From contig NZ_AWTC01000011.1 of NCBI RefSeq assembly GCF_000497245.1, positions 1 through 64,000 on the forward strand: DNA of 64,000 bases, read 5' to 3'. The notes under the pieces were generated by a model. It was given only the letters and a program-made list of their open reading frames with translations, did no database searches and was not told the origin of the DNA. The translations under genes and the position numbers were made by a program. This DNA comes from Sporolactobacillus laevolacticus DSM 442 (lineage in GTDB: Bacteria; Bacillota; Bacilli; Bacillales; Sporolactobacillaceae). Positions 1-64,000 of the stretch are shown in pieces (position 1 is the stretch's first letter; each line of letters opens with the position of its first letter).

Positions 1-91
1 ATCCATCACTCCCTAACTGAAAGTTTTTTCACACACTGCGATGATAAATTTGCTACATCACTTAACTGCCCAAAAGTGCAATAAGGATCCA

Positions 92-208
92 TCCACATCC
101 CCCGATTCGCTTCACATCCAAATCGGGGTTGCGCGAATCAAGGTTTGCTCCGGTTTTGAACCGGAGCTGCTTCGTGACGTGGTCACAGCGCTATCTCCAT
201 TATGCTGA
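92..208 (+). pseudogene. IS66-family tnpA remnant (C-terminal end)
   Basis: The frame ending at the TGA at 206-208 reads IQIGVARIKVCSGFEPELL followed by RDVVTAL. This matches the usual C-terminal end of the small IS66 accessory protein TnpA (an I-x-I-G-x-x-R-I-x-V strand, then a G-F-x-P-x-L-L-x-x-V-V helix). The frame is open only from about position 17 and the part before 92 does not look like TnpA, so the N-terminal DNA-binding half is missing. Its stop overlaps the tnpB start by seven bases, as is common in IS66 elements. I infer a dead fragment; the family call rests on this short stretch and on the tnpB fragment that follows. Confidence 0.55.
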
Positions 209-369
209 GTCTCACTTCGGATTCACCAGTCTACCTCGCTTGCGGTGCAACCGACATGCGCAAATCCATCGACGGACTTGCCGCGATCGTCCAGGAGCAA
301 TTTGCGCTTGGCCCGTTTTCCCCGGCCCTGTTCGTGTTCTGCAACCGCAGGCGGGATAGAATTGATTAG
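202..369 (+). pseudogene. tnpB: IS66-family tnpB (Orf2), truncated
   Basis: Translation from ATG 202 gives YLACGATDMRKSIDGLAA, then QEQFALGPFSPALFVFCNRR, the hallmark N-terminal half of IS66 TnpB (family length about 115 residues). The match stops right after the RRRD motif: the frame continues for two unrelated codons to a TAG at 367-369, leaving 55 residues. The missing half and the absence of the large tnpC transposase show that this is the scar of an IS66 element cut at about position 360. The base composition of this stretch is visibly GC-richer than the AT-rich sequence that follows, consistent with an acquired element. Confidence 0.82.
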
Positions 370-370
370 T

Positions 371-510
371 GACAATAAAGTTCTTTACTCGGAATGGAGC
401 AAAGCTGCATTCTTACGCTGAAGTGAGAAGCGATCAAAGAAAATGGTTGTTTACTCATGCTGTCGTCCTGTTATTCATACATAGATTTCATGACAAAAAA
501 GTTCTTTACT
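371..510. repeat. Direct repeat pair next to the IS66 scar
   Basis: The 19-base word GACAATAAAGTTCTTTACT at 371-389 recurs at 492-510 with one mismatch. It begins two bases after the truncated tnpB frame. The 102 bases between the copies hold no gene. It may mark a recombination boundary of the deleted element, but this is inference. Confidence 0.5.
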
Positions 511-594
511 GCCTTATAATTAAAGAAAATACACTGTTGCACAGTTGACGGATAATATGCAATTACTTGATGGGATTTGAGGGGGAAATTCATT

Positions 595-846
595 ATGGAT
601 TTTTTCGATCTTGTCTTGGCTTTGTTAGATCTGTTATTCTTTCGCCAACATCGAATACAGGAGAATCTTGAATATCTAGAAGGTGAAGAGTGGTTTAAAC
701 GGATGTATGGTCGGAAACTTTTAAATGATAATAAATTCAGAGGGTTTATCAAAAGATATAATTTAAAGAAAATAGTTCGTGATGATGAAAAGAAAGAAAA
801 GTTCAAACTTGAATTGAAACAATGGGTTGAAGAGAATACAAGATAA
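595..846 (+). CDS. Small hypothetical protein, 83 residues
   Basis: The start ATG 595 is chosen because GAGGGGG lies eight bases before it; an upstream in-frame TTG at 577 has no such site. The product begins with a hydrophobic stretch (DLVLALLDLLFF, residues 5-16) and continues with a highly charged, helix-prone C-terminal part rich in Lys, Glu and Arg (for example FIKRYNLKKIVRDDEKKEKF). I do not recognise the family. It lies alone between the IS66 scar and a terminator at 1019-1054, on AT-rich DNA unlike the scar. It could be an orphan membrane-associated peptide or a chance frame; the good ribosome site favours a real gene. Confidence 0.5.
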   Translation: MDFFDLVLALLDLLFFRQHRIQENLEYLEGEEWFKRMYGRKLLNDNKFRGFIKRYNLKKIVRDDEKKEKFKLELKQWVEENTR

Positions 847-1018
847 TATTTCCTTAGTTCGCATTCCATATATCACTGCGCAACACCCTTCTCAGCAAAG
901 AACTTTTTTCCTAGTAAACAACTTTTTTATGAATAAAGAACCTCATTTCTACACAACACGAGGGATGTATCGTCCGAAGAATCCGAACTCATCGATTGAA
1001 AGGCGGCGTACGAAACGC

Positions 1019-1054
1019 AAAAACGGATACCCATAGGTTAGGGGATCCGTTTTT
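1019..1054. terminator. Bidirectional terminator
   Basis: Inverted repeat AAAAACGGATaCCC / GGGgATCCGTTTTT around a short loop, with T-runs on both strands. It lies just beyond the end of the AraC-type gene on the minus strand and can also close transcripts coming from 595-846. Confidence 0.8.
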
Positions 1055-1079
1055 GTGCATCAGTCAATGCCGTGTAGTT

Positions 1080-1973
1080 TTAGCTTTCCTTTTTTACTAC
1101 CGGAATATAGATGTCGCATATTTTTCCTGCGTCTGACATGCAGCGGTCATCGTACAGTTCAAAGTCGGCACAATCCGGCGCATACTCGTATCCAGACTTA
1201 GGAAACCATTCATTAAAGATGTAGTTCCATGTGCCCTGGATGGCAGGTACAAAGTTTGTGGCATTGCTTGGCGGTGTCGAAAATACGGCATAGGTTGCAG
1301 GTGGCAGTTCGCAAACGTGATAGCCGTCCGGGATTGTTGCGCCATCCTTCGGTTCAACACCGATCACATACTCAAATTCGCCGGTCTCTGGGTCTTCCGG
1401 AAAGCAAGCACCATACTCATCGTGTTTTTTGAGAAAGCTTTCGGCGTGCAGTCTTTCCATCCGCCCATCACTCATATAGTCGCTCCAAAAAGCAGGGATT
1501 GCCTTACTGTTTTCTCCATCAGATGAGGTCGTTTTGAGTGCATAGCCCGCAAGTTTTACAGCGGGGCGCGTCACAAATTTTGGTTCCAAAATAATTCCTC
1601 CATTCAAATAGTTGTTTGTGCGGGGAAGGCTTGGCGGGAAAGGGCGATCGCAATGCGCATGCAAACGGTAGGTTCCCGGTGAGTAGCCGAAATAACGGCG
1701 AAAAGCCTTACTAAAACCAGAGTGGGTTTCAAAACCATATTCCAAAGAAATATCGAGAATTCGCCGGCCTAAAGTGAGTTCGTATGCGGCAAATGCAAGG
1801 CGGCGATTCCGCACATAGGCCATCACCGAATATCCGGTGCCCCATTGGAATACCCGGCAGAAATGCCAGGTTGAAAATCCGGCGCGTGCTGCTAAAAGAT
1901 TCGGGCTGATATCGTCTGTTATATGTTCGTCAACATATTCCAGAATATCTTGTAAAATTGCTGTCGTGTCCAT
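1080..1973 (-). CDS. AraC-family regulator with GyrI-like effector domain
   Basis: A 297-residue regulator of the Rob/TipA-like layout. Residues about 8-105 carry two AraC-type helix-turn-helix segments (LLAARAGFSTWHFCRVF, then ILDISLEYGFETHSGFSKAF with the typical FGYSP motif). Residues about 130-297 resemble the GyrI/AraC effector-binding fold that binds small hydrophobic or cationic ligands. The start ATG 1973 follows GGAGG at a good distance; an upstream in-frame ATG at 2048 lacks one. Proteins of this type usually activate drug-efflux or stress genes when a ligand binds. No obvious target gene is adjacent: the neighbour upstream, LtrA, is on the same strand and separated by a terminator. 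Confidence 0.85.
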   Translation of the reverse strand: MDTTAILQDILEYVDEHITDDISPNLLAARAGFSTWHFCRVFQWGTGYSVMAYVRNRRLAFAAYELTLGRRILDISLEYGFETHSGFSKAFRRYFGYSPGTYRLHAHCDRPFPPSLPRTNNYLNGGIILEPKFVTRPAVKLAGYALKTTSSDGENSKAIPAFWSDYMSDGRMERLHAESFLKKHDEYGACFPEDPETGEFEYVIGVEPKDGATIPDGYHVCELPPATYAVFSTPPSNATNFVPAIQGTWNYIFNEWFPKSGYEYAPDCADFELYDDRCMSDAGKICDIYIPVVKKES

Positions 1974-2151
1974 TAAGCATTCCCTCCAACCGTACGGTAA
2001 ACCCAGTATAACAAGAGCCTTGGAAAGTTGCTGTTCCAAAATTGCCAAGTTCAGAGACGAATGTGCAGTAAAGGCTGAATTGGTAGGAGAACTGGTGATA
2101 ATAAGCAGGTCAATGACTGATAAATAGTGAAATGATCGATAAACTAATAAG

Positions 2152-2172
2152 AGCCGGGCGCAATGCCCGGCT
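2152..2172 (-). terminator. Terminator downstream of the LtrA gene
   Basis: Perfect stem AGCCGGGC / GCCCGGCT with a five-base loop. On the minus strand it is followed by CTTATTAGTTT, a moderate U-rich tail. It separates the LtrA gene from the downstream AraC gene. Confidence 0.6.
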
Positions 2173-2237
2173 TCATTTGTTTGAACCTATTCAGTTGGAA
2201 AAACATTAAACCGGCTGTCATTCCTATTTCTATTGAT

Positions 2238-3329
2238 TCACGTAGTTGTTAATTTAGCATAGATGATAAAAAACACGGTTAATTCCCCCATTATGACAAT
2301 GTATGGAACTATCATGATCAAATTAATAACGAAAAAAGCGGCTAATATCCCCAAAAATAACCCTAAATGATAAATTTTCAAACGGTGTTGTTCATACCTG
2401 TATTGATGAAAAACTAGGGTAGTTGCAATGAAATAAAGTAATACAGAAATAAATACAAAATATAAGATAAAAAAATAATAGACCTCATGTAAAAACATCA
2501 GTTTGATCGATGCTGCAATCATGCTCATAGACATTAGAATAAATAGATGTCCGTAAATAATCGTTTGACCTGTGCTCTGAATCGACTTGTTTACCTTCTT
2601 TTCTAAGTTATCAAAATACTGCCACCACATCGAAATAATAAGGATAAATGAAATAATCGAAAATGAAATCGAATTCCAATTACCATTTTGCGGCTGTAGT
2701 ACAAACAGGGTGCTGACAACCGATTCTCCAAAAAGAATTAATGTCAATAAACCAAACCGTTCTAATAAATGGGCTATATTGGTCGGGGCTTTCTCTAAAT
2801 ATTTGCGTCCTAGAACAGGCACCAAAATATCGACAAAAATCCCTATATATAACACTGCGTATCGAATCCATGAATCAAAAAAGATTGAGAGAAATGAGAT
2901 GATGACCCCAATCCAAAAACGTGTTCCTAAAAAAAGAGCAACCTTTTTTCTATTGCCTTCTTCAAAGTTCTGTACAACGAGATATTGAATTGCTGTAAGT
3001 GCTCTTAGTCCAATATAGCCAATCAGAAAAGAGAGATAGTATTGATCAAAATCAACTGATAAGCTGGATGTCATAATAAGGACAAACAACATTTGAAGAA
3101 TCATAAAGATGCGTTGATGCAATAAATCCTGTCCAAACCGATTAATAAATAATGTTTGCCCAGTCCAAGACCACCATATCGGGATAAACATTAGAGCAAA
3201 CTTCAGTAAATATTCTGGATGAATATGCCCTTTTTCAACATGAAGTAAAGCATGTGTAGCCGTTGCAACTGCTGCCACAAATAGCAAGTCATAAAAAAGT
3301 TCTAACCACGTAACTTTTTTTTCTTCCAT
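2238..3329 (-). CDS. Low temperature requirement protein A (LtrA) family membrane protein
   Basis: A 363-residue polytopic membrane protein with about ten hydrophobic segments. The N-terminal signature WLELFYDLLFVAAVA and the later GLLTLILFGESVV motif are typical of the LtrA family (named for a Listeria locus needed for growth in the cold; biochemical function unknown). ATG 3329 is preceded by AAGGAG. The gene stands alone, with a terminator at 2152-2172. A second family member lies at 25821-26957 and differs clearly in sequence, so the two are old paralogues rather than a recent duplication. Confidence 0.88.
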   Translation of the reverse strand: MEEKKVTWLELFYDLLFVAAVATATHALLHVEKGHIHPEYLLKFALMFIPIWWSWTGQTLFINRFGQDLLHQRIFMILQMLFVLIMTSSLSVDFDQYYLSFLIGYIGLRALTAIQYLVVQNFEEGNRKKVALFLGTRFWIGVIISFLSIFFDSWIRYAVLYIGIFVDILVPVLGRKYLEKAPTNIAHLLERFGLLTLILFGESVVSTLFVLQPQNGNWNSISFSIISFILIISMWWQYFDNLEKKVNKSIQSTGQTIIYGHLFILMSMSMIAASIKLMFLHEVYYFFILYFVFISVLLYFIATTLVFHQYRYEQHRLKIYHLGLFLGILAAFFVINLIMIVPYIVIMGELTVFFIIYAKLTTT

Positions 3330-3578
3330 TTATAGCACTCCTTCTCATCCCTGATACGGTATAGTATCATGAAAGGTAAATACAAACAAGCAGGAATTGC
3401 AAGACCAAAGCCTTTTGACCTTATTTTTGGTGTGTGTGATGAAAAAATTTGTATTACGAAACTATATTGCCCTAAAGAAATGTTTGTATGAAACGGAAGA
3501 CCTTACTTCTTAGATAAAGAGAGCTTTTTATAGTAACCACCCTGTATTTGAAACTTATTTTTTTAGGAGTGAGATTTT

Positions 3579-3884
3579 ATGTCTAATAAATCCAAACGTT
3601 ATACAGGACAAACTATCGATGTTATTTTTCATAGTGAAAGATGTGTTCATGCGGCCAGATGTGTAAAAGGGTTACCAGAGGTTTTTGATGTAAAGAAGCG
3701 GCCATGGGTTAATGCAGATGGAGAAGAAGCGGACAAAATTGCAAAAGTGATCGAACAATGCCCAAGTGGTGCATTGGAATATATAAGAAAAGATAGAAGT
3801 GAACGAGAAGAGCCAAATGATAGGACAACTGTTGAGGTTGATTCTAATGGAATTATTTTATCTAAAAGGAAACTTGGCCATTAA
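3579..3884 (+). CDS. YjdI-like 4Fe-4S mono-cluster protein, C-terminus frameshifted
   Basis: The product carries the divergent mono-cluster ferredoxin domain (Fer4_19, as in YjdI): SERCVHAARCVKGLPEVFDV with Cys22 and Cys28, and IEQCPSGALEY with Cys61. Relatives in many bacteria continue into a CDGSH iron-sulfur domain. Here the frame runs instead through VEVDSNGIILSKRKLGH to a stop at 3882-3884, while the CDGSH domain continues in another frame from 3847 (next feature). The first domain is complete, so a functional short protein is possible. A GAG-containing ribosome site (TTAGGAGTGAG) precedes ATG 3579. It is followed by the small acetyltransferase that normally accompanies yjdI. Confidence 0.8.
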   Translation: MSNKSKRYTGQTIDVIFHSERCVHAARCVKGLPEVFDVKKRPWVNADGEEADKIAKVIEQCPSGALEYIRKDRSEREEPNDRTTVEVDSNGIILSKRKLGH

Positions 3885-3990
3885 GAAAGCGGAAGAAATC
3901 ATTCACTGCACTCGTGCTACCTTATGTGGGTGTGGACTTTCTAAAAATAAACCATTTTGCGACAATAGCCATAACTGTGAGTTACCGTAA
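3847..3990 (+). pseudogene. CDGSH iron-sulfur domain, split off from the YjdI gene by frameshift
   Basis: This frame reads YLKGNLAIKKAEE, then TRATLCGCGLSKNKPFCDNS and a His. It is a full CDGSH-type 2Fe-2S motif with ligands Cys27, Cys29, Cys38 and His42 of the short frame. YLKGNL is the usual lead-in to this domain and matches where the upstream frame breaks off after DSNG, so a net one-base shift near 3845-3860 separates two halves of one ancestral gene. ATG 3847 has no good ribosome site of its own. Either the domain is lost, is made by frameshifting or coupling, or the shift is an assembly error. Confidence 0.75.
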
Positions 3991-4022
3991 AGCACATGTA
4001 TTATTTGGGAGGGAACATTAAA

Positions 4023-4298
4023 ATGATCGATATAAAAAAAGATGGCAACACTTTTTATGTAGGAGAACAGAATAATAAGGAAGCAGAAATACATTATGTT
4101 CCAACTGGAAAAGATAAAATTATTGTGGATCACACATTTGTATCAGACAGTCTTAGAGGTCAAGGCATTGGAGAAGCATTGGTTAAAAGAATTGTAGCGT
4201 ATGCTCGGGAAGAAGGGAAATTAATTATCCCATTGTGTCCTTTTGCGAAGAGCCAAATTGAACGAAATGAAGAATATCATGACATTTTGGCAAAATGA
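4023..4298 (+). CDS. Small GNAT-like N-acetyltransferase (YjdJ type)
   Basis: A 91-residue single-domain protein of the short Acetyltransf_CG group. The strand IIVDHTFVSDSLRGQGIGEA holds the acetyl-CoA pyrophosphate-binding loop (RGQGIGEALV), and the C-terminal half has the IPLCPFAKSQIERN motif typical of this group. ATG 4023 follows GGGAGGG; an upstream in-frame start at 3996 has no site. These proteins are usually encoded beside yjdI, as here, which supports both calls. Substrate unknown. Confidence 0.85.
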   Translation: MIDIKKDGNTFYVGEQNNKEAEIHYVPTGKDKIIVDHTFVSDSLRGQGIGEALVKRIVAYAREEGKLIIPLCPFAKSQIERNEEYHDILAK

Positions 4299-4442
4299 TA
4301 AGATTAGGTTTTCTATGAAACCTGCCAAAACAGGAAAATCTGAATCTAGGCAGGAAAAACCATAATCCGAGTATTCCGATGAAATGGAACTAATAAGTTA
4401 TGCAACATTAGTAACAACGTCTAGGAAATGGGAGAGGAAAAA

Positions 4443-4949
4443 ATGATTATAAGGAAAGCTAGAAAGACAGATGCTGCGGCTATGATTAATTTTCTTCATC
4501 AGATTGCCGGAGAAACTGATTTTCTGACCTTTGGGTCTGCGGATGATCTTCACGTGACGGTGGAAAAAGAAGAAAAATTGTTTGAAGATTACTTCAACAG
4601 AGACAATGGTTTGAATTTGATTGCAGAATATGATGGCCAGATCGCCGGTAACCTCATCTTTTCCGGTGGGACGAAAAAAAGAACAGCGCATGCCGGTGAA
4701 TTTGGCATCAGCGTACGGAAGGATTTCTGGGGGAGGGGCATTGGCAAAGCGTTGATTGCACGGTTGATTGAGTGGAGCAAGGAAAGCGGTGTGATCCGGA
4801 AAATCAATCTGCGTGTTCGTTCGGACAACGCGCGAGCAATTCATCTCTACAAATCATTTGGATTTAAGGAAGAAGGCGTGATCACACGAGATTTCTTAAT
4901 TAATGATGTCTTCTATGACTCGATCCAAATGGGCTTGTTCATTGATTGA
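4443..4949 (+). CDS. GNAT family N-acetyltransferase
   Basis: 168 residues from ATG 4443, which follows GAGAGGAAAA. The core reads GEFGISVRKDFWGRGIGKAL, the acetyl-CoA-binding motif A (R/Q-x-x-G-x-G/A), then NLRVRSDNARAIHLYKSFGF, the motif B helix with the catalytic-region Tyr. It resembles general bacterial GNATs of the RimI/YkkB kind that acetylate small molecules or protein N-termini; the acceptor cannot be read from sequence. It stands 49 bases before a phosphotransferase-like gene on the same strand and may be co-transcribed with it. Confidence 0.85.
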   Translation: MIIRKARKTDAAAMINFLHQIAGETDFLTFGSADDLHVTVEKEEKLFEDYFNRDNGLNLIAEYDGQIAGNLIFSGGTKKRTAHAGEFGISVRKDFWGRGIGKALIARLIEWSKESGVIRKINLRVRSDNARAIHLYKSFGFKEEGVITRDFLINDVFYDSIQMGLFID

Positions 4950-4997
4950 TCAGGACTTAAAACAAACGAATGAATAGAGCGTTATGAGGTGGTCATG

Positions 4998-5906
4998 ATG
5001 GACACACTTTTTCTCGGTATTCCTGGATCTGATCAGTGGAGGAACGTGAAATTAATTGATGCTGGGTGGTCACATGATCGAAAATATGCTTTTGAGTCAA
5101 GTGATCAAAAAAGGTACCTGCTCCGTGTGTCGGACAGTACTCAATATACGAGAAGAAAAAAAGAATATGAAGCAGTAAAAAGGCTGGACCATCTCGACAT
5201 TGAGATGTCTCGACCGATTAGATTTGGGAATTGTGACAATGGCAAAAAGGTGTACACCATCATGACTTGGGTTGATGGAAAAGAGGCCGCGAAGGTTCTG
5301 CCTACACTAAATTCTAAAGAACAGTATAAGCTTGGCTACCAAGCCGGGCGAATGCTGAAACAGATTCATTCTGTACCTGCGCCGGCTGACCAGCAATCAT
5401 GGAGTAAATTTTATCAAGAAAAAATCGACCGCAAACTTGCAGACTATCGTACCTGCGGGATTGTCGTGGATCGCGCAGATTTGATCATAAATTTTATTGA
5501 AACGAATCGGTATCTTCTCAAAGATCGCCCCATGACTTTCCAGCATGGGGACTACCATTGCGGCAATATGGTCATCTCAGGCAAGAAAACAATCAGAATC
5601 ATTGATTTTGATCGGCTGGACTACGGCGACCCTTGGGAAGAGTTCAACCGGATTACCTGGTGTGCTGGCGTAAGCGGCGCCTTCGCGTCGGGCAGGATTA
5701 ACAGTTACTTTGAGGATAAGGTGCCAGCACATTTTTTCGGGCTCATGGCTTTATATATTGCAACAAACATGATTTCTTCAATCCCATGGTCGATTTCCTA
5801 CGGGCAGCATGAAATTAATGTAATGATCAAGGAAATAGAAAAAAACTTGGTCGCTTATGATCACTACCAAACCGTTATTCCAAGATGGTATAAGAATGGG
5901 ATGTAA
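4998..5906 (+). CDS. Aminoglycoside phosphotransferase (APH)-family protein
   Basis: 302 residues. The kinase-like fold is shown by FQHGDYHCGNMVI (catalytic loop HGDxHxxN, His near residue 183) and IRIIDFDRLDYGDPWEEF (the Mg-binding DFD about 20 residues later). The family transfers phosphate to antibiotics, homoserine, choline or similar small molecules; this sequence gives no clue to which. Three starts are possible (GTG 4989, ATG 4995, ATG 4998); ATG 4998 has the best distance from GAGGTG at 4986-4991. It ends tail to tail with the Lrp gene and no terminator is visible in the 28-base gap. Confidence 0.82.
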   Translation: MDTLFLGIPGSDQWRNVKLIDAGWSHDRKYAFESSDQKRYLLRVSDSTQYTRRKKEYEAVKRLDHLDIEMSRPIRFGNCDNGKKVYTIMTWVDGKEAAKVLPTLNSKEQYKLGYQAGRMLKQIHSVPAPADQQSWSKFYQEKIDRKLADYRTCGIVVDRADLIINFIETNRYLLKDRPMTFQHGDYHCGNMVISGKKTIRIIDFDRLDYGDPWEEFNRITWCAGVSGAFASGRINSYFEDKVPAHFFGLMALYIATNMISSIPWSISYGQHEINVMIKEIEKNLVAYDHYQTVIPRWYKNGM

Positions 5907-5934
5907 TTTTGGCTAATCATTCATTCGCCGAACC

Positions 5935-6375
5935 CTAGTTCTCCATATTTGTTGGAATAATCGCCTTCTGTTCCACGGGTGAAGACAGAACAATTAGTGT
6001 TGTTGGCTTACCGTACTCGAGGCAGGCGTTGATATGATCTTCTAAGGTATGAACGGATTCGGTAACAACTTTTGTTAAATAGCTATACATTCCCGCAATT
6101 CGATGGCATTCCACAACATCGGATTGCTTTGTTGTGAACGCAACGTATTTCATGCAGTCTTTCGGTTCCATTAATATAAAAGCTGTGACCTGTTTATTTA
6201 ATTTTTCCGGTGCAACGATAGCGCCGTATTTTTTTATAACACCTTGTTCCTCCAATCTCCTGACGCGTTCCGTCACAGAAGGAGAGGTCAACCCGACTTT
6301 TTTGCCGAGTTCAATCATTGTTTGACGCGAATTTTCCTGTAATTGTGTGAGAATGCTGCAATCGATTTCGTCCAT
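5935..6375 (-). CDS. Lrp/AsnC-family transcriptional regulator
   Basis: 146 residues. An N-terminal winged helix (MDEIDCSILTQLQENSRQTM, then the recognition region GLTSPSVTERVRRLEEQGVI) is followed by the RAM ligand-binding domain with the AGMYSYLTKVV strand. These regulators sense amino acids and control transport or catabolism. ATG 6375 follows AAGGTGGGG. It is divergent from an amino-acid permease at 6504 across a 128-base AT-rich gap, the classical arrangement of an Lrp-type regulator and the exporter it controls. Confidence 0.9.
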   Translation of the reverse strand: MDEIDCSILTQLQENSRQTMIELGKKVGLTSPSVTERVRRLEEQGVIKKYGAIVAPEKLNKQVTAFILMEPKDCMKYVAFTTKQSDVVECHRIAGMYSYLTKVVTESVHTLEDHINACLEYGKPTTLIVLSSPVEQKAIIPTNMEN

Positions 6376-6503
6376 AATATCCCCACCTTAATTATTTAAA
6401 TAGATGTAGATGAATTCCTTGATTTTTATTGATGCAGATCAATTTTTAATAAAGTATACCATGTGTTTCTTATCAACTTCTACCTATAATTAAGAAAAAA
6501 CAT

Positions 6504-7781
6504 ATGGGATTGATCAAATTGCGTGAACCATCATTAAAACGATCGATAACTTGGGTGCAGGGAACCGCACTAACCATCGGCGCAGTATTGGGCTGCGGCA
6601 TTCTTGTTTTGCCATCAATCACCGCGAATAATGCCGGTCCTGCTTCGCTATTATCCTGGGCGATCATGTCTTTACTTGCTTTTCCGATCGTCTTAACCAT
6701 CGCGTATCTTGCGAAAATAATTCCTAGTGCCGGGGGCATTACGGCATATGTCGGACATGCTTTTGGAACGAGGACGAGTACAATTTTAAGCTGGATTATG
6801 CTGGGGTCCATACCGGTTGGCGTGCCGACGATTGCGTTGACAGGCGCCTATTATCTCAACAATCTTCTACCAACGAATCGCTGGGGTACAGTGTGTATAG
6901 CCGCGCTCATCTTGCTCACGTCTTTGCTTCTGCACGTAAGGGGAATTGATCTATCAGCTAAGGTAAGCGTAGCGGTTATCTGTGTCATCTTCACTTTGCT
7001 GGTAACTGCTGTTATTGTCGCTTTTCCCCATGTCAAATCCTCTTCATTTATGCCATTTGTTCCGCACGGTTGGTTCTCGGTGGGCTCAGCTTCCGTGGTG
7101 ATCTTCTTTTCGTTTGTCGGATGGGAAATGATTCCCCCACTAGCAGAAGAATTTAAAAGACCTGAGCGGGACATAACCATCAGTTTGATAATCGGAGCAA
7201 TCGTCGTTTCTGTTTTATACCTGTCCATATCCTTTGTGACCGTTGGCACTCAGGCGTATGGTGCGAATAAAGGCGTTAGCTCACTTAGTCTTCTTATTTC
7301 AAAAGGGTGGGGAAGAATCGGAACAGTAACTACAACACTGCTGGCTCTATTCATTACGTTTAGTACAGTCCATGCGAACCTCGCAGGTTTTTCAAGAATG
7401 GTGTATGCACAGGCTAGGGACGGTCATTTTCCAAGAATCTTGGCAAAAATTCATCCGAAATATCGAACGCCAATAAGCGTCCTTTTTGTTCTTGGCGTTA
7501 TTTTTACCCTCATTTTATTCATATACGGCACAGTTCGGCCGAATTTAGAAACCTTATTAAAAGGACCAAGCGTCGTTTTTATTACGTCCTATATTTTTAC
7601 AATGCTTGCTGCTCTGAAAATCATTAGACCACTGACGGTTGGCTGGTTCATGGCGCTTATCTCACTTTTAATCACGGTCATCATCTTGTTCTTCAGTGGA
7701 TGGGCAATTCTGTATCCACTAGCTTTAGCAATTATTGGCGGAGTATATCTTTTCAGAACAAAAATAGGTGGAAGGCTTTGA
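6504..7781 (+). CDS. APC-family amino acid permease (YjeH-like)
   Basis: 425 residues with 11-12 hydrophobic segments. The first segment has the APC signature GTALTIGAVLGCGILVLPS and the motif SAGGITAYVGHAFG follows TM2. Overall size and motifs resemble YjeH, which exports methionine and branched-chain amino acids. The start ATG 6504 has only AAGAAAA before it, a weak site. The divergent Lrp-type gene is the likely regulator, responding to the exported amino acid; this link is inferred from position only. Confidence 0.85.
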   Translation: MGLIKLREPSLKRSITWVQGTALTIGAVLGCGILVLPSITANNAGPASLLSWAIMSLLAFPIVLTIAYLAKIIPSAGGITAYVGHAFGTRTSTILSWIMLGSIPVGVPTIALTGAYYLNNLLPTNRWGTVCIAALILLTSLLLHVRGIDLSAKVSVAVICVIFTLLVTAVIVAFPHVKSSSFMPFVPHGWFSVGSASVVIFFSFVGWEMIPPLAEEFKRPERDITISLIIGAIVVSVLYLSISFVTVGTQAYGANKGVSSLSLLISKGWGRIGTVTTTLLALFITFSTVHANLAGFSRMVYAQARDGHFPRILAKIHPKYRTPISVLFVLGVIFTLILFIYGTVRPNLETLLKGPSVVFITSYIFTMLAALKIIRPLTVGWFMALISLLITVIILFFSGWAILYPLALAIIGGVYLFRTKIGGRL

Positions 7782-7811
7782 AATAGCGAAACACTCATTG
7801 GCAAAATTTTA

Positions 7812-8652
7812 TTATCTAGTCTCAGTTGCCCGTTTTTGCTTCATGGATTTGCAATGTTCATGGATCAGCCGAAGCATCGCTTGTTTCTCAGATGCAGAAA
7901 GGCGCTCGACGAGACGGGCGGCAGCAACCGGTGCTTCCCATTGTCTGATGTCCGCAATCGAACAATTGGCTAATTTAATGTAGCGTTTCAAATAGGCATT
8001 GTGCAATTGAACTCTTAGAAATTTTATTAACAACCGGACGATTAGAGGAATTTCTTTCGGGATATCGGCTAACTTCAGCAACAAAACGGTTCGCGCAACA
8101 TCTGCCAGAGCATGTCCTTTCGTCGCGGTCATCCAGTCAATAATGACGACTCGATCCTTCGTAAACATAAGGTTGTCAGGATGAAAGTCACCATGAGATA
8201 AATGCGATCCATTTGGGAGATTCTGCAGTTCATCAAGCAACAACTGTTTGGTTTCTTTATCAAGTTCATGTGCTTCAAGAATTCGGCGCGACAAATCATC
8301 TTTAGTTGATGGGAGTTCGCAGGCAGTGTCTCTCTGGATTTTGTGGTGAAATTCAGCCATCGTCCGTCCAATCCTGCGCACAGTCCAAGGCTTCTGGGTG
8401 AGTCTTTTCAAAAAGGACTCACCTTCAACTTTTTCATACACAATGCCATGACGGCCGTCTTTTTCGATTAAATTGTAAACTCGGGCAACCGGGAACCCTT
8501 CTTGAACCAGCGTTTGATTGATGCGGAATTCTTGCTTCGCCCAAGAAAGCGGGATGTCTTTGTAAAATAATTTAAGGACTTGTTGGTTGCCCACATCAAA
8601 AATTTCAGCAGTTAGCCCTTGTCCGATTTTTTTACCTAAATAAAGGTGTCAT
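7812..8652 (-). pseudogene. APH-family phosphotransferase with frameshifted N-terminus
   Basis: The frame down to 7812 encodes an APH-like kinase: SHLSHGDFHPDNLMF (catalytic HGDxHxxN) and VVIIDWMTATKG (DxD-like metal site as IDW). The only start in this frame is GTG 8594, but homology clearly begins earlier: the codons upstream read GKKIGQGLTAEIFD, the usual nucleotide-loop strand, up to a stop. ATG 8652, with a strong GGGGG site, opens another frame (MTPLFR then TAA). A one-base loss near 8630-8645, beside a seven-base A-run, would join the two. The gene is either recently broken, read by slippage, or carries a sequencing error. Confidence 0.75.
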
Positions 8653-8831
8653 TGATGAAGTCCCCCTTTTTTGCTCTATCTACCGAATTTCATTGTTCCA
8701 TATAATCTCAAAACTGTATAGTGAATTTTCGCGAAATTGATTCATACATTGCCTGAATCCCTCTCCGATGCAAACTCACTATGGTAAACTATTCAGAAAG
8801 ATACATAAAGTATAAAAGAGGCGGTTTGTTC

Positions 8832-9434
8832 ATGGTATACATGGCAGGTACTAAGGTTGTCATTCGTGACTGGAAACTAGAGGATTCGGATGACTACATT
8901 TTTTGGTGGCAGCCTGGTCAATATTGGCAAAAGTTTGATGGACCATATTATCCGAGAATGTCAAAAGAGGAAGTCATTCAACGCGTTGAAGAGCAATGCT
9001 TGAAAATTAAAGAACACAAATTAGAAACACCGAGAAGAGTTCTGGCAATTGCGGACAAGGATTCAGACAAACTGCTTGGAAGAGTAAGCTGGTATTGGGA
9101 AAGTAAAGAAACAAACTGGTTATGTGCCGGTATCGGCATTTTTGACCCGGATTATTGGGGGAATGGCAGAGGCTTCGAGGCTTTTGGTTTGTGGACGGAC
9201 TACCTTTTTCAAGCAATGCCGGAAATCGTCCGCGTCGACTTGAGGACTTGGTCGGGAAATCATGGGATGATGAAGCTTGCAGAGAAACTCGGCTACACCA
9301 AAGAAGCCTGCTTCAGAAAAGCGAGAATCGTCGATGGGAAATACTACGATTCAATCGGTTATGGTGTGCTTAGAGAAGAGTGGGAAACCATGCATCCAGA
9401 AGGGTTTGAAAATACGCTAGTAAACAAGCACTGA
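8832..9434 (+). CDS. GNAT family N-acetyltransferase
   Basis: 201 residues from ATG 8832, preceded by GAGGCGG. A RimJ/RimL-like (Acetyltransf_3) layout is seen: LGRVSWYWESKETNWLCAGI as the beta-4/beta-5 region, IFDPDYWGNGRGFEAFGLWT as motif A with a GNGRG loop, and LRTWSGNHGMMKLAEKLGYT as motif B. It probably acetylates a small amine or protein N-terminus. It is followed 26 bases later by a HAD hydrolase and may share its transcript. Confidence 0.85.
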   Translation: MVYMAGTKVVIRDWKLEDSDDYIFWWQPGQYWQKFDGPYYPRMSKEEVIQRVEEQCLKIKEHKLETPRRVLAIADKDSDKLLGRVSWYWESKETNWLCAGIGIFDPDYWGNGRGFEAFGLWTDYLFQAMPEIVRVDLRTWSGNHGMMKLAEKLGYTKEACFRKARIVDGKYYDSIGYGVLREEWETMHPEGFENTLVNKH

Positions 9435-9460
9435 GCTGCTATGGGGGGACACAAAGGAAG

Positions 9461-10228
9461 ATGCAAACGATTAAAATGATTGTCAGTGATCTAGACCATA
9501 CACTATTAAACAATCAAGAAATGATTTCTGATCATACGGCAAACGTGTTAAATCGATGTCAGGAAAAAGGGATTCGCATTGCCTTTGCCACTGCTCGTCC
9601 AGAGAGAGCAACTCGACAATTCCAACAAAAAGTGCAACCGGATTATATCATTTCAAACAATGGAGCAACGATAGTGGCGCACAATCAGGTAATCAGCAAT
9701 CGTGTCATTCCAAATGATCTGAAAAATCGATTGATACCAGAGTTGATTTCTTCAACAAATATTACATGTATCAGCGTTGAAGCAGGTGACTGTCTGTACA
9801 CAAATTACAGAGGCGAACCTTGGGGCGCTGAATGGAATGCGGTTTATACTGACTTCAAACATACGGTGGAAGAAGAGACGCCAAAGCTTTCGATAGAATG
9901 CAAAGATACTGTAGCAATGAAACCAATGATAAAAAAGTATTCCAGTCTAAATTTTTATGAGAATAGCGGAGAAAACTGGTTTCAGGTGATGCACCGGGAT
10001 GCAACAAAAATGAACGGGATTTCCTTTGTCGCGCAAAGGTTAAAGATAAACACTGAGCATGTTCTTGCATTTGGTGATGATCATAATGATCTGGAGATGC
10101 TGGAAAATTGCGGCATAGGTGTTGCCGTTTCCAATGGGATCAAACCGGCAAGACGAGCAGCAAACTTTATCTGTGAATGTAATGACGATGACGGAGTGGC
10201 GAAATGGATTGAATCTCAAGTTCTGTAA
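9461..10228 (+). CDS. Cof-type HAD-superfamily phosphatase
   Basis: 255 residues. Motif I is VSDLDHTLLN (nucleophile Asp10 and acid/base Asp12), motif II lies in RIAFATAR, motif III includes the Lys of RDATKMNG, and motif IV is AFGDDHNDLEML. The insert between motifs II and III is the C2B cap of the Cof family. Such enzymes hydrolyse phosphate from sugar phosphates, nucleotides or coenzymes such as FMN; the substrate is not evident. Codons are like those of the neighbours. A second Cof-like gene lies at 45577. Confidence 0.88.
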   Translation: MQTIKMIVSDLDHTLLNNQEMISDHTANVLNRCQEKGIRIAFATARPERATRQFQQKVQPDYIISNNGATIVAHNQVISNRVIPNDLKNRLIPELISSTNITCISVEAGDCLYTNYRGEPWGAEWNAVYTDFKHTVEEETPKLSIECKDTVAMKPMIKKYSSLNFYENSGENWFQVMHRDATKMNGISFVAQRLKINTEHVLAFGDDHNDLEMLENCGIGVAVSNGIKPARRAANFICECNDDDGVAKWIESQVL

Positions 10229-10279
10229 AAAGAACTCTGTTCCGAAAGGTTGTTCTGTAGTTCTGGGGAGGAACGATCA

Positions 10280-10399
10280 ATGAAAATCGCAATCATAACC
10301 GATATTCATGGAAATTATCCGGCATTAAAAGCTGCACTTGCTTCGGCAATCGTTACCTTAACTCCGAATAAAATCGAGATTAGTTTTAATCACTTTTGA
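10280..10399 (+). pseudogene. Metallophosphoesterase N-terminal stub
   Basis: ATG 10280, after a strong GGGGAGGA site, starts KIAIITDIHGNYPALKAAL, the first strand and helix of calcineurin-like phosphoesterases with the first metal ligands Asp8 and His10. After about 22 residues the similarity ends, and the frame runs through unrelated codons to a TGA at 10397-10399. None of the later motifs (GD, GNH, H-x-H) appear before the next gene at 10425. I infer an internal deletion that removed most of the gene while leaving its start site. Confidence 0.75.
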
Positions 10400-10424
10400 T
10401 TCGTGAAATCCGGAGGTGGCCCAA

Positions 10425-10787
10425 ATGAAACTGCGTCATCAATTTACATGTCCCTTAGAATTAGTTCATGACATGATTAAAGGAAAATGGAAGCCGATTA
10501 TTCTATGGAGACTTAGGCTGGGAAAGACCTCCTTATCAAAATTAGAGAAGGATATTGAAGGTATTAGTCAGAAAATGCTACTGGAACATTTAAAAGAACT
10601 GATTGAGTTTGGCTTTGTTGATAAGAAGACTTACGAAGGGTATCCATTGCATGTTGATTATTTTCTAACCAAGCCGCATGGGGAACGAATTTTAGAAGCG
10701 CTAAAAATAATGCAGCAAATAGGCATAGACTATTTACTTGAACGTGATCAAGAAGAGGAGTTAAGAAAAAGAGGGATCATTTCTTGA
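10425..10787 (+). CDS. HxlR-family winged-helix regulator
   Basis: 120 residues. The HxlR signature is CPLELVHDMIKGKWKPIILW at the N-terminus (Cys near residue 9), followed by GKTSLSKLEKDIEGISQKML as the recognition region and a wing ending in DYFLTKPHGERIL. Many HxlR proteins sense electrophiles or redox stress through the N-terminal Cys. ATG 10425 is chosen over GTG 10416 because GGAGGTGG ends just before it. A PEBP-like gene follows 115 bases later on the same strand and is a candidate target. Confidence 0.9.
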   Translation: MKLRHQFTCPLELVHDMIKGKWKPIILWRLRLGKTSLSKLEKDIEGISQKMLLEHLKELIEFGFVDKKTYEGYPLHVDYFLTKPHGERILEALKIMQQIGIDYLLERDQEEELRKRGIIS

Positions 10788-10902
10788 AAAGGATGCCGTA
10801 CCAACAAAAAAGTAAGTAATATACAGGATTAACTTATACCGATACAATCAATGTGTGATAAGAATTTGCGAAGCGCCTTGAATAAATAAGGAGGTTAAGA
10901 GA

Positions 10903-11406
10903 ATGTTCGTCACAAGTTCAGGTATAACAAATGAAAAATTTCAGGACAAGTATGGTAAACGGGGGACAGAATTCAATGAAAACGGAATACCTTCGTACTC
11001 CATCCCGTTTAAGATTGTGGATGCGCCGTTAAATACAGTCTCTTTTTCTATCGTATTAGAGGACAAGGATGCATATCCGGTGACAGGCGGTTTCTCCTGG
11101 ATACACTGGCTTGCCGCAAATATTACGAAAAGTGAAATTTTTGATGATGAAAGTAAGCATGCTGAAGACTTTGTACAGGGAGCAAATAGCTGGATGAGTC
11201 CCCTAGTCGGAAAGCAAAGTAGAGCGCTCTCTAGTTTTTATGGCGGAATGGCGCCGCCTGATGCGCCGCATGTGTACGAACTGCACGTTTATGCATTAGA
11301 TACACTGCTTGATCTTAAAAACGGATTTCTAATGAATGAGCTGTATAAGAAAATGGAGACGCATGTATTAGCAGAATATACGCTTAAAGCTGTCTATGAC
11401 AATTGA
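10903..11406 (+). CDS. YbhB/YbcL (PEBP, Raf kinase inhibitor-like) family protein
   Basis: 167 residues. The phosphatidylethanolamine-binding fold is shown by SFSIVLEDKDAYPVTGGFSW (the D-x-D-A anion-site strand), IHWLAANI, and APPDAPHVYELHVYALDTLL, which is the conserved PPDxxHxYxF-like segment. Bacterial members are small cytoplasmic proteins of uncertain role that bind anions or lipids. AAGGAGG precedes ATG 10903. It ends eight bases before the end of the convergent AraC gene. Confidence 0.9.
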   Translation: MFVTSSGITNEKFQDKYGKRGTEFNENGIPSYSIPFKIVDAPLNTVSFSIVLEDKDAYPVTGGFSWIHWLAANITKSEIFDDESKHAEDFVQGANSWMSPLVGKQSRALSSFYGGMAPPDAPHVYELHVYALDTLLDLKNGFLMNELYKKMETHVLAEYTLKAVYDN

Positions 11407-11413
11407 TACTGAA

Positions 11414-12295
11414 TTAATGGTTCATTGTTTGTCGTATTCTATTGCGTTCGGTTTGTGGTGTGATTCCCTTTTGCTGCTTGAATACACGACTGAAGTAGTT
11501 GGCGTCGTTAAACCCGACGTTCAAAGCGATCTCGGTGATGGTCAACGGGCTGTTTTGCAATAGTTTTTCCGCTTGGTCCACTCGGAGTGTGTTGATGTAA
11601 GCTACTACGGTTTTGCCATACAATTTTTTAAAGGTGCGGCAGAAATGAGCTTCACTCATAAGTGCGCGTTCGGCCAGATCATGAACCTTAATGGACTTTG
11701 TGTACTGTTCGTGAATAAATGCGATTACTGATTTTAATTGGTTCAGGCTGCTGATCCTCAAATCAAACCGTTTCTTGGTGTATATTTTTTGAATATGGTT
11801 GCGGATCAGGATGACTAAGATCTGAAGCACAAGTGATTTCAGTGCCAGCTCGCAGCCTGGCAGACGCGATTCATGTTCAGCGATTAATTCGTGCAGCAAG
11901 GGGACAAGCTGTTCTTTCTCATCAATGATATGATCGAAGACGATGCGCTGCTGCATGAGCTGTTCAGCATATTTCAAGTGGATGAGGTCGGGTATATCTT
12001 GGAACAATGCGGAAAGATCAATACGAATTGTGTAGTAGGTTAGCTTTTCAACCTTGCTCTCCATGATATGCAGTTCATTGCTATTGATTAATGCCGCTTT
12101 TCCTGCACGTAAATCAATGATGTCCGATTCGCAGCGGATCCGTCCCTCGCCATCTGCAACATAATAAAATTGCATTTCTTCATGCCAATTTTCTCGAAAC
12201 GTCGGTCCATAGCCTAATGATTCCCTTTTGAGGATATCTAGGCAGGCATGCTGATCAGGATTACGTTTCGGTGAATAATTCGATTCATTTTTCAT
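11414..12295 (-). CDS. AraC-family regulator with cupin-type sensor
   Basis: 293 residues. The N-terminal half (about 30-120) fits the AraC cupin: HEEMQFYYVADGEGRIRCE followed by DLRAGKAALINSNELHI. The C-terminal 100 residues hold the two helix-turn-helix units, ALMSEAHFCRTFKKLYGKTV and ITEIALNVGFNDANYFSRVF. Start ATG 12295 follows AAAGGG; the upstream ATG 12361 lacks a site. It is divergent from the MFS exporter at 12431 and is its probable regulator. The ligand is unknown. Confidence 0.88.
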   Translation of the reverse strand: MKNESNYSPKRNPDQHACLDILKRESLGYGPTFRENWHEEMQFYYVADGEGRIRCESDIIDLRAGKAALINSNELHIMESKVEKLTYYTIRIDLSALFQDIPDLIHLKYAEQLMQQRIVFDHIIDEKEQLVPLLHELIAEHESRLPGCELALKSLVLQILVILIRNHIQKIYTKKRFDLRISSLNQLKSVIAFIHEQYTKSIKVHDLAERALMSEAHFCRTFKKLYGKTVVAYINTLRVDQAEKLLQNSPLTITEIALNVGFNDANYFSRVFKQQKGITPQTERNRIRQTMNH

Positions 12296-12430
12296 TTGGG
12301 AAACCCTTTCGATCAAAATTGTGCTAAAGGTAAGCAGAATATTGCGGGATTCATTACGCATTACTTGTTAGTATAGAAGTGTTCTACAAAAGTGTAAATG
12401 ATCGGGTTTCACCTAGGAGGATTTGAAAAG

Positions 12431-13645
12431 ATGAATCTTGCGTTAAGTAGAGAGAAGGATCCTGCACTGAAGCCGAGGCTGGCGGCGAAAAAGGAGCTGT
12501 TCAGTCTCAGTGGTATCCATTTCATTAATGATTTGATGACAACGGGTTTAGTGCCGGCGCTCCTGCCTTTATACAAACAAGCTTTTGATCTCAACTATTT
12601 TCAAGCGGGTGTCATTTTATTTGTTTCGATGATGACATCCTCGGTTTCTCAGCCATTATTTGGCATTATTTCCGATAAACATCCGAAATCGTGGTTCTTG
12701 CCCGTAGGTATTTGCCTAAGCGGGATAGGCTTGACTGTGTCCGGATATGCACCGGCATACTGGATGCTACTTGTTCTTGTCGGTTTATCAGGTATTGGAT
12801 CGGGAATTTTTCATCCTGAAGCAATGCGCGCGGCATACATGGCTGCAGGAACAGCACGAGGGACAGCGCAGGCGATTATTCAGGTCGGCGGCAATTTTGG
12901 CCAGTCAGTGGGTCCATTACTGCTTCCGCTTTTCTTAATCGCCACGGGTTTGCACGGTCTTGGCTGGTTCGCATTGACAACGGTTGCCGGATTGTTTCTT
13001 GCTCTTTCGGTTTTACCTTGGTACAAACGCAGTTTGGAACAAAATAAAACACGACAGAAAATGATTAAAGGACGAAATCATGTGACCGGACTCAGTATCT
13101 TAACTGTTGTCGTGATTCTTCGTTCATGGACGCAGATTGGTGTAGCGGGGTTCTTGCCATTTCTTTATCTGCATCAAGGAATTTCGCTCAAACATGGGGA
13201 TTTGCTCACCTTTCTTTTCTTAGGGGCTGGTGCGTTAGGGACTTTTATCGGTGGACGCTTCTCTGATCTGATCAGTCGCAAGTGGCTTTTGTTCATTTCC
13301 ATGGCTGTCACGATTCCGTTTGCTTATATGCTGCCTCATGTTCATGGCGTCCTGTCGGTCGTCGTCTTGTTCATCTTTGGTTTCTTTGTGCTCTCATCAT
13401 TTGCTGTCACTGTTGTCTATGGACAGATGATGTTTCCGAAAAACATCGGTCTTGTCTCCGGTTTGATGGTAGGTTTCGGGATCGGTGCGGGTGGAATCGG
13501 CGCGACAATGATCGGCTGGCTGTCTGATGTTTATGGTGTTTACACTATTTTTAACTTTTTCGCTGTTCTGCCCTTCATTGCAGCACTATTAACGCTGCTG
13601 CTTCCAAGCGAACAAAGTTTGTTGAGTTCGAGCGAAGAAGAATAA
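12431..13645 (+). CDS. MFS transporter, fosmidomycin-resistance (Fsr) type
   Basis: 404 residues, twelve hydrophobic segments. The N-terminal GIHFINDLMTTGLVPALLPL is characteristic of the Fsr subgroup of drug exporters, as is GLSGIGSGIFHPEAMRAAYM. ATG 12431 follows AGGAGG at nine bases. It is divergent from the AraC gene and followed 21 bases later by a GNAT gene, so an inducible resistance operon (efflux plus acetylation) is plausible, though the substrate is not known. Confidence 0.87.
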   Translation: MNLALSREKDPALKPRLAAKKELFSLSGIHFINDLMTTGLVPALLPLYKQAFDLNYFQAGVILFVSMMTSSVSQPLFGIISDKHPKSWFLPVGICLSGIGLTVSGYAPAYWMLLVLVGLSGIGSGIFHPEAMRAAYMAAGTARGTAQAIIQVGGNFGQSVGPLLLPLFLIATGLHGLGWFALTTVAGLFLALSVLPWYKRSLEQNKTRQKMIKGRNHVTGLSILTVVVILRSWTQIGVAGFLPFLYLHQGISLKHGDLLTFLFLGAGALGTFIGGRFSDLISRKWLLFISMAVTIPFAYMLPHVHGVLSVVVLFIFGFFVLSSFAVTVVYGQMMFPKNIGLVSGLMVGFGIGAGGIGATMIGWLSDVYGVYTIFNFFAVLPFIAALLTLLLPSEQSLLSSSEEE

Positions 13646-13666
13646 TATCGTATTTCGGGGTGGCCA

Positions 13667-14134
13667 ATGAAGATACGTCGAGCTGAAATGATCGATCTTG
13701 ATGAAGTCGTGGACATATTGAATCGGGTCGCACAAAACCTGCAGGAAAAAGGCATCCATCAGTGGGACTATCCTTGGGAGCGCGACAAAATTGAGAAAGA
13801 AATAAAGAGTGATCAGGCGTTTATTCTATTTAATGATAAAAAGGCAATCGGCACCTTTTTCATCAGAGAAATCGACGGTTTAAGTGAGCTGGCTGTACCA
13901 CCACAGAGCAATTATTTAAATAAAATAGCTATACTGCCTGAGTACCAAGGAAAAAACATAGGAGCAATAATCATAGACTATGCATGTTCCTTCTCACATA
14001 AACTTAATAAAACACTTTATCTTGATTGCTGGGCGGGTAACGATAAATTAAAGGCGTTCTATGCCGGCCATGGTTTTAACTATTTGGGAGACTTTCCCGA
14101 AGACGATTATTATATCAGTGTCTACCAAAAATAA
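13667..14134 (+). CDS. GNAT family N-acetyltransferase
   Basis: 155 residues. KIRRAEMIDLDEVVDILNRV opens the fold; NKIAILPEYQGKNIGAIIID is the acetyl-CoA-binding motif A with a Q-G-K-N-I-G loop; TLYLDCWAGNDKLKAFYAGH with GFN is motif B. The QWDYPW segment near residue 35 is seen in a Bacillales subgroup of GNATs. It starts 21 bases after the MFS gene and is closed by the terminator at 14155-14179, so both probably form one transcript. Confidence 0.87.
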   Translation: MKIRRAEMIDLDEVVDILNRVAQNLQEKGIHQWDYPWERDKIEKEIKSDQAFILFNDKKAIGTFFIREIDGLSELAVPPQSNYLNKIAILPEYQGKNIGAIIIDYACSFSHKLNKTLYLDCWAGNDKLKAFYAGHGFNYLGDFPEDDYYISVYQK

Positions 14135-14154
14135 TGAATAGAATCATTTAAAAC

Positions 14155-14179
14155 AACCCCGCAAATGTTTGCGGGGTTT
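14155..14179. terminator. Bidirectional terminator
   Basis: Stem AACCCCGCAAA / TTTGCGGGGTT with a three-base loop, between convergent genes ending at 14134 and 14190. It can serve both strands. Confidence 0.85.
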
Positions 14180-14189
14180 GCTGTATTCA

Positions 14190-14606
14190 TTATTCCTGAG
14201 CCAATTTTTCCTTACTGATCAATTCTTTCTTCTTCTTCGCGTTGAATCTGCAGATGATCGCAATCATGACGAGCGCTGCACCTGCCAAAATCAGCGTAAA
14301 GATGTGAATCACCAGTTCGATTGGATTCGCTTGTGATCCAATTGCACGCATCCTCATTCCACCAAAACGTTGTCCACCATTTTGGAAGTTGCCATTGCCA
14401 AATTGTGGTGCATTCGTCCCGGATGACTGATTTCCAGAATTATTTGCGCCGTTGAAATTCGCCATACGCTGTGAGAAATTTCTTTGAAACGATTGTGCCT
14501 GAACTTTACTGTGAACAAAGCTGTAAATACCGAATGCTGATTCAAGCAGCAGTGCGACTGCGACTGCGATGCCAATCCAAAAGTTAATTTTGATTACACG
14601 ATCCAT
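14190..14606 (-). CDS. Two-span membrane protein with Asn/Gly/Gln-rich loop, unknown function
   Basis: 138 residues. Two hydrophobic segments (INFWIGIAVAVALLLESAFG, residues about 6-25, and LVIHIFTLILAGAALVMIAI, about 98-117) flank a loop rich in Asn, Gly, Gln and Phe (FNGANNSGNQSSG, FGNGNFQNGGQRFGGMRMR). A basic tail KKKKELISKEK follows. I do not recognise the family; the loop is probably outside the cell and disordered. Start ATG 14606 follows GGGG. It is a single gene between a terminator and a divergent HD-domain gene. Confidence 0.75.
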   Translation of the reverse strand: MDRVIKINFWIGIAVAVALLLESAFGIYSFVHSKVQAQSFQRNFSQRMANFNGANNSGNQSSGTNAPQFGNGNFQNGGQRFGGMRMRAIGSQANPIELVIHIFTLILAGAALVMIAIICRFNAKKKKELISKEKLAQE

Positions 14607-14791
14607 TGAGCATGCCCCTTTTTCCTGGTGTTTTGCTTCAGTGCATCCAGTATAGAGATTAATTCTTAAAAAATGCTTAACATGTTCGATTCTTATAAGA
14701 CTGCAATTATGGTTGCGTAGCGCTCTGTTGAACCAATCGTGCTAAACTAAAAAGGAATGATTATCCAGCAAATAAGATTGGAAGGTTGCTC

Positions 14792-15412
14792 ATGCTACCA
14801 AATAAAGAAACAGCGGAAAATGAATTAGAGATAGCAGGTCAGTTAAATCCAGGCCCTTGGACAGAGCATTCAATCAATGTAGGATTAGCGGCAAAATATA
14901 TTGCAGAGAAATGTCCGAATATGGATGCAGATAAGGCTTATATCTTAGGCGTTCTCCATGATATTGGCCGTAGGGTTGGCATTGTTAACGCCCCGAAACA
15001 TGTGTACGAAGGTTACGTTTATACGATGGAAAAAGGATGGGACGAAGCTGCAAAGATTTGTATGACTCATTCATATCCCATTAAGGAAAAAGATTTTGCT
15101 GAAGAAGTGCAGGGTGAAGAGAAGATAATTAAAGACTATATTGTAAATTGTACTTATGATGATTATGATCGACTCTTACAGTTGTGCGATAGTTTAGCTT
15201 TAGCCAATGGGCTCTGTATGCTGGAAAAACGGTTTATTGATGTGGCGAGGAGATACGGCGTTGGTCCGACTTCTGTTCCACGCTGGAACGCGATTTTTGA
15301 AATCAAAGAGTTCTTCGAAAAACAAATGGGCTGTTCCATATATGATGTTTTGCCAAAGATCAAAGACACTACATTTATGGATATCCCAGTTTGGAATCCG
15401 CCAATAAAATAA
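14792..15412 (+). CDS. HD-domain metal-dependent phosphohydrolase
   Basis: 206 residues. HD ligands are visible in order: His26 (TEHSINVG), His56-Asp57 (GVLHDIGRR), a later His in CMTHSYPI and the distal Asp in QLCDSLALANG. This is the full H...HD...D set, so an active phosphohydrolase acting on nucleotides or a related phosphate ester is likely. The start ATG 14792 follows GGAAGG; a TTG six bases earlier is possible. No partner gene is adjacent; the first toxin-antitoxin locus follows. Confidence 0.88.
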   Translation: MLPNKETAENELEIAGQLNPGPWTEHSINVGLAAKYIAEKCPNMDADKAYILGVLHDIGRRVGIVNAPKHVYEGYVYTMEKGWDEAAKICMTHSYPIKEKDFAEEVQGEEKIIKDYIVNCTYDDYDRLLQLCDSLALANGLCMLEKRFIDVARRYGVGPTSVPRWNAIFEIKEFFEKQMGCSIYDVLPKIKDTTFMDIPVWNPPIK

Positions 15413-15565
15413 AAAGGGTTGTGAGCGTGTCTATTCACTAATTGCAACGGATCTACTGAGGCGGCTCATTGGATTGTGGGTCAGCTTTGAAATAGTCTTA
15501 TTATAGGATGAGTACAACTCGATTGATAAATAGCTTCTTACAAGTATAAAAGTACTAATAGACTA

Positions 15566-15595
15566 TTGCGAACATATGATCGTATGGAATATACT
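15566..15595 (+). promoter_or_regulatory. Toxin-1 promoter with LexA-like box
   Basis: -35 TTGCGA and -10 TATACT are 18 bases apart. Overlapping the -35 and the spacer is CGAACATATGATCG (15569-15582), which matches 12 of 14 positions of the Bacillus LexA/DinR consensus CGAACRNRYGTTYC. The same arrangement recurs at toxin copy 2. Repression by LexA is inferred. Confidence 0.6.
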
Positions 15596-15626
15596 ATATT
15601 TATGGTAATGAGGCATATGAGCGGAC

Positions 15627-15659
15627 GGTAGTGACACCCTTATGATTGGGGGTGGTGCC
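15627..15659 (+). promoter_or_regulatory. Hairpin hiding the toxin-1 ribosome site
   Basis: GGTAGT-GAC-ACCC pairs with GGGT-GGTGCC: a four-pair inner stem, a GAC bulge, then an outer stem with one mismatch. The 3' arm contains the Shine-Dalgarno GGGGG before GTG 15661. The same layout, including the GAC bulge, is found in the other two copies with compensating changes. Confidence 0.65.
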
Positions 15660-15660
15660 G

Positions 15661-15744
15661 GTGACAGTATATCAAGCGTTGACACTTGCAATCTCTTTTG
15701 CGGGTTTAATTGTTATGATTCTGTCATTCAATAAAAGAAAATGA
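15661..15744 (+). CDS. Holin-like type I toxin, copy 1 (Hol_Tox/TxpA-like)
   Basis: A 27-residue peptide beginning MTVYQALTLAISFAGLIVMI and ending in a basic tail NKRK: one hydrophobic segment plus a short charged tail. This is the pattern of the putative holin-like toxin family related to TxpA and Fst, which damages the membrane when over-made. GTG 15661 is preferred because copies 2 and 3 start with ATG at the same place; GTG 15652 and 15655 are also in frame. The mRNA has a hairpin over the ribosome site, a 5' end that can pair with the 3' end (15612-15625 with 15745-15759) and a shared terminator, as expected of an RNA-controlled toxin. Confidence 0.82.
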   Translation: MTVYQALTLAISFAGLIVMILSFNKRK

Positions 15745-15885
15745 TCCGCTTCATATGCCATTGCAGTGGCTGAAGTGGATCGTTTTTTGTGTTCGAATGA
15801 TTTACTCTGCACTACTGTTCGCTTAATGCGGAAGTTACCATACTTGCCATCGGTGTTCCAGCACCGATGGTTTTATTAGTGTATG
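15735..15885 (-). ncRNA. Predicted antisense antitoxin RNA, locus 1
   Basis: On the minus strand the sequence opens with a hairpin (CCATCGGTG / CACCGATGG, 15847-15870), then a small stem CGC-loop-GCG, and ends at the shared terminator, so it would overlap the last part of the toxin mRNA. The 5' hairpin is kept in all three loci by compensating changes. A convincing minus-strand promoter was not found and the 5' end is a guess. Confidence 0.45.
15743..15788. terminator. Bidirectional terminator of toxin/antitoxin locus 1
   Basis: GATCCGCTTCA pairs with TGAAGTGGATC; a T6 run follows on the plus strand and an AT-rich T-containing run (ATTTTCTTTT) on the minus strand. It starts inside the toxin stop codon. 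The left arm overlaps the segment that can instead pair with the mRNA 5' end. Confidence 0.8.
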
Positions 15886-15990
15886 TGAAATTTTGATTAA
15901 CGATACGTTGTTATCCTAATCATATTGTACCTGAACATTTGTGAAAATAAAAGATCAAAATACATTGTGATGTTAACAAGCGTCAACCAT

Positions 15991-16503
15991 TTATTTCAAC
16001 TTATTCAACGCTTGTTCATAGCTTCGTTTCGTTATCTCATCGAAGCAAACCATCTGTACCTCTTCAATGACCTTTGAATGATTCAGAAATTCCTGAATCG
16101 TTTGAACCGCGATCGGCGCTGCTAAATCAAGCGGGAAATGATAAACTCCGGTGCTGATCGATGGAAATGCGACCGTACGGCAGCCATGGATTTCAGCCAA
16201 ATCAAGACTGTTTTTGTAGCTGTTGCGCAGTAAGTCAGCTTCATTATGGTCGCCGCCTTGCCAGATCGGGCCGGGGGTATGGATCACATTATCGGCGGGC
16301 AAACGGTACCCCTTAGTGATTTTTGCTTCACCAGTCGAGCATCCATTGAGCAAGCGGCATTCCGCCAATAGTTCAGGACCAGCGGCGCGATGGATCGCCC
16401 CGTCGACACCTCCGCCACCAAGTAATGAAGTATTTGCGGCATTGACAATCGCATCTGCTTTAACCGCTGTGATATCTCCAAGAATGATTGTGAGTGATTT
16501 CAT
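15991..16503 (-). CDS. Macrodomain protein (ADP-ribose/O-acetyl-ADP-ribose deacetylase type)
   Basis: 170 residues, a complete stand-alone macrodomain of the YmdB/MacroD group: LTIILGDITAVKADAIVNAA followed by NTSLLGGGGVDGAIHRAAG (ADP-ribose diphosphate loop), GYRLPADNVIHTPGPIW, and FPSISTGVYHFPLDLAAPIA (second loop). Such enzymes remove acetyl or ADP-ribose groups from ADP-ribose conjugates in the cytoplasm. ATG 16503 is seven bases from GGAGG; ATG 16506 is also possible. It lies 61 bases downstream of the polyprenyl synthase gene on the same strand. Confidence 0.93.
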   Translation of the reverse strand: MKSLTIILGDITAVKADAIVNAANTSLLGGGGVDGAIHRAAGPELLAECRLLNGCSTGEAKITKGYRLPADNVIHTPGPIWQGGDHNEADLLRNSYKNSLDLAEIHGCRTVAFPSISTGVYHFPLDLAAPIAVQTIQEFLNHSKVIEEVQMVCFDEITKRSYEQALNKLK

Positions 16504-16564
16504 CATCAAGCCTCCATAACGAAAATTATAATGCAAAGGGATACGCGAACTGCAAAGGGCAGCT

Positions 16565-17560
16565 TCACATTTTGCGTTCCAGTAAAGCTTTGGTCAGTTG
16601 CTCTAATGTTTCTTTGTAACTGCCGCTTGGAAGCTGTTTCAATTCATAGATTGCCTTTTTCGTATATCCGTCTGCGAGGCGGGTGGCTTTTTCCACACCA
16701 TCATGACGCCTGATGCACTCAAGTATGATGTTCAAATCTTCCTCGGTGATGGACTCGCGTTTTCTTAACAATGGACGCAGTGTCTGAGCATCAGCCTTCA
16801 ACGCATAGATGAGCGGTAGGGTATACACGCCTTGCCGGATGTCGTTCATGACCGGTTTTCCGAGTACATGGCTCGTTCCTCGGTAGTCCAGAATGTCGTC
16901 TATAATTTGAAACGCCATGCCAATATAGCGGCCCATTCTCCATGCATGAGCCGCAATTTGCTGTTCAGCATGACTTGCCATTGCCCCAGTGCAGCAACTC
17001 ATCGCGAAAAGTTGTGCAGTTTTTCCGGAAATCTGTGAGAGATATCTTTTAATAGAAACAGATTCTTGGTATCGGCCATGTAATTGTTCTAATTCACCGG
17101 CCAATATTTTATCCGCTTGAAAACCGCGAAAATGAATCCGCGGTAAGGAGTTTGCGTATCGCGAGAGTATCGAGAAGGCTAAACTGAGCAAATAATCACC
17201 GGTATAGATGGCCACTTTGTTTCCGTACTCTTCGTGAATCGTAATTTGACCGTGCCGGATGTCCGCCTTGTCGATCACATCATCATGAACAAGTGACGCC
17301 ATGTGCAGGCATTCCAGTGCAGCCGCTACCGCTTTGGAACGATCAGGATCTTGGTCTGGTCCAATATGGGAACACAATAAAGAATAAGCGGGGCGCAAAA
17401 GTTTGCCTCCGGAGTGAACCATCTTTTTGATTCTATTCGCTATTGCTGAGTCACGAACGCGGATATAGGATTCGATGAGCAGAAGAACATCGTTAAGCTC
17501 TTCTTTTAGTGCGGGATATGCATCCCACATTTGATGAATGTCCGTCTTTTTACCGCTCAT
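16565..17560 (-). CDS. Trans-polyprenyl diphosphate synthase (HepT-like)
   Basis: 331 residues. GGKLLRPAYSLLCS and VHDDVIDKADIRHG hold the first Asp-rich motif (DDVID, residues 93-97), and FQIIDDILDYRGT the second (DDILD). This is an all-trans isoprenoid chain-elongating enzyme of the heptaprenyl synthase component II or solanesyl type, making the side chain of menaquinone. No regulatory subunit (HepS-like) or menaquinone gene is next to it, so its chain length and partner are open. The Ser/Leu/Val residues before the first motif do not settle product length. ATG 17560 follows AAAGGATG. Confidence 0.9.
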   Translation of the reverse strand: MSGKKTDIHQMWDAYPALKEELNDVLLLIESYIRVRDSAIANRIKKMVHSGGKLLRPAYSLLCSHIGPDQDPDRSKAVAAALECLHMASLVHDDVIDKADIRHGQITIHEEYGNKVAIYTGDYLLSLAFSILSRYANSLPRIHFRGFQADKILAGELEQLHGRYQESVSIKRYLSQISGKTAQLFAMSCCTGAMASHAEQQIAAHAWRMGRYIGMAFQIIDDILDYRGTSHVLGKPVMNDIRQGVYTLPLIYALKADAQTLRPLLRKRESITEEDLNIILECIRRHDGVEKATRLADGYTKKAIYELKQLPSGSYKETLEQLTKALLERKM

Positions 17561-17584
17561 CTTTTTTCATCCTTTCTTTGACCA

Positions 17585-18460
17585 TTAATGATTTGGCAAT
17601 GGATAAATTTTTTCAGCTTCACGGATGAACGCCTGCACAGCGGGTGAGGCAGTTTTGATTGATGGAACAGCCAGACCAATTCTGCGGTGAACAATGGGAA
17701 CGAGCGGGATTGTCACGATTCCCTTTAATTGTTCAGGCAGCGCTTTTTCGGGTACAATTGTCCATCCGATCTCTTCCTTGACCATTGCTATTAGTGTGGT
17801 CATATCTTCAATAGAGTAGTTAACCTCAGGTTTGCATTCTTGTTCCTTAAATATTTGCAGGATCATCGGTTCACAGCCTCCCTTTGACATAATAAAAGGT
17901 TCATGTGCAATGTCCTGAATTCGGATTTGAGAACATCTGGAAAAGCGATGGTTGGCGGGGAGTACGGCCAGCCATTGATCCGCGCATAATGGTACTGTCT
18001 CGAAAATAGGCTGCGGCAAGGCGGCAAACGCGATGTCCACAACATGGCTGTCCAGCCACTCTAAAACTTCTTGATCTGTGCCCTCGAAAAGGACAGCTTC
18101 TATTTTTGGGTGTTTTTTCTGGAATGCTGCCAGGATTTTCGGCAATACCTGTCTTGATGCGCTAGGAAAACAGCCGAGACGGATTTTTCCTGATTCCAGA
18201 TTTACCAATGTTTCTGCTTCATTAAGAATACAGTCGAAGTGATAAATAATTTCCCGGGCGTGTGCAAGTACATGTTCACCGCTTTCAGTTAGTATAACCT
18301 TTCCTTGTTCTCGAATGAGCAAAGAAGCACCTAATTCCTTCTCCAAAGCCGACAAGGAATGACTAATGCCGGATTGTGTTCTATCGAGAAGAGTGCCTGC
18401 TTGGGTAAAAGATCCTGTATCAACAATGGCAGCCAATATTTGAAGCTGAGAAATATTCAT
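17585..18460 (-). CDS. LysR-family transcriptional regulator
   Basis: 291 residues. The N-terminal helix-turn-helix is MNISQLQILAAIVDTGSFTQ, then RTQSGISHSLSALEKELGAS; the rest is the type 2 periplasmic-binding-protein-like effector domain (SGKIRLGCFPSASRQVLPKI, then IAFAALPQ). It is divergent from a DMT-family transporter (start 18552) across 91 bases, so it probably controls that gene and itself. ATG 18460 follows GAGGCG. Confidence 0.92.
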   Translation of the reverse strand: MNISQLQILAAIVDTGSFTQAGTLLDRTQSGISHSLSALEKELGASLLIREQGKVILTESGEHVLAHAREIIYHFDCILNEAETLVNLESGKIRLGCFPSASRQVLPKILAAFQKKHPKIEAVLFEGTDQEVLEWLDSHVVDIAFAALPQPIFETVPLCADQWLAVLPANHRFSRCSQIRIQDIAHEPFIMSKGGCEPMILQIFKEQECKPEVNYSIEDMTTLIAMVKEEIGWTIVPEKALPEQLKGIVTIPLVPIVHRRIGLAVPSIKTASPAVQAFIREAEKIYPLPNH

Positions 18461-18551
18461 GAGATCGCCTCATAATCAATATGATCAAAATTAATTTGAC
18501 TCATATTATACCCTCATTCTATGATTGAGAAAAGAAAACAGGGGTGAAGTT

Positions 18552-19451
18552 ATGAGCTTTAAAAATTTTATGTTACTCAATCTTCTCGGTGCTCTATGGG
18601 GAGGCTCTTTTCTATTTATGCGTGTCGCTGTTCCAGTATTGGGACCTTTTCTATTAATAGACATGCGTGTCATCCTAGCAGGACTTGCCCTCTTGCTTTA
18701 TGCATGGTTCATTCGGCAGCTGCCTGACTTTAGACAGAAGTGGAAGCAATATATTCTACTCGGTGCGATCAACGCGGCGATCCCATTTACACTGATTGCG
18801 ACGGCGGAACTGCACCTGACTGCCTCGGTGTCTTCCATTCTTAACGCGACCACACCGCTTTTCGCACTGATTGCTGGTGTTGTGTGGCTTAAAGAAAAGC
18901 TGTTGGCCGGAAAAATCATCAGTATTGGCCTTGGTATCTGCGGGGTTGCGATCCTTGCCGGCTGGGGCCACCTCGGTCATTCGCCAATCGTTATTTTATC
19001 CATTTTCTTCTCGCTGCTCGCATCTCTGTGCTACGGAATTGGCGGCGTATACGCGAAAATACGTTTTACTGGAGAGCCGGCTTTAATGCTTTCGATCGGA
19101 CAACAGCTTGCGGCCGGACTTGTTCTCATTCCTTTTAGCCTGCCATCAATTGATCGTTTTCAGATGATGAATGTTCCGGTTCTGGTTTCGGTGCTTTGCT
19201 TAGCTATTCTATCAACATCGATTGGCTATCTCATTTATTTTTATCTGATCCGAACCGTCGGACCAACAAAGACGTTAAGCGTTACTTTGCTCGTTCCATT
19301 ATATGGCGTATTATGGGGTATCCTGTTATTAAGTGAAAAAATAACTGTTGGGACATTAGTGGGACTCGTGATCATTTTAAGCAGTACAATGATGATTACA
19401 GAGACGAAATTTCGCTTTGGTTTTAATAAGCGATTAAAAAGAGCAAAGTAA
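18552..19451 (+). CDS. EamA/DMT-superfamily transporter
   Basis: 299 residues, ten hydrophobic segments in two EamA halves: LLNLLGALWGGSFLFMRVAV opens the first, and the loops carry NATTPLFALIAGVVWLKEKL and PLYGVLWGILLLSEKI, the end-of-repeat signatures. Family members export metabolites such as amino acids or drugs. ATG 18552 follows GGGGTGAAG; an earlier in-frame start at 18525 has no site. Divergent LysR gene upstream is the likely regulator. Confidence 0.9.
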   Translation: MSFKNFMLLNLLGALWGGSFLFMRVAVPVLGPFLLIDMRVILAGLALLLYAWFIRQLPDFRQKWKQYILLGAINAAIPFTLIATAELHLTASVSSILNATTPLFALIAGVVWLKEKLLAGKIISIGLGICGVAILAGWGHLGHSPIVILSIFFSLLASLCYGIGGVYAKIRFTGEPALMLSIGQQLAAGLVLIPFSLPSIDRFQMMNVPVLVSVLCLAILSTSIGYLIYFYLIRTVGPTKTLSVTLLVPLYGVLWGILLLSEKITVGTLVGLVIILSSTMMITETKFRFGFNKRLKRAK

Positions 19452-19529
19452 GGAAAGCGTTAAAGTTGCGCTTATTCTTCTGGTGCTATAACTTATGCTT
19501 AAACATAAGAACACAGGGGGAATTGACCC

Positions 19530-19955
19530 ATGGAACACAATACGATTGAACAAGAAATCTTCATTGATGCGCCAGTGCAGAAAGTCTGGGAATTCGTCAG
19601 TGCCCCCGCTTGGTGGGTAGGCGAGAACGGTCCGGATCATATAACGATTGATGGCAATCGAGTAGTGGCTGAGTGTAAGTATGGACGTTTTCCTGTATTG
19701 ATCGAAACAACAAACGCGCCGAGCAGTATCGCTTGTCGCTGGGCCAGCTCGTATCCGGGAGAAGAACCGAAAGCGGGTAACTCAACCTTAGTAGAATTCA
19801 GTTTGACCCCAGAAAATGGAGGGACTCAGCTGAAGGTCACGGAAAGCGGGTTCGCTCATCTCGATGCACCGGAAAGCGACCAAATTCGTTTCTTTGAGGA
19901 GAATAGTGAAGGCTGGTCAATGATGCTGAATGTAATTAAAGACAGGGCGCAATAA
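19530..19955 (+). CDS. SRPBCC (AHSA1/START-like) family protein
   Basis: 141 residues. IEQEIFIDAPVQKVWEFVSA and the Trp-rich stretch that follows, then GTQLKVTESGFAHL and a C-terminal helix EENSEGWSMMLNVIKDRA, match the Aha1/SRPBCC hydrophobic-ligand fold (YndB/CalC-like). These small cytoplasmic proteins bind lipidic or polyketide ligands; no ligand can be read here. AGGGGGAA precedes ATG 19530. A repeat element follows directly after the gene. Confidence 0.88.
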   Translation: MEHNTIEQEIFIDAPVQKVWEFVSAPAWWVGENGPDHITIDGNRVVAECKYGRFPVLIETTNAPSSIACRWASSYPGEEPKAGNSTLVEFSLTPENGGTQLKVTESGFAHLDAPESDQIRFFEENSEGWSMMLNVIKDRAQ

Positions 19956-19973
19956 TTGCAGACGAATAATAAT

Positions 19974-20191
19974 AGAGGGTGTTCGAAAAGTCCGGGAAAA
20001 ATTACCAGCGAATCTCTGTGTCAACTTGCTTTTCCGCTCCTCACGTATTACAGAGGATCTTCGACTAACGACACTTACGTCCTGTGAGTAACGTCGAAGT
20101 CACTACATCCTGTAGAAGTACGCTCTGGTGCTCAAAGCTGCGTTTCCTTGACCTTCTTGGTCCTTTTTGTCCTCCTTTTCGAACAGACTCT
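19974..20191. repeat. Interspersed element with inverted ends, long copy
   Basis: A 218-base block shared with 50882-51035: GTGTTCGAAAAGTCCGGGAA at the left, TTGACCTTCTTGGTCCTTTT and then TTTTCGAACAGACTCT at the right. The ends are inverted (AGAG..TGTTCGAAAAG at both). This copy holds about 65 extra bases in the middle, including a CTTCGAC / GTCGAAG inverted pair. No open frame of note. It fills most of the 345-base gap between the flanking genes. A non-autonomous mobile or REP-like element is inferred. Confidence 0.75.
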
Positions 20192-20300
20192 TATAGATTA
20201 CTTTGTCACGTTGAAATTGTTTCGAAGATGTTTATCTAAACCGACAATTGGGAAATAACGTGAAGATTAAAAAGCTGTTGCTATTGCGGAGGAACCTGAA

Positions 20301-21590
20301 ATGAGTGGGTTAATTCAATTGCTTCACGACTATAGTTACATCACTCTTTTTTTGGCGTTAATGCTTGAACTGATTTGTATCCCTATTCCCAACGAAGCGC
20401 TTTTAAGCTATGTGGGAATCTTAGCGTTTCATGGGAAGATAAACCTTGTTCTGTCTTTGTTAACAGCAGGTACCGGAGGAATTCTAGGCGCCACAATCTC
20501 CTATTGGATCGGCTATAAGCTTGGTGCGCCTTTTTTTCATAAGTTTGGCCGTTATATTCACATGGGGCCTGAAAAAATGGAGCGAATATCAAGATGGTAT
20601 GGGAAATATGGGAAGGTGCTTTTAGTCTTCTCGTTCTTCATTCCCGGCATCAGGCATCTTGCAAGCATTATTTCCGGGGTAATCCGTCTGCCATTCCGCT
20701 CCTTCTGCATCTTTTCTTATATTGGTGTATTTCTCTGGACCAGTACCTTTATCTTGCTTGGTTATGTATTAGGCCCGGAATGGGACAAGTATCAGGGAGA
20801 AATAAAAAAATGGCTCGTCTTAGCCAGCATTTTCCTTGTTCTTGCTGGACTGTGTTATCTTGTCATAAAAACGAACCGACGGTATATCAAGGAGTCACTT
20901 CTGCTCCTTTTCCAGTCCATCTTTAAGCGGTACAAAAGTTTTTTGAAAATCAAATTTTTTATTTTCTTAATTCTTGCTTCCTTTATTTCACTCGTTACAT
21001 TAATGTTCGGAATGATACAGGATTTCGTTAGCAATGAATTCGATCCTTTTGACAAGATTTCCAGATCGATTGTTTTCTTTCTTTTCAATTCTCGGTGGCA
21101 ATCAACGATGAATCATGTCTATGGTTTGTCTTCATGGACGGTGCTGAGTGTTGTTCTTGTTTTTACAGCGGTAACAATTCTGATCAACAACAAGAATAAA
21201 TGGCTTGAACTGCTGTTCTTAGCCCTGACATTAACGGGAGGTTTTCTTTTTACAAACGGTGTTCGCTGGTTGTTACATTTTATGCTGACCGGCAGCTATG
21301 TAAGTGCTAATTTTCCCGATGAGCAATCGATGATGGTTCTTATTTGTTATGGCTATTTTGTGATGATGTTAGTACGCCATCAGACAAATTATTTGATCAG
21401 CATGATTGAGTTCCTCGTGTTCGTGAGCCTGTTGCTCGGTTATTCGATTAGCGGGATCAGTATTTTCAACATTAATCCTAGTGACTTATTTGCAGGGTAC
21501 GTGTTTGGGGCGGTTTGGGTTAGCGGGTTACTTCTCTCACTTGAACTCTTTCGTTTTCTATCAATAATTAAGGAAAATTACAGTAGTTAA
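20301..21590 (+). CDS. DedA-family membrane protein fused to a degenerate PAP2 domain
   Basis: 429 residues. Residues about 1-195 are a DedA/SNARE-associated transporter domain: ICIPIPNEALLSYVGILAF, GTGGILGATISYWIGYKLG and SFFIPGIRHLASIISGVIRL carry the E-P and F-x-R-x-x-P-like/ G-x-x-R elements. Residues about 215-425 resemble a membrane PAP2 phosphatase by position of segments, but the catalytic motifs are gone: the PSGH position reads PDEQ, and before NPSDLFAGY the Arg and His of motif 3 are Gly and Ile. DedA proteins move undecaprenyl phosphate or other lipids across the membrane. The C-terminal half may bind lipid without cleaving it. ATG 20301 follows GGAGGAA. Confidence 0.82.
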   Translation: MSGLIQLLHDYSYITLFLALMLELICIPIPNEALLSYVGILAFHGKINLVLSLLTAGTGGILGATISYWIGYKLGAPFFHKFGRYIHMGPEKMERISRWYGKYGKVLLVFSFFIPGIRHLASIISGVIRLPFRSFCIFSYIGVFLWTSTFILLGYVLGPEWDKYQGEIKKWLVLASIFLVLAGLCYLVIKTNRRYIKESLLLLFQSIFKRYKSFLKIKFFIFLILASFISLVTLMFGMIQDFVSNEFDPFDKISRSIVFFLFNSRWQSTMNHVYGLSSWTVLSVVLVFTAVTILINNKNKWLELLFLALTLTGGFLFTNGVRWLLHFMLTGSYVSANFPDEQSMMVLICYGYFVMMLVRHQTNYLISMIEFLVFVSLLLGYSISGISIFNINPSDLFAGYVFGAVWVSGLLLSLELFRFLSIIKENYSS

Positions 21591-21607
21591 AATCGTGCAC
21601 AGAAAAA

Positions 21608-21640
21608 AAACAAGACCGGATCGCAAATCCGGTCTTGTTT
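21608..21640. terminator. Bidirectional terminator
   Basis: AAACAAGACCGGA pairs with TCCGGTCTTGTTT around a seven-base loop, between the convergent genes ending at 21590 and 21660. Confidence 0.87.
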
Positions 21641-21659
21641 CTATCTATTTAGAGATTAA

Positions 21660-22595
21660 TCACGGAAGCTTGTTACCAGCTGCCTGGTAGATGTCGTACC
21701 ATTCCTGGCGGGTAAGCGTAACATCCGCACCTTTGGCTGATTCGACTACGCGCGACACATTCGTGGTGCCAAGGATGACTTGCATTTCCGCTGGGTGGCG
21801 AAGAATCCAAGCCACAGCAATGGCATTGTTGCTTACGCCGTACTTCGCAGCGATTTCATCGATTTTCTTATTTAGTTCAGGAAACTTCGGATTGTCTAGA
21901 AAGACGCCTTCGAAAAAGCCGTATTGGAACGGGGACCATGCTTGAATTGTCACATCATTGAGACGGCAATAGTCCAGAATGCTGCTGTCACGTACGGTTG
22001 CACCGTCAACCGTCATATTAACATTGATTCCTGCATCAACCATACCTGTTGCCATGATGCTGAATTGCAGCTGGTTGATTTCAAGCGGTTGGCGTACTGT
22101 TTTCTTCAGCAGCTCAATTTGATATGGATTCTGGTTGCTGACACCGAAGTGCAGCACTTTGCCTTCCGAATACAATTCATCGAATGCTTCTGCTACTTCT
22201 TCAGGTTCTACTAAAGCGTCAGGCCTGTGAAGAAGCAGGTAGTCGAGATGATCGGTTTGCAGGCGTTTCAGGCTGGCATTGACGGTCTCAAGCAGGTGCT
22301 CCTTTGAGAAATCAAAAGCCTTGTTTCCGTTAACTTCTCCGCGTACAATGCCGCATTTTGACTGCAGCGTGATTTTGTCACGAAGCCCAGGTTGTTTTGC
22401 CAGCACTTTGCCGAACAATGCTTCACAAGCTCCATTACTGTACACATCTGCATGATCAAAAAAAGTGACCCCATTTTCAAGATCGGTTTTGATCAATCGG
22501 TCTACCTCTTCCTCAGACATGTCAGTGATACGCATACAACCTTGAACAACAGCAGACCCTAATTTCTTCTCTGGACCAATTGCGATTTGCTTCAA
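21660..22595 (-). CDS. Aldo/keto reductase (YdhF-like)
   Basis: 311 residues. The TIM-barrel tetrad is visible: FFDHADVYSNG (Asp and Tyr), LQSKCGI (Lys) and LDYLLLHRPD (His), and the NADPH site near VILGTTNVSRV. It is close to the YdhF group, cytoplasmic NADPH-dependent reductases of unknown substrate. The start is taken as TTG 22595, seven bases after GGAGGG; ATG 22610 overlaps that site, and starts up to 22751 lie in or near a repeat array and lack sites. It ends at the terminator 21608-21640. Confidence 0.9.
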   Translation of the reverse strand: MKQIAIGPEKKLGSAVVQGCMRITDMSEEEVDRLIKTDLENGVTFFDHADVYSNGACEALFGKVLAKQPGLRDKITLQSKCGIVRGEVNGNKAFDFSKEHLLETVNASLKRLQTDHLDYLLLHRPDALVEPEEVAEAFDELYSEGKVLHFGVSNQNPYQIELLKKTVRQPLEINQLQFSIMATGMVDAGINVNMTVDGATVRDSSILDYCRLNDVTIQAWSPFQYGFFEGVFLDNPKFPELNKKIDEIAAKYGVSNNAIAVAWILRHPAEMQVILGTTNVSRVVESAKGADVTLTRQEWYDIYQAAGNKLP

Positions 22596-22759
22596 GATGA
22601 ATCCCTCCATTGAAAATTGTCGGGTGGTAAGCCCTTCCATATTTATCATAGAACGAATGAACAGTTTTTTTAAGCGATACAGTTTGAAGAAAAAAGATTT
22701 TTTGAGATCAATGCGTAGCTTACTTCTCGTTAATCTGAAGAGAAACTGCAAACATCATG

Positions 22760-22876
22760 ACGACCGAATTATTTGCTGTGACGATCGGATTATTTCGATC
22801 GACGACCGGATTACCGTTAATAACGACCGGATTAAAGCTAACGACGACCGAATTACACTAAATAACGACCGGATTA
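22760..22876. repeat. Array A: six 12-bp units at exact 21-bp spacing
   Basis: Units similar to ACGACCGGATTA begin at 22760, 22781, 22802, 22823, 22844 and 22865, always 21 bases apart, separated by nine variable bases. Variants are ACGACCGAATTA (units 1 and 5) and ACGATCGGATTA (unit 2). The array lies in the 420-base gap between the divergent aldo/keto reductase and hydrolase genes, and nothing else is evident in that gap. A frame through it would repeat Asp-Asp-Arg-Ile every seven codons but lacks a gene-like context. It is not CRISPR: units and spacers are too short. Confidence 0.9.
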
Positions 22877-23015
22877 GCCACTCAGCACGCTAAAAAAAGA
22901 AAGAGATTGCTCTGTGCGACAGGCTTAACAGTGCATAAAGAAGAGGTTTTGGAACAAAATAGAAATCTAAGTAAAGGTTTGCAACCATGAACATCACACG
23001 GGGGATTACGACGCC

Positions 23016-23828
23016 ATGCCATACGTTAATACACCAAAAGGGATCCAATTGTATTATGAAAGTTACGGAACGGGAAGACCGATCATCTTCATTCACCCTC
23101 CATTAATGGGACATGTGGTTTTTCGTTATCAAAAGGTTTTATCCGAACATGCCCAGGTTATTTTATACGACCAAAGGGGGCATGGAAAAAGTGGGTATCA
23201 CCCTTCTCTTTCTCTTGATCAAGTAATCACAGATCATGTCGATGATCTAAGAGCCCTCATTCAAGGACTTCACCTAAATCAGCCGATTCTTGTTGGTTAC
23301 TCAAGTGCTGGCCTTATTGCGCTTGCTTATGCGTTATCGTTCACCGATCAAACTGGCGGTCTTATTCTGTCAGGAGGGTTTCCATGTGTCGCTTCACAGA
23401 TTCTGTTCATGGAATTTCAGTTGGGTATCTTTATGATGAAAACGAATGGCCAAAATGTCTTAAGCAACCTACTAGCTAAGAGCCATAATATCACTAAAGA
23501 AGATAAACTGACATTATCCCAATATGGCCGGAAAGCAAATGCTCATGCGGTGTTGGATTTGTACAAAGCAGGGCTTAAAGCGGACTATTCGAAACAATTG
23601 CCGCAATTGAATCAGCTGCCTATGTGGATTCTTTACGGGACATGGGACAAATTTATCAGCAAGCATAAAAAATATTTTGATCCTCTAACCAAGACCGAAA
23701 TCATTTATATCGATAAAGCGTTTCACCAAATTCCAATGCACCAGTATGAACAGTTTAATCAGGTCATTCAACGCTTTTTGTCCATGATTGATCAAAAGGT
23801 TGAGAAAATGTATCCGGAACATGGGTGA
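23016..23828 (+). CDS. Alpha/beta hydrolase
   Basis: 270 residues. The fold is shown by GRPIIFIHPPLMGH (oxyanion region), YDQRGHGKSG, nucleophile elbow VGYSSAG (Ser96), YGTWDKFI (Asp near 212) and DKAFHQIPMHQYEQFN (His near 239). It is a complete, probably cytoplasmic, hydrolase of the haloperoxidase/esterase type; substrate unknown. The start ATG 23016 has only a distant GGGGG, so weak translation or an alternative start is possible. It ends 15 bases before the end of the convergent EAL gene. Confidence 0.88.
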   Translation: MPYVNTPKGIQLYYESYGTGRPIIFIHPPLMGHVVFRYQKVLSEHAQVILYDQRGHGKSGYHPSLSLDQVITDHVDDLRALIQGLHLNQPILVGYSSAGLIALAYALSFTDQTGGLILSGGFPCVASQILFMEFQLGIFMMKTNGQNVLSNLLAKSHNITKEDKLTLSQYGRKANAHAVLDLYKAGLKADYSKQLPQLNQLPMWILYGTWDKFISKHKKYFDPLTKTEIIYIDKAFHQIPMHQYEQFNQVIQRFLSMIDQKVEKMYPEHG

Positions 23829-23843
23829 TCAGTCAATAATCAT

Positions 23844-25601
23844 TTACATCTCAATCAATAAATAGTTGCTCTCCTTCTGACGTTTTGATTTCTTTTTTAA
23901 TCTCGCCAGCTTTTCCGTCAGTTCAATCATATTTGTACCATTAAGGCATTGACTGTAAATACCGGCAATAGAAACAGAAACAATAGAAAACTTCTCGGTG
24001 ATGCCTAAGCGATTTTCGGCAATAATATAACCTTTTTCTAAATCTTGCGGTGAATAATGATGCAGCACTTTTCGCTGAAATTCATTGCTGACTTGCTCAC
24101 AGTAGTAGTGCAGATCTTCTGAGTTCAAAATGGCGACAAAATCATCGCCGCCGACATGTCCGACAAACTGGCCGAGGGGGAGATACGAAACGAGAATGTC
24201 TGCCAATAGCTTTATAACCCGATCTCCATTCTCAAAACCGTAGACATCATTGTATTCTTTGAAATGATTAATATCCAAATAGAGGATGCCGAATGTCTTT
24301 TTTTCTAGAAGATACTGCTTCATCTTCTGTTCAATCACAAGATTACCCGGCAGGCCGGTCAATGGATTCTCATATTTTGCTTTGATGACTTCGATTTCAG
24401 TTGTTTTTTGGAGAAGATCTTTAATCGTTACCGTACCCAAATATTTGTCATTCTTTGTCACCACGATGAAATCATACAACTTCTCCTGAGCGCGAGACAT
24501 CGCGATCTTAGAGACTTCATTAATAGGCATCCGGTAATCTACCGAGATGAAATCCGAATCCATAAGCTGGGCGATCGGCTGATGCTGATAGAGGCTGAAT
24601 CCATATCGACCGCTTATATTCAATGTGACATGCAGTTTGGTCACAATGCCCTTAACGCGGCCATCTTTGACGACACAGAAGCCAATTGAGTCCGGATCTG
24701 CTTTCAATTTATCGAGGACACGCTCCACCCTCATGCCCATTGATATCGTCTCAGTCGGCGTGCAAATATTTGCTATGTAGCTGTTCGCACTTGGATTGCC
24801 AAATACATTATGCTTGCTTTTATGAAAGTCGGTTATGATTTTCTTGATTCCGTCATCGATTTCATGTAATTGCTCTGCTGGTTTTCGGAGAAAGTAGCCT
24901 TGTGCAAATGGCACACCAAGATCCATCAGGCAGTGCAATTCCGATTGCGTTTCTACCCCTTCAGCAATCAGAAAAATATTAGAAATACGGCAGAATTCAG
25001 CCAATCCTTTGACTAAAGCGAAATTCAGTTTACCAAGATCGATTCCCTGAATGAGGCGCCGGTCCAGCTTAATATAATGCGGTTGCGTGTCGGTAATTAA
25101 GTTCAACCCGGAGTACATCGCGCCCGCGTCATCGATCGCAATTCGGAAACCATTCGATTTAAAATGAAGAATTGTATTTTTGAAACGTTCCATATCTGTA
25201 ACGGAATCTCGCTCAGTGATTTCAAAGACGATTTGATTCGGTTTAATCCCAAATTGTTCCAAGTACTGCCTTGTAAAATAAAAACTGAATTGATCATTTT
25301 TCATAATATTAGGATTGATGTTCAGAAATAAGTGATGATTTTTGGAAAAGCTGCTTTGCTCACGAATTGTGTGCAAAGCAGTAGAACGGCATAAATCATC
25401 GAGATCCCAAATACGATTGTATGCGAGAGCCGTCTGAAACAGTTGCTCCGGATTGGACAGCAGTGAAGGACAAGTGACCCTGCTCAAAGCTTCAAAACCA
25501 TGAATTTCTCCGTCACGCAATGAAACAATCGGCTGAAATACGGTTTTGATCTGACGCTCGCCGATAATCTTATCCAACTCATTGACTGCTGTATTGTTCA
25601 T
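23844..25601 (-). CDS. EAL-CBS-GGDEF cyclic-di-GMP signalling protein
   Basis: 585 residues. Residues about 15-255 form an EAL phosphodiesterase domain with the expected active-site set: HGFEALSR (Glu37), FLNINPN, FEITERD, IDDAGAMYSGL (DDFG changed to DDAG), IKLDRRL, AEGVETQ and QGYFLRKP. Then follow a pair of CBS motifs (about 275-410) and a C-terminal GGDEF domain whose signature is HVGGDDFVAIL, with Gly-Gly-Asp-Asp-Phe and no RxxD inhibitory site. The likely role is c-di-GMP breakdown tuned by a nucleotide bound to CBS, with the GGDDF domain as GTP sensor or weak cyclase. It is cytoplasmic, with no membrane segments. Confidence 0.9.
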   Translation of the reverse strand: MNNTAVNELDKIIGERQIKTVFQPIVSLRDGEIHGFEALSRVTCPSLLSNPEQLFQTALAYNRIWDLDDLCRSTALHTIREQSSFSKNHHLFLNINPNIMKNDQFSFYFTRQYLEQFGIKPNQIVFEITERDSVTDMERFKNTILHFKSNGFRIAIDDAGAMYSGLNLITDTQPHYIKLDRRLIQGIDLGKLNFALVKGLAEFCRISNIFLIAEGVETQSELHCLMDLGVPFAQGYFLRKPAEQLHEIDDGIKKIITDFHKSKHNVFGNPSANSYIANICTPTETISMGMRVERVLDKLKADPDSIGFCVVKDGRVKGIVTKLHVTLNISGRYGFSLYQHQPIAQLMDSDFISVDYRMPINEVSKIAMSRAQEKLYDFIVVTKNDKYLGTVTIKDLLQKTTEIEVIKAKYENPLTGLPGNLVIEQKMKQYLLEKKTFGILYLDINHFKEYNDVYGFENGDRVIKLLADILVSYLPLGQFVGHVGGDDFVAILNSEDLHYYCEQVSNEFQRKVLHHYSPQDLEKGYIIAENRLGITEKFSIVSVSIAGIYSQCLNGTNMIELTEKLARLKKKSKRQKESNYLLIEM

Positions 25602-25792
25602 AGGCTGTTGTACCTGAACTTTCCCAGTATTTTCTAAATGAATTATAACTTAGCGGGAAACAGATACGTTGAGGATAAAGGTAAAGATTTTGTAAATTCT
25701 TTCTTTTGAAGAGAAGCAGTGGCATCGAGGGTAGTGCCGAGTGTGTGATCTGTGGAAAATGAAAGGATCATCTCGAACAATCACCGCATTAA

Positions 25793-25830
25793 AAAAAGAT
25801 AAGCTCACTTATTCGCGAGTTTATCTTTTT
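25793..25830. terminator. Terminator of the second LtrA gene
   Basis: AAAAAGATAAGCTC pairs with GAGTTTATCTTTTT over a ten-base loop; it overlaps the stop of the LtrA gene at 25821. T-runs exist on both strands. Confidence 0.85.
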
Positions 25831-26957
25831 ATTTGTGAAGCTTGCAGAACGATTCGCCACCAGTACACAGCTAGTAAAACCAAGATAAACGTTAGCGTTC
25901 CTAAAAAAATCAATGAATGATTTCTAAACAAAATGCTCACGACAACCCATATCACATTCAATACTGAAATTGCAGTGAATTCATTAATCGTAAGCCGTGT
26001 ATTCTTTTTCGGATAAGCAGCCAATAGCGCTAACAATGAGTAAACGAAGATCATTGCACTTATATCAAACATGATGACAAAGAAAATCGTGTTTAGTTCG
26101 TGTAGAATGAACAGTTCCAGTAGTGCTGTCATCAGGTTAATCCCGACAAAAATAAAATAATGTAGATGAATCAGAACCAGCCCGGCAGTACTTGTTCTCC
26201 GGTTAATTCCGAATTCATAGTTAATTATATAAATAGCAAACAGCAATGCAATGACTATAAAATAGAGTACACTCTCTACCTTTAAATGATGGATGTTAAC
26301 GGTTTGTGCAATGGCAATCACTGCTTCGCCAAATAATAACAATGTGAATAGAGAATAGCGTTCGGTCAAATGATCAAATTGTGTTGAAAAATTTGTCAGT
26401 GTCTGTTTCATGAACAGCGGCAGAAAAGCGACGGCAAAGATTGACACGGCATAAATGGTGAATCGGATCGAATAGGATCCTAAGCCGGGAAATACAGTCA
26501 CAAATCCGAGCAAACCAGCCAATGTCAGTAATACAGAGAGGTGTAAAGTAAGTTTTCTGACCTCTGCCGCATTCGAACGTTTCATCTGAAGAAAATACTG
26601 AAAAGCGATACTTAATAATAGAACCGAAGTTGATCCTGCAAACGCAAAATGGGTGGATTCAAAATCCTCATTAATCGACTGTGACAGAACAACGACCCAA
26701 AACATATCAAAGATTAAAAACAAAGCGTTGCTGAGATTCTCTTTCATAAAACGATTGGCATACACTGTCTGATATGTCCAGATGGTCCAGAAAACCAGCA
26801 TCATCATCAGGTACTCAGCCAAGTTAATGATAGGGATGGTATGATTGCTGACCAGATGTAGCACTTCGGTCATTCGGCTGATCGCATAGGCGAAGATCAA
26901 ATCATAAAACAATTCAAAAGTGCTGACTTCTTTTTTCCCAATGAGTTTTTCTGTCAC
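25821..26957 (-). CDS. LtrA-family membrane protein, second paralogue
   Basis: 378 residues, about ten to eleven hydrophobic segments. The family signature is FELFYDLIFAYAISRMTEVL at the N-terminus and YSLFTLLLFGEAVIAIAQT in the middle. The start is GTG 26957, nine bases after GGAGG. It shares the fold but little sequence with the LtrA at 2238-3329. Function unknown. The second toxin-antitoxin locus starts about 100 bases upstream of it on the opposite strand. Confidence 0.87.
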   Translation of the reverse strand: MTEKLIGKKEVSTFELFYDLIFAYAISRMTEVLHLVSNHTIPIINLAEYLMMMLVFWTIWTYQTVYANRFMKENLSNALFLIFDMFWVVVLSQSINEDFESTHFAFAGSTSVLLLSIAFQYFLQMKRSNAAEVRKLTLHLSVLLTLAGLLGFVTVFPGLGSYSIRFTIYAVSIFAVAFLPLFMKQTLTNFSTQFDHLTERYSLFTLLLFGEAVIAIAQTVNIHHLKVESVLYFIVIALLFAIYIINYEFGINRRTSTAGLVLIHLHYFIFVGINLMTALLELFILHELNTIFFVIMFDISAMIFVYSLLALLAAYPKKNTRLTINEFTAISVLNVIWVVVSILFRNHSLIFLGTLTFILVLLAVYWWRIVLQASQIKR

Positions 26958-27057
26958 GATTTAACCTCCAATTCGGTTGCATTGTTTGAGCGTTCACCTC
27001 TTTTAATTTTAATTGATAAAATCTAATTATCCTATGCAAAAGGGAAGATGAATTTCA

Positions 27058-27087
27058 TTGCGAACATATGATCTGATCTTGTATACT
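27058..27087 (+). promoter_or_regulatory. Toxin-2 promoter with LexA-like box
   Basis: TTGCGA and TATACT are 18 bases apart, as in locus 1. CGAACATATGATCT (27061-27074) matches 12 of 14 positions of the Bacillus LexA consensus, with the same two mismatched positions as in locus 1. The spacer to its right differs between copies, so the box seems selectively kept. Confidence 0.6.
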
Positions 27088-27118
27088 CTTATTATGGCAA
27101 TCCGGCATATGAGCGGAT

Positions 27119-27150
27119 GGCAGTGACACCTTCGGATTGGAGGTACTGCC
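27119..27150 (+). promoter_or_regulatory. Hairpin hiding the toxin-2 ribosome site
   Basis: GGCAGT-GAC-ACCT pairs perfectly with AGGT-ACTGCC, ten pairs with a GAC bulge on the 5' arm. The ribosome site GGAGGT is in the 3' arm just before ATG 27152. Confidence 0.65.
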
Positions 27151-27151
27151 A

Positions 27152-27233
27152 ATGACAGTGTACCAAGCATTAATGCTCAATTTCATTTGCGGGGCTCGTT
27201 ATAGCAATACTGTCGTTCAAAGAAAGAAAATGA
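27152..27233 (+). pseudogene. Holin-like type I toxin, copy 2, frameshifted
   Basis: ATG 27152 begins MTVYQALML as in copy 1, but then the frame leaves the family. In the other frame the rest is intact, ISFAGLVIAILSFKERK with stop 27231-27233. A net plus-one shift lies near 27178-27182, so as written ribosomes would make an unrelated 36-residue tail ending at 27260-27262. Promoter, ribosome-site hairpin, 5'-3' pairing segments (27104-27117 with 27234-27248) and terminator are all kept. The toxin is probably dead while its RNA parts persist. Confidence 0.75.
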
Positions 27234-27370
27234 TCCGCCTCATATGCCATCGCAGTGGCTGAAGTGGATCATTTTTCAAATTCGATTTACTTATCATGCA
27301 TGTTGTCCGCTCATTGCGGATGTTGCCATGCTTGCCATCAGTGTTACCAGCATTGATGGCTTTATTAGTG
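27224..27370 (-). ncRNA. Predicted antisense antitoxin RNA, locus 2
   Basis: On the minus strand it opens with hairpin GCCATCAATG / CAGTGATGGC-like pairing (27334-27360), then CCGC-AATGA-GCGG, then the shared terminator. The small stem contains ATGAGCGGA, the same word as the 5' end of the toxin mRNA. Limits and promoter are uncertain. Confidence 0.4.
27232..27276. terminator. Bidirectional terminator of locus 2
   Basis: GATCCGCCTCA pairs with TGAAGTGGATC (one weak pair), followed by ATTTTT on the plus strand and ATTTTCTTTC on the minus strand. Confidence 0.75.
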
Positions 27371-27472
27371 TACGCTAACAGTCAACCTTTTACTCTATTA
27401 TATAGTGCACTCGGTCAAATGGAAAGAAAGAGATTGTTGTAGATCAAGGTGTAATCAAACGGTGAATCAACA

Positions 27473-27784
27473 TCAGCGAAACAAATAAAAAGCGATCAAC
27501 ACAAACAGCAGCCAATATGGGAACCAAATCACCGCATACAGTGCAATTGCTAATGCCGCTTTCCGGTCAGTGGGTCTTTGTCTGGCAAAACGGGACATGA
27601 AAGACATATAGATCACAGCGGCCAAAATGGCAACAAAAAAGAATCCTTTAGAGACCGTGTCCACAGAAATATTCAAAATCGTTGCTGCCCTGTAAGGCTG
27701 AAAGATCATGAATGTCAGCACAAACAATAGAAAACCATAGAGACAGCTGAACAGATTAAGTTTCAACAAAGATTTTCGGTGCAT
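27473..27784 (-). CDS. Small three-span membrane protein, unknown
   Basis: 103 residues from ATG 27784, eight bases after GGGAG (ATG 27790 is also in frame but too close to the site). Three hydrophobic segments: LNLFSCLYGFLLFVLTFMIF, GFFFVAILAAVIYMSFMS and AIALYAVIWFPYWLLFVLIA, with a basic loop RFARQRPTDRKA between the second and third. I do not recognise a family. It lies between toxin loci 2 and 3, divergent from the DUF3885-like gene. Confidence 0.65.
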   Translation of the reverse strand: MHRKSLLKLNLFSCLYGFLLFVLTFMIFQPYRAATILNISVDTVSKGFFFVAILAAVIYMSFMSRFARQRPTDRKAALAIALYAVIWFPYWLLFVLIAFYLFR

Positions 27785-27945
27785 GGACATTGCTCCCTCA
27801 CGGTCGGTATGTTTGATTTCTTTCCAATCGCATCTAATATTATACTTGAAAAAGTTGCGGAAAATCGTAAGCTCTTTATTCAAGCTTTTGCGAGCATATG
27901 TATCATTAATGTAGATAAAATAAAACAACAGAAGAGGGTGCGGAA

Positions 27946-28608
27946 ATGCACTTTAATGATTATATGCGCGAAACCTTCCCAAACTTTACACTGAGACCGC
28001 CTTTGTTTTATCGATGGAAAGTTGGTATCCGATTTGAATTAGGTGTGAACTATACCATTGAAGATGCTTATGAGAATAGTCGCTATTTACAAGGAGTTTA
28101 TCGTAGAGCAATAACTTTATTTAAGGCATTGCATGAGAAAAATGATGATCTATATATCATAGTTGATGCAGACAGGTATTCAAGAAGACAAATGCTTGGG
28201 TGTAAATTGAAAGTCTTTTCACGGTATGTGAAGGAAAAATCCGTTTTGTATCGGTTAAACCATAAAACAATCCCTTATATTTTCCCAGAAGATGATGAGG
28301 AGGGAACATATAAAACACATAGATTTATTCTAAAATGTAAAACATCTGATTTCAAATACATTTCATTGTTAAAAGCAATCTGTAACCAGAATATGGGTAT
28401 ACGGCCAAGCATTTTTCATCGAGTGTATTTCATAAACATCAACAGAAAAACGATCCTTCATGTCTATGATGACCGGGGCTGTGATATAATCGCTGCCTCT
28501 CCAGAGACCATTAGAGAAGTTTATAACAAATACAATGATTGGCTATTAGATTACGATAGAGCTCAAATTGACCGGGTGTTTAAAAATGGATATGAGAATC
28601 CGGATTGA
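27946..28608 (+). CDS. DUF3885-like protein
   Basis: 220 residues, soluble. PLFYRWKVGIRFELG near the N-terminus and LYIIVDAD, then KTHRFILKCKTSDFKYISLL and HRVYFININRKTILHVYDDR, resemble the DUF3885 family of Firmicutes; its C-terminal YDDRGCDIIA is the best-conserved part of such proteins. Function is unknown. ATG 27946 follows GAGGGTGCGGAA. The gene is flanked on both sides by type I toxin loci, which may mark an accessory island, but no functional link can be shown. Confidence 0.7.
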   Translation: MHFNDYMRETFPNFTLRPPLFYRWKVGIRFELGVNYTIEDAYENSRYLQGVYRRAITLFKALHEKNDDLYIIVDADRYSRRQMLGCKLKVFSRYVKEKSVLYRLNHKTIPYIFPEDDEEGTYKTHRFILKCKTSDFKYISLLKAICNQNMGIRPSIFHRVYFININRKTILHVYDDRGCDIIAASPETIREVYNKYNDWLLDYDRAQIDRVFKNGYENPD

Positions 28609-28693
28609 TGACTCAGGCGTTTACCACGAAAGTACAAAGTGATTCTACTAATCTGTTATAATTTGGATAGGTGATAAATGAAGTATATGAGCG

Positions 28694-28727
28694 GATCGGT
28701 GACACCCTGAAGATTGGGGGTGGCGCT
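28694..28727 (+). promoter_or_regulatory. Hairpin hiding the toxin-3 ribosome site
   Basis: Inner stem ACCC / GGGT and the GAC bulge are kept; the outer stem (ATCGGT with GGCGCT) is weaker than in loci 1 and 2. A -10-like TATAAT is at 28657-28662 without a good -35 and without a LexA-like box. Confidence 0.5.
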
Positions 28728-28728
28728 T

Positions 28729-28806
28729 ATGACAACATTTCAAGTACTGACACTCATGATATCTTTCGGAATGTTGGTGCTGATGCTGTCAAGAAACAAA
28801 AAGTGA
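28729..28806 (+). CDS. Holin-like type I toxin, copy 3
   Basis: 25 residues, MTTFQVLTLMISFGMLVLML followed by SRNKK: one hydrophobic segment with a basic tail, the Hol_Tox/TxpA pattern. ATG 28729 follows GGGGGTGG at a good distance. The frame is intact. The mRNA 5' segment 28685-28696 can pair with 28805-28818 over 13 pairs with a single bulged T, the same bulge as in the other loci although the sequence differs. This is probably the second working toxin of the trio. Confidence 0.82.
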   Translation: MTTFQVLTLMISFGMLVLMLSRNKK

Positions 28807-28945
28807 TCCGTCTCATATCCTCGTACAGGCTAAGACGGATCATTTCAAAATGATTTAGTTAAAGCATTGATTTCGCTATATGCGGATATTGCCTGACTCA
28901 AGCCGTCCGATATGATTGCCGTCACATCGGGCGGTTCTATTTTAC
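28797..28945 (-). ncRNA. Predicted antisense antitoxin RNA, locus 3
   Basis: The 5' hairpin on the minus strand (28902-28935) has ten pairs, GCCGTCCGAT with ATCGGGCGGT. It sits where loci 1 and 2 have hairpins of different sequence, so the structure rather than the sequence is kept. TATAAT appears on the minus strand at about 28963-28968 as a possible -10. Exact limits are unknown. Confidence 0.45.
28805..28846. terminator. Bidirectional terminator of locus 3
   Basis: GATCCGTCT pairs with AGACGGATC; ATTTC follows on the plus strand and ACTTTTTGTTTC on the minus strand, so the better terminator signal is for the antisense RNA. Confidence 0.72.
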
Positions 28946-29240
28946 GCTCTTACTATCTTTATTATACACAATGAATGGAAAAACAAAAATAGGGTATGCC
29001 TTTTGACGATCATCAGGATGAATCTGCTGTTGATTATTGCCACCAATGTAATTGATTTCGCGGTTTCCTGTTATCTGGAAGGCGGAACAACCTATGAGAA
29101 GAACATTTTTACAGACTGTATTTCAGGACGATTGAGCCCTATCGATAACTTTAGATATCTGCTCCTTCAAAAGAATAACTGGTTTAGATTAAAAAAATAA
29201 AGTAAAAAGCAAATGGGAATAAATCCCGATAGGAGTCAAT
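28946..29240. other. Intergenic region without a supported gene
   Basis: A frame from ATG 29018 to 29200 could encode 60 residues (MNLLLIIATNVIDFAVSCYL at its start), but no ribosome site precedes it and no family is recognised. It may be a decayed gene. Nothing else is seen before the serine hydrolase. Confidence 0.35.
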
Positions 29241-30323
29241 ATGAACACACAATACCAAAAAATAGCTGACAACTTTTACCAGAACCATGATTTTTCCGGT
29301 ACCTGCCTTGTGAAAAAAGGTGATGAGGTTCTTTTTTCGGGTGCCTATGGATTTGCGCATCGCGGGTTTCAAGTGCTCAATCGATTGGATACGAAATTTG
29401 ATACGGCATCGGTAACCAAGGTGTTTACGGCGACTGCCGTTTTGATGCTTGTGGAGCAAGGGGCGCTGAATCTTGATGATAAAATCACTGAAGTGATCGA
29501 TCTTGAAGGGACAGAGATTCCGACTGATGTAACGATTGAGCATTTGTTGACACATACGTCCGGTATTGCCGATGACGCCGATGAAGAAGCGGGCGAGAAT
29601 TATGCGGATTTGTTTGTAGACAAGCCTAATTATTCAATTCGTAATACTGCTGATTTGCTTCCTCAATTTGTCCATAAAAAGCCTCTATTCAAAGCAGGGA
29701 CGAATGTGCGCTACAACAATTGTGCCTTTGTTTTGCTGGGGCTAGCAATCGAGAAATTGTCCGGCATGGACTATCGCAAGTTCGTTATTGAAAACATTGT
29801 CAAACCTTGCGAACTGAACAACACACGATTCTGCACTATGGACGAAGTAAATGGGAACACTGCGGAAGGATACACAGCCATCGAAGATGAAGATGGCCAT
29901 ATTACAGGATGGAAAAAGAATATCTACTCGTATCCTCCGATTGGGGCCCCGGACGGTGGTATTTATTCCACGGTAGAGGATCTTGATAAATTTTTGCGCT
30001 CACTAAAAGCTGGTAAACTCTTATCTCCAAAATATACAGAAGTGCTGTTTCAGCCGCATTGTTCATTCGCAAAGCCGTTCACAAGGTGGAAGCCTGAACT
30101 GAATGCGACAATCACTATGGGATACGGCTTTGAGTTTGTCGCCTTTGATCAGAAGATTTTTTGTGTACGCAAGGATGGTATGAACGACGGCGTGGCAGCA
30201 ATGCTCTCTTATTACCCGGAAACGGATGTCTCGATCGTGATTTTGAGCAATCAGGACTGTAATATTTGGGAAATGCACCGGCAAATGCAAACTGTTTTAT
30301 ATGACACGATCTATCTAAATTAA
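29241..30323 (+). CDS. Beta-lactamase-fold serine hydrolase
   Basis: 360 residues. The class C beta-lactamase/DD-peptidase fold is shown by FDTASVTKVFTATAVLMLVE (SxxK, Ser57 and Lys60), VRYNNCAFVLLGLAIEKLSG (YxN, Tyr157 and Asn159) and GAPDGGIYSTVEDLDKF. The third motif region is near VRKDGMNDG, where HxG or KTG is usual. There is no signal peptide, so a cytoplasmic esterase or amidase is more likely than a wall enzyme. AGGAG precedes ATG 29241. The MarR promoter starts 22 bases after the stop. Confidence 0.88.
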   Translation: MNTQYQKIADNFYQNHDFSGTCLVKKGDEVLFSGAYGFAHRGFQVLNRLDTKFDTASVTKVFTATAVLMLVEQGALNLDDKITEVIDLEGTEIPTDVTIEHLLTHTSGIADDADEEAGENYADLFVDKPNYSIRNTADLLPQFVHKKPLFKAGTNVRYNNCAFVLLGLAIEKLSGMDYRKFVIENIVKPCELNNTRFCTMDEVNGNTAEGYTAIEDEDGHITGWKKNIYSYPPIGAPDGGIYSTVEDLDKFLRSLKAGKLLSPKYTEVLFQPHCSFAKPFTRWKPELNATITMGYGFEFVAFDQKIFCVRKDGMNDGVAAMLSYYPETDVSIVILSNQDCNIWEMHRQMQTVLYDTIYLN

Positions 30324-30344
30324 ATTGCAAATGTAGGATAAAGT

Positions 30345-30389
30345 TTGACATTACCTAAATAGGTAATGTATTATCCAAATAGGTAATAC
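30345..30389 (+). promoter_or_regulatory. MarR promoter with two palindromic operators
   Basis: -35 TTGACA (30345-30350) and -10 TATTAT (30369-30374) are 18 bases apart. The spacer is filled by the perfect palindrome CATTACCTAAATAGGTAATG (30349-30368). A second, imperfect palindrome spans 30368-30389 and covers the -10 and start site. Binding by the MarR protein encoded next would block the promoter. Confidence 0.82.
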
Positions 30390-30416
30390 ATTACTTTTAT
30401 GGTGTGGGGAATAAGT

Positions 30417-30887
30417 GTGAATAAACTAGATGTGATGTCTGATCAGCAATTTTTATTTGGTTTTATTTTTGTCGCAGCAAACCGAATTGATACGCTGCTT
30501 CAGCGGGAATTCAAAGCATTTGATGTGACCACGAAGCAATGGTTTTTGTCCATTGTCATCGACAATTTGTTTGATGAGCCCCCGACAATTAAAGAGGCGG
30601 CAAAAGCAATGGGCAGCTCCCATCAAAATGTGAAACAAATTGCTTTGAAGCTGGAGCAGAAGGGACTATTGATCCTAGAAAAAGATAAAAATGATGCACG
30701 TGTGACGAGGCTCAAACTGACGGAACGCAGCTTTGATTTCTGGGGAAAGCTGAGAGAAGAAGGAAGTGAATTTACACAAGCATTGTTCAAAAATGTGAGT
30801 AAAGAGGACCTGAGTACTGCAAGAAAAGTGATGCAAAAGGTAATGACGAACATGAATGCGATGGATCAGGAGGAGCAAGAACAATGA
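30417..30887 (+). CDS. MarR-family transcriptional regulator
   Basis: 156 residues. The winged helix is seen in PPTIKEAAKAMGSSHQNVKQ and then KGLLILEKDKNDARVTRLKL (the wing with D-x-R), flanked by dimerisation helices. GTG 30417 follows GGGGA and is preferred; ATG 30399 is an alternative. Its own promoter holds two palindromes, so it very likely represses itself and the downstream membrane-protein gene. The downstream ATG overlaps its stop (ATGA), indicating translational coupling. Confidence 0.9.
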   Translation: MNKLDVMSDQQFLFGFIFVAANRIDTLLQREFKAFDVTTKQWFLSIVIDNLFDEPPTIKEAAKAMGSSHQNVKQIALKLEQKGLLILEKDKNDARVTRLKLTERSFDFWGKLREEGSEFTQALFKNVSKEDLSTARKVMQKVMTNMNAMDQEEQEQ

Positions 30888-31687
30888 CGAAAACAGATTA
30901 AAAATTCATCTTTTTCACCATTCCAATTGTTATACTGATGACGATCTCTAGTTGCATCGGCATTTTCTACCCAAGCCTTTACTTAAAAGAGACAACCGAC
31001 TGGCTGTCTCAAACGATTGGGCAAGATCTTTCAAATCTGTTTGTTGTGGTTCCTGCATTAATTTTGTCGGCTTTTTTCGCATCGAGAGGCAGCAGGGCAG
31101 GAATTATGATCTGGATCGGCGTGATGATCACCAACATCTACTCTTTTGTGATTTATACGTTTGCTGTTCATTTCAACTTTTTGTTCCACGTTTATTGCGC
31201 CATTCTTGGTTTGTCGATTTACTCTGTCCTCTATTTTTTCAAACAGTATGGAAATATTGATTTCAAACGCTGGTTCACGGATAAGGTGGCCGTAAAATCT
31301 GTAGGTATATTACTAATCGTGATCGCCGCCTTGTTTGCATTACTGTGGCTGTCGGATTCACTACCCGCTGTATTAAGAAATACGGTTCCTGAGAACCTTG
31401 TGAAGGATGGACTGCTGACGAATCCGGTTCATGTGCTGGATTTCTCGTTTTATTTGCCGCTGATGGTTCTTTCCGCGATCATGTTGATGAAAAAACAATC
31501 ACTCGGCTATCTTTTAGCGCCAATGATGCTCGTTTTCGCAATCATGACGGTAATCAACATCATTTCTTTGATGGCTGTTTCCATGATGTATCTCGCTTCT
31601 AATACATGGCCGATGATCGGAGTTTTTTCAATATTAGTGTTGGTTTGCCTTGGTTTTTTGTGGCGAATGCTTATTAGATTGAGATAA
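30884..31687 (+). pseudogene. Membrane protein gene with premature stop at codon 6
   Basis: ATG 30884 overlaps the MarR stop (ATGA) and has GGAGGAG upstream, so it is the expected start, but codon 6 is TAA (30899-30901). The frame continues open as KFIFFTIPIVILMTISSCIG and on to 31687 for about 260 residues with six to seven hydrophobic segments. An internal ATG 30938 would give 249 residues but would remove half of the first membrane segment and has no ribosome site. I do not recognise the family; its position suggests an efflux or stress protein controlled by MarR. Nonsense mutation, readthrough or an assembly error are the options. Confidence 0.72.
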
Positions 31688-31705
31688 CAAATAAAAGAGC
31701 GCCTT

Positions 31706-32638
31706 TTACGGTACGCTTGAACGAATATCTTCATCTTTCTTGATCTCCTTCGGCAAATGGGTTGAAGCATTAGGGATTTTACGCGGCGCGACGTTGATCA
31801 TATCGGAAGAATAAATGGCGAAAGCGATGCTGCCCCCATATTTATGAGCGCGAATCAGAATTGGCTGGTTATAGGTGTTCTTGAAACGAAAATCGGGTCC
31901 GTACCAGCTGACGGTGGCATCGCGCCCGGAAGGGACATAGGCAACGCGCCTGCTGTGGGAATAACGTTCCACAATCTTCAGTCCTGCACGATCGGCCGCG
32001 TTAAATAATGTGGAGGATACTTGGCAGACGCCACCGCCTACACCTTCGGAAAATTCTCCGCGGACAATAATTGGTGCAGAGCGATAGCCTTTTTCCTTGG
32101 TTCTCATCCCAACCGTTTGATTAAAAGAAAAAGTTTCATTTGGGAAGACAACGTGACTGTCGAGCGCTTTCGCGGCCAAATCAATGTTATGCGCGCGGCT
32201 CTTATTTCCTGAATTAAAAAAAGTGACATATTGGCTGATTTTTTGTTCGCGGATGTTGGCAAGCAGCTCGCCGTCAACTTTAGGATAAACATCAATTAAA
32301 GGCACCTGTACTTTAGCAGGACCATGACCAAAATAATAGCGATAAAAGCGGTCTTTAAACACGCTCCGATAAAGCTTGTGCCCTGTCTTTCCGGGTACGA
32401 TAGCGCCTTGTTCATCAATTCTGGCGTTAACCGGTGCCTGAAATACCTGGCGATCAAGCTTATTGATCAACTGATTATATTTTTCTTGATTCATCATTTG
32501 CGCCAAAGGATATGTATAATCCGACCGATTGACCTCGACAATGGTTTGGCCATGCTGCGTGATCGTCAGATCGTCTGAAACTGTGGCTGTTTGTGGTTGG
32601 GTCAGTAGCAGAATTCCTGCTAACATCAGTAGTCGCAT
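31706..32638 (-). CDS. Secreted VanW-family protein
   Basis: 310 residues with a signal peptide (MRLLMLAGILLLTQPQTA). The C-terminal VanW domain reads VVFPNETFSFNQTVGMRTKE, then GGGVCQVSSTLFNAADRAGL with its single Cys, and ERYSHSRRVAYVPSGRDATV. The N-terminal part is a peptidoglycan-binding-like region. VanW proteins occur in glycopeptide-resistance clusters and, as here, widely in spore-formers as YoaR-like cell-surface proteins of unknown activity. ATG 32638 follows GGGAGGTG at about eleven bases. No van genes are nearby. Confidence 0.88.
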   Translation of the reverse strand: MRLLMLAGILLLTQPQTATVSDDLTITQHGQTIVEVNRSDYTYPLAQMMNQEKYNQLINKLDRQVFQAPVNARIDEQGAIVPGKTGHKLYRSVFKDRFYRYYFGHGPAKVQVPLIDVYPKVDGELLANIREQKISQYVTFFNSGNKSRAHNIDLAAKALDSHVVFPNETFSFNQTVGMRTKEKGYRSAPIIVRGEFSEGVGGGVCQVSSTLFNAADRAGLKIVERYSHSRRVAYVPSGRDATVSWYGPDFRFKNTYNQPILIRAHKYGGSIAFAIYSSDMINVAPRKIPNASTHLPKEIKKDEDIRSSVP

Positions 32639-32765
32639 CGTTTATGTGCACCTCCCGATGTTAGTATGAGCGGAATTTCCCTCTCTAAACTCTTTTAATA
32701 AAATTACCACTTCTGCAAAATATAATTTGAACCAAACGAAATAAAATTGATCATCCGCTCTTAAG

Positions 32766-32792
32766 CAGACCGCATTCGTGTGGTCTGTTTTT
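32766..32792 (+). terminator. Orphan plus-strand terminator with UUCG loop
   Basis: CAGACCGCA pairs with TGTGGTCTG around TTCG, followed by six T. No plus-strand gene lies upstream. About 80 bases before the end of the stem, GAGCGGA (32668-32674) can pair with TCCGCTC (32754-32760), the same core as the toxin loci, so this may close a small RNA or a toxin relic. The rest of the 407-base gap (32639-33045) shows nothing further. Confidence 0.7.
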
Positions 32793-33045
32793 TAACAATA
32801 ATATGGCCAATTAATATTTGAAATCAATCATAAGATGGGACATGTAGAGGGGGCTTTAAGTAGGATAGTGTTTACATGAATTACCAATTAAAATGGAGAT
32901 ATCCAAGAACTCAGAAAATTTTTTCGTCTTGATTAATCGTTAATGCCCAGGTACATAGTATTGCAAGGAAAAAGTTAACTCCAAAAATGAGAGACCATAT
33001 CATTCGCGGAAGTCTGTTAAATTGTTATGATGAGGGAGAGACAGT

Positions 33046-35349
33046 ATGGAGAATTTAGTGAGCCCTATTTTAGTGGATTTAGTAAGTGGTGAAGATGATT
33101 CAAAACTGATTCTTGATCTGCAGTTTGCTGAAGAATTGGCCAACCGAAAGCTGAGGCGCCACCGCGTGATCAGCGTTCAATTCTATCAGGAGCCAGGCAA
33201 GCGTCCTTTGCGTGTTCAGGATCATGCAGAAAGTACTGAATTTCAAAATGAAGTTGGGGAACTGGATTATGCCATACCGCTGCGAAAGGATAAAATGACG
33301 CTTGCTATTCCTTACACTGTTTTTCCACAATTTAAGTACGGTGATTTAGTTTCCGCAAGGGTTAGTCTGGAAGACACCGTGACCGGAGAAGTGCTCAGCC
33401 ATGAGTTGCTGAACTTTTTTGCGACACAGACCGGAAAGTTGGATTTCTTCTCTAATCAGTACATGCTTACCTATTTGAAAAGCGACCTTCCGGCTGAAGT
33501 ACGCCTAGAAAAGATGACATACTGGATGGATAAGAATGAAGATAATGCCAAGGTTCTTAGCATGAGCATCGAGTTTCTCAAAGAACTTGCAGAGGCTGGA
33601 TCTCAAGATGCGGTGAAGAAGCTTTGCGACATATATGGTAATGAACGCTATTCCGTGTCGGACAAAAATGAGGCAGAAAAATGGGCGTCACGTCTTGAAC
33701 AAAAAGTAGCTCAGCGGCCTGCTGTCCCAATGGAACAAAAAGAATCCTCGGAAGAAGATCTGCCGAAACAAATTACGAATGAAGCTGCATTAAAAAAATG
33801 TGAACAGTTAGCAAAGGATGGAAGCGCGGAAGCCAGGTGGCTGATCTACGCATATAGCTGTTCTCCGGAAGGGACCTCCTACAGTAGAACTCAGGCGTTC
33901 TCTTACCTAAGATTAGCGGCGGAAGACGGCTTGGAAAGAGCGGTCCGTGCACTGGCGAATGCATGTGAGAAGAGTTTTGTCTTTATTTCTAAAGAACAAG
34001 TGGCAGAATACATAGCCATTCTGAAGAAGGCTTCAGAGAAAAAGCAGCCGCTCGCGGACTACCTGCTTTTCCAGATCTATAATAGTGGTACATGTCTTGG
34101 TCAGCCAATCCCGGGAAATAAAAAAATCGCATATTCAATGCTGCTCGCGGCGGCAGAAAACGGCAGTATGGAAGCATCGTATGATCTGTGGAATTATTAT
34201 GAACATGGAAACGAGTTTTTGATGGAGCGGGAAGACGCACTGAAATGGCTTATTGTTGCGGCGGACAAAGGTTTGGCAGCAGCGGAGTCACGTCTTGGAG
34301 ATCTGTACATCGATGGAAAATATGTTGAGAAGAACAATCAAAAGGGTCTTTCCTATTTGAACAAGGCTGCAGAAAAGAATAACTGGGATGCTCAAATGAA
34401 GCAATATGAAGCCTATTATGAAGGACGTTACAAGGATATTCTATTCGAGAAAAACAAAGAAAAGGCATTTCACTTGCTTAGATCATTCGCAAACTCCGGA
34501 AATCCCAAAGCGTGTATCCTGATCATGGACAAATATGAACATGGAAATGAAATGGTCATGGAACACAAACAAGCGGTGTACTATCTGAAAGTAGCCGCAA
34601 AAAATGGATATGCGCAGGCTATGTACCAATTGGCCAATGTGCTTCTGGATGGTGTTTATTTGCCACAGGATCTTGGCGAAGCGAAGCGTTTGCTTAACTC
34701 GGCAGCCGTGAACGGTTATCCTGATGCCCAGTTTGCCCTGTATCATTATTACCGAAGTGGATACAAAACATTGAAAAATAAGCGGGTTAACCAGGAGCGT
34801 GCGCTTCAGTGGCTGTATAAAGCCGCAGGGACACTCCCATCTGCGCAATATGAAATTTGGCTGCTCTGCCAAGAGAAAGAGCAAACGGATTTGGATCTTA
34901 CCGACCAGGCTGCTCTTGATTATCTGTTCCGCAGTGCCTCGCAAAAATTCGGTCCCGCGCTATACAGAGTTGGAATGGCTTTTGGAAGCGGTGTTGAAGT
35001 AGAAAAGAATCCGGAACGTGGCTTGTCATTAATTGAAGAAGCCGCCTCGATGCATCATCCAGAAGCGATCTATGAACTGTCACAAATCCGAATGAGCGGA
35101 ACATTTGGCGGTGTGGAGGTCACCAAGGATGAAAGCGAGGGACTGCATCCTCTGATCTTGTCAGCAGAACTCGGCTATCCTACGGCATGTAAACAAATCG
35201 GTGAATGGTTCGCAAAGGGCTTGTTACCCGATGAATCAGAAGCATGGATAAAGCAGACAGTAGATATAGCAGTGAACGCAGGTCTAACGGTGAAAATGGA
35301 GAGTTCACCACAATCTGACATGGAGGCGGCAATAGTAGCTGAGAAATAA
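33046..35349 (+). CDS. Large Sel1-repeat protein
   Basis: 767 residues without membrane segments. From about residue 255 on, 35-40 residue alpha/alpha repeats recur with the Sel1 pattern A-x-x-x-L-G-x-x-Y...G-V...D-x-x-K-A-x-x-x-L-x-x-A-A (for example AESRLGDLYIDGKYVEKNNQ and QAMYQLANVLLDGVYLPQDL). About ten to twelve such units follow an N-terminal domain of about 250 residues that I do not recognise. Sel1 proteins are scaffolds for protein-protein contacts. A 767-residue cytoplasmic member is unusual for this group of bacteria. GAGGGAGAG precedes ATG 33046; a terminator follows at 35391. Confidence 0.87.
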   Translation: MENLVSPILVDLVSGEDDSKLILDLQFAEELANRKLRRHRVISVQFYQEPGKRPLRVQDHAESTEFQNEVGELDYAIPLRKDKMTLAIPYTVFPQFKYGDLVSARVSLEDTVTGEVLSHELLNFFATQTGKLDFFSNQYMLTYLKSDLPAEVRLEKMTYWMDKNEDNAKVLSMSIEFLKELAEAGSQDAVKKLCDIYGNERYSVSDKNEAEKWASRLEQKVAQRPAVPMEQKESSEEDLPKQITNEAALKKCEQLAKDGSAEARWLIYAYSCSPEGTSYSRTQAFSYLRLAAEDGLERAVRALANACEKSFVFISKEQVAEYIAILKKASEKKQPLADYLLFQIYNSGTCLGQPIPGNKKIAYSMLLAAAENGSMEASYDLWNYYEHGNEFLMEREDALKWLIVAADKGLAAAESRLGDLYIDGKYVEKNNQKGLSYLNKAAEKNNWDAQMKQYEAYYEGRYKDILFEKNKEKAFHLLRSFANSGNPKACILIMDKYEHGNEMVMEHKQAVYYLKVAAKNGYAQAMYQLANVLLDGVYLPQDLGEAKRLLNSAAVNGYPDAQFALYHYYRSGYKTLKNKRVNQERALQWLYKAAGTLPSAQYEIWLLCQEKEQTDLDLTDQAALDYLFRSASQKFGPALYRVGMAFGSGVEVEKNPERGLSLIEEAASMHHPEAIYELSQIRMSGTFGGVEVTKDESEGLHPLILSAELGYPTACKQIGEWFAKGLLPDESEAWIKQTVDIAVNAGLTVKMESSPQSDMEAAIVAEK

Positions 35350-35390
35350 CAAGATTCAAGCGAATGAATTGAATAAGCATCGAAAATTCG

Positions 35391-35415
35391 GGTTCCCAGG
35401 GGGGACCTGTTTTTT
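35391..35415 (+). terminator. Terminator of the Sel1 gene
   Basis: GGTTCCC pairs with GGGGACC around AGG, then TGTTTTTTA. It lies 42 bases after the Sel1 stop and 19 bases before repeat array B. Confidence 0.8.
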
Positions 35416-35433
35416 ATTGTTGGAAAGTGGGGA

Positions 35434-35550
35434 ACGACCGGATTGTTTTCAGTAACGACCGGAATATTTGAAATAACGATCGGATTATCAACGTTAACGA
35501 CCGAATTGTTATGAGCGACGACCGGAATATCATGAGTAACGACCGAATTC
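35434..35550. repeat. Array B: six 12-bp units at exact 21-bp spacing
   Basis: Units similar to ACGACCGGATTA begin at 35434, 35455, 35476, 35497, 35518 and 35539, always 21 bases apart. Last bases vary (GATTG, GAATA, GATTA, GAATTC). Unit number, spacing and orientation are the same as in array A, but the nine-base spacers differ. In every forward frame the array is either interrupted by a stop or has no start, so it is not coding. With the terminator it occupies the 429-base gap before the GGDEF gene; the remaining 200 bases show no further signal. Confidence 0.9.
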
Positions 35551-35778
35551 CGTATTTGCATCTGTTAAAAGTAAAACGGCTGCATTTTGCATTCAAAAAG
35601 AGAGGACAACATAGGACTAAAGAACTGTTTTCTTTGTTTAATAAACAACTGATTTTTACCGATGTATATGTGGTGTGTGCTTTTTATCACCAAAATTCTG
35701 CAATTTATATAATAAGTGGACGATTTTTGATAAAATGAATGCACAATCTTGCTTTTTAACGGATGAGGATGATGAGTC

Positions 35779-36963
35779 GTGAATGTGCTGCTGGATGTGA
35801 AAATGTTTCTATCTTTCCTTGTGACCGGGAATTTAGTCACGGTTATGCTGATTGGTGCCTATTTGTGGCACCACAAAGATGATGATACATTAAATACTTT
35901 TTTTTACGCAAAATGTATTCAGACCATCGCTTGGATTATTGCGATCTTTCGCGGCGGGCCATTTGATTTCGCGGCAGTATCACTAGCTAATAGTGTTCTG
36001 TTTATTGGCTATTCCATAGAATCCATTGCATTGCTGAAGCTGCTGCGTTATTACACGAAATCGATTCGAACTCTTTATCTGTGGATTACAATTTTGAACA
36101 TTCTCGGCTTTCATCTCATTCTTTTCTTTAATAATCAGTTTAATTACAGAGTTGCCTTCGCTTCAATAGGCATTGTCGCGCTGCTTGTTGTTCCGGTATT
36201 ACGAATGATTCGCGGAAAACACCTGTCTCTTCTGATGCGCTTGATGGGCTATCTGTATCTTTTCATCATTCTCATTCTATTGATTCGAGCGCTCGTCGCT
36301 TTACTGATTAATCATTCATCGGAACCAGGACCGATCACTGTGCTACTTGCCTATGGATTTGTTTTTATTACAATCAATCTTACGATGATCTTAGGTGGTA
36401 CAGGCTTTATCTTGCTCCTTAAAGAGATGACAGACAAGGAACTTGTGCGTCTGGCAAATTATGATGATTTAACAAAGACATTGAATCGCCGGGCATTTTT
36501 TGAACAAACGAAGCAATGTCTCGATCAGTATGCGAAAAAAAAGGTAAAGGTGTCTTTCCTGCTTTTCGATGTTGACCGTTTTAAATGTATCAATGATACG
36601 CACGGGCATGATATAGGCGATCGGGTACTCCGTGATCTTTCCAAGCGCATCTATCGCCAGATTGGACCGGACAATTTGTTCAGCCGGTTTGGTGGCGATG
36701 AATTTGCAATATTAATGCCGGGCTTGGATGAGGAGCAATCCACAGCATCTGCTGAACGGATCAGGGCGGAAATTGCCGGCGCAGAAATTCATCTTCCAGA
36801 CAAACCTTTGAACTATACCATCAGTATCGGACTTCTGACGCTTTTGCCTGACCGGTATACAGATATAGAAAATTTGTATATTTCCTGTGACAACGCACTG
36901 TATGGCGCAAAAAAAAGTGGTAAAAACAGTGTTTACCGCGGACAGTATCAGGATGAATATTGA
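35779..36963 (+). CDS. Membrane-anchored GGDEF diguanylate cyclase
   Basis: 394 residues. Six to seven hydrophobic segments fill residues 1-215 (for example FLSFLVTGNLVTVMLIGAYL). The GGDEF domain occupies about 225-390: NYDDLTKTLNRRAFF, then LLFDVDRFKCINDTHGHDIG and RFGGDEFAILM near residue 305, with an intact catalytic signature. No RxxD inhibitory site is present five residues before it. It should make c-di-GMP in response to a membrane or extracellular cue. The start is GTG 35779; the ribosome site GGATGAGG is distant, so the start is less certain. Confidence 0.88.
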   Translation: MNVLLDVKMFLSFLVTGNLVTVMLIGAYLWHHKDDDTLNTFFYAKCIQTIAWIIAIFRGGPFDFAAVSLANSVLFIGYSIESIALLKLLRYYTKSIRTLYLWITILNILGFHLILFFNNQFNYRVAFASIGIVALLVVPVLRMIRGKHLSLLMRLMGYLYLFIILILLIRALVALLINHSSEPGPITVLLAYGFVFITINLTMILGGTGFILLLKEMTDKELVRLANYDDLTKTLNRRAFFEQTKQCLDQYAKKKVKVSFLLFDVDRFKCINDTHGHDIGDRVLRDLSKRIYRQIGPDNLFSRFGGDEFAILMPGLDEEQSTASAERIRAEIAGAEIHLPDKPLNYTISIGLLTLLPDRYTDIENLYISCDNALYGAKKSGKNSVYRGQYQDEY

Positions 36964-37070
36964 CGGTGTCTAGATGTTTTGCTCCAAAATGAAAAAATGA
37001 CGGCTTGATGCATGAAAGGTAATTGAACTCCCGATACTATTTGTAAAAAGATGGTAGAAGGAGTTTTTTC

Positions 37071-37259
37071 ATGTATTTGATCTTAGGAAAGTTAGATCTG
37101 GGGGCAAAAGGAATTTGGTATCCAATCTCTCTTGTTGTCATTCTGATCCTGTTTATCTTGTTCATGAAAAAAAGGGAGTTAACCTGGAGACAGATCTATA
37201 CAACTTTCGGCGTGGTCTGTGCTGTCACGTGGATCGTGGATATGATTGTATCAATTTAA
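37071..37259 (+). CDS. Small two-span membrane protein, unknown
   Basis: 62 residues with two hydrophobic segments (WYPISLVVILILFILFM and TTFGVVCAVTWIVDMIVSI) and a basic turn KKRELTWRQ between them. AGAAGGAG lies at an ideal distance from ATG 37071, which makes a real gene likely despite the short length. It ends before a 355-base gap and has no recognisable family. Confidence 0.7.
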   Translation: MYLILGKLDLGAKGIWYPISLVVILILFILFMKKRELTWRQIYTTFGVVCAVTWIVDMIVSI

Positions 37260-37614
37260 TGCCTACATACCCATGCTGTTCCATAAACTGCATAATCCAC
37301 GCTTGCATGAACGCTCCACGCCTTCGCCAACAACTTTGTAATCGAATGAATCGATCTGTTCAACACTATACCCGACAACCATTTAGTACATTCCGAAGAT
37401 CTATGGAGAGTAAGAGATGGACAACCTCTTTCAGGTACAAAGAGAATCCTTTTTTGTTTTACCGTTTTTATAATATAATTATTAAGAAGATCGTAAAAAA
37501 ACAGCTGGATAGAAGTGGACAACCTTTCACAAAAACACGGGACTTCACGACTTCCGCTCAATAAGTGCAGCAGCCATAACTTGTACAAGTAAGACAAAGA
37601 TTGTGAGGTATCCG
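37260..37614. other. Intergenic region before aguA
   Basis: No gene supported on either strand. TATAAT-like sequence at about 37470-37480, after a T-rich stretch, may be the -10 of the aguA-aguB promoter. The word TGGACAACCT occurs twice (about 37418 and 37518). No riboswitch pattern was recognised. Confidence 0.4.
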
Positions 37615-38670
37615 ATGAATCCTAGAGAATTGAACTATAAAATGCCTGCGGAATGGCAGAACCATGAGCGTACATTTATATCATGGCCGATCCGCAATTC
37701 TATGTGTTTTCCGGAGGATTATGAACGTGTTTGTCGTGGCTATGCAAGCTTCGTTCATGCCATCACGGAATTTGAGCCGGTGACGGTACTTGTCAATTCA
37801 GGTGAACAGTCAACCGTTCAAGCATTCATCAATCCGATAAACCATCCGGTTGAAATCATATCCATTCCGCACAATGATTCTTGGATACGAGATAACGGAC
37901 CAACTTTTCTTCAGGATTCTCAAGGCCATTTGGCAGGCATCAACTGGCGATTTAATGCTTGGGGTGAGAAATATGAACCTTGGGACCTTGATGACGCGGT
38001 AGCACCAGCTATCCTAGACAAACTGCAGATTCGCCGCTTTGATGCGCCTCTAGTGATGGAAGGCGGCTCTTTTCATGTGGATGGAGAAGGAAGCCTGATC
38101 ACAACGGAGCAATGCTTGCTCAACCCAAACCGGAATCCGGAGATGGATCGCGTACAAATTGAAGAGAAACTTAAGCAGTATTTAAATATAGAAAAAGTGA
38201 TTTGGCTGAAGAAAGGATTGTCAGGCGATGAGACGGATGGTCATGTAGACAATATCGCATGCTTTGCCGCACCCGGAAAGGTCATCATCCAAGTGTGTGA
38301 CGATCCGGATGATGAGAATGCCCAAATCACTCAGGAAAATATCAGGCGTTTAGAAAATGCAGTTGACGCATCAGGACGAAAGCTTGAGATTATTCGCATT
38401 CCTCAACCTCCAAAACGTGATCATCATGGTGATCGGCTGACGCTGAGCTATTTGAACTTTTATTTTGTGAATCACGGCATTATCTTGCCTGTATTTGGGG
38501 GAGACGCGGAAGAAACGGACAAGCAGGCATCAGCTATTCTTGCCGAGATTTTTCCCGATCGGACGATCCGTACCGTTGATGGAATGGCAATTATTCGCGA
38601 AGGCGGCAATGTGCATTGTTCTACGCAGCAAATGCCGGCTATGGAAAAAGAAAAGGAGATCACATCATGA
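37615..38670 (+). CDS. aguA: Agmatine deiminase
   Basis: 351 residues. It hydrolyses agmatine to N-carbamoylputrescine and ammonia, the first half of a putrescine route. Family motifs: MPAEWQNHERTFISWPIRNS at the N-terminus, NDSWIRDNGPTF, MEGGSFHVDGEGSLITTEQC, DETDGHVDN, and the catalytic Cys near the end in EGGNVHCSTQQMP. ATG 37615 follows GTGAGGT; GTG 37603 is in frame but overlaps the site. Its stop overlaps the aguB start (ATGA), so the two are coupled. Confidence 0.95.
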   Translation: MNPRELNYKMPAEWQNHERTFISWPIRNSMCFPEDYERVCRGYASFVHAITEFEPVTVLVNSGEQSTVQAFINPINHPVEIISIPHNDSWIRDNGPTFLQDSQGHLAGINWRFNAWGEKYEPWDLDDAVAPAILDKLQIRRFDAPLVMEGGSFHVDGEGSLITTEQCLLNPNRNPEMDRVQIEEKLKQYLNIEKVIWLKKGLSGDETDGHVDNIACFAAPGKVIIQVCDDPDDENAQITQENIRRLENAVDASGRKLEIIRIPQPPKRDHHGDRLTLSYLNFYFVNHGIILPVFGGDAEETDKQASAILAEIFPDRTIRTVDGMAIIREGGNVHCSTQQMPAMEKEKEITS

Positions 38671-39545
38671 GAAAAGTTAAAGTCGCGGCAACGCAAATGA
38701 GCTGTACATGGGTAATCGATGAGAATCTCCGCAAAGCAGAAGCCCTTGTTCGTAAAGCGGCGTCTCAAGGGGCGCAAGTGATTCTTCTTCAGGAGTTATT
38801 CGAAACACCGTATTTTTGCCAAAAAGAGAAAACGGACTATTACGCTCTGGCAAAATCAGTTGAAGAAAACCAGGCGATCGCACATTTCAAGAAGATTGCC
38901 CGTGAGCTTGGCGTCGTGCTCCCGCTCAGTTTTTATGAACGGAAAAACAATGCCCTATACAATGCTTTGGCGATGATTGATGCAGATGGAACTGTGCTGG
39001 GCACATACAGGAAAAGTCATATTCCGGATGGTCCGGGTTATGAAGAAAAATTTTATTTTAACCCGGGGGATACCGGATTTAAAGTGTGGGACACCCGCTA
39101 TGGTAAATTCGGCGTCGGTATCTGCTGGGATCAATGGTTTCCAGAATCGGCTAGATGCATGACTCTGATGGGAGCGGAACTGCTTTTCTATCCGACTGCT
39201 ATTGGTTCAGAGCCCTATGACGCTACTATTGATTCAAAAGAGCACTGGCAGACCTGTATGCTTGGACATGCAGCATCTAATCTCATCCCAGTTATTGCTT
39301 CGAACCGAATCGGCACCGAAGCGGATGAAGATTCTCAGATTACCTTTTACGGATCTTCATTTATCGCCGGCCCGCAGGGGAACAAGATCTGTGAGGCGGA
39401 TCGAACAAGTGAAACAACGTTAGTTGCAGAATTTGATCTTGATCAGCTTCAGGAGCAACGTTTTGAATGGGGCATTTTCCGTGATCGTCGTCCTGAACTT
39501 TATCGTATCCTGACGTCCAATGACGGGGATCGTATGAACTTCTAA
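38667..39545 (+). CDS. aguB: N-carbamoylputrescine amidase
   Basis: 292 residues of the nitrilase superfamily. The catalytic triad is Glu43 (LLQELFETPYF), Lys116 (YRKSHIPDGPGY) and Cys152 (VGICWDQWFPE). It converts N-carbamoylputrescine to putrescine, carbon dioxide and ammonia, completing the pathway begun by AguA. AAGGAG precedes ATG 38667, which overlaps the aguA stop. The pathway lets the cell make putrescine from agmatine in the cytoplasm; no agmatine transporter is adjacent. Confidence 0.95.
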   Translation: MRKVKVAATQMSCTWVIDENLRKAEALVRKAASQGAQVILLQELFETPYFCQKEKTDYYALAKSVEENQAIAHFKKIARELGVVLPLSFYERKNNALYNALAMIDADGTVLGTYRKSHIPDGPGYEEKFYFNPGDTGFKVWDTRYGKFGVGICWDQWFPESARCMTLMGAELLFYPTAIGSEPYDATIDSKEHWQTCMLGHAASNLIPVIASNRIGTEADEDSQITFYGSSFIAGPQGNKICEADRTSETTLVAEFDLDQLQEQRFEWGIFRDRRPELYRILTSNDGDRMNF

Positions 39546-39659
39546 TAAGATCGGCGAACTATATTTGGAATGCTAATTATAGATCGGTGATAATCATGGC
39601 AAAATCAAAGAACGTCAGGAAGAGTGAAATCGCGCTTTGTTCGGGGAAGGGATTTTAAA

Positions 39660-40391
39660 ATGGCTAAAAATCTTTTTATCCGGGGATTTCGTATCGACCA
39701 TGCTGCACCAGCATACTCTGAAAGCTATCTGTCAAAAATTCCGGTATTGCGTCATTTGGATACGTTTGAGTTTCGTAAGAAAGTAACTTTTTTCGTTGGA
39801 GAGAATGGGACAGGAAAATCTACAATCTTGGAGGCATTAGCTGTAAGTAGCGGCTATAATCCCGAGGGCGGCTCGAAAAATTTCAATTTTGCTACGAGTG
39901 ACACACATTCGAATTTGTATAGAGCGATGCGTGTTGTAAAAGGTATTGACCGTCCGAGAGATGTTTTTTTTCTGAGAGCGGAAAGTTTCTATAATCTTGC
40001 ATCAAATATTGATGAGATTGGCGATCCATTGTTTTTAGAGCAGTATGGTGGGCGTTCTCTTCATGAACAATCGCATGGCGAGAGCTTTCTTTCATTGATG
40101 TTGCATCGTTTCCGCGGAAACGGACTCTATATTTTGGATGAACCTGAGGCAGCTTTGTCCCCTTCTAAATTAATGACGATGCTGGCGAGAATGCATGAAT
40201 TGGTGAATCAACACTCGCAATTTATCATTGCTACGCATTCTCCCATGCTGATGGCCTACCCGAATGCGGATATTTATGTATTAGCAGAAGGAGCATTAAA
40301 GAAGACGCTCTATGAAGATACGGAGCATTATATAGTGACACGCCATTTTCTAGAAGATCCAAAAAAAATGCTGCATTATCTGCTGGATTAA
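39660..40391 (+). CDS. AAA-family ATPase (ABC-ATPase-like, stand-alone)
   Basis: 243 residues. Walker A is FFVGENGTGKSTILEALA (residues 46-60), Walker B is GLYILDEPEAALSPSKLM, and the switch His lies in FIIATHSPMLM. RSLHEQSHGESFLSL corresponds to the signature region. It has the AAA_23/YbgJ-like layout seen in many bacterial ATPases encoded near defence or repair genes, but here no partner gene is adjacent, so no function can be given. GAAGGGA precedes ATG 39660. Confidence 0.85.
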   Translation: MAKNLFIRGFRIDHAAPAYSESYLSKIPVLRHLDTFEFRKKVTFFVGENGTGKSTILEALAVSSGYNPEGGSKNFNFATSDTHSNLYRAMRVVKGIDRPRDVFFLRAESFYNLASNIDEIGDPLFLEQYGGRSLHEQSHGESFLSLMLHRFRGNGLYILDEPEAALSPSKLMTMLARMHELVNQHSQFIIATHSPMLMAYPNADIYVLAEGALKKTLYEDTEHYIVTRHFLEDPKKMLHYLLD

Positions 40392-40409
40392 TCGTTCATA
40401 GCGTTAAAC

Positions 40410-40445
40410 AAGGACTGCGGAGCTAAACGCTCAGCAGTCCCTTTT
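40410..40445. terminator. Bidirectional terminator
   Basis: AAGGACTGCGGAGC pairs with GCTCAGCAGTCCCTT over TAAAC, with a T-run on the plus strand. It lies between convergent genes and overlaps the end of comA. Confidence 0.82.
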
Positions 40446-41034
40446 TGATAGCGTTAACAACGGCGCCAACTCTGGAATCGGCGCCTAATTTTTGCATGAT
40501 GGATGAGATGTGGTATTCGACTGTTCTTTTGCTGATCGACAGCTTTTCGCTAATTTCGGTGGTCGTCATGTCTGCGGCGATCAACTTCAGGATGTCACGT
40601 TCTCTGGGCGTTAATGATTCACTTGGAATGTCAGGATGAAGATTTGGAAATACTTTTTCACCTTGACACACTTGCCTGATCACACTTGCCAGTTTCATGT
40701 TCGACTCTTCTTTTGTGACATAGGCATCTGCGCCAGCCAGCCTGGCCGCCTCTATATATTCATCAAAAGTGTAACCGGAGAGAATGACGATTTTCAGATA
40801 GGCTCGTGTTTTTTTGATACGCCTTGTCAGATCAATCCCGTTGGTATTTTTAAGCCGAACATCCAGAACGAGAACATCGGGAGGATCTGACTGAATGATT
40901 TGTTCAAGATTTATAGGATCGGACAATGCGTTCATCACATGGAAATCTGCTTCCTTTTCAAGTAATTCTTTTAACCCCATGAGCATGAGTAGGTGATCGT
41001 CCACTAAAATGATGTTAATTGTCACGTTCTTCAT
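40423..41034 (-). CDS. comA: ComA-like response regulator
   Basis: 204 residues. Receiver domain: acidic pocket Asp12/Asp13 (LVDDHLL), phospho-acceptor Asp58 (VLVLDVRL), Lys in YVTKEES. C-terminal LuxR/NarL helix-turn-helix: SLTPRERDILKLIAADMTTT and EISEKLSISKRTVEYHISSI. It is the output regulator of the ComX-type quorum-sensing system; ComP should phosphorylate it. ATG 41034 overlaps the comP end by 20 bases, so the genes are coupled. In Bacillus, ComA activates surfactin and competence genes; targets here are unknown. The call rests on the operon as well as sequence. Confidence 0.85.
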   Translation of the reverse strand: MKNVTINIILVDDHLLMLMGLKELLEKEADFHVMNALSDPINLEQIIQSDPPDVLVLDVRLKNTNGIDLTRRIKKTRAYLKIVILSGYTFDEYIEAARLAGADAYVTKEESNMKLASVIRQVCQGEKVFPNLHPDIPSESLTPRERDILKLIAADMTTTEISEKLSISKRTVEYHISSIMQKLGADSRVGAVVNAIKKGLLSV

Positions 41035-43114
41035 TCCAATCCAAAGGCAATGTGATGTGAATCTTTGTGCCTCTCCCAAGTGCTGAATGAATCTCAAGCA
41101 AGCCACTCAGCTGATCTACGCGTCTTTGAATGGTGGTTAAGCCGATATGATCGGAAAGCGTTTGATTTTGAGTGCTTGAAATGTCAAATCCCTTCCCCTT
41201 ATCACTTACTTTAATAATTAAAAAGTGATCAATGCATTTCAAAGAGACGGTGATTACAGGAGACGCCGAATGTTTGATGGCATTGTGGAGCAGTTCTTTG
41301 ATGATACGGAAAGCAGCAATTGAAAGTGTTTTGGAAATCATTTTCAGATTTAGCTGGTAGTTTGTATCGATAATCACATTATAGTTCGTCTGAAGTCTTC
41401 TTTTAAGCGACTGAACACTTTGTTCAAGTCCTAAGTCTTCTACCATAAATGGATGCAGCTCACGTGATTTTTCACGGATATCATAGATTCCATTCATCAG
41501 AAATTCTTTGATCTCACGATAGGCAAGGCTATCTATTTGTTGATTCTCATGAAGATTATCGATTTTGTTTTCCAATAGTATAACATTTTGAAGCACTTCA
41601 TCGTGCAAGAAGATAGACAAATTTCGACTTTTTTCATCAATTGCATTCATTAAGACACGATTAAACTGTTCATGTGAATAGGATTGGGTCCGCGTTTCTT
41701 TTAATTCCCTGCCCATCGTTGCTAACTTTTCTGAACTCATCAGTAATTCAAGCGCATTAGACCGAATCCGTTCAAGCAATAAATGTTCTACTTTCCCTAA
41801 CGTTGTTCCATTGATTTTCTGACCGATTAAGATCCATCCTCTATTGGTATTTTTATCATCTAACGTTAGAACGGTCAGCTTTTCATGCGTTTCTCCTGTA
41901 TCAGAATGGCTATTATTCATAAATTGATGTGCCAGATCATTATTTGAAAAGATGCCGGTTTGATAATAGATTTTTGGAATTTGATTTTGTTTCCAAATCA
42001 GGCAGACTCCGTTAATATGGATCGTCTGATGAATGAGTTCTACAATCAGCTTCGCGCAGGTTGTTAGATGCTGCCCATTGAGTACCTTTTGGAGAATATG
42101 TTCTTTTTCTTGGTTGATTTCCCTTGTTTTATCGATTAATGGGCGATGAATTAAATAATCAAACAGTTTGCTAGAAAAGTAGTGAAAAAAAAGAATGGCG
42201 ATCATCAACAGATTGATCGTGAAAAATGCACTTAGTTCGCGATGGAAAAACAAAAAAAACAATCCGTTGGCTAATGCCAGTGAAAGAAGCAGAGAACCGA
42301 GTTTGATTAAAAGCGGAAGCAAACGTAATTTCACATCAATAATCTCCTGACGTGTTAGCAAATAGCTAAGCGAGATTGGAAAGATAATGATGCTGATTAA
42401 ACTGTAATAAAAAGGAACAAAATTTGCCAGGCCAAACAAAATATAGGGAAGCATACTCAAGGCTAGTACAGGCAAAAATGAAAAAATAAGACTTAAGATT
42501 AATATGGTTAACTGGTTTTTAACTTTCGATGAGTTTGACCGAAGCAATAGGAAAAGGAGCATAATATAGGAAATGAGAGACAGGAAAATAAAAAGAATCA
42601 TGATCCAGCGGAACAATCCGGCAAAGGGATTGTTAATTGTATGAAAATTCATAATTGATAGGGCGTAGAGTGCGATAATGAAGACGGTGGCGCATTCTAA
42701 ATAAATATAAAGTTGTTGGAATAGCTTGGGTTTGGTCGTTGACGGAAAGTAAAGAAAAAAGTGAAAAAGGAAAAACGGAGTGATCAGCACTGAAATGATT
42801 TCAATGGGCCGTGCAAGCACATTGTTGAGACCTGATGGGATGGCAGAGCTGATAGCCATCCCAGTAACAAACATGAGATAGAAATAGCGTCTAGTGATGA
42901 TGGAACGCGGTTGCATGACATAGCAATAGATACCGTTGCCGACAAAACAAAAGCCGATCGCCATAATAATCAAATATTGATGCAGCTTTGGAACCGGATC
43001 TGGAAAACTGCTGAAATCTGATTGATTGAGAAATTCGTAAACAAAATAACTATTTATTAAGAGAAAAAATAAAAAAAATAGAGCGGTGGAATATCTGGGT
43101 TTAATGATAACCAT
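41015..43114 (-). CDS. comP: ComP-like membrane histidine kinase
   Basis: 699 residues. Residues about 1-320 hold roughly ten hydrophobic segments, as in ComP, the receptor of the ComX pheromone. The cytoplasmic part has a HisKA_3 dimerisation segment with the phospho-acceptor His near residue 500 (LSIFLHDEVLQN), then RELHPFMVEDLGLEQSVQSL, and an ATPase domain with IIKELLHNAIKHS (N-box), KVSDKGKGFD (G1) and the final GRGTKIHITLPL (G2). A GAF-like region lies before the kinase core. ATG 43114 overlaps the comQ stop (TTG 43120 is an alternative). It should sense the modified ComX peptide outside the cell. Confidence 0.88.
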   Translation of the reverse strand: MVIIKPRYSTALFFLFFLLINSYFVYEFLNQSDFSSFPDPVPKLHQYLIIMAIGFCFVGNGIYCYVMQPRSIITRRYFYLMFVTGMAISSAIPSGLNNVLARPIEIISVLITPFFLFHFFLYFPSTTKPKLFQQLYIYLECATVFIIALYALSIMNFHTINNPFAGLFRWIMILFIFLSLISYIMLLFLLLRSNSSKVKNQLTILILSLIFSFLPVLALSMLPYILFGLANFVPFYYSLISIIIFPISLSYLLTRQEIIDVKLRLLPLLIKLGSLLLSLALANGLFFLFFHRELSAFFTINLLMIAILFFHYFSSKLFDYLIHRPLIDKTREINQEKEHILQKVLNGQHLTTCAKLIVELIHQTIHINGVCLIWKQNQIPKIYYQTGIFSNNDLAHQFMNNSHSDTGETHEKLTVLTLDDKNTNRGWILIGQKINGTTLGKVEHLLLERIRSNALELLMSSEKLATMGRELKETRTQSYSHEQFNRVLMNAIDEKSRNLSIFLHDEVLQNVILLENKIDNLHENQQIDSLAYREIKEFLMNGIYDIREKSRELHPFMVEDLGLEQSVQSLKRRLQTNYNVIIDTNYQLNLKMISKTLSIAAFRIIKELLHNAIKHSASPVITVSLKCIDHFLIIKVSDKGKGFDISSTQNQTLSDHIGLTTIQRRVDQLSGLLEIHSALGRGTKIHITLPLDWNEERDN

Positions 43115-44054
43115 CTCCAAGAAAATTGATCAAGTTAAATAAGGCGGTCTTCTTTTTGCTTGTTTGTTGATACTCTTTTAACATTTTGATCGCTTTATTT
43201 AAATAGACTTTTGAGAGAATCGTGCAGTAATCGATTGCGCCTGATTTCTGGATGTATTCTCGAATCATCTTGAGTTTGCCTTGATCCTTGATTGAATGGA
43301 CAGATCTCATTTGATTAAGTAGCCAGTTCCCATCCTTCGATTGGCTGGCTTCCATCGCTTTAATCAGTGGCAGTGTCGCTTTGTTTTCGATTATATCATT
43401 CTTTGTATCATTAAAAATGTCATTTATGTCATTTCTAATCTGACCGGAATTACCAATCAATGTTGCGACTTGATCCCAAAAGAGGTAGTCTTCCTGTTGA
43501 TTCAATTGAAAAACAAGCCTGGTCAGTGACACTGACTTTAGGCTGATCAGGTTGAAATAGTCTTCCTCATTTGGCATGTGTTCCGGACGAAACGTAAAAG
43601 ATAAATCCAGCACTTGGCCACGAGCGGCCCTACGCAATTGATTCATTACCGATGGAAGTGCATGTTTGTTGTACTGGTCGATTAAGTGAAGGCTTTCCAT
43701 CAATAGAACACTAGATAAAGTGACTGCCTGCGATTGAGATAACTTTGTCAGAATGTCACCATTAGGATCCTGATCCGTTAAATCATCCAAAATATCTGTC
43801 GCCAAAATCAGCCCTTCAACTGCCGCAGAACAAGCGATCCGTGCAGTTTCTCGGTCAGATCCATCATCAAAAATCGAGGATACATAATAGTTGAATTCGG
43901 CCCATGTGAATACCGCGTCATCATTAAAAATCTTCCCTTTTAGCATCAAAAGAGAAGAAATGTGTTTCATTGTTTCATGGTTGAGATCACACTGATGTAA
44001 ATATGCTTTAATAAATTGTCTGATTTTTTCTCTGACGAGATCACGTTTTGTCAT
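43101..44054 (-). CDS. comQ: ComQ-like isoprenyl transferase for ComX
   Basis: 317 residues, a divergent member of the trans-prenyltransferase fold. The first Asp-rich motif is LDDLTD (residues 89-94); the second region is NDINDIFNDTKNDI. FDDGSDRETARIACSAAVEG and RRAARGQVLDLSF also resemble ComQ. It should attach a geranyl or farnesyl group to the conserved Trp of ComX and release the mature pheromone. ATG 44054 overlaps the comX stop (ATGA), giving coupled translation; ATG 44060 is also in frame. It differs strongly from the ordinary polyprenyl synthase at 16565. Confidence 0.88.
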   Translation of the reverse strand: MTKRDLVREKIRQFIKAYLHQCDLNHETMKHISSLLMLKGKIFNDDAVFTWAEFNYYVSSIFDDGSDRETARIACSAAVEGLILATDILDDLTDQDPNGDILTKLSQSQAVTLSSVLLMESLHLIDQYNKHALPSVMNQLRRAARGQVLDLSFTFRPEHMPNEEDYFNLISLKSVSLTRLVFQLNQQEDYLFWDQVATLIGNSGQIRNDINDIFNDTKNDIIENKATLPLIKAMEASQSKDGNWLLNQMRSVHSIKDQGKLKMIREYIQKSGAIDYCTILSKVYLNKAIKMLKEYQQTSKKKTALFNLINFLGDGYH

Positions 44055-44221
44055 GCCCATTGGATAGCTGAAATGTTCCCCTTTTTCTCTTTACCAATCG
44101 TTTCTTCAAGAACTGAGTAAACATCCGAGTCTAGACCAGCTCCTGCAACTGCCAATTCCGTTGAATTAATTTGAATACCGCCTGCAAATTCCTGGACAAT
44201 TTCCCACAACTTTTGATTCAT
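44051..44221 (-). CDS. comX: ComX-like pheromone precursor
   Basis: 56 residues, found only by reading the gap upstream of comQ. ATG 44221 follows a strong GAAGGAGGG. The peptide starts MNQKLWEIVQEFAGGIQINS, is acidic in the middle (GLDSDVYSVLEETIGKEKKG) and ends GNISAIQWA. A Trp near the C-terminus is the residue that ComQ prenylates in known ComX peptides; here it is the next-to-last residue. The size, position beside comQ and ATGA overlap with comQ make this call strong even though ComX sequences hardly align. Unlike the known order comQ-comX-comP-comA, comX is first. Confidence 0.87.
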   Translation of the reverse strand: MNQKLWEIVQEFAGGIQINSTELAVAGAGLDSDVYSVLEETIGKEKKGNISAIQWA

Positions 44222-44248
44222 TTCTTTCCCTCCTTCAAATTTTAATTC

Positions 44249-44277
44249 AATATACCTATTTCAACATATTCAGACAA
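44249..44277 (-). promoter_or_regulatory. Promoter of the comXQPA operon
   Basis: On the minus strand TTGTCT (44272-44277) and TATATT (44249-44254) are exactly 17 bases apart, and transcription would start about 20 bases before the comX ribosome site. A TTGCGG half-site (44330-44335), as found in ComA boxes, lies further upstream; autoregulation is possible but unproven. Confidence 0.65.
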
Positions 44278-44484
44278 AATTCCTTTTAAAAAATAAAAGA
44301 AATATTTTTTATTTTCGCTTTGCGGAAAATACGGATTTCAAAAATGAATGGGTAGAGTATATTACCAATTAGGGGAGTAATAATGAATGAATTCGGTAAA
44401 TAAAATAGAGCAGATACGTCGTGAACACTAATAGAAGAATTGATAATAACACACGGGTTATTGAATATGAGCGGGGGGATCTCA

Positions 44485-44691
44485 ATGTCTGCATATGAAC
44501 ATTATTCGGCAACATATTTGACTGGATTATATCATTCAATAAAACAGAACATTGAAAATGGATTCTTATCAAATGCTATGGTACAAGAATTGAATTTGAT
44601 CGCTGAAGCGGTTAGCAAACAAGGCGTCGTTATCCTTGAAGAACGACGGGCATTTAGGCCTTTTACGGAGTGCAAAATAAAATTACATTAA
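44485..44691 (+). CDS. Small hypothetical protein, 68 residues, divergent from comX
   Basis: ATG 44485 follows GGGGGGATC at a good distance and the gene ends just before a strong terminator, so it is likely real. The product begins MSAYEHYSATYLTGLYHSIK, is probably helical (QNIENGFLSNAMVQELNLIA) and has a basic tail (FRPFTECKIKLH). It is soluble. I do not recognise it; it is not DegQ or a Spo0E phosphatase (no SQELD motif). As a small gene divergent from the quorum-sensing operon it is a candidate for ComA control or for a role in that circuit; this is inference. Confidence 0.65.
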   Translation: MSAYEHYSATYLTGLYHSIKQNIENGFLSNAMVQELNLIAEAVSKQGVVILEERRAFRPFTECKIKLH

Positions 44692-44710
44692 TAATTGCAT
44701 CAGTGTATTG

Positions 44711-44737
44711 CGGCGGCGCAAAAGCCGCCGTTTTTTT
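44711..44737 (+). terminator. Terminator of the small gene 44485-44691
   Basis: CGGCGGC pairs with GCCGCCG over GCAAAA, followed by seven T. Confidence 0.9.
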
Positions 44738-44759
44738 ATAGATGCGAGAGGAGAATTTT

Positions 44760-45461
44760 TTGAAAAAAAGATATAAGTATCTCATTGTTGGTTTTGGAGT
44801 CATTCTGGTCTTTTCCCTTAGCATGATCTATCTTTATCTGTTCCATGGCTTTCACGACAATCAATTATTTACCGGTGATGCAGATCATGATCGTATGATC
44901 AATCAGTTTGACGCAGATGCAGATGGAGATGGAATTGCCAATTTAAAAGATCATGATGCAAATAATAATGGCAGATCAAATATGCAGGACATTGTGTCCG
45001 GAGCCAAACGTTTAACAGGCGTGCTCTATGATCCTCTGAAAGGAGGGCATGGAAATATTGGCGGACGAATGGGTTTTATCGTTTGTATTGATGTGCCGAG
45101 GATAGCTTACGCTGATGCAGGGATTTATTTGGATCAGCTGATGAAAGACGATTATGAGAGACATCCGGATCATTATCAGACTCAGAAGGGCACCAATACA
45201 CCTGCCACCCCTTATTTCTATCGCCGAGTCCGTAATGTCTATGATTATGCAAAGGCAAACAAGATGCTGATCAGAAAAGCGGGAACGCCAAAGGTTGGGG
45301 ACATTGTTTTCTACAGCAGATATCATGCGACTCTTGTTGTCGGTGTTCATTCCGATGGAACTTATGATGAGGTAGAGGCGCATCCCAAGCTTATTTTTGT
45401 TCAAGAACACAAGCATAAAAAATGGCGGCCAAAAGATGTCGCAAGACTCCTGAAACAATAG
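44760..45461 (+). CDS. Membrane-anchored protein with calcium-binding (thrombospondin type 3-like) repeats and DUF1287-like domain
   Basis: 233 residues from TTG 44760, six bases after GAGAGGAG (ATG 44742 is in frame but precedes that site). One N-terminal membrane segment (YLIVGFGVILVFSLSMIYLY) is followed by Asp-rich repeats DADHDRMINQFDADADGDGI and KDHDANNNGRSNMQD, the calcium-binding pattern of type 3 repeats. The rest (about 75-233) resembles DUF1287: VLYDP near its start, then a CIDVPRIAY segment with a Cys, VGDIVFYSRYHATLVVGVHS and a His (EAHPKLIFV). That arrangement suggests an NlpC/P60-like Cys-His hydrolase outside the cell. The domain call is tentative. Confidence 0.68.
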   Translation: MKKRYKYLIVGFGVILVFSLSMIYLYLFHGFHDNQLFTGDADHDRMINQFDADADGDGIANLKDHDANNNGRSNMQDIVSGAKRLTGVLYDPLKGGHGNIGGRMGFIVCIDVPRIAYADAGIYLDQLMKDDYERHPDHYQTQKGTNTPATPYFYRRVRNVYDYAKANKMLIRKAGTPKVGDIVFYSRYHATLVVGVHSDGTYDEVEAHPKLIFVQEHKHKKWRPKDVARLLKQ

Positions 45462-45576
45462 GGTAGAACGAGTTGAAAAAATGAATAGAACAAGTGAAAA
45501 TAAAAAATGTAAGGTCACAATAGGTTTTGGTGTGATCTTTTATTTTTAGGGAATTAACTAGAATAAGGGGGGAACC

Positions 45577-46398
45577 ATGAAAACTCTATATGTATCTGAT
45601 TTAGACGGTACACTGCTCAGTCGAGATGCCCATGTGTCCGACTTTAGCAAGGTTGCCATAAATCAATTGGTTAAACGTGGCATGAGCTTTTCCTACGCAA
45701 CTGCCCGATCGCTGACTTCAGCTTCCATCGTTTCTAACGGTATTGCTACAACAACGCCTGTGATCATTTACAATGGTGTTTTTATTATTGATCCAGGAAC
45801 ATGTAAGATTCTTAACTCAACTATGTTTTCAGGACAAGAAGCAGCAAAAGCTGCCTCAATTTTTACAGAAAATCAGATATATCCGCTTGTTTACGCTTTT
45901 GTTGATGGAAAAGAGTGCGTCACTTGGTTGAAAGGGTCCGAGAATGCGGGTATGCTGCATTACATGAATTCAAGAAGCGGTGACAAGAGATTCCGCTCAG
46001 TAAATCATGTTATGGATCTTTTTGAAGGTGAAATTTTTTATTTGACAGCAATCGGTGAACGAAGCCAGTTAGAATCGATAAATGAACAGTTCAGCATAGA
46101 CCAGAATTATCGATGTATCCTTCAGAGAGAATTGAATCGAGAAGAGTACTGGTTCGAAGTAATGCCTCAACAAGCTTCTAAAGCGGAAGCAATCGTGCGC
46201 TTGAAACAGTTGCTTGGGTTTGATAAAGTGATTGCTTTTGGAGACGGTCTGAATGACCTGCCAATGTTTGAGATTTCAGATGAAGCTTATGCGGTTGATA
46301 ATGCTGTTCTTGAATTGAAGAAGCAGGCGACCGGAGTCATTGCTTCAAATGATCAAGACGGTGTTGCAAGATGGTTGCTGGCTAATTTTAAGCCATAA
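45577..46398 (+). CDS. Cof-type HAD-superfamily phosphatase
   Basis: 273 residues. Motif I is VSDLDGTLLS (Asp8, Asp10), motif II follows in SYATARS, motif III has the Lys of QQASKAEAIVRL and motif IV is AFGDGLNDLPMFE. A C2-type cap lies between. It is distinct in sequence from the HAD gene at 9461. AAGGGGGGAA precedes ATG 45577. Substrate unknown; sugar phosphates or flavin nucleotides are typical for the family. Confidence 0.88.
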   Translation: MKTLYVSDLDGTLLSRDAHVSDFSKVAINQLVKRGMSFSYATARSLTSASIVSNGIATTTPVIIYNGVFIIDPGTCKILNSTMFSGQEAAKAASIFTENQIYPLVYAFVDGKECVTWLKGSENAGMLHYMNSRSGDKRFRSVNHVMDLFEGEIFYLTAIGERSQLESINEQFSIDQNYRCILQRELNREEYWFEVMPQQASKAEAIVRLKQLLGFDKVIAFGDGLNDLPMFEISDEAYAVDNAVLELKKQATGVIASNDQDGVARWLLANFKP

Positions 46399-46447
46399 GA
46401 ATTTTTTTATAGATTGTTAAAAATAAGTGTTAATGGAGGGAATTTCA

Positions 46448-46804
46448 ATGGAGTGCGATTGGATTGATGATTATTGTTTAGCGAAGAAGGGGGCGGAAAT
46501 GGATTATAAAGAAGAATGGCAGGCGTATCGATACATGATTCGAGGAAAAATGTTCGCCATGCGTGGCGGAGATAAAGAAAGTAAGCCGATTATTACGGTA
46601 AAATTATTGCCTGAATTTGGTGCTCGCTTGAGAGAAGAATATGAAGCAATTGTTCCAGGGTACTATATGAACAAGCTGCATTGGAATTCCCTGTATCTTG
46701 AATCAGCTGTATCTGAAAAGGTCTTGATGGCAATGTTAGATCAAGGTTATGAGCTTGTGCTTCATTCACTGAGTAAAAAAGTTCAGCAAGAGATTAGCGG
46801 TTAA
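46448..46804 (+). CDS. MmcQ/YjbR-family protein
   Basis: 118 residues from ATG 46448, after GGAGGG. The middle contains EWQAYRYMIRGKMFAMRGGD, then PIITVKLLPEFGARLREEYE, VPGYYMNKLHWNSLYLESAV and MLDQGYELVLHSLSKKVQQE, which fit the CyaY-like fold of the MmcQ/YjbR family (P-G-Y-x-M-N-K-x-H-W-x-S is the hallmark). Usually annotated as DNA-binding; its role is not established. The next gene begins 283 bases later after an AT-rich gap with no clear signal. Confidence 0.88.
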   Translation: MECDWIDDYCLAKKGAEMDYKEEWQAYRYMIRGKMFAMRGGDKESKPIITVKLLPEFGARLREEYEAIVPGYYMNKLHWNSLYLESAVSEKVLMAMLDQGYELVLHSLSKKVQQEISG

Positions 46805-47087
46805 TATTTGAGAATGGCATGAGGCGTTTTTTTTACTTTTTCTCGATAATTAGACAGAGATATAATGAAAATCATGCTGATCTATGCAAATATTTTCTCT
46901 TGTCTTTTCTCTACTTCAGTTTATAATTGTTATTAGTAGCATGGTTTCTTTTTGTCCTTTTACAGGGTACAAAGACCTAGTTAATTTGTATCTATATTCT
47001 TTTGTTAACTAGCGTCTGGTTGCATCTATGGATGAATACCGATACGATGGTCGGTGTCCAGTATTTGATGAGAAAGGGTGGTATTTG

Positions 47088-47465
47088 GTGACCAAAGTAC
47101 TCATCGTTGATGATTCAAAGTTTTCACAGAAAATTACATATTCCTTTTTAAACCAATATTTAGAAGATGCAGAGTTTGAATTCGCCAGTGACGGTGAAGA
47201 AGGATTGAATAAATTTACAGAGAATCGACCTGATTATATGATTGTCGATTTGTTAATGCCAAAATTGCGCGGACAAGATCTCATTGAAAAAGCAAAGCAA
47301 GTTGATCGAGAAGCGAATGTTATTGTTTTATCTGCTGATGTCCAGAATCGGGTACGTGAGGTTGTCGAAAAAATGGGTGTTTTATCTTTTATCAACAAGC
47401 CGCTTGATGACAAGAAGGCGAAAAAGATATGTGACATCATAGGGAATGGTGCTCGTGGCCAATAA
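47088..47465 (+). CDS. Single-domain response regulator (CheY-like)
   Basis: 125 residues from GTG 47088, which has AAAGGGTGG upstream; the longer frame from 47028 lacks a site. A receiver domain only: KVLIVDDSKFSQK (acidic pair), DYMIVDLLMPKLRG with phospho-acceptor Asp54, VIVLSADV (switch Thr replaced by Ser) and FINKPLD (Lys). No output domain. It overlaps the CheC gene and is followed by PAS-GGDEF, so it probably passes a phosphorylation signal to this module. The sensor kinase is not in the window. Confidence 0.88.
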   Translation: MTKVLIVDDSKFSQKITYSFLNQYLEDAEFEFASDGEEGLNKFTENRPDYMIVDLLMPKLRGQDLIEKAKQVDREANVIVLSADVQNRVREVVEKMGVLSFINKPLDDKKAKKICDIIGNGARGQ

Positions 47466-48084
47466 AATCAGCAGAGAAGATATCCTAACCGAATTATTTA
47501 ATATCGGTGTAGGACAAGCAGCCAGCACACTGTCCGATATTATCGATAAACAAATCGGATTAACCATTCCAGAAGTGAAAATCCTTGATGCAGCTAAAGC
47601 CAAGGTTGAGTTGAATAAGTACCTGTTGCAGGTTGCCGAGGGAGCGGTAATGGTATCTTCAATTTCTTTTGATAGTCAATTGGAAGGAAAGGTCAGCCTG
47701 CTTTTTCCCGCGGACAAAATGCATCACTTTATAGATCTATGTCTTCATGAAACGCATGTTGAAACTGAGAATACTCTGGAGTTCAATGATATTGATTTTG
47801 ATACCATTAAAGAAATTGGTAACATTGTGATCAATTCTATTATCGGAGAGCTTAGCAACACTGTGAACATTCCTGTAGAGTATACACTGCCTGAGGTTGA
47901 TGTTCTGAATAATGCTAGCGCAGACCATTTTGTCGACTCAGAGGAGTATCGGCTTGTGCTGATGATGTTCTTGGCCTTTGACATTGAAGAAACGGAAATT
48001 GCCGGGGCTATTGTCATCAATATGACCTTGAAGTCTCTGGATGACATTCTGAATACGATTGACAGACTGTATAACGGAAGCTGA
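47455..48084 (+). CDS. CheC-like phosphatase
   Basis: 209 residues from GTG 47455 (ATG 47446 is an alternative start). Two CheC active-site regions are present: ILTELFNIGVGQAASTLSDI with Glu and Asn, and FDTIKEIGNIVINSIIGELS with Glu and Asn, each followed by a Pro about 20 residues on. CheC/CheX/FliY proteins dephosphorylate CheY-P. Here there are no chemotaxis or flagellar genes nearby; the partner is probably the receiver protein encoded just upstream, whose gene it overlaps. It thus should reset this local signalling module. Confidence 0.87.
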   Translation: MANKISREDILTELFNIGVGQAASTLSDIIDKQIGLTIPEVKILDAAKAKVELNKYLLQVAEGAVMVSSISFDSQLEGKVSLLFPADKMHHFIDLCLHETHVETENTLEFNDIDFDTIKEIGNIVINSIIGELSNTVNIPVEYTLPEVDVLNNASADHFVDSEEYRLVLMMFLAFDIEETEIAGAIVINMTLKSLDDILNTIDRLYNGS

Positions 48085-48090
48085 GTGTAT

Positions 48091-49014
48091 ATGGATTCTA
48101 TTCTGCCAGGTGTACTAAACTGCATAAATGAGGGACTTGTCATTATTTCAGTAGATCTCGAAATTACCTACTGGAATCCTTTTATGGAAAAACTGTCGGG
48201 TAAAAAGAGTGAAGCTGTTCTTGGACAGAACGTGGACAAGGTTTTACCGACGCTAGAACGTCCGTTTTTCCACAATGCGGTTCAGCGGCTTATCAATGGC
48301 GGGAATCCTGTATTCTTCTCTGCCGCTATGCATCGCAATTTAGTCAGTCAAGATCACCGTGTAAACTTAAAGATAAATCGAGTGACTGTCGAAGACAAAG
48401 TTTCACTTTTGTTGGAATTTATTGATGTGACCAATCAGTTCCAAAGAATTAGTCAGTTGAGAGACTATGTCAGCCAACTTTCTCATCTGAACAGTCAGCT
48501 GAAGCAGAAAGAGAAAGTTATCGAAAAACTGGCTTATTATGATAAGCTGACCGGTGTTGCAAATCGAGCACTTTTTGACAAATTTGCCGATAAGTATTTA
48601 AATATAGCCAAAGCGCGAGGGACTATGCTCGGGCTTATGTTTGTCGATGTTAATGAGTTTAAGCTGATTAATGATACTTATGGACACAATACCGGTGATA
48701 AAGTCATGACTCGGGTAGCAAGCCTGCTGACTGAATCTACAAGAAAAAATGATATTGTCTGCCGTTACGGCGGTGATGAATTTCTGGTTTTACTTCCGGA
48801 TATTCGGACGTTTAGAGATTACCAGGCAATTGCAGACCGGATTGAAGCAAATAAGAAAAGACATATTGTTCAGGATGGCTATGATATTTGGTTGTCTCTA
48901 AGCATGGGGATCAGCTTCTTTCCGGATGACGGACAAACCATTGATGAACTGATCGCTAAAGCAGATGAATTTATGTACGTGAACAAACACGAAATAAGGC
49001 AGAAAAATTTATAA
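48091..49014 (+). CDS. PAS-GGDEF diguanylate cyclase
   Basis: 308 residues. An N-terminal PAS domain (CINEGLVIISVDLEITYWNP and the following helix, about 10-120), a coiled linker (about 120-150), then GGDEF: YYDKLTGVANRALFDKFADK, FVDVNEFKLINDTYGHNTGD and RKNDIVCRYGGDEFLVLL. Both the catalytic GGDEF and the inhibitory RxxD site (RKND) are intact, so an active, feedback-inhibited cyclase is likely. ATG 48091 has GGAAG upstream; GTG 48085 touches the cheC stop. Third gene of the receiver-CheC-GGDEF operon, closed by the terminator at 49066. Confidence 0.88.
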   Translation: MDSILPGVLNCINEGLVIISVDLEITYWNPFMEKLSGKKSEAVLGQNVDKVLPTLERPFFHNAVQRLINGGNPVFFSAAMHRNLVSQDHRVNLKINRVTVEDKVSLLLEFIDVTNQFQRISQLRDYVSQLSHLNSQLKQKEKVIEKLAYYDKLTGVANRALFDKFADKYLNIAKARGTMLGLMFVDVNEFKLINDTYGHNTGDKVMTRVASLLTESTRKNDIVCRYGGDEFLVLLPDIRTFRDYQAIADRIEANKKRHIVQDGYDIWLSLSMGISFFPDDGQTIDELIAKADEFMYVNKHEIRQKNL

Positions 49015-49065
49015 GTTAACACGTAAATTAACAATCAAACAGAACTTCCGCAGCAAGATAAGCGA

Positions 49066-49113
49066 CTTCAATGCTGTTCACAGAAAATGAGCAGCGTTGA
49101 GGTTTCTTTTTTT
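49066..49113 (+). terminator. Terminator of the receiver-CheC-GGDEF operon
   Basis: CTTCAATGCTGTTC pairs with GAGCAGCGTTGAGG over a short loop; a run of seven T follows after GTTTC. Confidence 0.82.
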
Positions 49114-49257
49114 GTTGAAGTCCTTTTTTCTGCCTGTTCTTTTTTTGTTATTTCAAAGGATACGGTTGACATACCTGCTCAGCAATGGCATAAATAATAA
49201 AGCGGGAAGCTGACAGATCATTGAGTGAGAATGGCCCAGAAGGAATGAGTAGGAAAC

Positions 49258-50181
49258 ATGGAAAAAAATGAAGTGTATCTTGATTTGCTGAAGATGGTAG
49301 CAAGCGAAGAACAAGTGAAAATAGATGAGAAACTGAGTACATATACGTTCACCCGAACAGGAGGAAAGGCAGATTTATTTGTTCTGCCGAAAACCTATGA
49401 GGAAGTGGGGCAGATTGTCGCGTATGCAGGTACACATCATCTGCCATTAACAATTTTAGGTAAGGGATCAAATCTTATCGTACGTGATGGTGGTATTAGA
49501 GGCATCGTCGTTAACTGTGAACTTCTTAATGAAATCAGGTGTGAGGGAAAGACGATTATCGCGCAAAGTGGCGCATCAATTATTGATGTTTCACGTTTCG
49601 CGTTGGCCCAACACCTGACCGGGCTTGAGTTTGCCTGCGGCATTCCGGGATCTGTTGGTGGGGCACTATTTATGAATGCAGGGGCCTACGGCGGAGAAAC
49701 AGCAGATGTATTGTACAGCGCGGTTGTCGTTGACAAACTCGGTAATGTTTTAAATTTAGATAAGAATGCACTTCAGATGGGGTATCGCCATAGTGCAATT
49801 TCGCAAAATGGCTACCTTGCGTTGGAAGGAACTTTTACGTTAAGCGAGGGTGACCCTCAGAAAATAAAAGCAGAAATGGATCGGCTGACGGAGCTCCGTG
49901 AACTCAAGCAGCCTCTGGAATTTCCGTCATGCGGCAGTGTTTTCAAACGGCCACCGGGTCATTTCGCAGGTAAATTGATACAGGATAGTGGACTGCAGGG
50001 AACCCGAATAGGCGGTGTCGAAGTGTCAACAAAACATGCAGGATTCATGGTGAATGTAGATAACGGAACCGCCTCAGACTATATCCAATTAATCAGGCAT
50101 GTTCAGAAAACGGTAAAAAAGAAATTTAATGTAGATCTGGAGACTGAAGTCAGAATCATTGGCGAGGAACCAGAATCATAA
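49258..50181 (+). CDS. murB: UDP-N-acetylenolpyruvoylglucosamine reductase
   Basis: 307 residues. MurB reduces UDP-N-acetylglucosamine-enolpyruvate to UDP-N-acetylmuramate with NADPH and FAD in cell-wall synthesis. Motifs: TFTRTGGKADLFVLPKTYEE, the FAD-binding LGKGSNLIVRDGGIRG, FACGIPGSVGGALFMNAGAY and the active-site Ser in FPSCGSVFKRP; GYRHSA holds the Arg. Length and motifs fit the Bacillus-type enzyme. AGGA precedes ATG 49258. It is a single gene here, not in a division-cell wall cluster. Confidence 0.95.
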   Translation: MEKNEVYLDLLKMVASEEQVKIDEKLSTYTFTRTGGKADLFVLPKTYEEVGQIVAYAGTHHLPLTILGKGSNLIVRDGGIRGIVVNCELLNEIRCEGKTIIAQSGASIIDVSRFALAQHLTGLEFACGIPGSVGGALFMNAGAYGGETADVLYSAVVVDKLGNVLNLDKNALQMGYRHSAISQNGYLALEGTFTLSEGDPQKIKAEMDRLTELRELKQPLEFPSCGSVFKRPPGHFAGKLIQDSGLQGTRIGGVEVSTKHAGFMVNVDNGTASDYIQLIRHVQKTVKKKFNVDLETEVRIIGEEPES

Positions 50182-50182
50182 T

Positions 50183-50220
50183 TAAAAGCGGCTATTGCTG
50201 ATGAAGCAATGGCCGCTTTA
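50183..50220. terminator. Putative terminator after murB
   Basis: TAAAAGCGGCTATTGC pairs with GCAATGGCCGCTTTA over TGATGAA. Tails are A/T-rich rather than a clean T-run on either strand. Confidence 0.6.
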
Positions 50221-50341
50221 AAAATTTGATGTGATCGAATAGAAAAATATAAAAATAGAAAATCCGAATGAACTCTATCACTAGAAACCTGTGGTTAATT
50301 TTTCCCTTACTTTAATCTGTAATGAGAACAGATCAAAACGT

Positions 50342-50851
50342 TTATTCAGCCACTCTGCGTCCCATGATGACCAGATCTCGCTCGATGCCGTCCAACTCCG
50401 CTATTCCTGGGTAAGTCCCCCATCTTTCAAATCCAAATCGTTCAAATAGATGAAGACTCGGTGCGTTATGCCCGAAAATAAAAGCCAGGATTGTTTTTAT
50501 GCCCAGTTCATTGCAGTGTTCAATCGCATAGTTGACAAAAAAAGTGCCGATTCCTTTTCCTCGAAAACGTTCATCAAGATAAATGCTGATCTCTGTGGTT
50601 GCTTGATACGCTGGGCGTCCGTAGAAGCTACTGAGGCTAAGCCAACCGCAAATTTTCCCCTCATACTCAGCAATCCAAAGTGGCCGTTTTGGATCCGATT
50701 GGTGTGCGTCAAACCACGGTCTGCGCTCATCAATGGTTACCGCCTCTATATCCGCTGTTACCATCCTGCTTTGGATGGTTGAATTATAGATAGCTACTAT
50801 TGCTTCTAAGTCTTCTTCATGAGCATCACGAATTTTAATTGAATCTGGCAA
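50342..50851 (-). CDS. GNAT acetyltransferase, phosphinothricin acetyltransferase-like
   Basis: 169 residues from TTG 50851, six bases after AGGTG. IRDAHEEDLEAIVAIYNSTI and ERRPWFDAHQSDPKRPLWIA, then ISIYLDERFRGKGIGTFFVN (motif A) and HNAPSLHLFERFGFERWGTY, are typical of the Pat/Bar/YwnH group, which acetylates phosphinothricin, methionine sulfone or similar amino-acid analogues. Longer frames upstream run into the repeat element at 50882-51035, whose edge lies 31 bases before the start, so the natural promoter may have been displaced by it. Confidence 0.87.
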   Translation of the reverse strand: MPDSIKIRDAHEEDLEAIVAIYNSTIQSRMVTADIEAVTIDERRPWFDAHQSDPKRPLWIAEYEGKICGWLSLSSFYGRPAYQATTEISIYLDERFRGKGIGTFFVNYAIEHCNELGIKTILAFIFGHNAPSLHLFERFGFERWGTYPGIAELDGIERDLVIMGRRVAE

Positions 50852-50881
50852 TAGAATCACCTGCGCCTTCAATGTTTTTTT

Positions 50882-51035
50882 AGAGGGTGTTCGAAAAGTC
50901 CGGGAAAAATTACCGGCGAATCTCTGTGTCAACTTGCTTTTCTGCTCCTCACGTATTCTTAACATACGCTCCGGTGCTCAAAGCTGCGTTTCCTTGACCT
51001 TCTTGGTCCTTTTTGTCCTCATTTTCGAAGAGACT
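50882..51035. repeat. Interspersed element with inverted ends, short copy
   Basis: Nearly identical to 19974-20191 at both ends (GTGTTCGAAAAGTCCGGGAA; TTGACCTTCTTGGTCCTTTT) but lacking about 65 bases of the middle; CTCACGTATT joins directly to CTTAACATACGCTCC. It sits between the end of the GH92-like gene and the start of the GNAT gene. The shared AGAGGGTG / AGACT ends are preserved. Confidence 0.75.
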
Positions 51036-51053
51036 GTAAAAATTCGTATCCAT

Positions 51054-54000
51054 TTAATCGGTGAGCAGATTCACAATGGCATGAGCATCTGCTGAGAGAC
51101 TGTTTCTTACTTTCTCGGGAGCAGTCGCTTGATATAAGAATGAGTTGATCAGCTGAACATAGGATTGCATGTAATAAACGGAAGATGAAAGATTGCCGTT
51201 CAAATATGCGATCTGAGCCTGATTCAAGGTGTTGGACAACGATGCTGTTTCAGACTCGGTTAGATTCTTCAATTCAAACTGATGAATGATTTCACGCCGC
51301 ATCTCATCAAAACCGTTACGTATTCCTGAGTAGCCAAGTAATTGCAGTTCACTGATCGCAAGCGGGTAATGATTGCTCTTTTGCGTGACGGCCAGCTTGT
51401 AGTAGGAATAAGGCTTTGGATTTTTGATGGAAAATGCGCGAGTCATCGACCGCCACTTAAATTTTTGATTTGTTCTTCGGTCGACCATATCCCAGTTCTT
51501 TCCGTCATTAGATCCCCAGAGCGCCCAATTTTGTGGATCACTTGAATCTCTGCCTCCGGAAGAAGTCAAGGTGTACATGATCGTTCTTCGGCTTTCTGAA
51601 TCGAATTGGAAAGTTATAGCCGGACGAGCATCATCAAATCTGGTCGCTGTTTCTGAATTGTTGTCGGTCAAGCTCTTTGGTGCATCCGCCTTGCTGATAG
51701 CTATGTTCGCCGCATGTTGAGTGAAATCCGTTAAAGGCTTAGGGAAGAAGCCAGAGCCATCCGTCGACTGGGCAGTGAGCGAATGAGGCAGATCATCTGC
51801 AGAGGTTCCCCAACTCGATGGTTCAGATCCCATGTCAAAGACCAGAGTCCCTCCTCCCGATAGCTGGTTTGCTGAAAGTGTTGTTGCTTTTACATTTTGT
51901 CCGTTAAAGGTTACACGTTGGACATATTTATTTTTATTACTTGCCTTTGATGCGCTGATGATGAGTGTACGTCCGTTTTCCAAATGTACGGTCATCTTTT
52001 TGAAATAGGGTGCACTGATTGCGTAATTATCGGACCCCTTTTGAAGCGGGTAAAGACCAGTAGCACCAAACAGATAATATCCTGAAAGCATAGATCCTGT
52101 ATCAGAGCCAAGATAACCTTGTCCGATCGCCCCTCCGGTGTAAAAGCGATTCATGATGGAGCGGACAGTGCTTTGTGTTTTCCAGGGTGCAGAAGCAAAC
52201 AGGTACATGTAGGCAAGAGACGGCGCTGAAGGGCTGTCTAGAGTAAACATCCCTAGATTACCAATTGACGCAAGTTGCGCCTTTGCTTGACTATTCACGG
52301 CCTTCTCCGAAGGTTCTGTACTGAAAAATTGATCAAGCTTTCTGGTCAGCCCAGCTTTTCCTCCATAAAGATTCGCCAGGCCCTGTCCATCCTGAGGAAC
52401 ATTGAAGGCATATGTCCAATTCTCCATCGTATTATTGTTAAGTGTACTACTTTGACTGTCACTGGTTTTCCATGTTCCGTCCTCATTTCGCGAACTAAAG
52501 AAATCAAGTGATTTATTAAAGACATGAAGATAGTTTTGAGACTGCCTCAGGTAATAGGCGCTGTCATCTGCATAAGACTGCATATTCGGATACTTTTGAG
52601 CTAAATAAGCGCCAAGACTGCCTAAGGCATAGTCATTAATACTCTGGGTTAATGTCTGGTTTACACTATCCTTCTGATTGGACGGAACAAATCCTGCAAA
52701 TGAATAGTATTGTCCATCTCCTGGTACTGATCTGGACTCAAGCATTGCCTGATACAGCAAGCGGGTATTGACGCCTGGAACCCCTTTAATAACGGCATCT
52801 GCGAAAGCGGGACCCGCGTCCGGATCAAATTTGCCGCCATTTTTGTACGCAGTAAGAAAACCGTTGATCAAGCTTCCAGTGAGTTTCGGTTCTAAAAATG
52901 CATAAGCTGGCCACACGGTCTGCGAGCTGTAAGAGAAGGCACTGTTAACATAAACTCGGCCCTTTTTTATTGGTGCTCCGGTATGTTCAGCAGTATTCGC
53001 AGATACTGCAGGTACACTCAAGTCCGCATACCGATATTTTGGTTTTTGTTTTGTGCCTGTATTTTCAAATCCTTCATTTGGCGATAGGTAGAGTCGATAC
53101 AGATTAGAATAGAACGTTGATTGCTGAGCTGCTCCACTCTGGAGAGTGACTTTGCTTAACCGTTGGTTCCATTCTTTTTTTGCCTTCTTTTCAACATCTG
53201 CAAGTGACGTATGTGTTCCAATCTCCTGGTATAAATTCTTTTTTGCCTGCTGCACACTAATTAAAGAGCTGGCGATACGCAGGGTGACTGTTTTTTTGCT
53301 TGATGTATCAAACTTAAAGAAGGCGGTTGCCTGATCGCGGCCCTGTCCCGATAAATGTCCTGAATCAGAGACCGGCCGATTAACTTCTGCAAAGAAATAC
53401 ATCCGATTTGAATTGCCGGTTGATTGGTCCTTAATATCGGAATAGCCTTCAAGCGATTGTGTTTCCGGATGAAGCGTCAAACTTCCGAAACGATCCAGAT
53501 TATCGAAAACCAAATTTCCGCTCGCTCCAACGAATGAGTAGCGCATAATTGCGGCATGACTGGTTGCTGCCAGCTCGGTTTTCATACCATCTGTAAACGT
53601 AACCTGATAGTTATATGGAGTTGCGACTTCATCAGAGCGCTTGAAGGCTTTGCTGCGGCCAAGTCGATTTGCGCTCGGAGTGCCGGAAAAGCCAGATGGC
53701 ATCACCTGAAAAGACTGCTGAATGCCGTTTTGGTCATTTGCGGACTGGCTAAGCGAAAAGGATTGAATTTCCGGAAGATTGTCAGGATCATTATTCTTAT
53801 TGTATGGATAAATCAATTCTTTCGCGCTGCTGTCTATCGCCGGTGCCCAGTAGGTAAACCCGTTCGGGACACCGATTGCAGGAACCGTGTTGCCGCGCGG
53901 AAATGCACCGCTTGATGCAGTGCCTCGAAGAATATTTACTTTATCTACAGGTGTTGTTTGATTGCCTGTCTTGGAAAGGGACGGACCAATTCTGATGTCA

Positions 54001-54710
54001 TCGATCGCTCCTCGAAAGGTAGTATTTGAGACCGGTGCTTGATAAGCGATCAAAATACGAGTGATAATCTTTCCTTTAGCCACTTTGCCCAAATCTATTA
54101 ATTTTTGATTCCATTGATTCATAATCAGTGTTCCTGACTTACCTTGCTCAGCAGGTGTTGCGCGAAACCCATCTTGGTCTGTGGCGCTTTTGAGCTGATG
54201 AAGGTAACTACCGTCAGAGAAAGCGAGATCAATAGAGACAGAGCTTGCTGCATGCGCACGTTTGTCTTTCTTTGTAAATTCAGGTGCGACAAAATAAGAT
54301 AATTCGGTGTCTGACGAAACCGGGATGTAAACGTCATATAATTTATTATAGGCATAGCTGCCGGAATTTCCGGATACTGTTCCCGAATAAGTGAGTACGT
54401 GACTGCCTGTCCAACCGGACTTCGCAGGCGCGTTGTATAACTGCCCAGGTCCCTTGGTGATCAAAGTGGTCATTGTATTCCCTTTTCCGGTTAACGGCTT
54501 AATGCCTTTAGCCATCTTCTTGCCGTTTTTAGACGTTTCTATTTTATTTTTCCAAGCAAGTGCGGGATCGTTTTTCTCAAATGATGTGAAAAACGAGCTC
54601 TTGCCGGTTTTTGCTTCTGCGCTTCTTGTGAATGGGCCGGGCAGGGAGGAGGCAGCCAGACTCAGGCAAATACAGCTGATGACAATTTTCGTGAAAATCT
54701 TGAACTTCAT
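51054..54710 (-). CDS. Secreted GH92-like glycosidase with CBM32 domain
   Basis: 1218 residues from ATG 54710, after GAGGGG. Signal peptide MKFKIFTKIVISCICLSLAA. Residues about 260-960 resemble GH92 alpha-mannosidases: RGNTVPAIGVPNGFTYWAPA at the start, NTMENWTYAFNVPQDGQGLA (where family members have VPHD), YLFASAPWKTQSTVRSIMNR, GYLGSDTGSMLSGYYLFGAT (family GNDDxGxMS) and GLYPL. A discoidin-type CBM32 follows (about 1010-1135, SDPQNWALWGSNDGKNWDMV), then a helical C-terminus. The His-to-Gln and Asn-Asp to Ser-Asp changes make activity uncertain. An N-terminal beta-rich region (about 35-250) is unassigned. Confidence 0.78.
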   Translation of the reverse strand: MKFKIFTKIVISCICLSLAASSLPGPFTRSAEAKTGKSSFFTSFEKNDPALAWKNKIETSKNGKKMAKGIKPLTGKGNTMTTLITKGPGQLYNAPAKSGWTGSHVLTYSGTVSGNSGSYAYNKLYDVYIPVSSDTELSYFVAPEFTKKDKRAHAASSVSIDLAFSDGSYLHQLKSATDQDGFRATPAEQGKSGTLIMNQWNQKLIDLGKVAKGKIITRILIAYQAPVSNTTFRGAIDDIRIGPSLSKTGNQTTPVDKVNILRGTASSGAFPRGNTVPAIGVPNGFTYWAPAIDSSAKELIYPYNKNNDPDNLPEIQSFSLSQSANDQNGIQQSFQVMPSGFSGTPSANRLGRSKAFKRSDEVATPYNYQVTFTDGMKTELAATSHAAIMRYSFVGASGNLVFDNLDRFGSLTLHPETQSLEGYSDIKDQSTGNSNRMYFFAEVNRPVSDSGHLSGQGRDQATAFFKFDTSSKKTVTLRIASSLISVQQAKKNLYQEIGTHTSLADVEKKAKKEWNQRLSKVTLQSGAAQQSTFYSNLYRLYLSPNEGFENTGTKQKPKYRYADLSVPAVSANTAEHTGAPIKKGRVYVNSAFSYSSQTVWPAYAFLEPKLTGSLINGFLTAYKNGGKFDPDAGPAFADAVIKGVPGVNTRLLYQAMLESRSVPGDGQYYSFAGFVPSNQKDSVNQTLTQSINDYALGSLGAYLAQKYPNMQSYADDSAYYLRQSQNYLHVFNKSLDFFSSRNEDGTWKTSDSQSSTLNNNTMENWTYAFNVPQDGQGLANLYGGKAGLTRKLDQFFSTEPSEKAVNSQAKAQLASIGNLGMFTLDSPSAPSLAYMYLFASAPWKTQSTVRSIMNRFYTGGAIGQGYLGSDTGSMLSGYYLFGATGLYPLQKGSDNYAISAPYFKKMTVHLENGRTLIISASKASNKNKYVQRVTFNGQNVKATTLSANQLSGGGTLVFDMGSEPSSWGTSADDLPHSLTAQSTDGSGFFPKPLTDFTQHAANIAISKADAPKSLTDNNSETATRFDDARPAITFQFDSESRRTIMYTLTSSGGRDSSDPQNWALWGSNDGKNWDMVDRRTNQKFKWRSMTRAFSIKNPKPYSYYKLAVTQKSNHYPLAISELQLLGYSGIRNGFDEMRREIIHQFELKNLTESETASLSNTLNQAQIAYLNGNLSSSVYYMQSYVQLINSFLYQATAPEKVRNSLSADAHAIVNLLTD

Positions 54711-54846
54711 GTTGTTGCCCCTCTTCATTTTGTGTAACGGCCGCGGCGATTTGACTATGGTACCTTGAGCTCGGTCTTGCTCCTTAATCATTATAGCGGA
54801 ACAAAGACTGTCAATAAAGAAGTGTATAAAATCAGTTATTTATCGC

Positions 54847-54888
54847 AAAAAAAATATGCGACGAGAATGCCGGTCAGCATCTCATCGC
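54847..54888 (-). terminator. Minus-strand terminator between proC and the GH92-like gene
   Basis: GCGATGAGATGC pairs with GCATTCTCGTCGC, followed on the minus strand by ATATTTTTTTT. It closes transcripts from proC before the GH92-like gene. Confidence 0.75.
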
Positions 54889-55097
54889 AAAACGAGTAAA
54901 TGATGGTTTCCTAAATCAAGATCAAACATCTTAACTTAAGGTTAACTGCAACAGAAGGTGTGTTAAAGCTTACTGGTACATCATAGCACCCTTTAGCTGA
55001 CGTTCAAGAGTTTGTGTCATATAATCTGACATATTATTTTATCAATACAGTTGCTTAACATTGAGAAACAGATAATTGTTGATAAATCTGACAGTGT

Positions 55098-55919
55098 TTA
55101 TTTTGAAAATGGAGCACTCATTTCTTTAGCTCGGACAATTGCTTGATGTACACAATCGATGACAGCGTCATTGACCGACTGTTTGTTAAGTGTATCTATG
55201 CCGGCCTGTGTCGTTCCTCCAGGAGTTGCCACGGCTTTCAATAAGTCCGAAGCAGACTTGCCGGATTGATTGAGAAGATGAGATGCGCCAAGCAAGGTTT
55301 GAAGGACAAGCTGTGCGGCAGACTCTTCCGGAATGCCTTCACGCACGCCTGCTTCCTGCATAGCCTGAGCGAGATAGTATAAGTAGGCTGGACCGCTTCC
55401 GGACAGTCCGGCAATTACGTCAATTTCGCTTTCCTTGACGATAGTTACAGTGCCGACTGTTTCGAATAATTGCTTCGCCAGTTCAAGCTGCGCATCTGAA
55501 ACGGCAGCACCGGCTGCAATACCTGTCGCTGACAAGCCAATCGATGCAGAAGTGTTCGGCATCGCTCGAACTACCGACAGATCGATGCCTGAGGCTGATT
55601 GAATGAATGCAGTTGGTACGCCGACCATCAATGAGATGATTAATTGATTAGGACGCAAAAATGCTTTCATTTCATCAATAGCAGCTTGAGTGTCAGCGGG
55701 TCTGAAGGCGAAGATGACAATGTCGGCATCCTGCAAAGCGATTTTCTTATCATGTGTGGTATGCACGTGAAATTCATTTTCTAAATGTGTTAGTCGTTCA
55801 GTATTTGAACGATTGTTCATCCATACATGATCAGCTGAAATAAACTTTTTATCAAGAAAGCCTTTTAGTAAAGATTCCGCAAGTTCGCCGGAACCAATGA
55901 ATGCTAATTTTTCTACCAT
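55098..55919 (-). CDS. proC: Pyrroline-5-carboxylate reductase
   Basis: 273 residues. The enzyme reduces 1-pyrroline-5-carboxylate to proline with NAD(P)H. The Rossmann motif is LAFIGSGELAESLLKGFL, followed by VIFAFRPADTQAAIDEM and ISLMVGVPTAFIQ. The C-terminal dimerisation domain has the signature GLSGSGPAYLYYLAQAMQEA, then TPGGTTQAGIDTL. ATG 55919 has GAGAGGATGAACG upstream, slightly distant. It is a single gene; proA/proB are not in the window. Confidence 0.95.
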   Translation of the reverse strand: MVEKLAFIGSGELAESLLKGFLDKKFISADHVWMNNRSNTERLTHLENEFHVHTTHDKKIALQDADIVIFAFRPADTQAAIDEMKAFLRPNQLIISLMVGVPTAFIQSASGIDLSVVRAMPNTSASIGLSATGIAAGAAVSDAQLELAKQLFETVGTVTIVKESEIDVIAGLSGSGPAYLYYLAQAMQEAGVREGIPEESAAQLVLQTLLGASHLLNQSGKSASDLLKAVATPGGTTQAGIDTLNKQSVNDAVIDCVHQAIVRAKEMSAPFSK

Positions 55920-55989
55920 AAGTAACGTTCATCCTCTCATCTCAAATGCCCAATATGGGCATGTCCGTTGTAAATATCGCTATTCTAAC

Positions 55990-56132
55990 ATTAGAAAACT
56001 TGGCTTCGTCAAGCCTGTGGCATAGGCGAAGCCTTAGTTGCACTTACACTAAATTCCTCTAAATCTTTATACTTTCTTATTTGTGTTAGAAAACGTGGCT
56101 TCGCCAGTCCTGTGTCATAGGCGAATCCTTAG
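55990..56132. repeat. Duplicated 47-base inverted-repeat element upstream of proC
   Basis: TTAGAAAAC, GTGGCTTCG, CCTGTG, CATAGGCGAA and CCTTAG occur in the same order at 55990-56036 and 56086-56132, about 85 percent identical. Each copy contains GGCTTCG paired with a CGAAGCC-like arm (second copy imperfect), so each can form a hairpin. They lie in the 271-base gap between the ligase-like gene and proC. No T-run follows, so they are not simple terminators. Confidence 0.75.
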
Positions 56133-56177
56133 CTAAGATCCTACTAATATCCTTATAATTTTATACTTTTTTTATAG

Positions 56178-56210
56178 TAAAAAAAAGGACTCACTTTCCA
56201 GAGAGTCCTT
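56178..56210 (-). terminator. Terminator of the ligase-like gene
   Basis: On the minus strand AAGGACTC pairs with GAGTCCTT, followed by eight T. The stem includes the stop codon of the gene. Confidence 0.88.
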
Positions 56211-57480
56211 TAGAAGTCTGAAGCATTGCCGGCTTGCTGCTTTTTTTTGTCATTTGGACTTTTCCATTTAGAAATCGTCTTAATGTTTTCTGCAGGCGCA
56301 TAAATTGATTCATGCGTGCGGCATACCTGGTCCAATAGGAAAGCAGGATCAGAACCATGATCATTACTTGCGGCGAGGATAAGGTAAAATCCATGATGCC
56401 GTATGCGATAATCGTTGGTAATGCGAACAGAAAGAGTGAGGTCTGGTAATTTGTTTTCGTACTTAATCTTTGTGCTTTGATTAAAGAATAACCACTAATG
56501 CCAAGAACAAAGAGAAAGAACAATCCGCAAAATACACCTGATGACGAGAAGATGGCAAGAAATAAATCATGCGCGTGCGGGATCAATTCGCCATTAAGTG
56601 CTGCATAATCTCTTCGAAAACCTAATGTAGTTGCACCGAAAAAAGGATTTTCCGTAAAAATGTGCCAACTATTCCCCCAGATTTCAAGCCTTTTTGCCAT
56701 CGAGGATTCCGTTCCGTTTGAGCGGGGCATCCAATGGTAAAGGAAGGGAGCACTTACCAATACGATCGCGGCGATCGGAATGAAAACGCGTAAGCTAAGC
56801 TTATAAAGAAATAACAGGTGCAGCAGGAGCATAATCACAAAACCGGCTCTTGACCCGGTCTCGTAAATGCCAAGATCAAGCACCGGAATGATCAACAGCG
56901 ACAGGGCGATAAGCCGAGTATTTTTCATATGAATCGCTCGCAGTAATTCCACAGAAAGGAAAGCGAGCGCGAGAATCAAAAGATAACACCCATAGTTTGG
57001 GTTAAATGTTGAGCCGTACAAGCGTGGTTTTCCGTTATAACCAAATAAGACGTGCCCGGTCAGAAAAGAAGCTGCTTGACCGACAATTGACTCTTTAGGA
57101 ATCATGCTAAGCAGTTTTTCAGAGAAATAGATATAGACGCCGCCCCAAATCGTAATCCAAGCAAATTGTCTAATATGAAGCTGTTCAGGATGGCGTAACC
57201 AAAATAGATAGATACCAAGATACCCTACTAGAATGAGCGTAGAGAGAAGATCAGTTACTTGCCAGCTGACCAGTACTGCACCGATGGAAGATGCAGCCAT
57301 TAGCGCAAGCAATAAACTGATCAAATCTGTTGGCAGTGATTTTTTTTCCATAAATTGAACGCGCCATTCAAGCAGCGCGCAGCCGACGAACCAGGCCATT
57401 CCAACAGGAGGGAGCACATACAGCAAGATTAGTCCTAAAATTATTGGCTGTTGTTTGACTTTTGCAAGTCCGTTTATCAT
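56191..57480 (-). CDS. O-antigen ligase/Wzy-like polysaccharide membrane protein
   Basis: 429 residues, about eleven to twelve hydrophobic segments. The Wzy_C family region is seen in the large loop: YETGSRAGFVIMLLLHLLF (conserved SR-G), RLEIWGNSWHIFTENPFFGA and PHAHDLFLAIFSSSGV. These proteins polymerise or transfer lipid-linked glycans at the outer face of the membrane. A Gram-positive cell has no LPS, so capsule, wall or exopolysaccharide glycan is more likely. It stands alone without glycosyltransferases nearby. GGAGGA precedes ATG 57480. Confidence 0.85.
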   Translation of the reverse strand: MINGLAKVKQQPIILGLILLYVLPPVGMAWFVGCALLEWRVQFMEKKSLPTDLISLLLALMAASSIGAVLVSWQVTDLLSTLILVGYLGIYLFWLRHPEQLHIRQFAWITIWGGVYIYFSEKLLSMIPKESIVGQAASFLTGHVLFGYNGKPRLYGSTFNPNYGCYLLILALAFLSVELLRAIHMKNTRLIALSLLIIPVLDLGIYETGSRAGFVIMLLLHLLFLYKLSLRVFIPIAAIVLVSAPFLYHWMPRSNGTESSMAKRLEIWGNSWHIFTENPFFGATTLGFRRDYAALNGELIPHAHDLFLAIFSSSGVFCGLFFLFVLGISGYSLIKAQRLSTKTNYQTSLFLFALPTIIAYGIMDFTLSSPQVMIMVLILLSYWTRYAARMNQFMRLQKTLRRFLNGKVQMTKKSSKPAMLQTSKGLSGK

Positions 57481-57663
57481 AAATTCGTCCTCCGACTAGT
57501 GTTTTCGTATAATCTGCATCATTACTTATACTTTAAAATGAACCTACATATGAAGTTTGTGGGGAAATTTATATATTTGTGTGATTGGAATGAAAGGGCT
57601 ATCAAGACAGCGACTCTATTAGTATAATATAAGTATTCAATGAAAGCTAATGGGGGAATAAAT

Positions 57664-58650
57664 ATGAGACTGGCAACAATTGGGACAAGCCGCATCACGC
57701 ATCAATTTGTGAAAGCGGTTAAACAGACAGGGAGATTTGACTTTGTCGGAGCATACTCACGCTCTGAAGAAAAAGCCAAACAATTTTCTGATGAATTTGG
57801 CGGTAACTTAAATTTTTCTTCATTAAATGATCTCGCAAATAGTAATTCTGTTGATATTGTTTATGTTGCGTCACCAAATGGGCTTCATTTCCAGCAAGTC
57901 GTTGTTTTGCTCAAGGCGGGTAAGCACGTGATTTGTGAGAAACCTATTTTTTCTAATGTAAATGAATTCGATGAAGCCGTTAAAATTGCGGATGAGAACA
58001 AGGTTTACCTTTTTGAAGCGATACGAAACATCCAGACACCTGTATTCAAGACACTGCAGCAAGAACTGCCGCGGGCGGGAAAACTTCGTTCCGCAGTGCT
58101 ACAATTAATCCAATATTCCTCGCGATACGATCAGTTCTTAGATGGAAAAGTGACCAACATTTTCTCGCCAGAATTTGCCGGTGGAGCGCTTGAAGATCTG
58201 GGCGTCTATCCACTCTATGTCGCAATTGCTCTGTTTGGTGAACCGGAAAAGGTAGCTTACTATCCGATCAAACTGTCAAGCGGTGTTGATGGCAGCGGAA
58301 CGGTTGTGCTGGCTTATCACGATTTTATTTGCACGGTACTTTGTTCAAAGATTACTTACTCGGATGCACCTTCGGAAATTCATGGCGAAAAAGGAAGCTT
58401 CAGGATTAACAATTCATCGAATATTGCCCGTCTGGAATGGATCGATGCTCATGACAAAGTCTTAGAACCCGTGGCAGAACACTTTGAAGCAGATGATAAA
58501 ATCTATGAGATCGGTAATTTTGCCGATATTCTGGAGCAGAATGATAAGACAGAATATCTGAAGCTTAGAAACTTGAGCCGGGTAGTATTGAAAACGATGG
58601 AAACTGCACGAAAGCAGAACGGTATCCTGTTTCCAAATGACAAAGATTAA
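57664..58650 (+). CDS. Gfo/Idh/MocA-family oxidoreductase
   Basis: 328 residues from ATG 57664 after GGGGGA. The Rossmann start is MRLATIGTSRITHQFVKAVK (GxxxI-like rather than GxGxxG), with VYVASPNGLHFQQVVVLLKA and the EKP motif HVICEKPIFSN; the C-terminal substrate domain has ALEDLGVYPLYVAIALFGEP with Asp and Tyr. NAD(P)-dependent reductases of sugars or related compounds; substrate unknown. Not in an operon with sugar genes. Confidence 0.9.
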   Translation: MRLATIGTSRITHQFVKAVKQTGRFDFVGAYSRSEEKAKQFSDEFGGNLNFSSLNDLANSNSVDIVYVASPNGLHFQQVVVLLKAGKHVICEKPIFSNVNEFDEAVKIADENKVYLFEAIRNIQTPVFKTLQQELPRAGKLRSAVLQLIQYSSRYDQFLDGKVTNIFSPEFAGGALEDLGVYPLYVAIALFGEPEKVAYYPIKLSSGVDGSGTVVLAYHDFICTVLCSKITYSDAPSEIHGEKGSFRINNSSNIARLEWIDAHDKVLEPVAEHFEADDKIYEIGNFADILEQNDKTEYLKLRNLSRVVLKTMETARKQNGILFPNDKD

Positions 58651-58772
58651 AAGGGTTACCTGTTTCAGGACTCTAGCCAGTCATGGATTCAGCCTGCAGA
58701 CTGATCTCGCCGAAGAAAAAAGAAGCTAGAATGAAACCATAAGCATTGATTGTATCGGAAGGCGGGAATCGT

Positions 58773-59636
58773 ATGCAGATTATTATGGAAAAAACGTTTG
58801 ATATGGACGGCATTAACCGTATCGTCGTGAATACCTCATCGGCAGATGTCGAACTGATCCAGACAGAAGAAGTGATTCTGAAGGCACAGGTATGGGCAGG
58901 GGAGATGGATGAACAAAATCCACCTGTCGAGTTGGAGATGAACAAAAAAGGAGAGTCACTGGAGGTTCGTATTCTCCGTAATAGGCAAGGCTGGCTTAGC
59001 AGGATCAAATCGCTCAGCTTCTCAGGAGTGAAAGTCGTCTTTGAATTACCGACACGCCTTTACGATCAGATCATCGTCAGCGGCCAATCGAGCGACCTCA
59101 GCGCTCGGGAGCTTTTGGCGAATAAAATAAGTCTCTCCTGCCATTCCGGTGATATTGAACTGGAGGCATGTGTTGCGAAACAAGAACTGAATTCAGAAAC
59201 AACGAGCGGCGATGTAAAAATTCAAGGTGCGCTTGTGAAGGGAAAAATGACTGCACACGCAGCAAGCGGAGATATCACTCTGAACCAGCTGACGTCCGAA
59301 GAATTAATGATACGGACCCACTCCGGTGACATCAACGTGTCCGACTATCGCGGTTCGCTCAATGCCCAGGCCAGTTCCGGTGACATTGAGCTGAGAAATG
59401 ATAAGCTTGCCGGCGATTTGACTATTGAGTCAAGTAGCGGAGATGTGCGTGTGTCCTTTCAAGAGGAGCCGGATTCTTTTACACTCGATTATCATGGCTC
59501 ATCAGGTGACGGAGATGTTCAAGTCAAAGGGCTCTTATATGAAGAAAAAAGCGAGCACAGAATTGTTGGGAAAAAAGAAGACGGTAAATACAGAGTCAAA
59601 GTACGGACAAGTTCAGGAGACTTTGTACTCCGTTAA
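58773..59636 (+). CDS. DUF4097 (LiaG/YvlB-like) beta-helix protein, soluble form
   Basis: 287 residues from ATG 58773, after GGCGGG. From about residue 100 on, a Ser-Gly-Asp motif recurs every 18-20 residues (SGDIELEA, SGDVKIQG, SGDITLNQ, SGDINVSD, SGDIELRN, SGDVRVSF), the stacked-strand pattern of DUF4097. No membrane segment is present. Related proteins take part in envelope-stress responses (LiaG, YvlB) without a proven activity. A paralogue with a membrane anchor lies at 60702. Its end matches a terminator at 59642. Confidence 0.87.
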   Translation: MQIIMEKTFDMDGINRIVVNTSSADVELIQTEEVILKAQVWAGEMDEQNPPVELEMNKKGESLEVRILRNRQGWLSRIKSLSFSGVKVVFELPTRLYDQIIVSGQSSDLSARELLANKISLSCHSGDIELEACVAKQELNSETTSGDVKIQGALVKGKMTAHAASGDITLNQLTSEELMIRTHSGDINVSDYRGSLNAQASSGDIELRNDKLAGDLTIESSSGDVRVSFQEEPDSFTLDYHGSSGDGDVQVKGLLYEEKSEHRIVGKKEDGKYRVKVRTSSGDFVLR

Positions 59637-59641
59637 TCATG

Positions 59642-59687
59642 AAAGCAAGCCAGTATGCAACTACTTTGGTTTGCTTTTTATTTTTTT
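59642..59687 (+). terminator. Terminator of the first DUF4097 gene
   Basis: AAAGCAAGCC pairs with GGTTTGCTTT over a loop of about twenty bases, followed by TTATTTTTTT. Confidence 0.7.
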
Positions 59688-59770
59688 GCCAACTATATTG
59701 CATTAATCAGTAGTGTATATTATTCTATATATAAGGCATTAAAGAAAAGTTAAAGAAGAATTCTGATTAT

Positions 59771-59791
59771 CTATTGAATAATAATCAATAG
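59771..59791 (+). promoter_or_regulatory. Candidate PadR operator
   Basis: CTATTGA, seven bases, TCAATAG: a perfect inverted repeat 41 bases before the padR start, within the AT-rich promoter region. Autoregulation by PadR at such a site is common, but this site is a guess from symmetry. Confidence 0.45.
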
Positions 59792-59831
59792 TGATTAATG
59801 TTTGTATCTTATAAGAGAAAGGATGAATCAC

Positions 59832-60161
59832 TTGAATGTTCAGTTTAAGAAGGGTGTTCTGGAACTTTGTGTGCTTGTGCTTATTGATGGTAAAGACCAA
59901 TATGGCTACGAACTTGCCCAGAACATTTCAGAAAAAATTCAAGTTGCTGAAGGAACACTTTATCCGCTGCTTCGGCGTCTAACGAAAGAAGGCTACTTAT
60001 CGACTTATCTAGGAGAGTCGACAGAAGGTCCTCCAAGAAAGTACTATTCAATAACTGAGAAAGGTGAATTGTATATGAAAGCGTTAATTGCGGAATGGCA
60101 GCAATTTTCCAAAGCTGTCGATCAATTCATTAAGGAAGGAGTGGGGCATGGTGAAGAATGA
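59832..60161 (+). CDS. PadR-family regulator
   Basis: 109 residues. The winged helix reads KKGVLELCVLVLIDGKDQYG, YELAQNISEKIQVAEGTLYP, LLRRLTKEGYLSTYLGES, then EGPPRKYYSITEKGELYM, the complete PadR signature. TTG 59832 is nine bases after GAAAGG and is preferred; ATG 59823 touches that site. It overlaps the DUF1700 gene by 14 bases. The usual PadR-DUF1700-DUF4097 operon controls its own expression in response to envelope stress. Confidence 0.92.
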   Translation: MNVQFKKGVLELCVLVLIDGKDQYGYELAQNISEKIQVAEGTLYPLLRRLTKEGYLSTYLGESTEGPPRKYYSITEKGELYMKALIAEWQQFSKAVDQFIKEGVGHGEE

Positions 60162-60705
60162 GTTTTTCCACAGACTTGAACGCTTGCTGAAAGAAATTCC
60201 AGCAAAAGATCGGAAAGAGATTCTTTCTGACTTTGAAGAACATTTCACGATTGGATTTAATGAGGGGAAAACAGAAGAAGAGATTATTCAAGAACTTGGC
60301 GATCCAGAGACCATTTCCGAAGAGGTATTGGCAGATTATTATGCAACAAATCCAAAATCGCCGCATCCTGTGACCGGTATAACTCGGTCGATACTAGCCG
60401 CAATTGGCCTGCTCTTTTTTAATCTCATTGTGATTCTGGGCCCACTGCTTGGTATTTTATCGGCTTATATCGCTTTTTGTGGCGTATCCGTTGGCTTTGT
60501 TTTCAGCCCATTGCTGTCCATTCCAATAGGGATCGATTCCGGCTTTGAACCCTTTTTATTCGCCTTCTTTTCTTCCTTAGTATTATGCGGAATTGGTGTG
60601 CTGTTAGGAATTGCTATGATTTATGTAAGTAAATTTCTTTGGTACGCATTAGTCAGCTATCTCCGCTTTAATATCAATGTCATCGTGGGGAGGAATCGAT
60701 CATGA
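60148..60705 (+). CDS. DUF1700 (HAAS-domain) membrane protein
   Basis: 185 residues from ATG 60148, after GGAAGGAGTGG. The N-terminal HAAS domain is FFHRLERLLKEIPAKDRKEI, then EEHFTIGFNEGKTEEEIIQE and LGDPETISEE; it is followed by three to four membrane segments (GLLFFNLIVILGPLLGILSA and others). The family always occurs with PadR regulators and is thought to transmit membrane signals. Its stop overlaps the next ATG (ATGA). Confidence 0.9.
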   Translation: MVKNEFFHRLERLLKEIPAKDRKEILSDFEEHFTIGFNEGKTEEEIIQELGDPETISEEVLADYYATNPKSPHPVTGITRSILAAIGLLFFNLIVILGPLLGILSAYIAFCGVSVGFVFSPLLSIPIGIDSGFEPFLFAFFSSLVLCGIGVLLGIAMIYVSKFLWYALVSYLRFNINVIVGRNRS

Positions 60706-61646
60706 AAAAAATTATTTATGCCGCATTAATTATGATTTTGGTTGGCGCTATAGGAGGAATCATCGTTTTTAATACGTCAGATCAATTTCATCCGATTAAA
60801 GCACATGCCCAGACAAAGACAGCGAGTGTCCATGGTGTTAAAGAAATTAGCGTTGATACTTCATCGATTGATGTGCAGATTGTAAAGACGAAGAGTGACA
60901 AGTTGTCTGCAGAAGTAAACGGTTGGGGCAATAAGCAGATGTTACAAAATATTGAATTCACAATGAAACGAGAAGGCAATGTGCTTCATCTCTCTGCAAG
61001 TAAAGAAGAACGCTATTTTATGGTCACCTTTGGATGGACGAAACTGGTGGTTAAAGTGCCGGACAAGGAATATGACCGAATTACTGTTGATGCGGGCTCA
61101 GGAGATCTTTCTGTTGAAAACCTGCGGGCGGGACACTTGTCGCTTACTTCCGGCTCCGGAGAGATTTCTGCTAAAAATAATAAGTCCACAGGGAATTTTA
61201 TCGTACAGACGACCAGTGGTGATATTGACATGCAGCATAATCAAGCCCGGAACGAAGCCAATGTCTCTGCAAACGGTGGAGAGCTTACCTTATCCGATTT
61301 GACAGCTAAGTCCTCACGACTTGAAACGACGTCAGGGGACATTGATGTTCAGAGGTTCAGCGGATCACTGATCGCACAAGCCAATTCAGGGGAAATTGAG
61401 ATAAAAAGCAATCAATTGTCCGGCGATATTGACGCTGAGGCAACGAGCGGGGACATTGATATCGATTTTGTTCAAGAGCCTGATTCACTATCCGTTGATT
61501 ATCGCGGCGGTTCTGGGGAAGGAACCGTTGATCTGAAGGGCTTTCTCTATAAGGAAAAATCTGAATCTGTGATTATCGGTAAAAAAGGGGAAGGCAAGTA
61601 CAAGATTAAAGCAAGAACAAATTCCGGGGACTTTACTTTGAAATAA
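60702..61646 (+). CDS. DUF4097 beta-helix protein, membrane-anchored form
   Basis: 314 residues. An N-terminal membrane anchor (IIYAALIMILVGAIGGIIVF) precedes repeated SGD-type strands (AGSGDLSVEN, GSGEISAKN, TSGDIDMQH, TSGDIDVQR, NSGEIEIKS, TSGDIDIDF). The end (FLYKEKSESVIIGKKGEGKY) is closely similar to that of the gene at 58773, so the two arose by duplication. Translation is coupled to DUF1700 by the ATGA overlap. Likely outside the membrane, as in LiaG; role in envelope stress inferred. Confidence 0.88.
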   Translation: MKKIIYAALIMILVGAIGGIIVFNTSDQFHPIKAHAQTKTASVHGVKEISVDTSSIDVQIVKTKSDKLSAEVNGWGNKQMLQNIEFTMKREGNVLHLSASKEERYFMVTFGWTKLVVKVPDKEYDRITVDAGSGDLSVENLRAGHLSLTSGSGEISAKNNKSTGNFIVQTTSGDIDMQHNQARNEANVSANGGELTLSDLTAKSSRLETTSGDIDVQRFSGSLIAQANSGEIEIKSNQLSGDIDAEATSGDIDIDFVQEPDSLSVDYRGGSGEGTVDLKGFLYKEKSESVIIGKKGEGKYKIKARTNSGDFTLK

Positions 61647-61677
61647 GCGATTGAGAAGGAAAAAATAGATAAAAAAT

Positions 61678-61711
61678 GATCCATCGGGCGAAACCGATTG
61701 GATCTTTTTTT
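61678..61711 (+). terminator. Terminator of the padR operon
   Basis: GATCCATCGG pairs with CCGATTGGATC (one bulge) over GCGAAA, followed by seven T. Confidence 0.87.
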
Positions 61712-61714
61712 ATA

Positions 61715-61726
61715 ACGACCAGATTA
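61715..61726 (+). repeat. Single unit of the 21-bp array repeat
   Basis: ACGACCAGATTA, one mismatch from the array unit ACGACCGGATTA, preceded by TATA as in several array units. It directly follows a terminator, as array B does. A solitary unit may be a decayed array; chance cannot be excluded. Confidence 0.5.
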
Positions 61727-61901
61727 AATGAAGTCCATGATGAGCCATCCTTTTCAATGAATAGTGACGTATGTTCAGTACTTTACCCACAGTATACCTT
61801 TTCATGTTCCAAGCTTGCAAAGATGTACATAGTTTTTCTTATTCAGGGCACACTGACTTTGATTATGAATGGGTCATAGAGCAAAGGGAGGGATGGTCCG
61901 T

Positions 61902-63470
61902 ATGGAGCAGAAACAGCCACATATTTTCTCCGAGGAAACGTCTTCAATATGGCGGGATACGGTTCATCTGCCAACGTTTAAACCACTTAAGAATCATATG
62001 AATACCGATGTGCTGATTGTCGGTGCAGGAATCACCGGTATTACCGCAGCCTATATGCTAGCAAATGAAGGTGTTAATGTTGCCTTGATCGATGCAGGCC
62101 AAATCGCAAGCGGTACAAGCGGATATACGACAGCAAAGATCACGGCTCAGCATAGCTTGATCTATGATCAGTTAGTCGCCAACCTAGGTTTTGAAAAGGC
62201 GGGACTCTACTATCAGGCAAACAACGAAGCGTCTGAATGGATCAGAAATCAGGTCAAAGTTCATGCAATTGAATGTGATTATGAGATTCAGCCGGCCATT
62301 GTTTATGCGATGAATGATTCGGAAGCGAAGAAGATTGAAAAAGAAAAGATCGCCTATGACCGGCTGGGCATTATGGGGACACTGACGGATTCAATTGATC
62401 TTCCCTTCGACGTAAAAAATGCGCTGGTCATGCCGGATCAGGCGCAGTTCCATCCGCTGATGTATCTGCATACGCTGATTGCCGATCTCGTAAAGATGAA
62501 TGTACCTATTTATGAAGAGACAATGGCGGTGGATATTAAAGAAGATCCTGATCCGCTTGTGACAACAAAACAAGGGTTCAGTATTCGTTGCCGTAAAGTG
62601 CTGATTTGTTCCCATTTTCCCTTTTACGACAATCGTTTTTATTTTGCAAGGATGTTTCCGGAGCGTTCTTACCTGATCGCTTGCGAAACAGAAAAACAAT
62701 TTTCAGGCGGCATGTATCTTAGTGCCGGTGATCCGAAACGTTCCATCCGCAGTTTGAGACTGAATCATAAAAACTATCTGCTCATCGGAGGCGAAAATCA
62801 CAAAACTGGTCGGGGTGAACGTATGGAAGCACATTATTCTCGCCTTGAAAGCTTTGCCCGCCAGAATTTTGGAGATCTAAGCATCACTGCACACTGGTCG
62901 GCTCAGGACTTCACGACACTTGATCAAGTTCCTTACATTGGTAGGCTGACAAAGAATTCCTCCAATCTGTTTGTTGCCGTAGGATTTCGCAAATGGGGGA
63001 TGACGACCGGTACGCTCGCTGCCAAACTGTTGACTGATCTTGCGATGGAACGCTCGAATCCTTATACTGAAGTATTCAGTCCCTCACGCTTTGAAGCCGG
63101 GCCAATGTTAGCCAGATTCCTCATTGAAAATATAGGGGTAGCAGGACAGCTGGCAAAAGGAAAACTGATCCGACCCAAACCGCTTGATGAGCATTTGCAA
63201 AACGACCAAGGCATGATTGGCTCACTTCATGGCCGCCGGGTCGGTGCATATCGCGACAAAGATGGAAAACTCACTGTCGTTGATGCCACTTGCCCGCATC
63301 TAGGGTGCGAAGTAAACTGGAATCAAGGTGAGCGTACCTGGGATTGTCCTTGCCACGGCTCGCGTTTTGAAGCAAATGGAAAAGTGATTGACGGTCCTGC
63401 ACAAAAACCATTGTCCACGATTTTTTCAGAGTCAGAACATCAAGATAAAGAACACAAAATGTCAAATTAA
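61902..63470 (+). CDS. FAD-dependent oxidoreductase with C-terminal Rieske domain
   Basis: 522 residues from ATG 61902, after GGGAGGGATGG. Residues about 25-400 form a DAO-type flavoprotein: NTDVLIVGAGITGITAAYML (FAD dinucleotide motif), IDAGQIASGTSGYTTAKITA, and HWSAQDFTTLDQVPYIGRLT near the second half. Residues about 430-515 form a Rieske 2Fe-2S domain: DATCPHLGCEVNWNQGERTW and CPCHGSRFEANGKVIDGPA, with both C-x-H and C-x2-H ligand pairs. The pair is common in Bacillales (YhfW type); substrate unknown. The DUF1992 gene follows closely. Confidence 0.92.
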   Translation: MEQKQPHIFSEETSSIWRDTVHLPTFKPLKNHMNTDVLIVGAGITGITAAYMLANEGVNVALIDAGQIASGTSGYTTAKITAQHSLIYDQLVANLGFEKAGLYYQANNEASEWIRNQVKVHAIECDYEIQPAIVYAMNDSEAKKIEKEKIAYDRLGIMGTLTDSIDLPFDVKNALVMPDQAQFHPLMYLHTLIADLVKMNVPIYEETMAVDIKEDPDPLVTTKQGFSIRCRKVLICSHFPFYDNRFYFARMFPERSYLIACETEKQFSGGMYLSAGDPKRSIRSLRLNHKNYLLIGGENHKTGRGERMEAHYSRLESFARQNFGDLSITAHWSAQDFTTLDQVPYIGRLTKNSSNLFVAVGFRKWGMTTGTLAAKLLTDLAMERSNPYTEVFSPSRFEAGPMLARFLIENIGVAGQLAKGKLIRPKPLDEHLQNDQGMIGSLHGRRVGAYRDKDGKLTVVDATCPHLGCEVNWNQGERTWDCPCHGSRFEANGKVIDGPAQKPLSTIFSESEHQDKEHKMSN

Positions 63471-63484
63471 CGGAAGTGTTGATG

Positions 63485-63859
63485 ATGGGTATTATCGAGA
63501 TTATGGCAGAAGAAAAAATAAAGGCATGCCTCAAGTCAGGTGTATTCGATAATCTGCCGGGCAAGGGCAAGCCACTGGTTTTGGAAGATTTGTCGGCGGT
63601 GCCAAAAGAACTTCGCGCCGGTTATAAAATGTTAAAGAATGCAGGAATGCTACCTGAAGAATTGCAGCTCAGGAAAGATATTGTCACACTCAATGATTTG
63701 TTGCGCTGCTGCGAGGATGACAAGGAACGCGAGCGATTGAGCAAACAGCTGCGTTTAAAGCGACTGAAGTTCAATCAGATCATGGAAAAACGCTCCATTG
63801 CCCATACATCAGTTTTCCAGAGTTACCGATCACGGATCTTCAACAGATTGCATCTCTGA
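63485..63859 (+). CDS. DUF1992 (DnaJ-homologue C28-like) protein
   Basis: 124 residues from ATG 63485, eight bases after GGAAG (ATG 63482 is also possible). AEEKIKACLKSGVFDNLPGK with GKPL is the DUF1992 hallmark (the FDNLPGxGKPL motif), then VPKELRAGYKMLKNAGMLPE and ELQLRKDIVTLNDLL. Small soluble protein of unknown function found in many Firmicutes. It begins 14 bases after the Rieske gene and may share its transcript. Confidence 0.9.
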   Translation: MGIIEIMAEEKIKACLKSGVFDNLPGKGKPLVLEDLSAVPKELRAGYKMLKNAGMLPEELQLRKDIVTLNDLLRCCEDDKERERLSKQLRLKRLKFNQIMEKRSIAHTSVFQSYRSRIFNRLHL

Positions 63860-63870
63860 TAAACAGTCTA

Positions 63871-64000
63871 TTACTTGTTTTTCCAAATTTGAAGAAGAGG
63901 TCCCTGATTTCCATAAACGGGATCTTGTTCCGGTTTACCGACACGGGCGATATTGTCTTTCAGCGCCTGTGTTTCTTTTGTTTGTGTATCGTAGTCTTGT
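63871..64000 (-). CDS. C-terminal end of an unidentified protein (partial)
   Basis: The minus-strand frame entering at 63999 stays open for 42 codons to TAA at 63871-63873: ALKDNIARVGKPEQDPVYGN and QGPLLQIWKNK near the end. It is hydrophilic. It is likely a real gene whose body lies beyond the window; too little is visible to name a family. It converges on the DUF1992 gene with an 11-base gap. Confidence 0.6.
   Translation of the reverse strand, partial: QDYDTQTKETQALKDNIARVGKPEQDPVYGNQGPLLQIWKNK

What the first reader, a model, noticed from the sequence alone, without database searches (positions are those of the whole stretch)
40423..44221. Complete ComX-ComQ-ComP-ComA-type quorum-sensing operon with comX placed first
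On the minus strand four coupled genes read comX (44221-44051), comQ (from 44054), comP (from 43114) and comA (from 41034), each overlapping the next. In the known Bacillus loci the order is comQ-comX-comP-comA. Here comQ and comP overlap directly, so there is no room for comX at its usual place, and the only candidate lies upstream of comQ under a good promoter (TTGTCT-17-TATATT) with a strong ribosome site. A reordered system of this kind implies an independent arrangement of the pheromone cassette and would be missed by annotation that ignores ORFs under 60 codons.
Basis: partly seen in the sequence, partly recalled or inferred. Interest (0 to 1): 0.85.

Follow-up and report, generated by a model that had tools for sequence, protein, structure and literature searches.

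The report
Pheromone-first version of ComQXPA quorum sensing
A Sporolactobacillus carries a four-gene cell-to-cell signalling operon in which the signal-peptide gene stands first instead of second; the same layout, with its own peptide family and a shortened receptor, recurs in several other Bacillus-like bacteria, sometimes beside antibacterial-peptide genes, so it looks like an overlooked second branch of the ComX signalling system.

Summary
On the minus strand comX (44221-44051), comQ, comP and comA overlap one another. The comX ORF is a real gene: homologues of 54-57 aa with a tryptophan second from the end precede comQ in five other Sporolactobacillus, Sporosarcina, Lysinibacillus, Metasolibacillus, an unnamed family and Priestia megaterium plasmids (18 intact loci with the window). 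pN/pS is 0.20-0.47 in the six pairs where it can be computed.

This is more than a moved gene. X-first ComQs form one clade apart from 23 Q-X-P-A ComQs. Their ComX has no detectable similarity to canonical ComX. Their ComP lacks the PDZ loop. A 17-bp box stands upstream of comX in 18 of 19 X-first loci tested and of comQ in 0 of 23 canonical ones. In the unnamed family it also precedes operons of secreted-looking small proteins, one a lactococcin-972 bacteriocin; in Priestia it lies between comX and a lantibiotic operon.

Best reading: an autoinducing prenyl-tryptophan quorum-sensing system, a new variant of ComQXPA. Chemistry, the box's binder and Sporolactobacillus targets are inferred.

The parts
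44051..44221 (-). comX-type pheromone precursor gene, 56 aa, Trp second from the C-end (...AIQWA)
   Evidence: homologues; purifying selection; no Pfam/NCBIfam hit
43101..44054 (-). comQ-type tryptophan prenyltransferase (alternative start 44060)
   Evidence: PF00348 E=1.4e-14; FARM DDLTD and pseudo-SARM NDIND; trees
41015..43114 (-). comP-type membrane histidine kinase without PDZ loop (alternative TTG start 43120)
   Evidence: HATPase_c; profile match to canonical ComP beginning after the PDZ; no PDZ hit
40423..41034 (-). comA-type response regulator (receiver + LuxR/GerE DNA-binding domain)
   Evidence: PF00072 and PF00196; trees
44320..44336 (-). conserved 17-bp box ATCCGTATTTTCCGCAA, starting 115 bp before the comX start codon; proposed ComA~P site
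   Evidence: only match with up to 1 mismatch in the genome
44249..44277 (-). promoter-like site TTGTCT-17-TATATT of the operon
   Evidence: not above chance by itself
44229..44235 (-). ribosome-binding site AAGGAGG of comX

Best explanation
The operon encodes a complete prenyl-peptide quorum-sensing circuit of the ComQXPA kind in the order X-Q-P-A. Proposed working: the 56-aa precursor is made first, from a strong ribosome site; ComQ attaches a geranyl or farnesyl group to the tryptophan second from the C-end; the C-terminal piece is cut off and leaves the cell; it is sensed by the membrane domain of ComP, which has no PDZ loop; ComP phosphorylates ComA; ComA~P binds the 17-bp box and raises transcription of its own operon (autoinduction) and, in relatives, of operons for secreted, partly antibacterial small proteins with transporters. 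Shown here: gene content, order, coupling, conservation, catalytic motifs, receptor architecture, clade, box distribution. Inferred: prenylation, export, sensing, box binding by ComA, autoinduction, and the regulated functions in Sporolactobacillus.
For: X-first order with a homologous small gene in 18 intact loci read: six Sporolactobacillus including the window, Sporosarcina, Lysinibacillus, Metasolibacillus, seven of an unnamed family f13, two Priestia megaterium plasmids. Trp second from the C-end in 20 of 20 precursors translated (17, two of them beside a broken comQ; 2; 1); ComQ RO-E-2 accepts Trp at position 2, 3 or 4 from the end (PMC5331326, passages). pN/pS 0.20-0.47 in 6 of 7 pairs; the seventh has three non-synonymous and no synonymous changes. 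ComQ motifs: ND at the pseudo-SARM in 16 of 16 X-first and 23 of 23 canonical ComQs against DD in 6 of 6 HepT-like synthases; ND or GD there is reported as required for Trp prenylation. X-first ComQs: one clade, 99/99 with outgroup, 100/100 without. ComP: profile match to canonical ComP with probability 100 over 623 columns, starting after the PDZ. Box upstream of comX in 15 of 16 loci, 1 of 1 and 2 of 2 Priestia plasmids, against 0 of 23 canonical loci in the 400 bp before comQ. Two solo ComA-like regulators with a box before them group with X-first ComAs (SH-aLRT 93, quick tree, long branches). In a Sporolactobacillus without this comX and comQ the box sits directly before comP-comA.
Against: No experiment. 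The Sporosarcina locus has no box. In Sporolactobacillus no second target was found: with up to 2 mismatches there are 4-11 matches per genome in six genomes with the system and 2-9 in five without it. Box matches also occur where this comX and comQ are not known: exact in G004 at a contig edge, one mismatch in G009, G345 and G161. Many relatives lack the system (present in 6 of 15 Sporolactobacillus genomes), and copies decay in f13. One X-first ComP (G170) is only 526 aa long. Pfam finds no HisKA_3 in the window's ComP, though His-Asp is invariant in 9 of 9 rows. Whether the two ComA types share a ComA ancestor is open: DegU/LiaR-like regulators (my naming) lie between them in the unrooted trees.
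Confidence: 0.82

Rival explanations
1. A local rearrangement: an ordinary ComQXPA locus whose comX moved in front of comQ in one lineage, otherwise working as in B. subtilis.
For: Same four activities, ComQ motifs and ComP core are shared with canonical systems; Q-X-P-A loci exist in the same order and even the same genus.
Against: Order tracks a deep ComQ clade across several families; the precursors show no detectable homology to 28 canonical ComX (hhalign probability 0.4%) or PF05952; the PDZ loop is missing (no hit in 12 of 12 X-first-type ComPs, some hit in 9 of 9 canonical ones); the box is confined to X-first loci among those compared. Two genomes hold genes of both kinds, though with damage: G306 (X-first comQ interrupted, canonical comP split) and S. 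putidus (canonical-type comQ truncated).
Confidence: 0.1
2. The peptide is a prenylated antibacterial (RiPP) and the kinase-regulator pair senses it or its damage for immunity, not for quorum sensing.
For: Secreted-looking small-protein, lactococcin-972 or lantibiotic genes adjoin or share the box in several relatives; the PalX-PalQ-PalP cluster of Paenibacillus is a prenylated RiPP with a kinase (PMC10853753, passages).
Against: The X-Q-P-A operon itself holds no immunity or export gene in the loci read; the neighbouring peptide genes have their own transporters; the C-terminal part varies while the leader is conserved (mean majority fraction 0.29 against 0.58), as described for ComX pheromones (PMC4008528).
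Confidence: 0.08
3. The 17-bp box is the site of another regulator, or the inverted repeat in f13 is an RNA hairpin or terminator, and the operon is not autoregulated.
For: Binding is untested; the repeat in f13 ends in a T-rich stretch; some box matches lie in genomes where the system is not known.
Against: Six of six Sporolactobacillus with the system keep one arm nearly invariant without an evident partner; the box also precedes solo comPA, two solo ComA-like regulators and small-protein operons, and is missing from 23 of 23 canonical loci.
Confidence: 0.2
4. The 56-codon ORF is a chance ORF and the true comX lies elsewhere or is lost.
For: Pfam and NCBIfam do not recognise it.
Against: Conservation, purifying selection, invariant Trp; no room between comQ and comP; no other candidate seen.
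Confidence: 0.02

Closest known systems
ComQXPA quorum sensing of Bacillus subtilis and relatives (Dogsa et al. 2014, PMC4008528, whole main text read, supplements not)
   Same: ComQ-type Trp prenyltransferase, small precursor with Trp near the C-end, polytopic ComP kinase, ComA receiver-LuxR regulator, one strand, overlapping genes
   Different: comX before comQ; precursor family not matched by PF05952 or by profile comparison; ComP without PDZ loop; own ComQ and ComA clades; conserved box before comX, whereas B. subtilis ComQXPA is stated to have no signal-production feedback (PMC7794433, abstract)
PalX-PalQ-PalP of Paenibacillus alvei (PMC10853753, passages read)
   Same: precursor with C-terminal Trp, trans-IDS-like prenyltransferase and histidine kinase in one cluster
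   Different: NHLP-type leader, strictly terminal Trp, three genes with no ComA-like regulator named in the passages seen; here Trp is second from the end
Lysinibacillus fusiformis pMGMM7 comQ-comX
   Same: ComQ-like gene with annotated comX
   Different: canonical Q-X order and an annotated ComX; no comP or comA annotated in the stretch shown

Membership tests
ComQXPA quorum-sensing locus (criteria of PMC4008528) | four adjacent genes on one strand | tested here: met
ComQXPA quorum-sensing locus (criteria of PMC4008528) | order comQ-comX-comP-comA | tested here: not met
   X-Q-P-A in the window and 17 other intact loci; comX between comQ and comP in 23 of 23 canonical loci compared
ComQXPA quorum-sensing locus (criteria of PMC4008528) | ComQ: polyprenyl synthetase domain, first Asp-rich motif, NDxxx or GDxxx pseudo-SARM (PMC5331326) | tested here: met
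   PF00348; DDLTD and NDIND
ComQXPA quorum-sensing locus (criteria of PMC4008528) | ComX of 52-73 aa with Trp near the C-end | tested here: met
   56 aa, Trp second from the end
ComX family PF05952 | Pfam match | tested here: not met
   no hit in window peptide or genome; hhalign against 28 canonical ComX probability 0.4%; the same model scores over cut-off in 48 of 397 genomes, but only below it in its B. subtilis control
ComP kinase | multi-TM N-terminal domain and HATPase_c | tested here: met
   nine hydrophobic segments by hydropathy, profile match over 623 columns, HATPase_c E=2.6e-12
ComP kinase | HisKA_3 (PF07730) | tested here: inconclusive
   not detected in the window ComP; below cut-off in L048, L091, L049, L097 and Priestia; His-Asp invariant in 9 of 9 rows
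ComP kinase | extracellular PDZ domain between TM1 and TM2 (PMC9620489) | tested here: not met
   PDZ hits with E up to 0.08 in that loop in 9 of 9 canonical-type ComPs scanned, over Pfam's cut-off in 2 of them; none in 12 of 12 X-first-type ComPs (6, 5 including the solo one of G008, 1, the last with limit 0.1)
ComA regulator | receiver plus LuxR/GerE domain | tested here: met
ComA regulator | groups with canonical ComA to the exclusion of other NarL-type regulators | tested here: inconclusive
   unrooted trees, other regulators lie between
ComX pheromone | prenylated Trp in a secreted peptide that activates ComP | not testable with these tools
   needs mass spectrometry and a reporter

The most novel reading that the evidence does not exclude
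A second, anciently separate class of tryptophan-prenyl pheromone systems: unrelated precursor family, receptor that reads the lipidated peptide within its membrane domain without any PDZ, and, unlike B. subtilis ComQXPA, direct positive feedback through a dedicated ComA box, used across several Bacillus-like families and on plasmids, in part to time production of secreted antibacterial peptides.
Probability: 0.45. Interest if true: 0.82.

Novelty: new variant of a known kind. Interest (0 to 1): 0.72.

Why it matters
ComX is the textbook prenylated bacterial pheromone, and the published census states that its gene arrangement is quite conserved (PMC4008528). A second branch with another precursor, a PDZ-less receptor and an apparent feedback box makes three open questions testable by comparison: where ComP reads the lipidated peptide, what ComQ recognises in its substrate, and whether feedback is needed for a sharp response. 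The small comX genes are annotated as hypothetical proteins (Priestia pBM700) and missed by the Pfam ComX model, so the systems are probably under-counted.

Tried and rejected
Chance ORF: rejected. A second comX elsewhere in the operon: none seen. Homology of the two ComX families by profile comparison: not found. More targets of the box in Sporolactobacillus: with 2 mismatches 4-11 hits per genome in six genomes with the system, 2-9 in five without it (7 in G008), reversed-pattern control 2-5 and 0-4; dropped as noise. The exact match at G003:C7 lies inside a coding region and was not counted as a target. Of the 16 box regions fetched, several gave no clear target (L231, L235, L236, L237, L238, L240, L242, L243). 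Weak A3 hits in G345 and G389 (E 0.007-0.009) are not beside comQ and were dropped. Broken copies were dropped from trees: L093, L101, L102; L152 too, for its truncated comQ. L157 was picked wrongly in the first ComA tree; in the second L155, L156, L157, L165, L166, L169 and L171 fell out because my pattern found no suitable ORF. Phage carriage: no relative in viral contigs; three weak phage hits, two annotated octaprenyl-diphosphate synthase and one without annotation. Class-wide search found the precursor in 3 of 398 genomes, none outside the order. The ComQ fold did not run.
Full report
What was checked.

The peptide gene is real. In the 15 Sporolactobacillus genomes searched, 6 have this type of ComQ and this type of ComX, and they are the same 6. 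In each the small gene stands before comQ. Across 15 aligned precursors Met1, Leu5, Trp6, Leu30 and the Trp second from the end are invariant; in 20 of 20 translated precursors that Trp is second from the end (17, 2, 1; two of these stand beside a broken comQ). Seven pairs were tested for selection: six give pN/pS between 0.20 and 0.47; the seventh has three non-synonymous and no synonymous changes. The leader is conserved and the C-terminal stretch varies apart from the Trp, the pattern reported for ComX (PMC4008528). A penultimate Trp is not peculiar to this class: many canonical ComX of the order also end in W plus one residue.

Spread. A scan of named genome contigs with the six ComQs gave 8 loci, 5 Sporolactobacillus plus Sporosarcina luteola, Lysinibacillus macroides and a Metasolibacillus MAG; the last three are X-Q-P-A. 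An order-wide search with the precursor profile matched 9 of 397 genomes, of which 2 were not beside comQ and were dropped. In one unnamed family (f13) 11 of 41 matched: intact X-Q-P-A in G082, G383, G170, G424, G414, G415 and G425 (G170 with a short ComP of 526 aa); comQ interrupted or broken in G306 and G409; comX cut short and comQ missing in G413; G345 a false match. Class-wide, 3 of 398 genomes matched, none outside the order. On plasmids, Priestia megaterium pBM700 and p5_CACC119 carry X-Q-P-A beside a gallidermin-type lantibiotic operon, with comX annotated as hypothetical protein; 12 Priestia records carry such a ComQ at 36-39% identity, two of which were read.

Comparison with canonical systems. 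The Pfam ComX model exceeds its cut-off in 48 of 397 genomes of the order. I read 23 canonical loci: comX lies between comQ and comP in all 23 (in two, L137 and L148, comP is split); a further one, in S. putidus (L152), has a truncated comQ and was left out. X-first ComQs form one side of a branch with 99/99 support (16 rows, HepT-like outgroup) and 100/100 (18 rows, no outgroup). The program warned of long branches, so their sister position to all canonical ComQs is less sure than their unity. The precursors of the two classes show no detectable similarity (17 against 28 sequences, probability 0.4%). ComP of both classes aligns over 623 columns with probability 100, but the alignment begins after the first extracellular loop. 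Pfam finds some PDZ hit in that loop in 9 of 9 canonical-type ComPs (E from 3.7e-6 to 0.08; over Pfam's own cut-off in only 2) and in 0 of 12 X-first-type ComPs. A modelling study places a PDZ in that loop of B. amyloliquefaciens ComP and suggests that it may bind ComX (PMC9620489, passages); the X-first receptors must do without it. ComA types form separate clades with other NarL-type regulators between them in unrooted trees, so whether the regulator was recruited once or twice is open. Two genomes hold genes of both classes, but not two intact systems: G306 has an interrupted X-first comQ and a split canonical comP; S. putidus has an intact X-first operon and a canonical-type comX-comP-comA with a truncated comQ.

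Enzyme function. Published work holds that Trp prenylation needs the first Asp-rich motif and ND or GD in the second (PMC5331326, passages). ND is found in 16 of 16 X-first ComQs and 23 of 23 canonical ones, DD in 6 of 6 HepT-like synthases. The same paper reports that Trp may stand 2nd, 3rd or 4th from the C-end.

The box. Upstream of comX lies ATCCGTATTTNCCGCAA. With up to 2 mismatches it is present in 15 of 16 X-first loci, starting 110-137 bp before the start codon, absent in Sporosarcina; it is also in G425 and, with one mismatch, in both Priestia plasmids: 18 of 19 in all, one of the 19 having an interrupted comQ. It is absent from the 400 bp before comQ in 23 of 23 canonical loci. Several f13 loci add an inverted partner; Metasolibacillus has two separated arms. 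In 30 genomes, chosen mostly from the two families concerned, the pattern with up to 1 mismatch matched 49 times, its reversed control twice. In the window's genome the only match is before comX. In G008, where neither this comX nor this comQ was found, the box stands before a lone PDZ-less comP and comA at the same chromosomal site. In f13 it stands before small protein genes that look secreted by their N-terminal sequence (my reading), followed by transporter or membrane-protein genes, in G170, G415, G425 (two sites), G265 and G424; one further is a lactococcin-972 bacteriocin by Pfam (L232), most of the others match no family. It also stands before two solo ComA-like regulators that group with X-first ComAs at SH-aLRT 93 (quick tree, long branches). 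Against this, an exact match in G004 stands at a contig edge without a visible gene, and one-mismatch matches occur in G009, G345 and G161, where the system is not known. The box contains TTGCGG on its other strand, which I recall as the half-site of the B. subtilis ComA box; this is a lead, not a test. B. subtilis ComQXPA is stated to have no feedback on signal production (PMC7794433, abstract); a ComA site before comX would be a clear difference.

Literature. Searches of the open PMC library for comQXPA (104 papers, 25 listed), Sporolactobacillus with comQ (0), comX/comQ/Lysinibacillus/quorum sensing (2), comXQPA (2), comX/comQ/Geobacillus (3), phrases for comX upstream of comQ (1, a primer description), ComX/tryptophan prenylation/ComQ from 2015 (65, 30 listed), comX/comQ/lantibiotic (12), pBM700, megaterium or lantibiotic two at a time (210, 10 listed) and megaterium/comX/comQ/comP (5) showed, in the listings and the passages I opened, no description of an X-first order. 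Most listed papers were not opened. The 2014 census, main text read whole, says that gene arrangement is quite conserved and names an opposite-strand variant; it lists Geobacillus, Anoxybacillus and Lysinibacillus loci whose layout is in supplements that I could not read. A lanthipeptide survey names the pBM700 cluster; its text holds none of the words quorum, polyprenyl, ComX or isoprenoid (PMC6165006). In two papers that write ComXQPA, the passages seen use it as a name, not as a described gene order. Most subscription papers are not covered.

Verdict. The finding is right and understated. It is a variant of a known kind: same logic as ComQXPA, different order, precursor family, receptor head and, probably, control. 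The chemistry, sensing and regulon in Sporolactobacillus are untested.

Noticed in passing
window 44485-44691 (+): A small ORF (68 aa, MSAYEHYSATYL...) divergent from comX with the box between; found in 8 of 9 Sporolactobacillus stretches searched including the window (the ninth, L197, is from another place), two of the 8 from genomes without this comX; no Pfam hit. Function unknown.
   Followed up: partly
L234 4164-6952 (Sporolactobacillus G008): Box followed directly by comP-comA, with comX and comQ absent, at the same site: a natural receiver-only state.
   Followed up: partly
L195 6791-12072 (window genome, contig C25): Two tandem ComP-like kinases and a canonical-type ComA regulator with no comQ or comX noticed among the ORFs listed beside them.
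   Followed up: no
L152, reverse strand 1095-4983 (S. putidus): A canonical-type comX-comP-comA whose comQ seems truncated and joined to a receiver domain, in a genome that also has the X-first system.
   Followed up: no
L093 4421-6932 (G306): X-first comQ interrupted by an insertion carrying an ORF that resembles IscB-type proteins (recalled, not tested); described only.
   Followed up: no
L098, reverse strand 4681-9564 (G425): A decayed second comX/comQ copy with its own box beside an intact X-Q-P-A operon, with secreted-looking protein and transporter genes between.
   Followed up: no
L046 3606-4007 (-): A lactococcin-972 family bacteriocin gene (PF09683) divergent from the Sporosarcina X-first operon, the one locus without the box.
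   Followed up: partly
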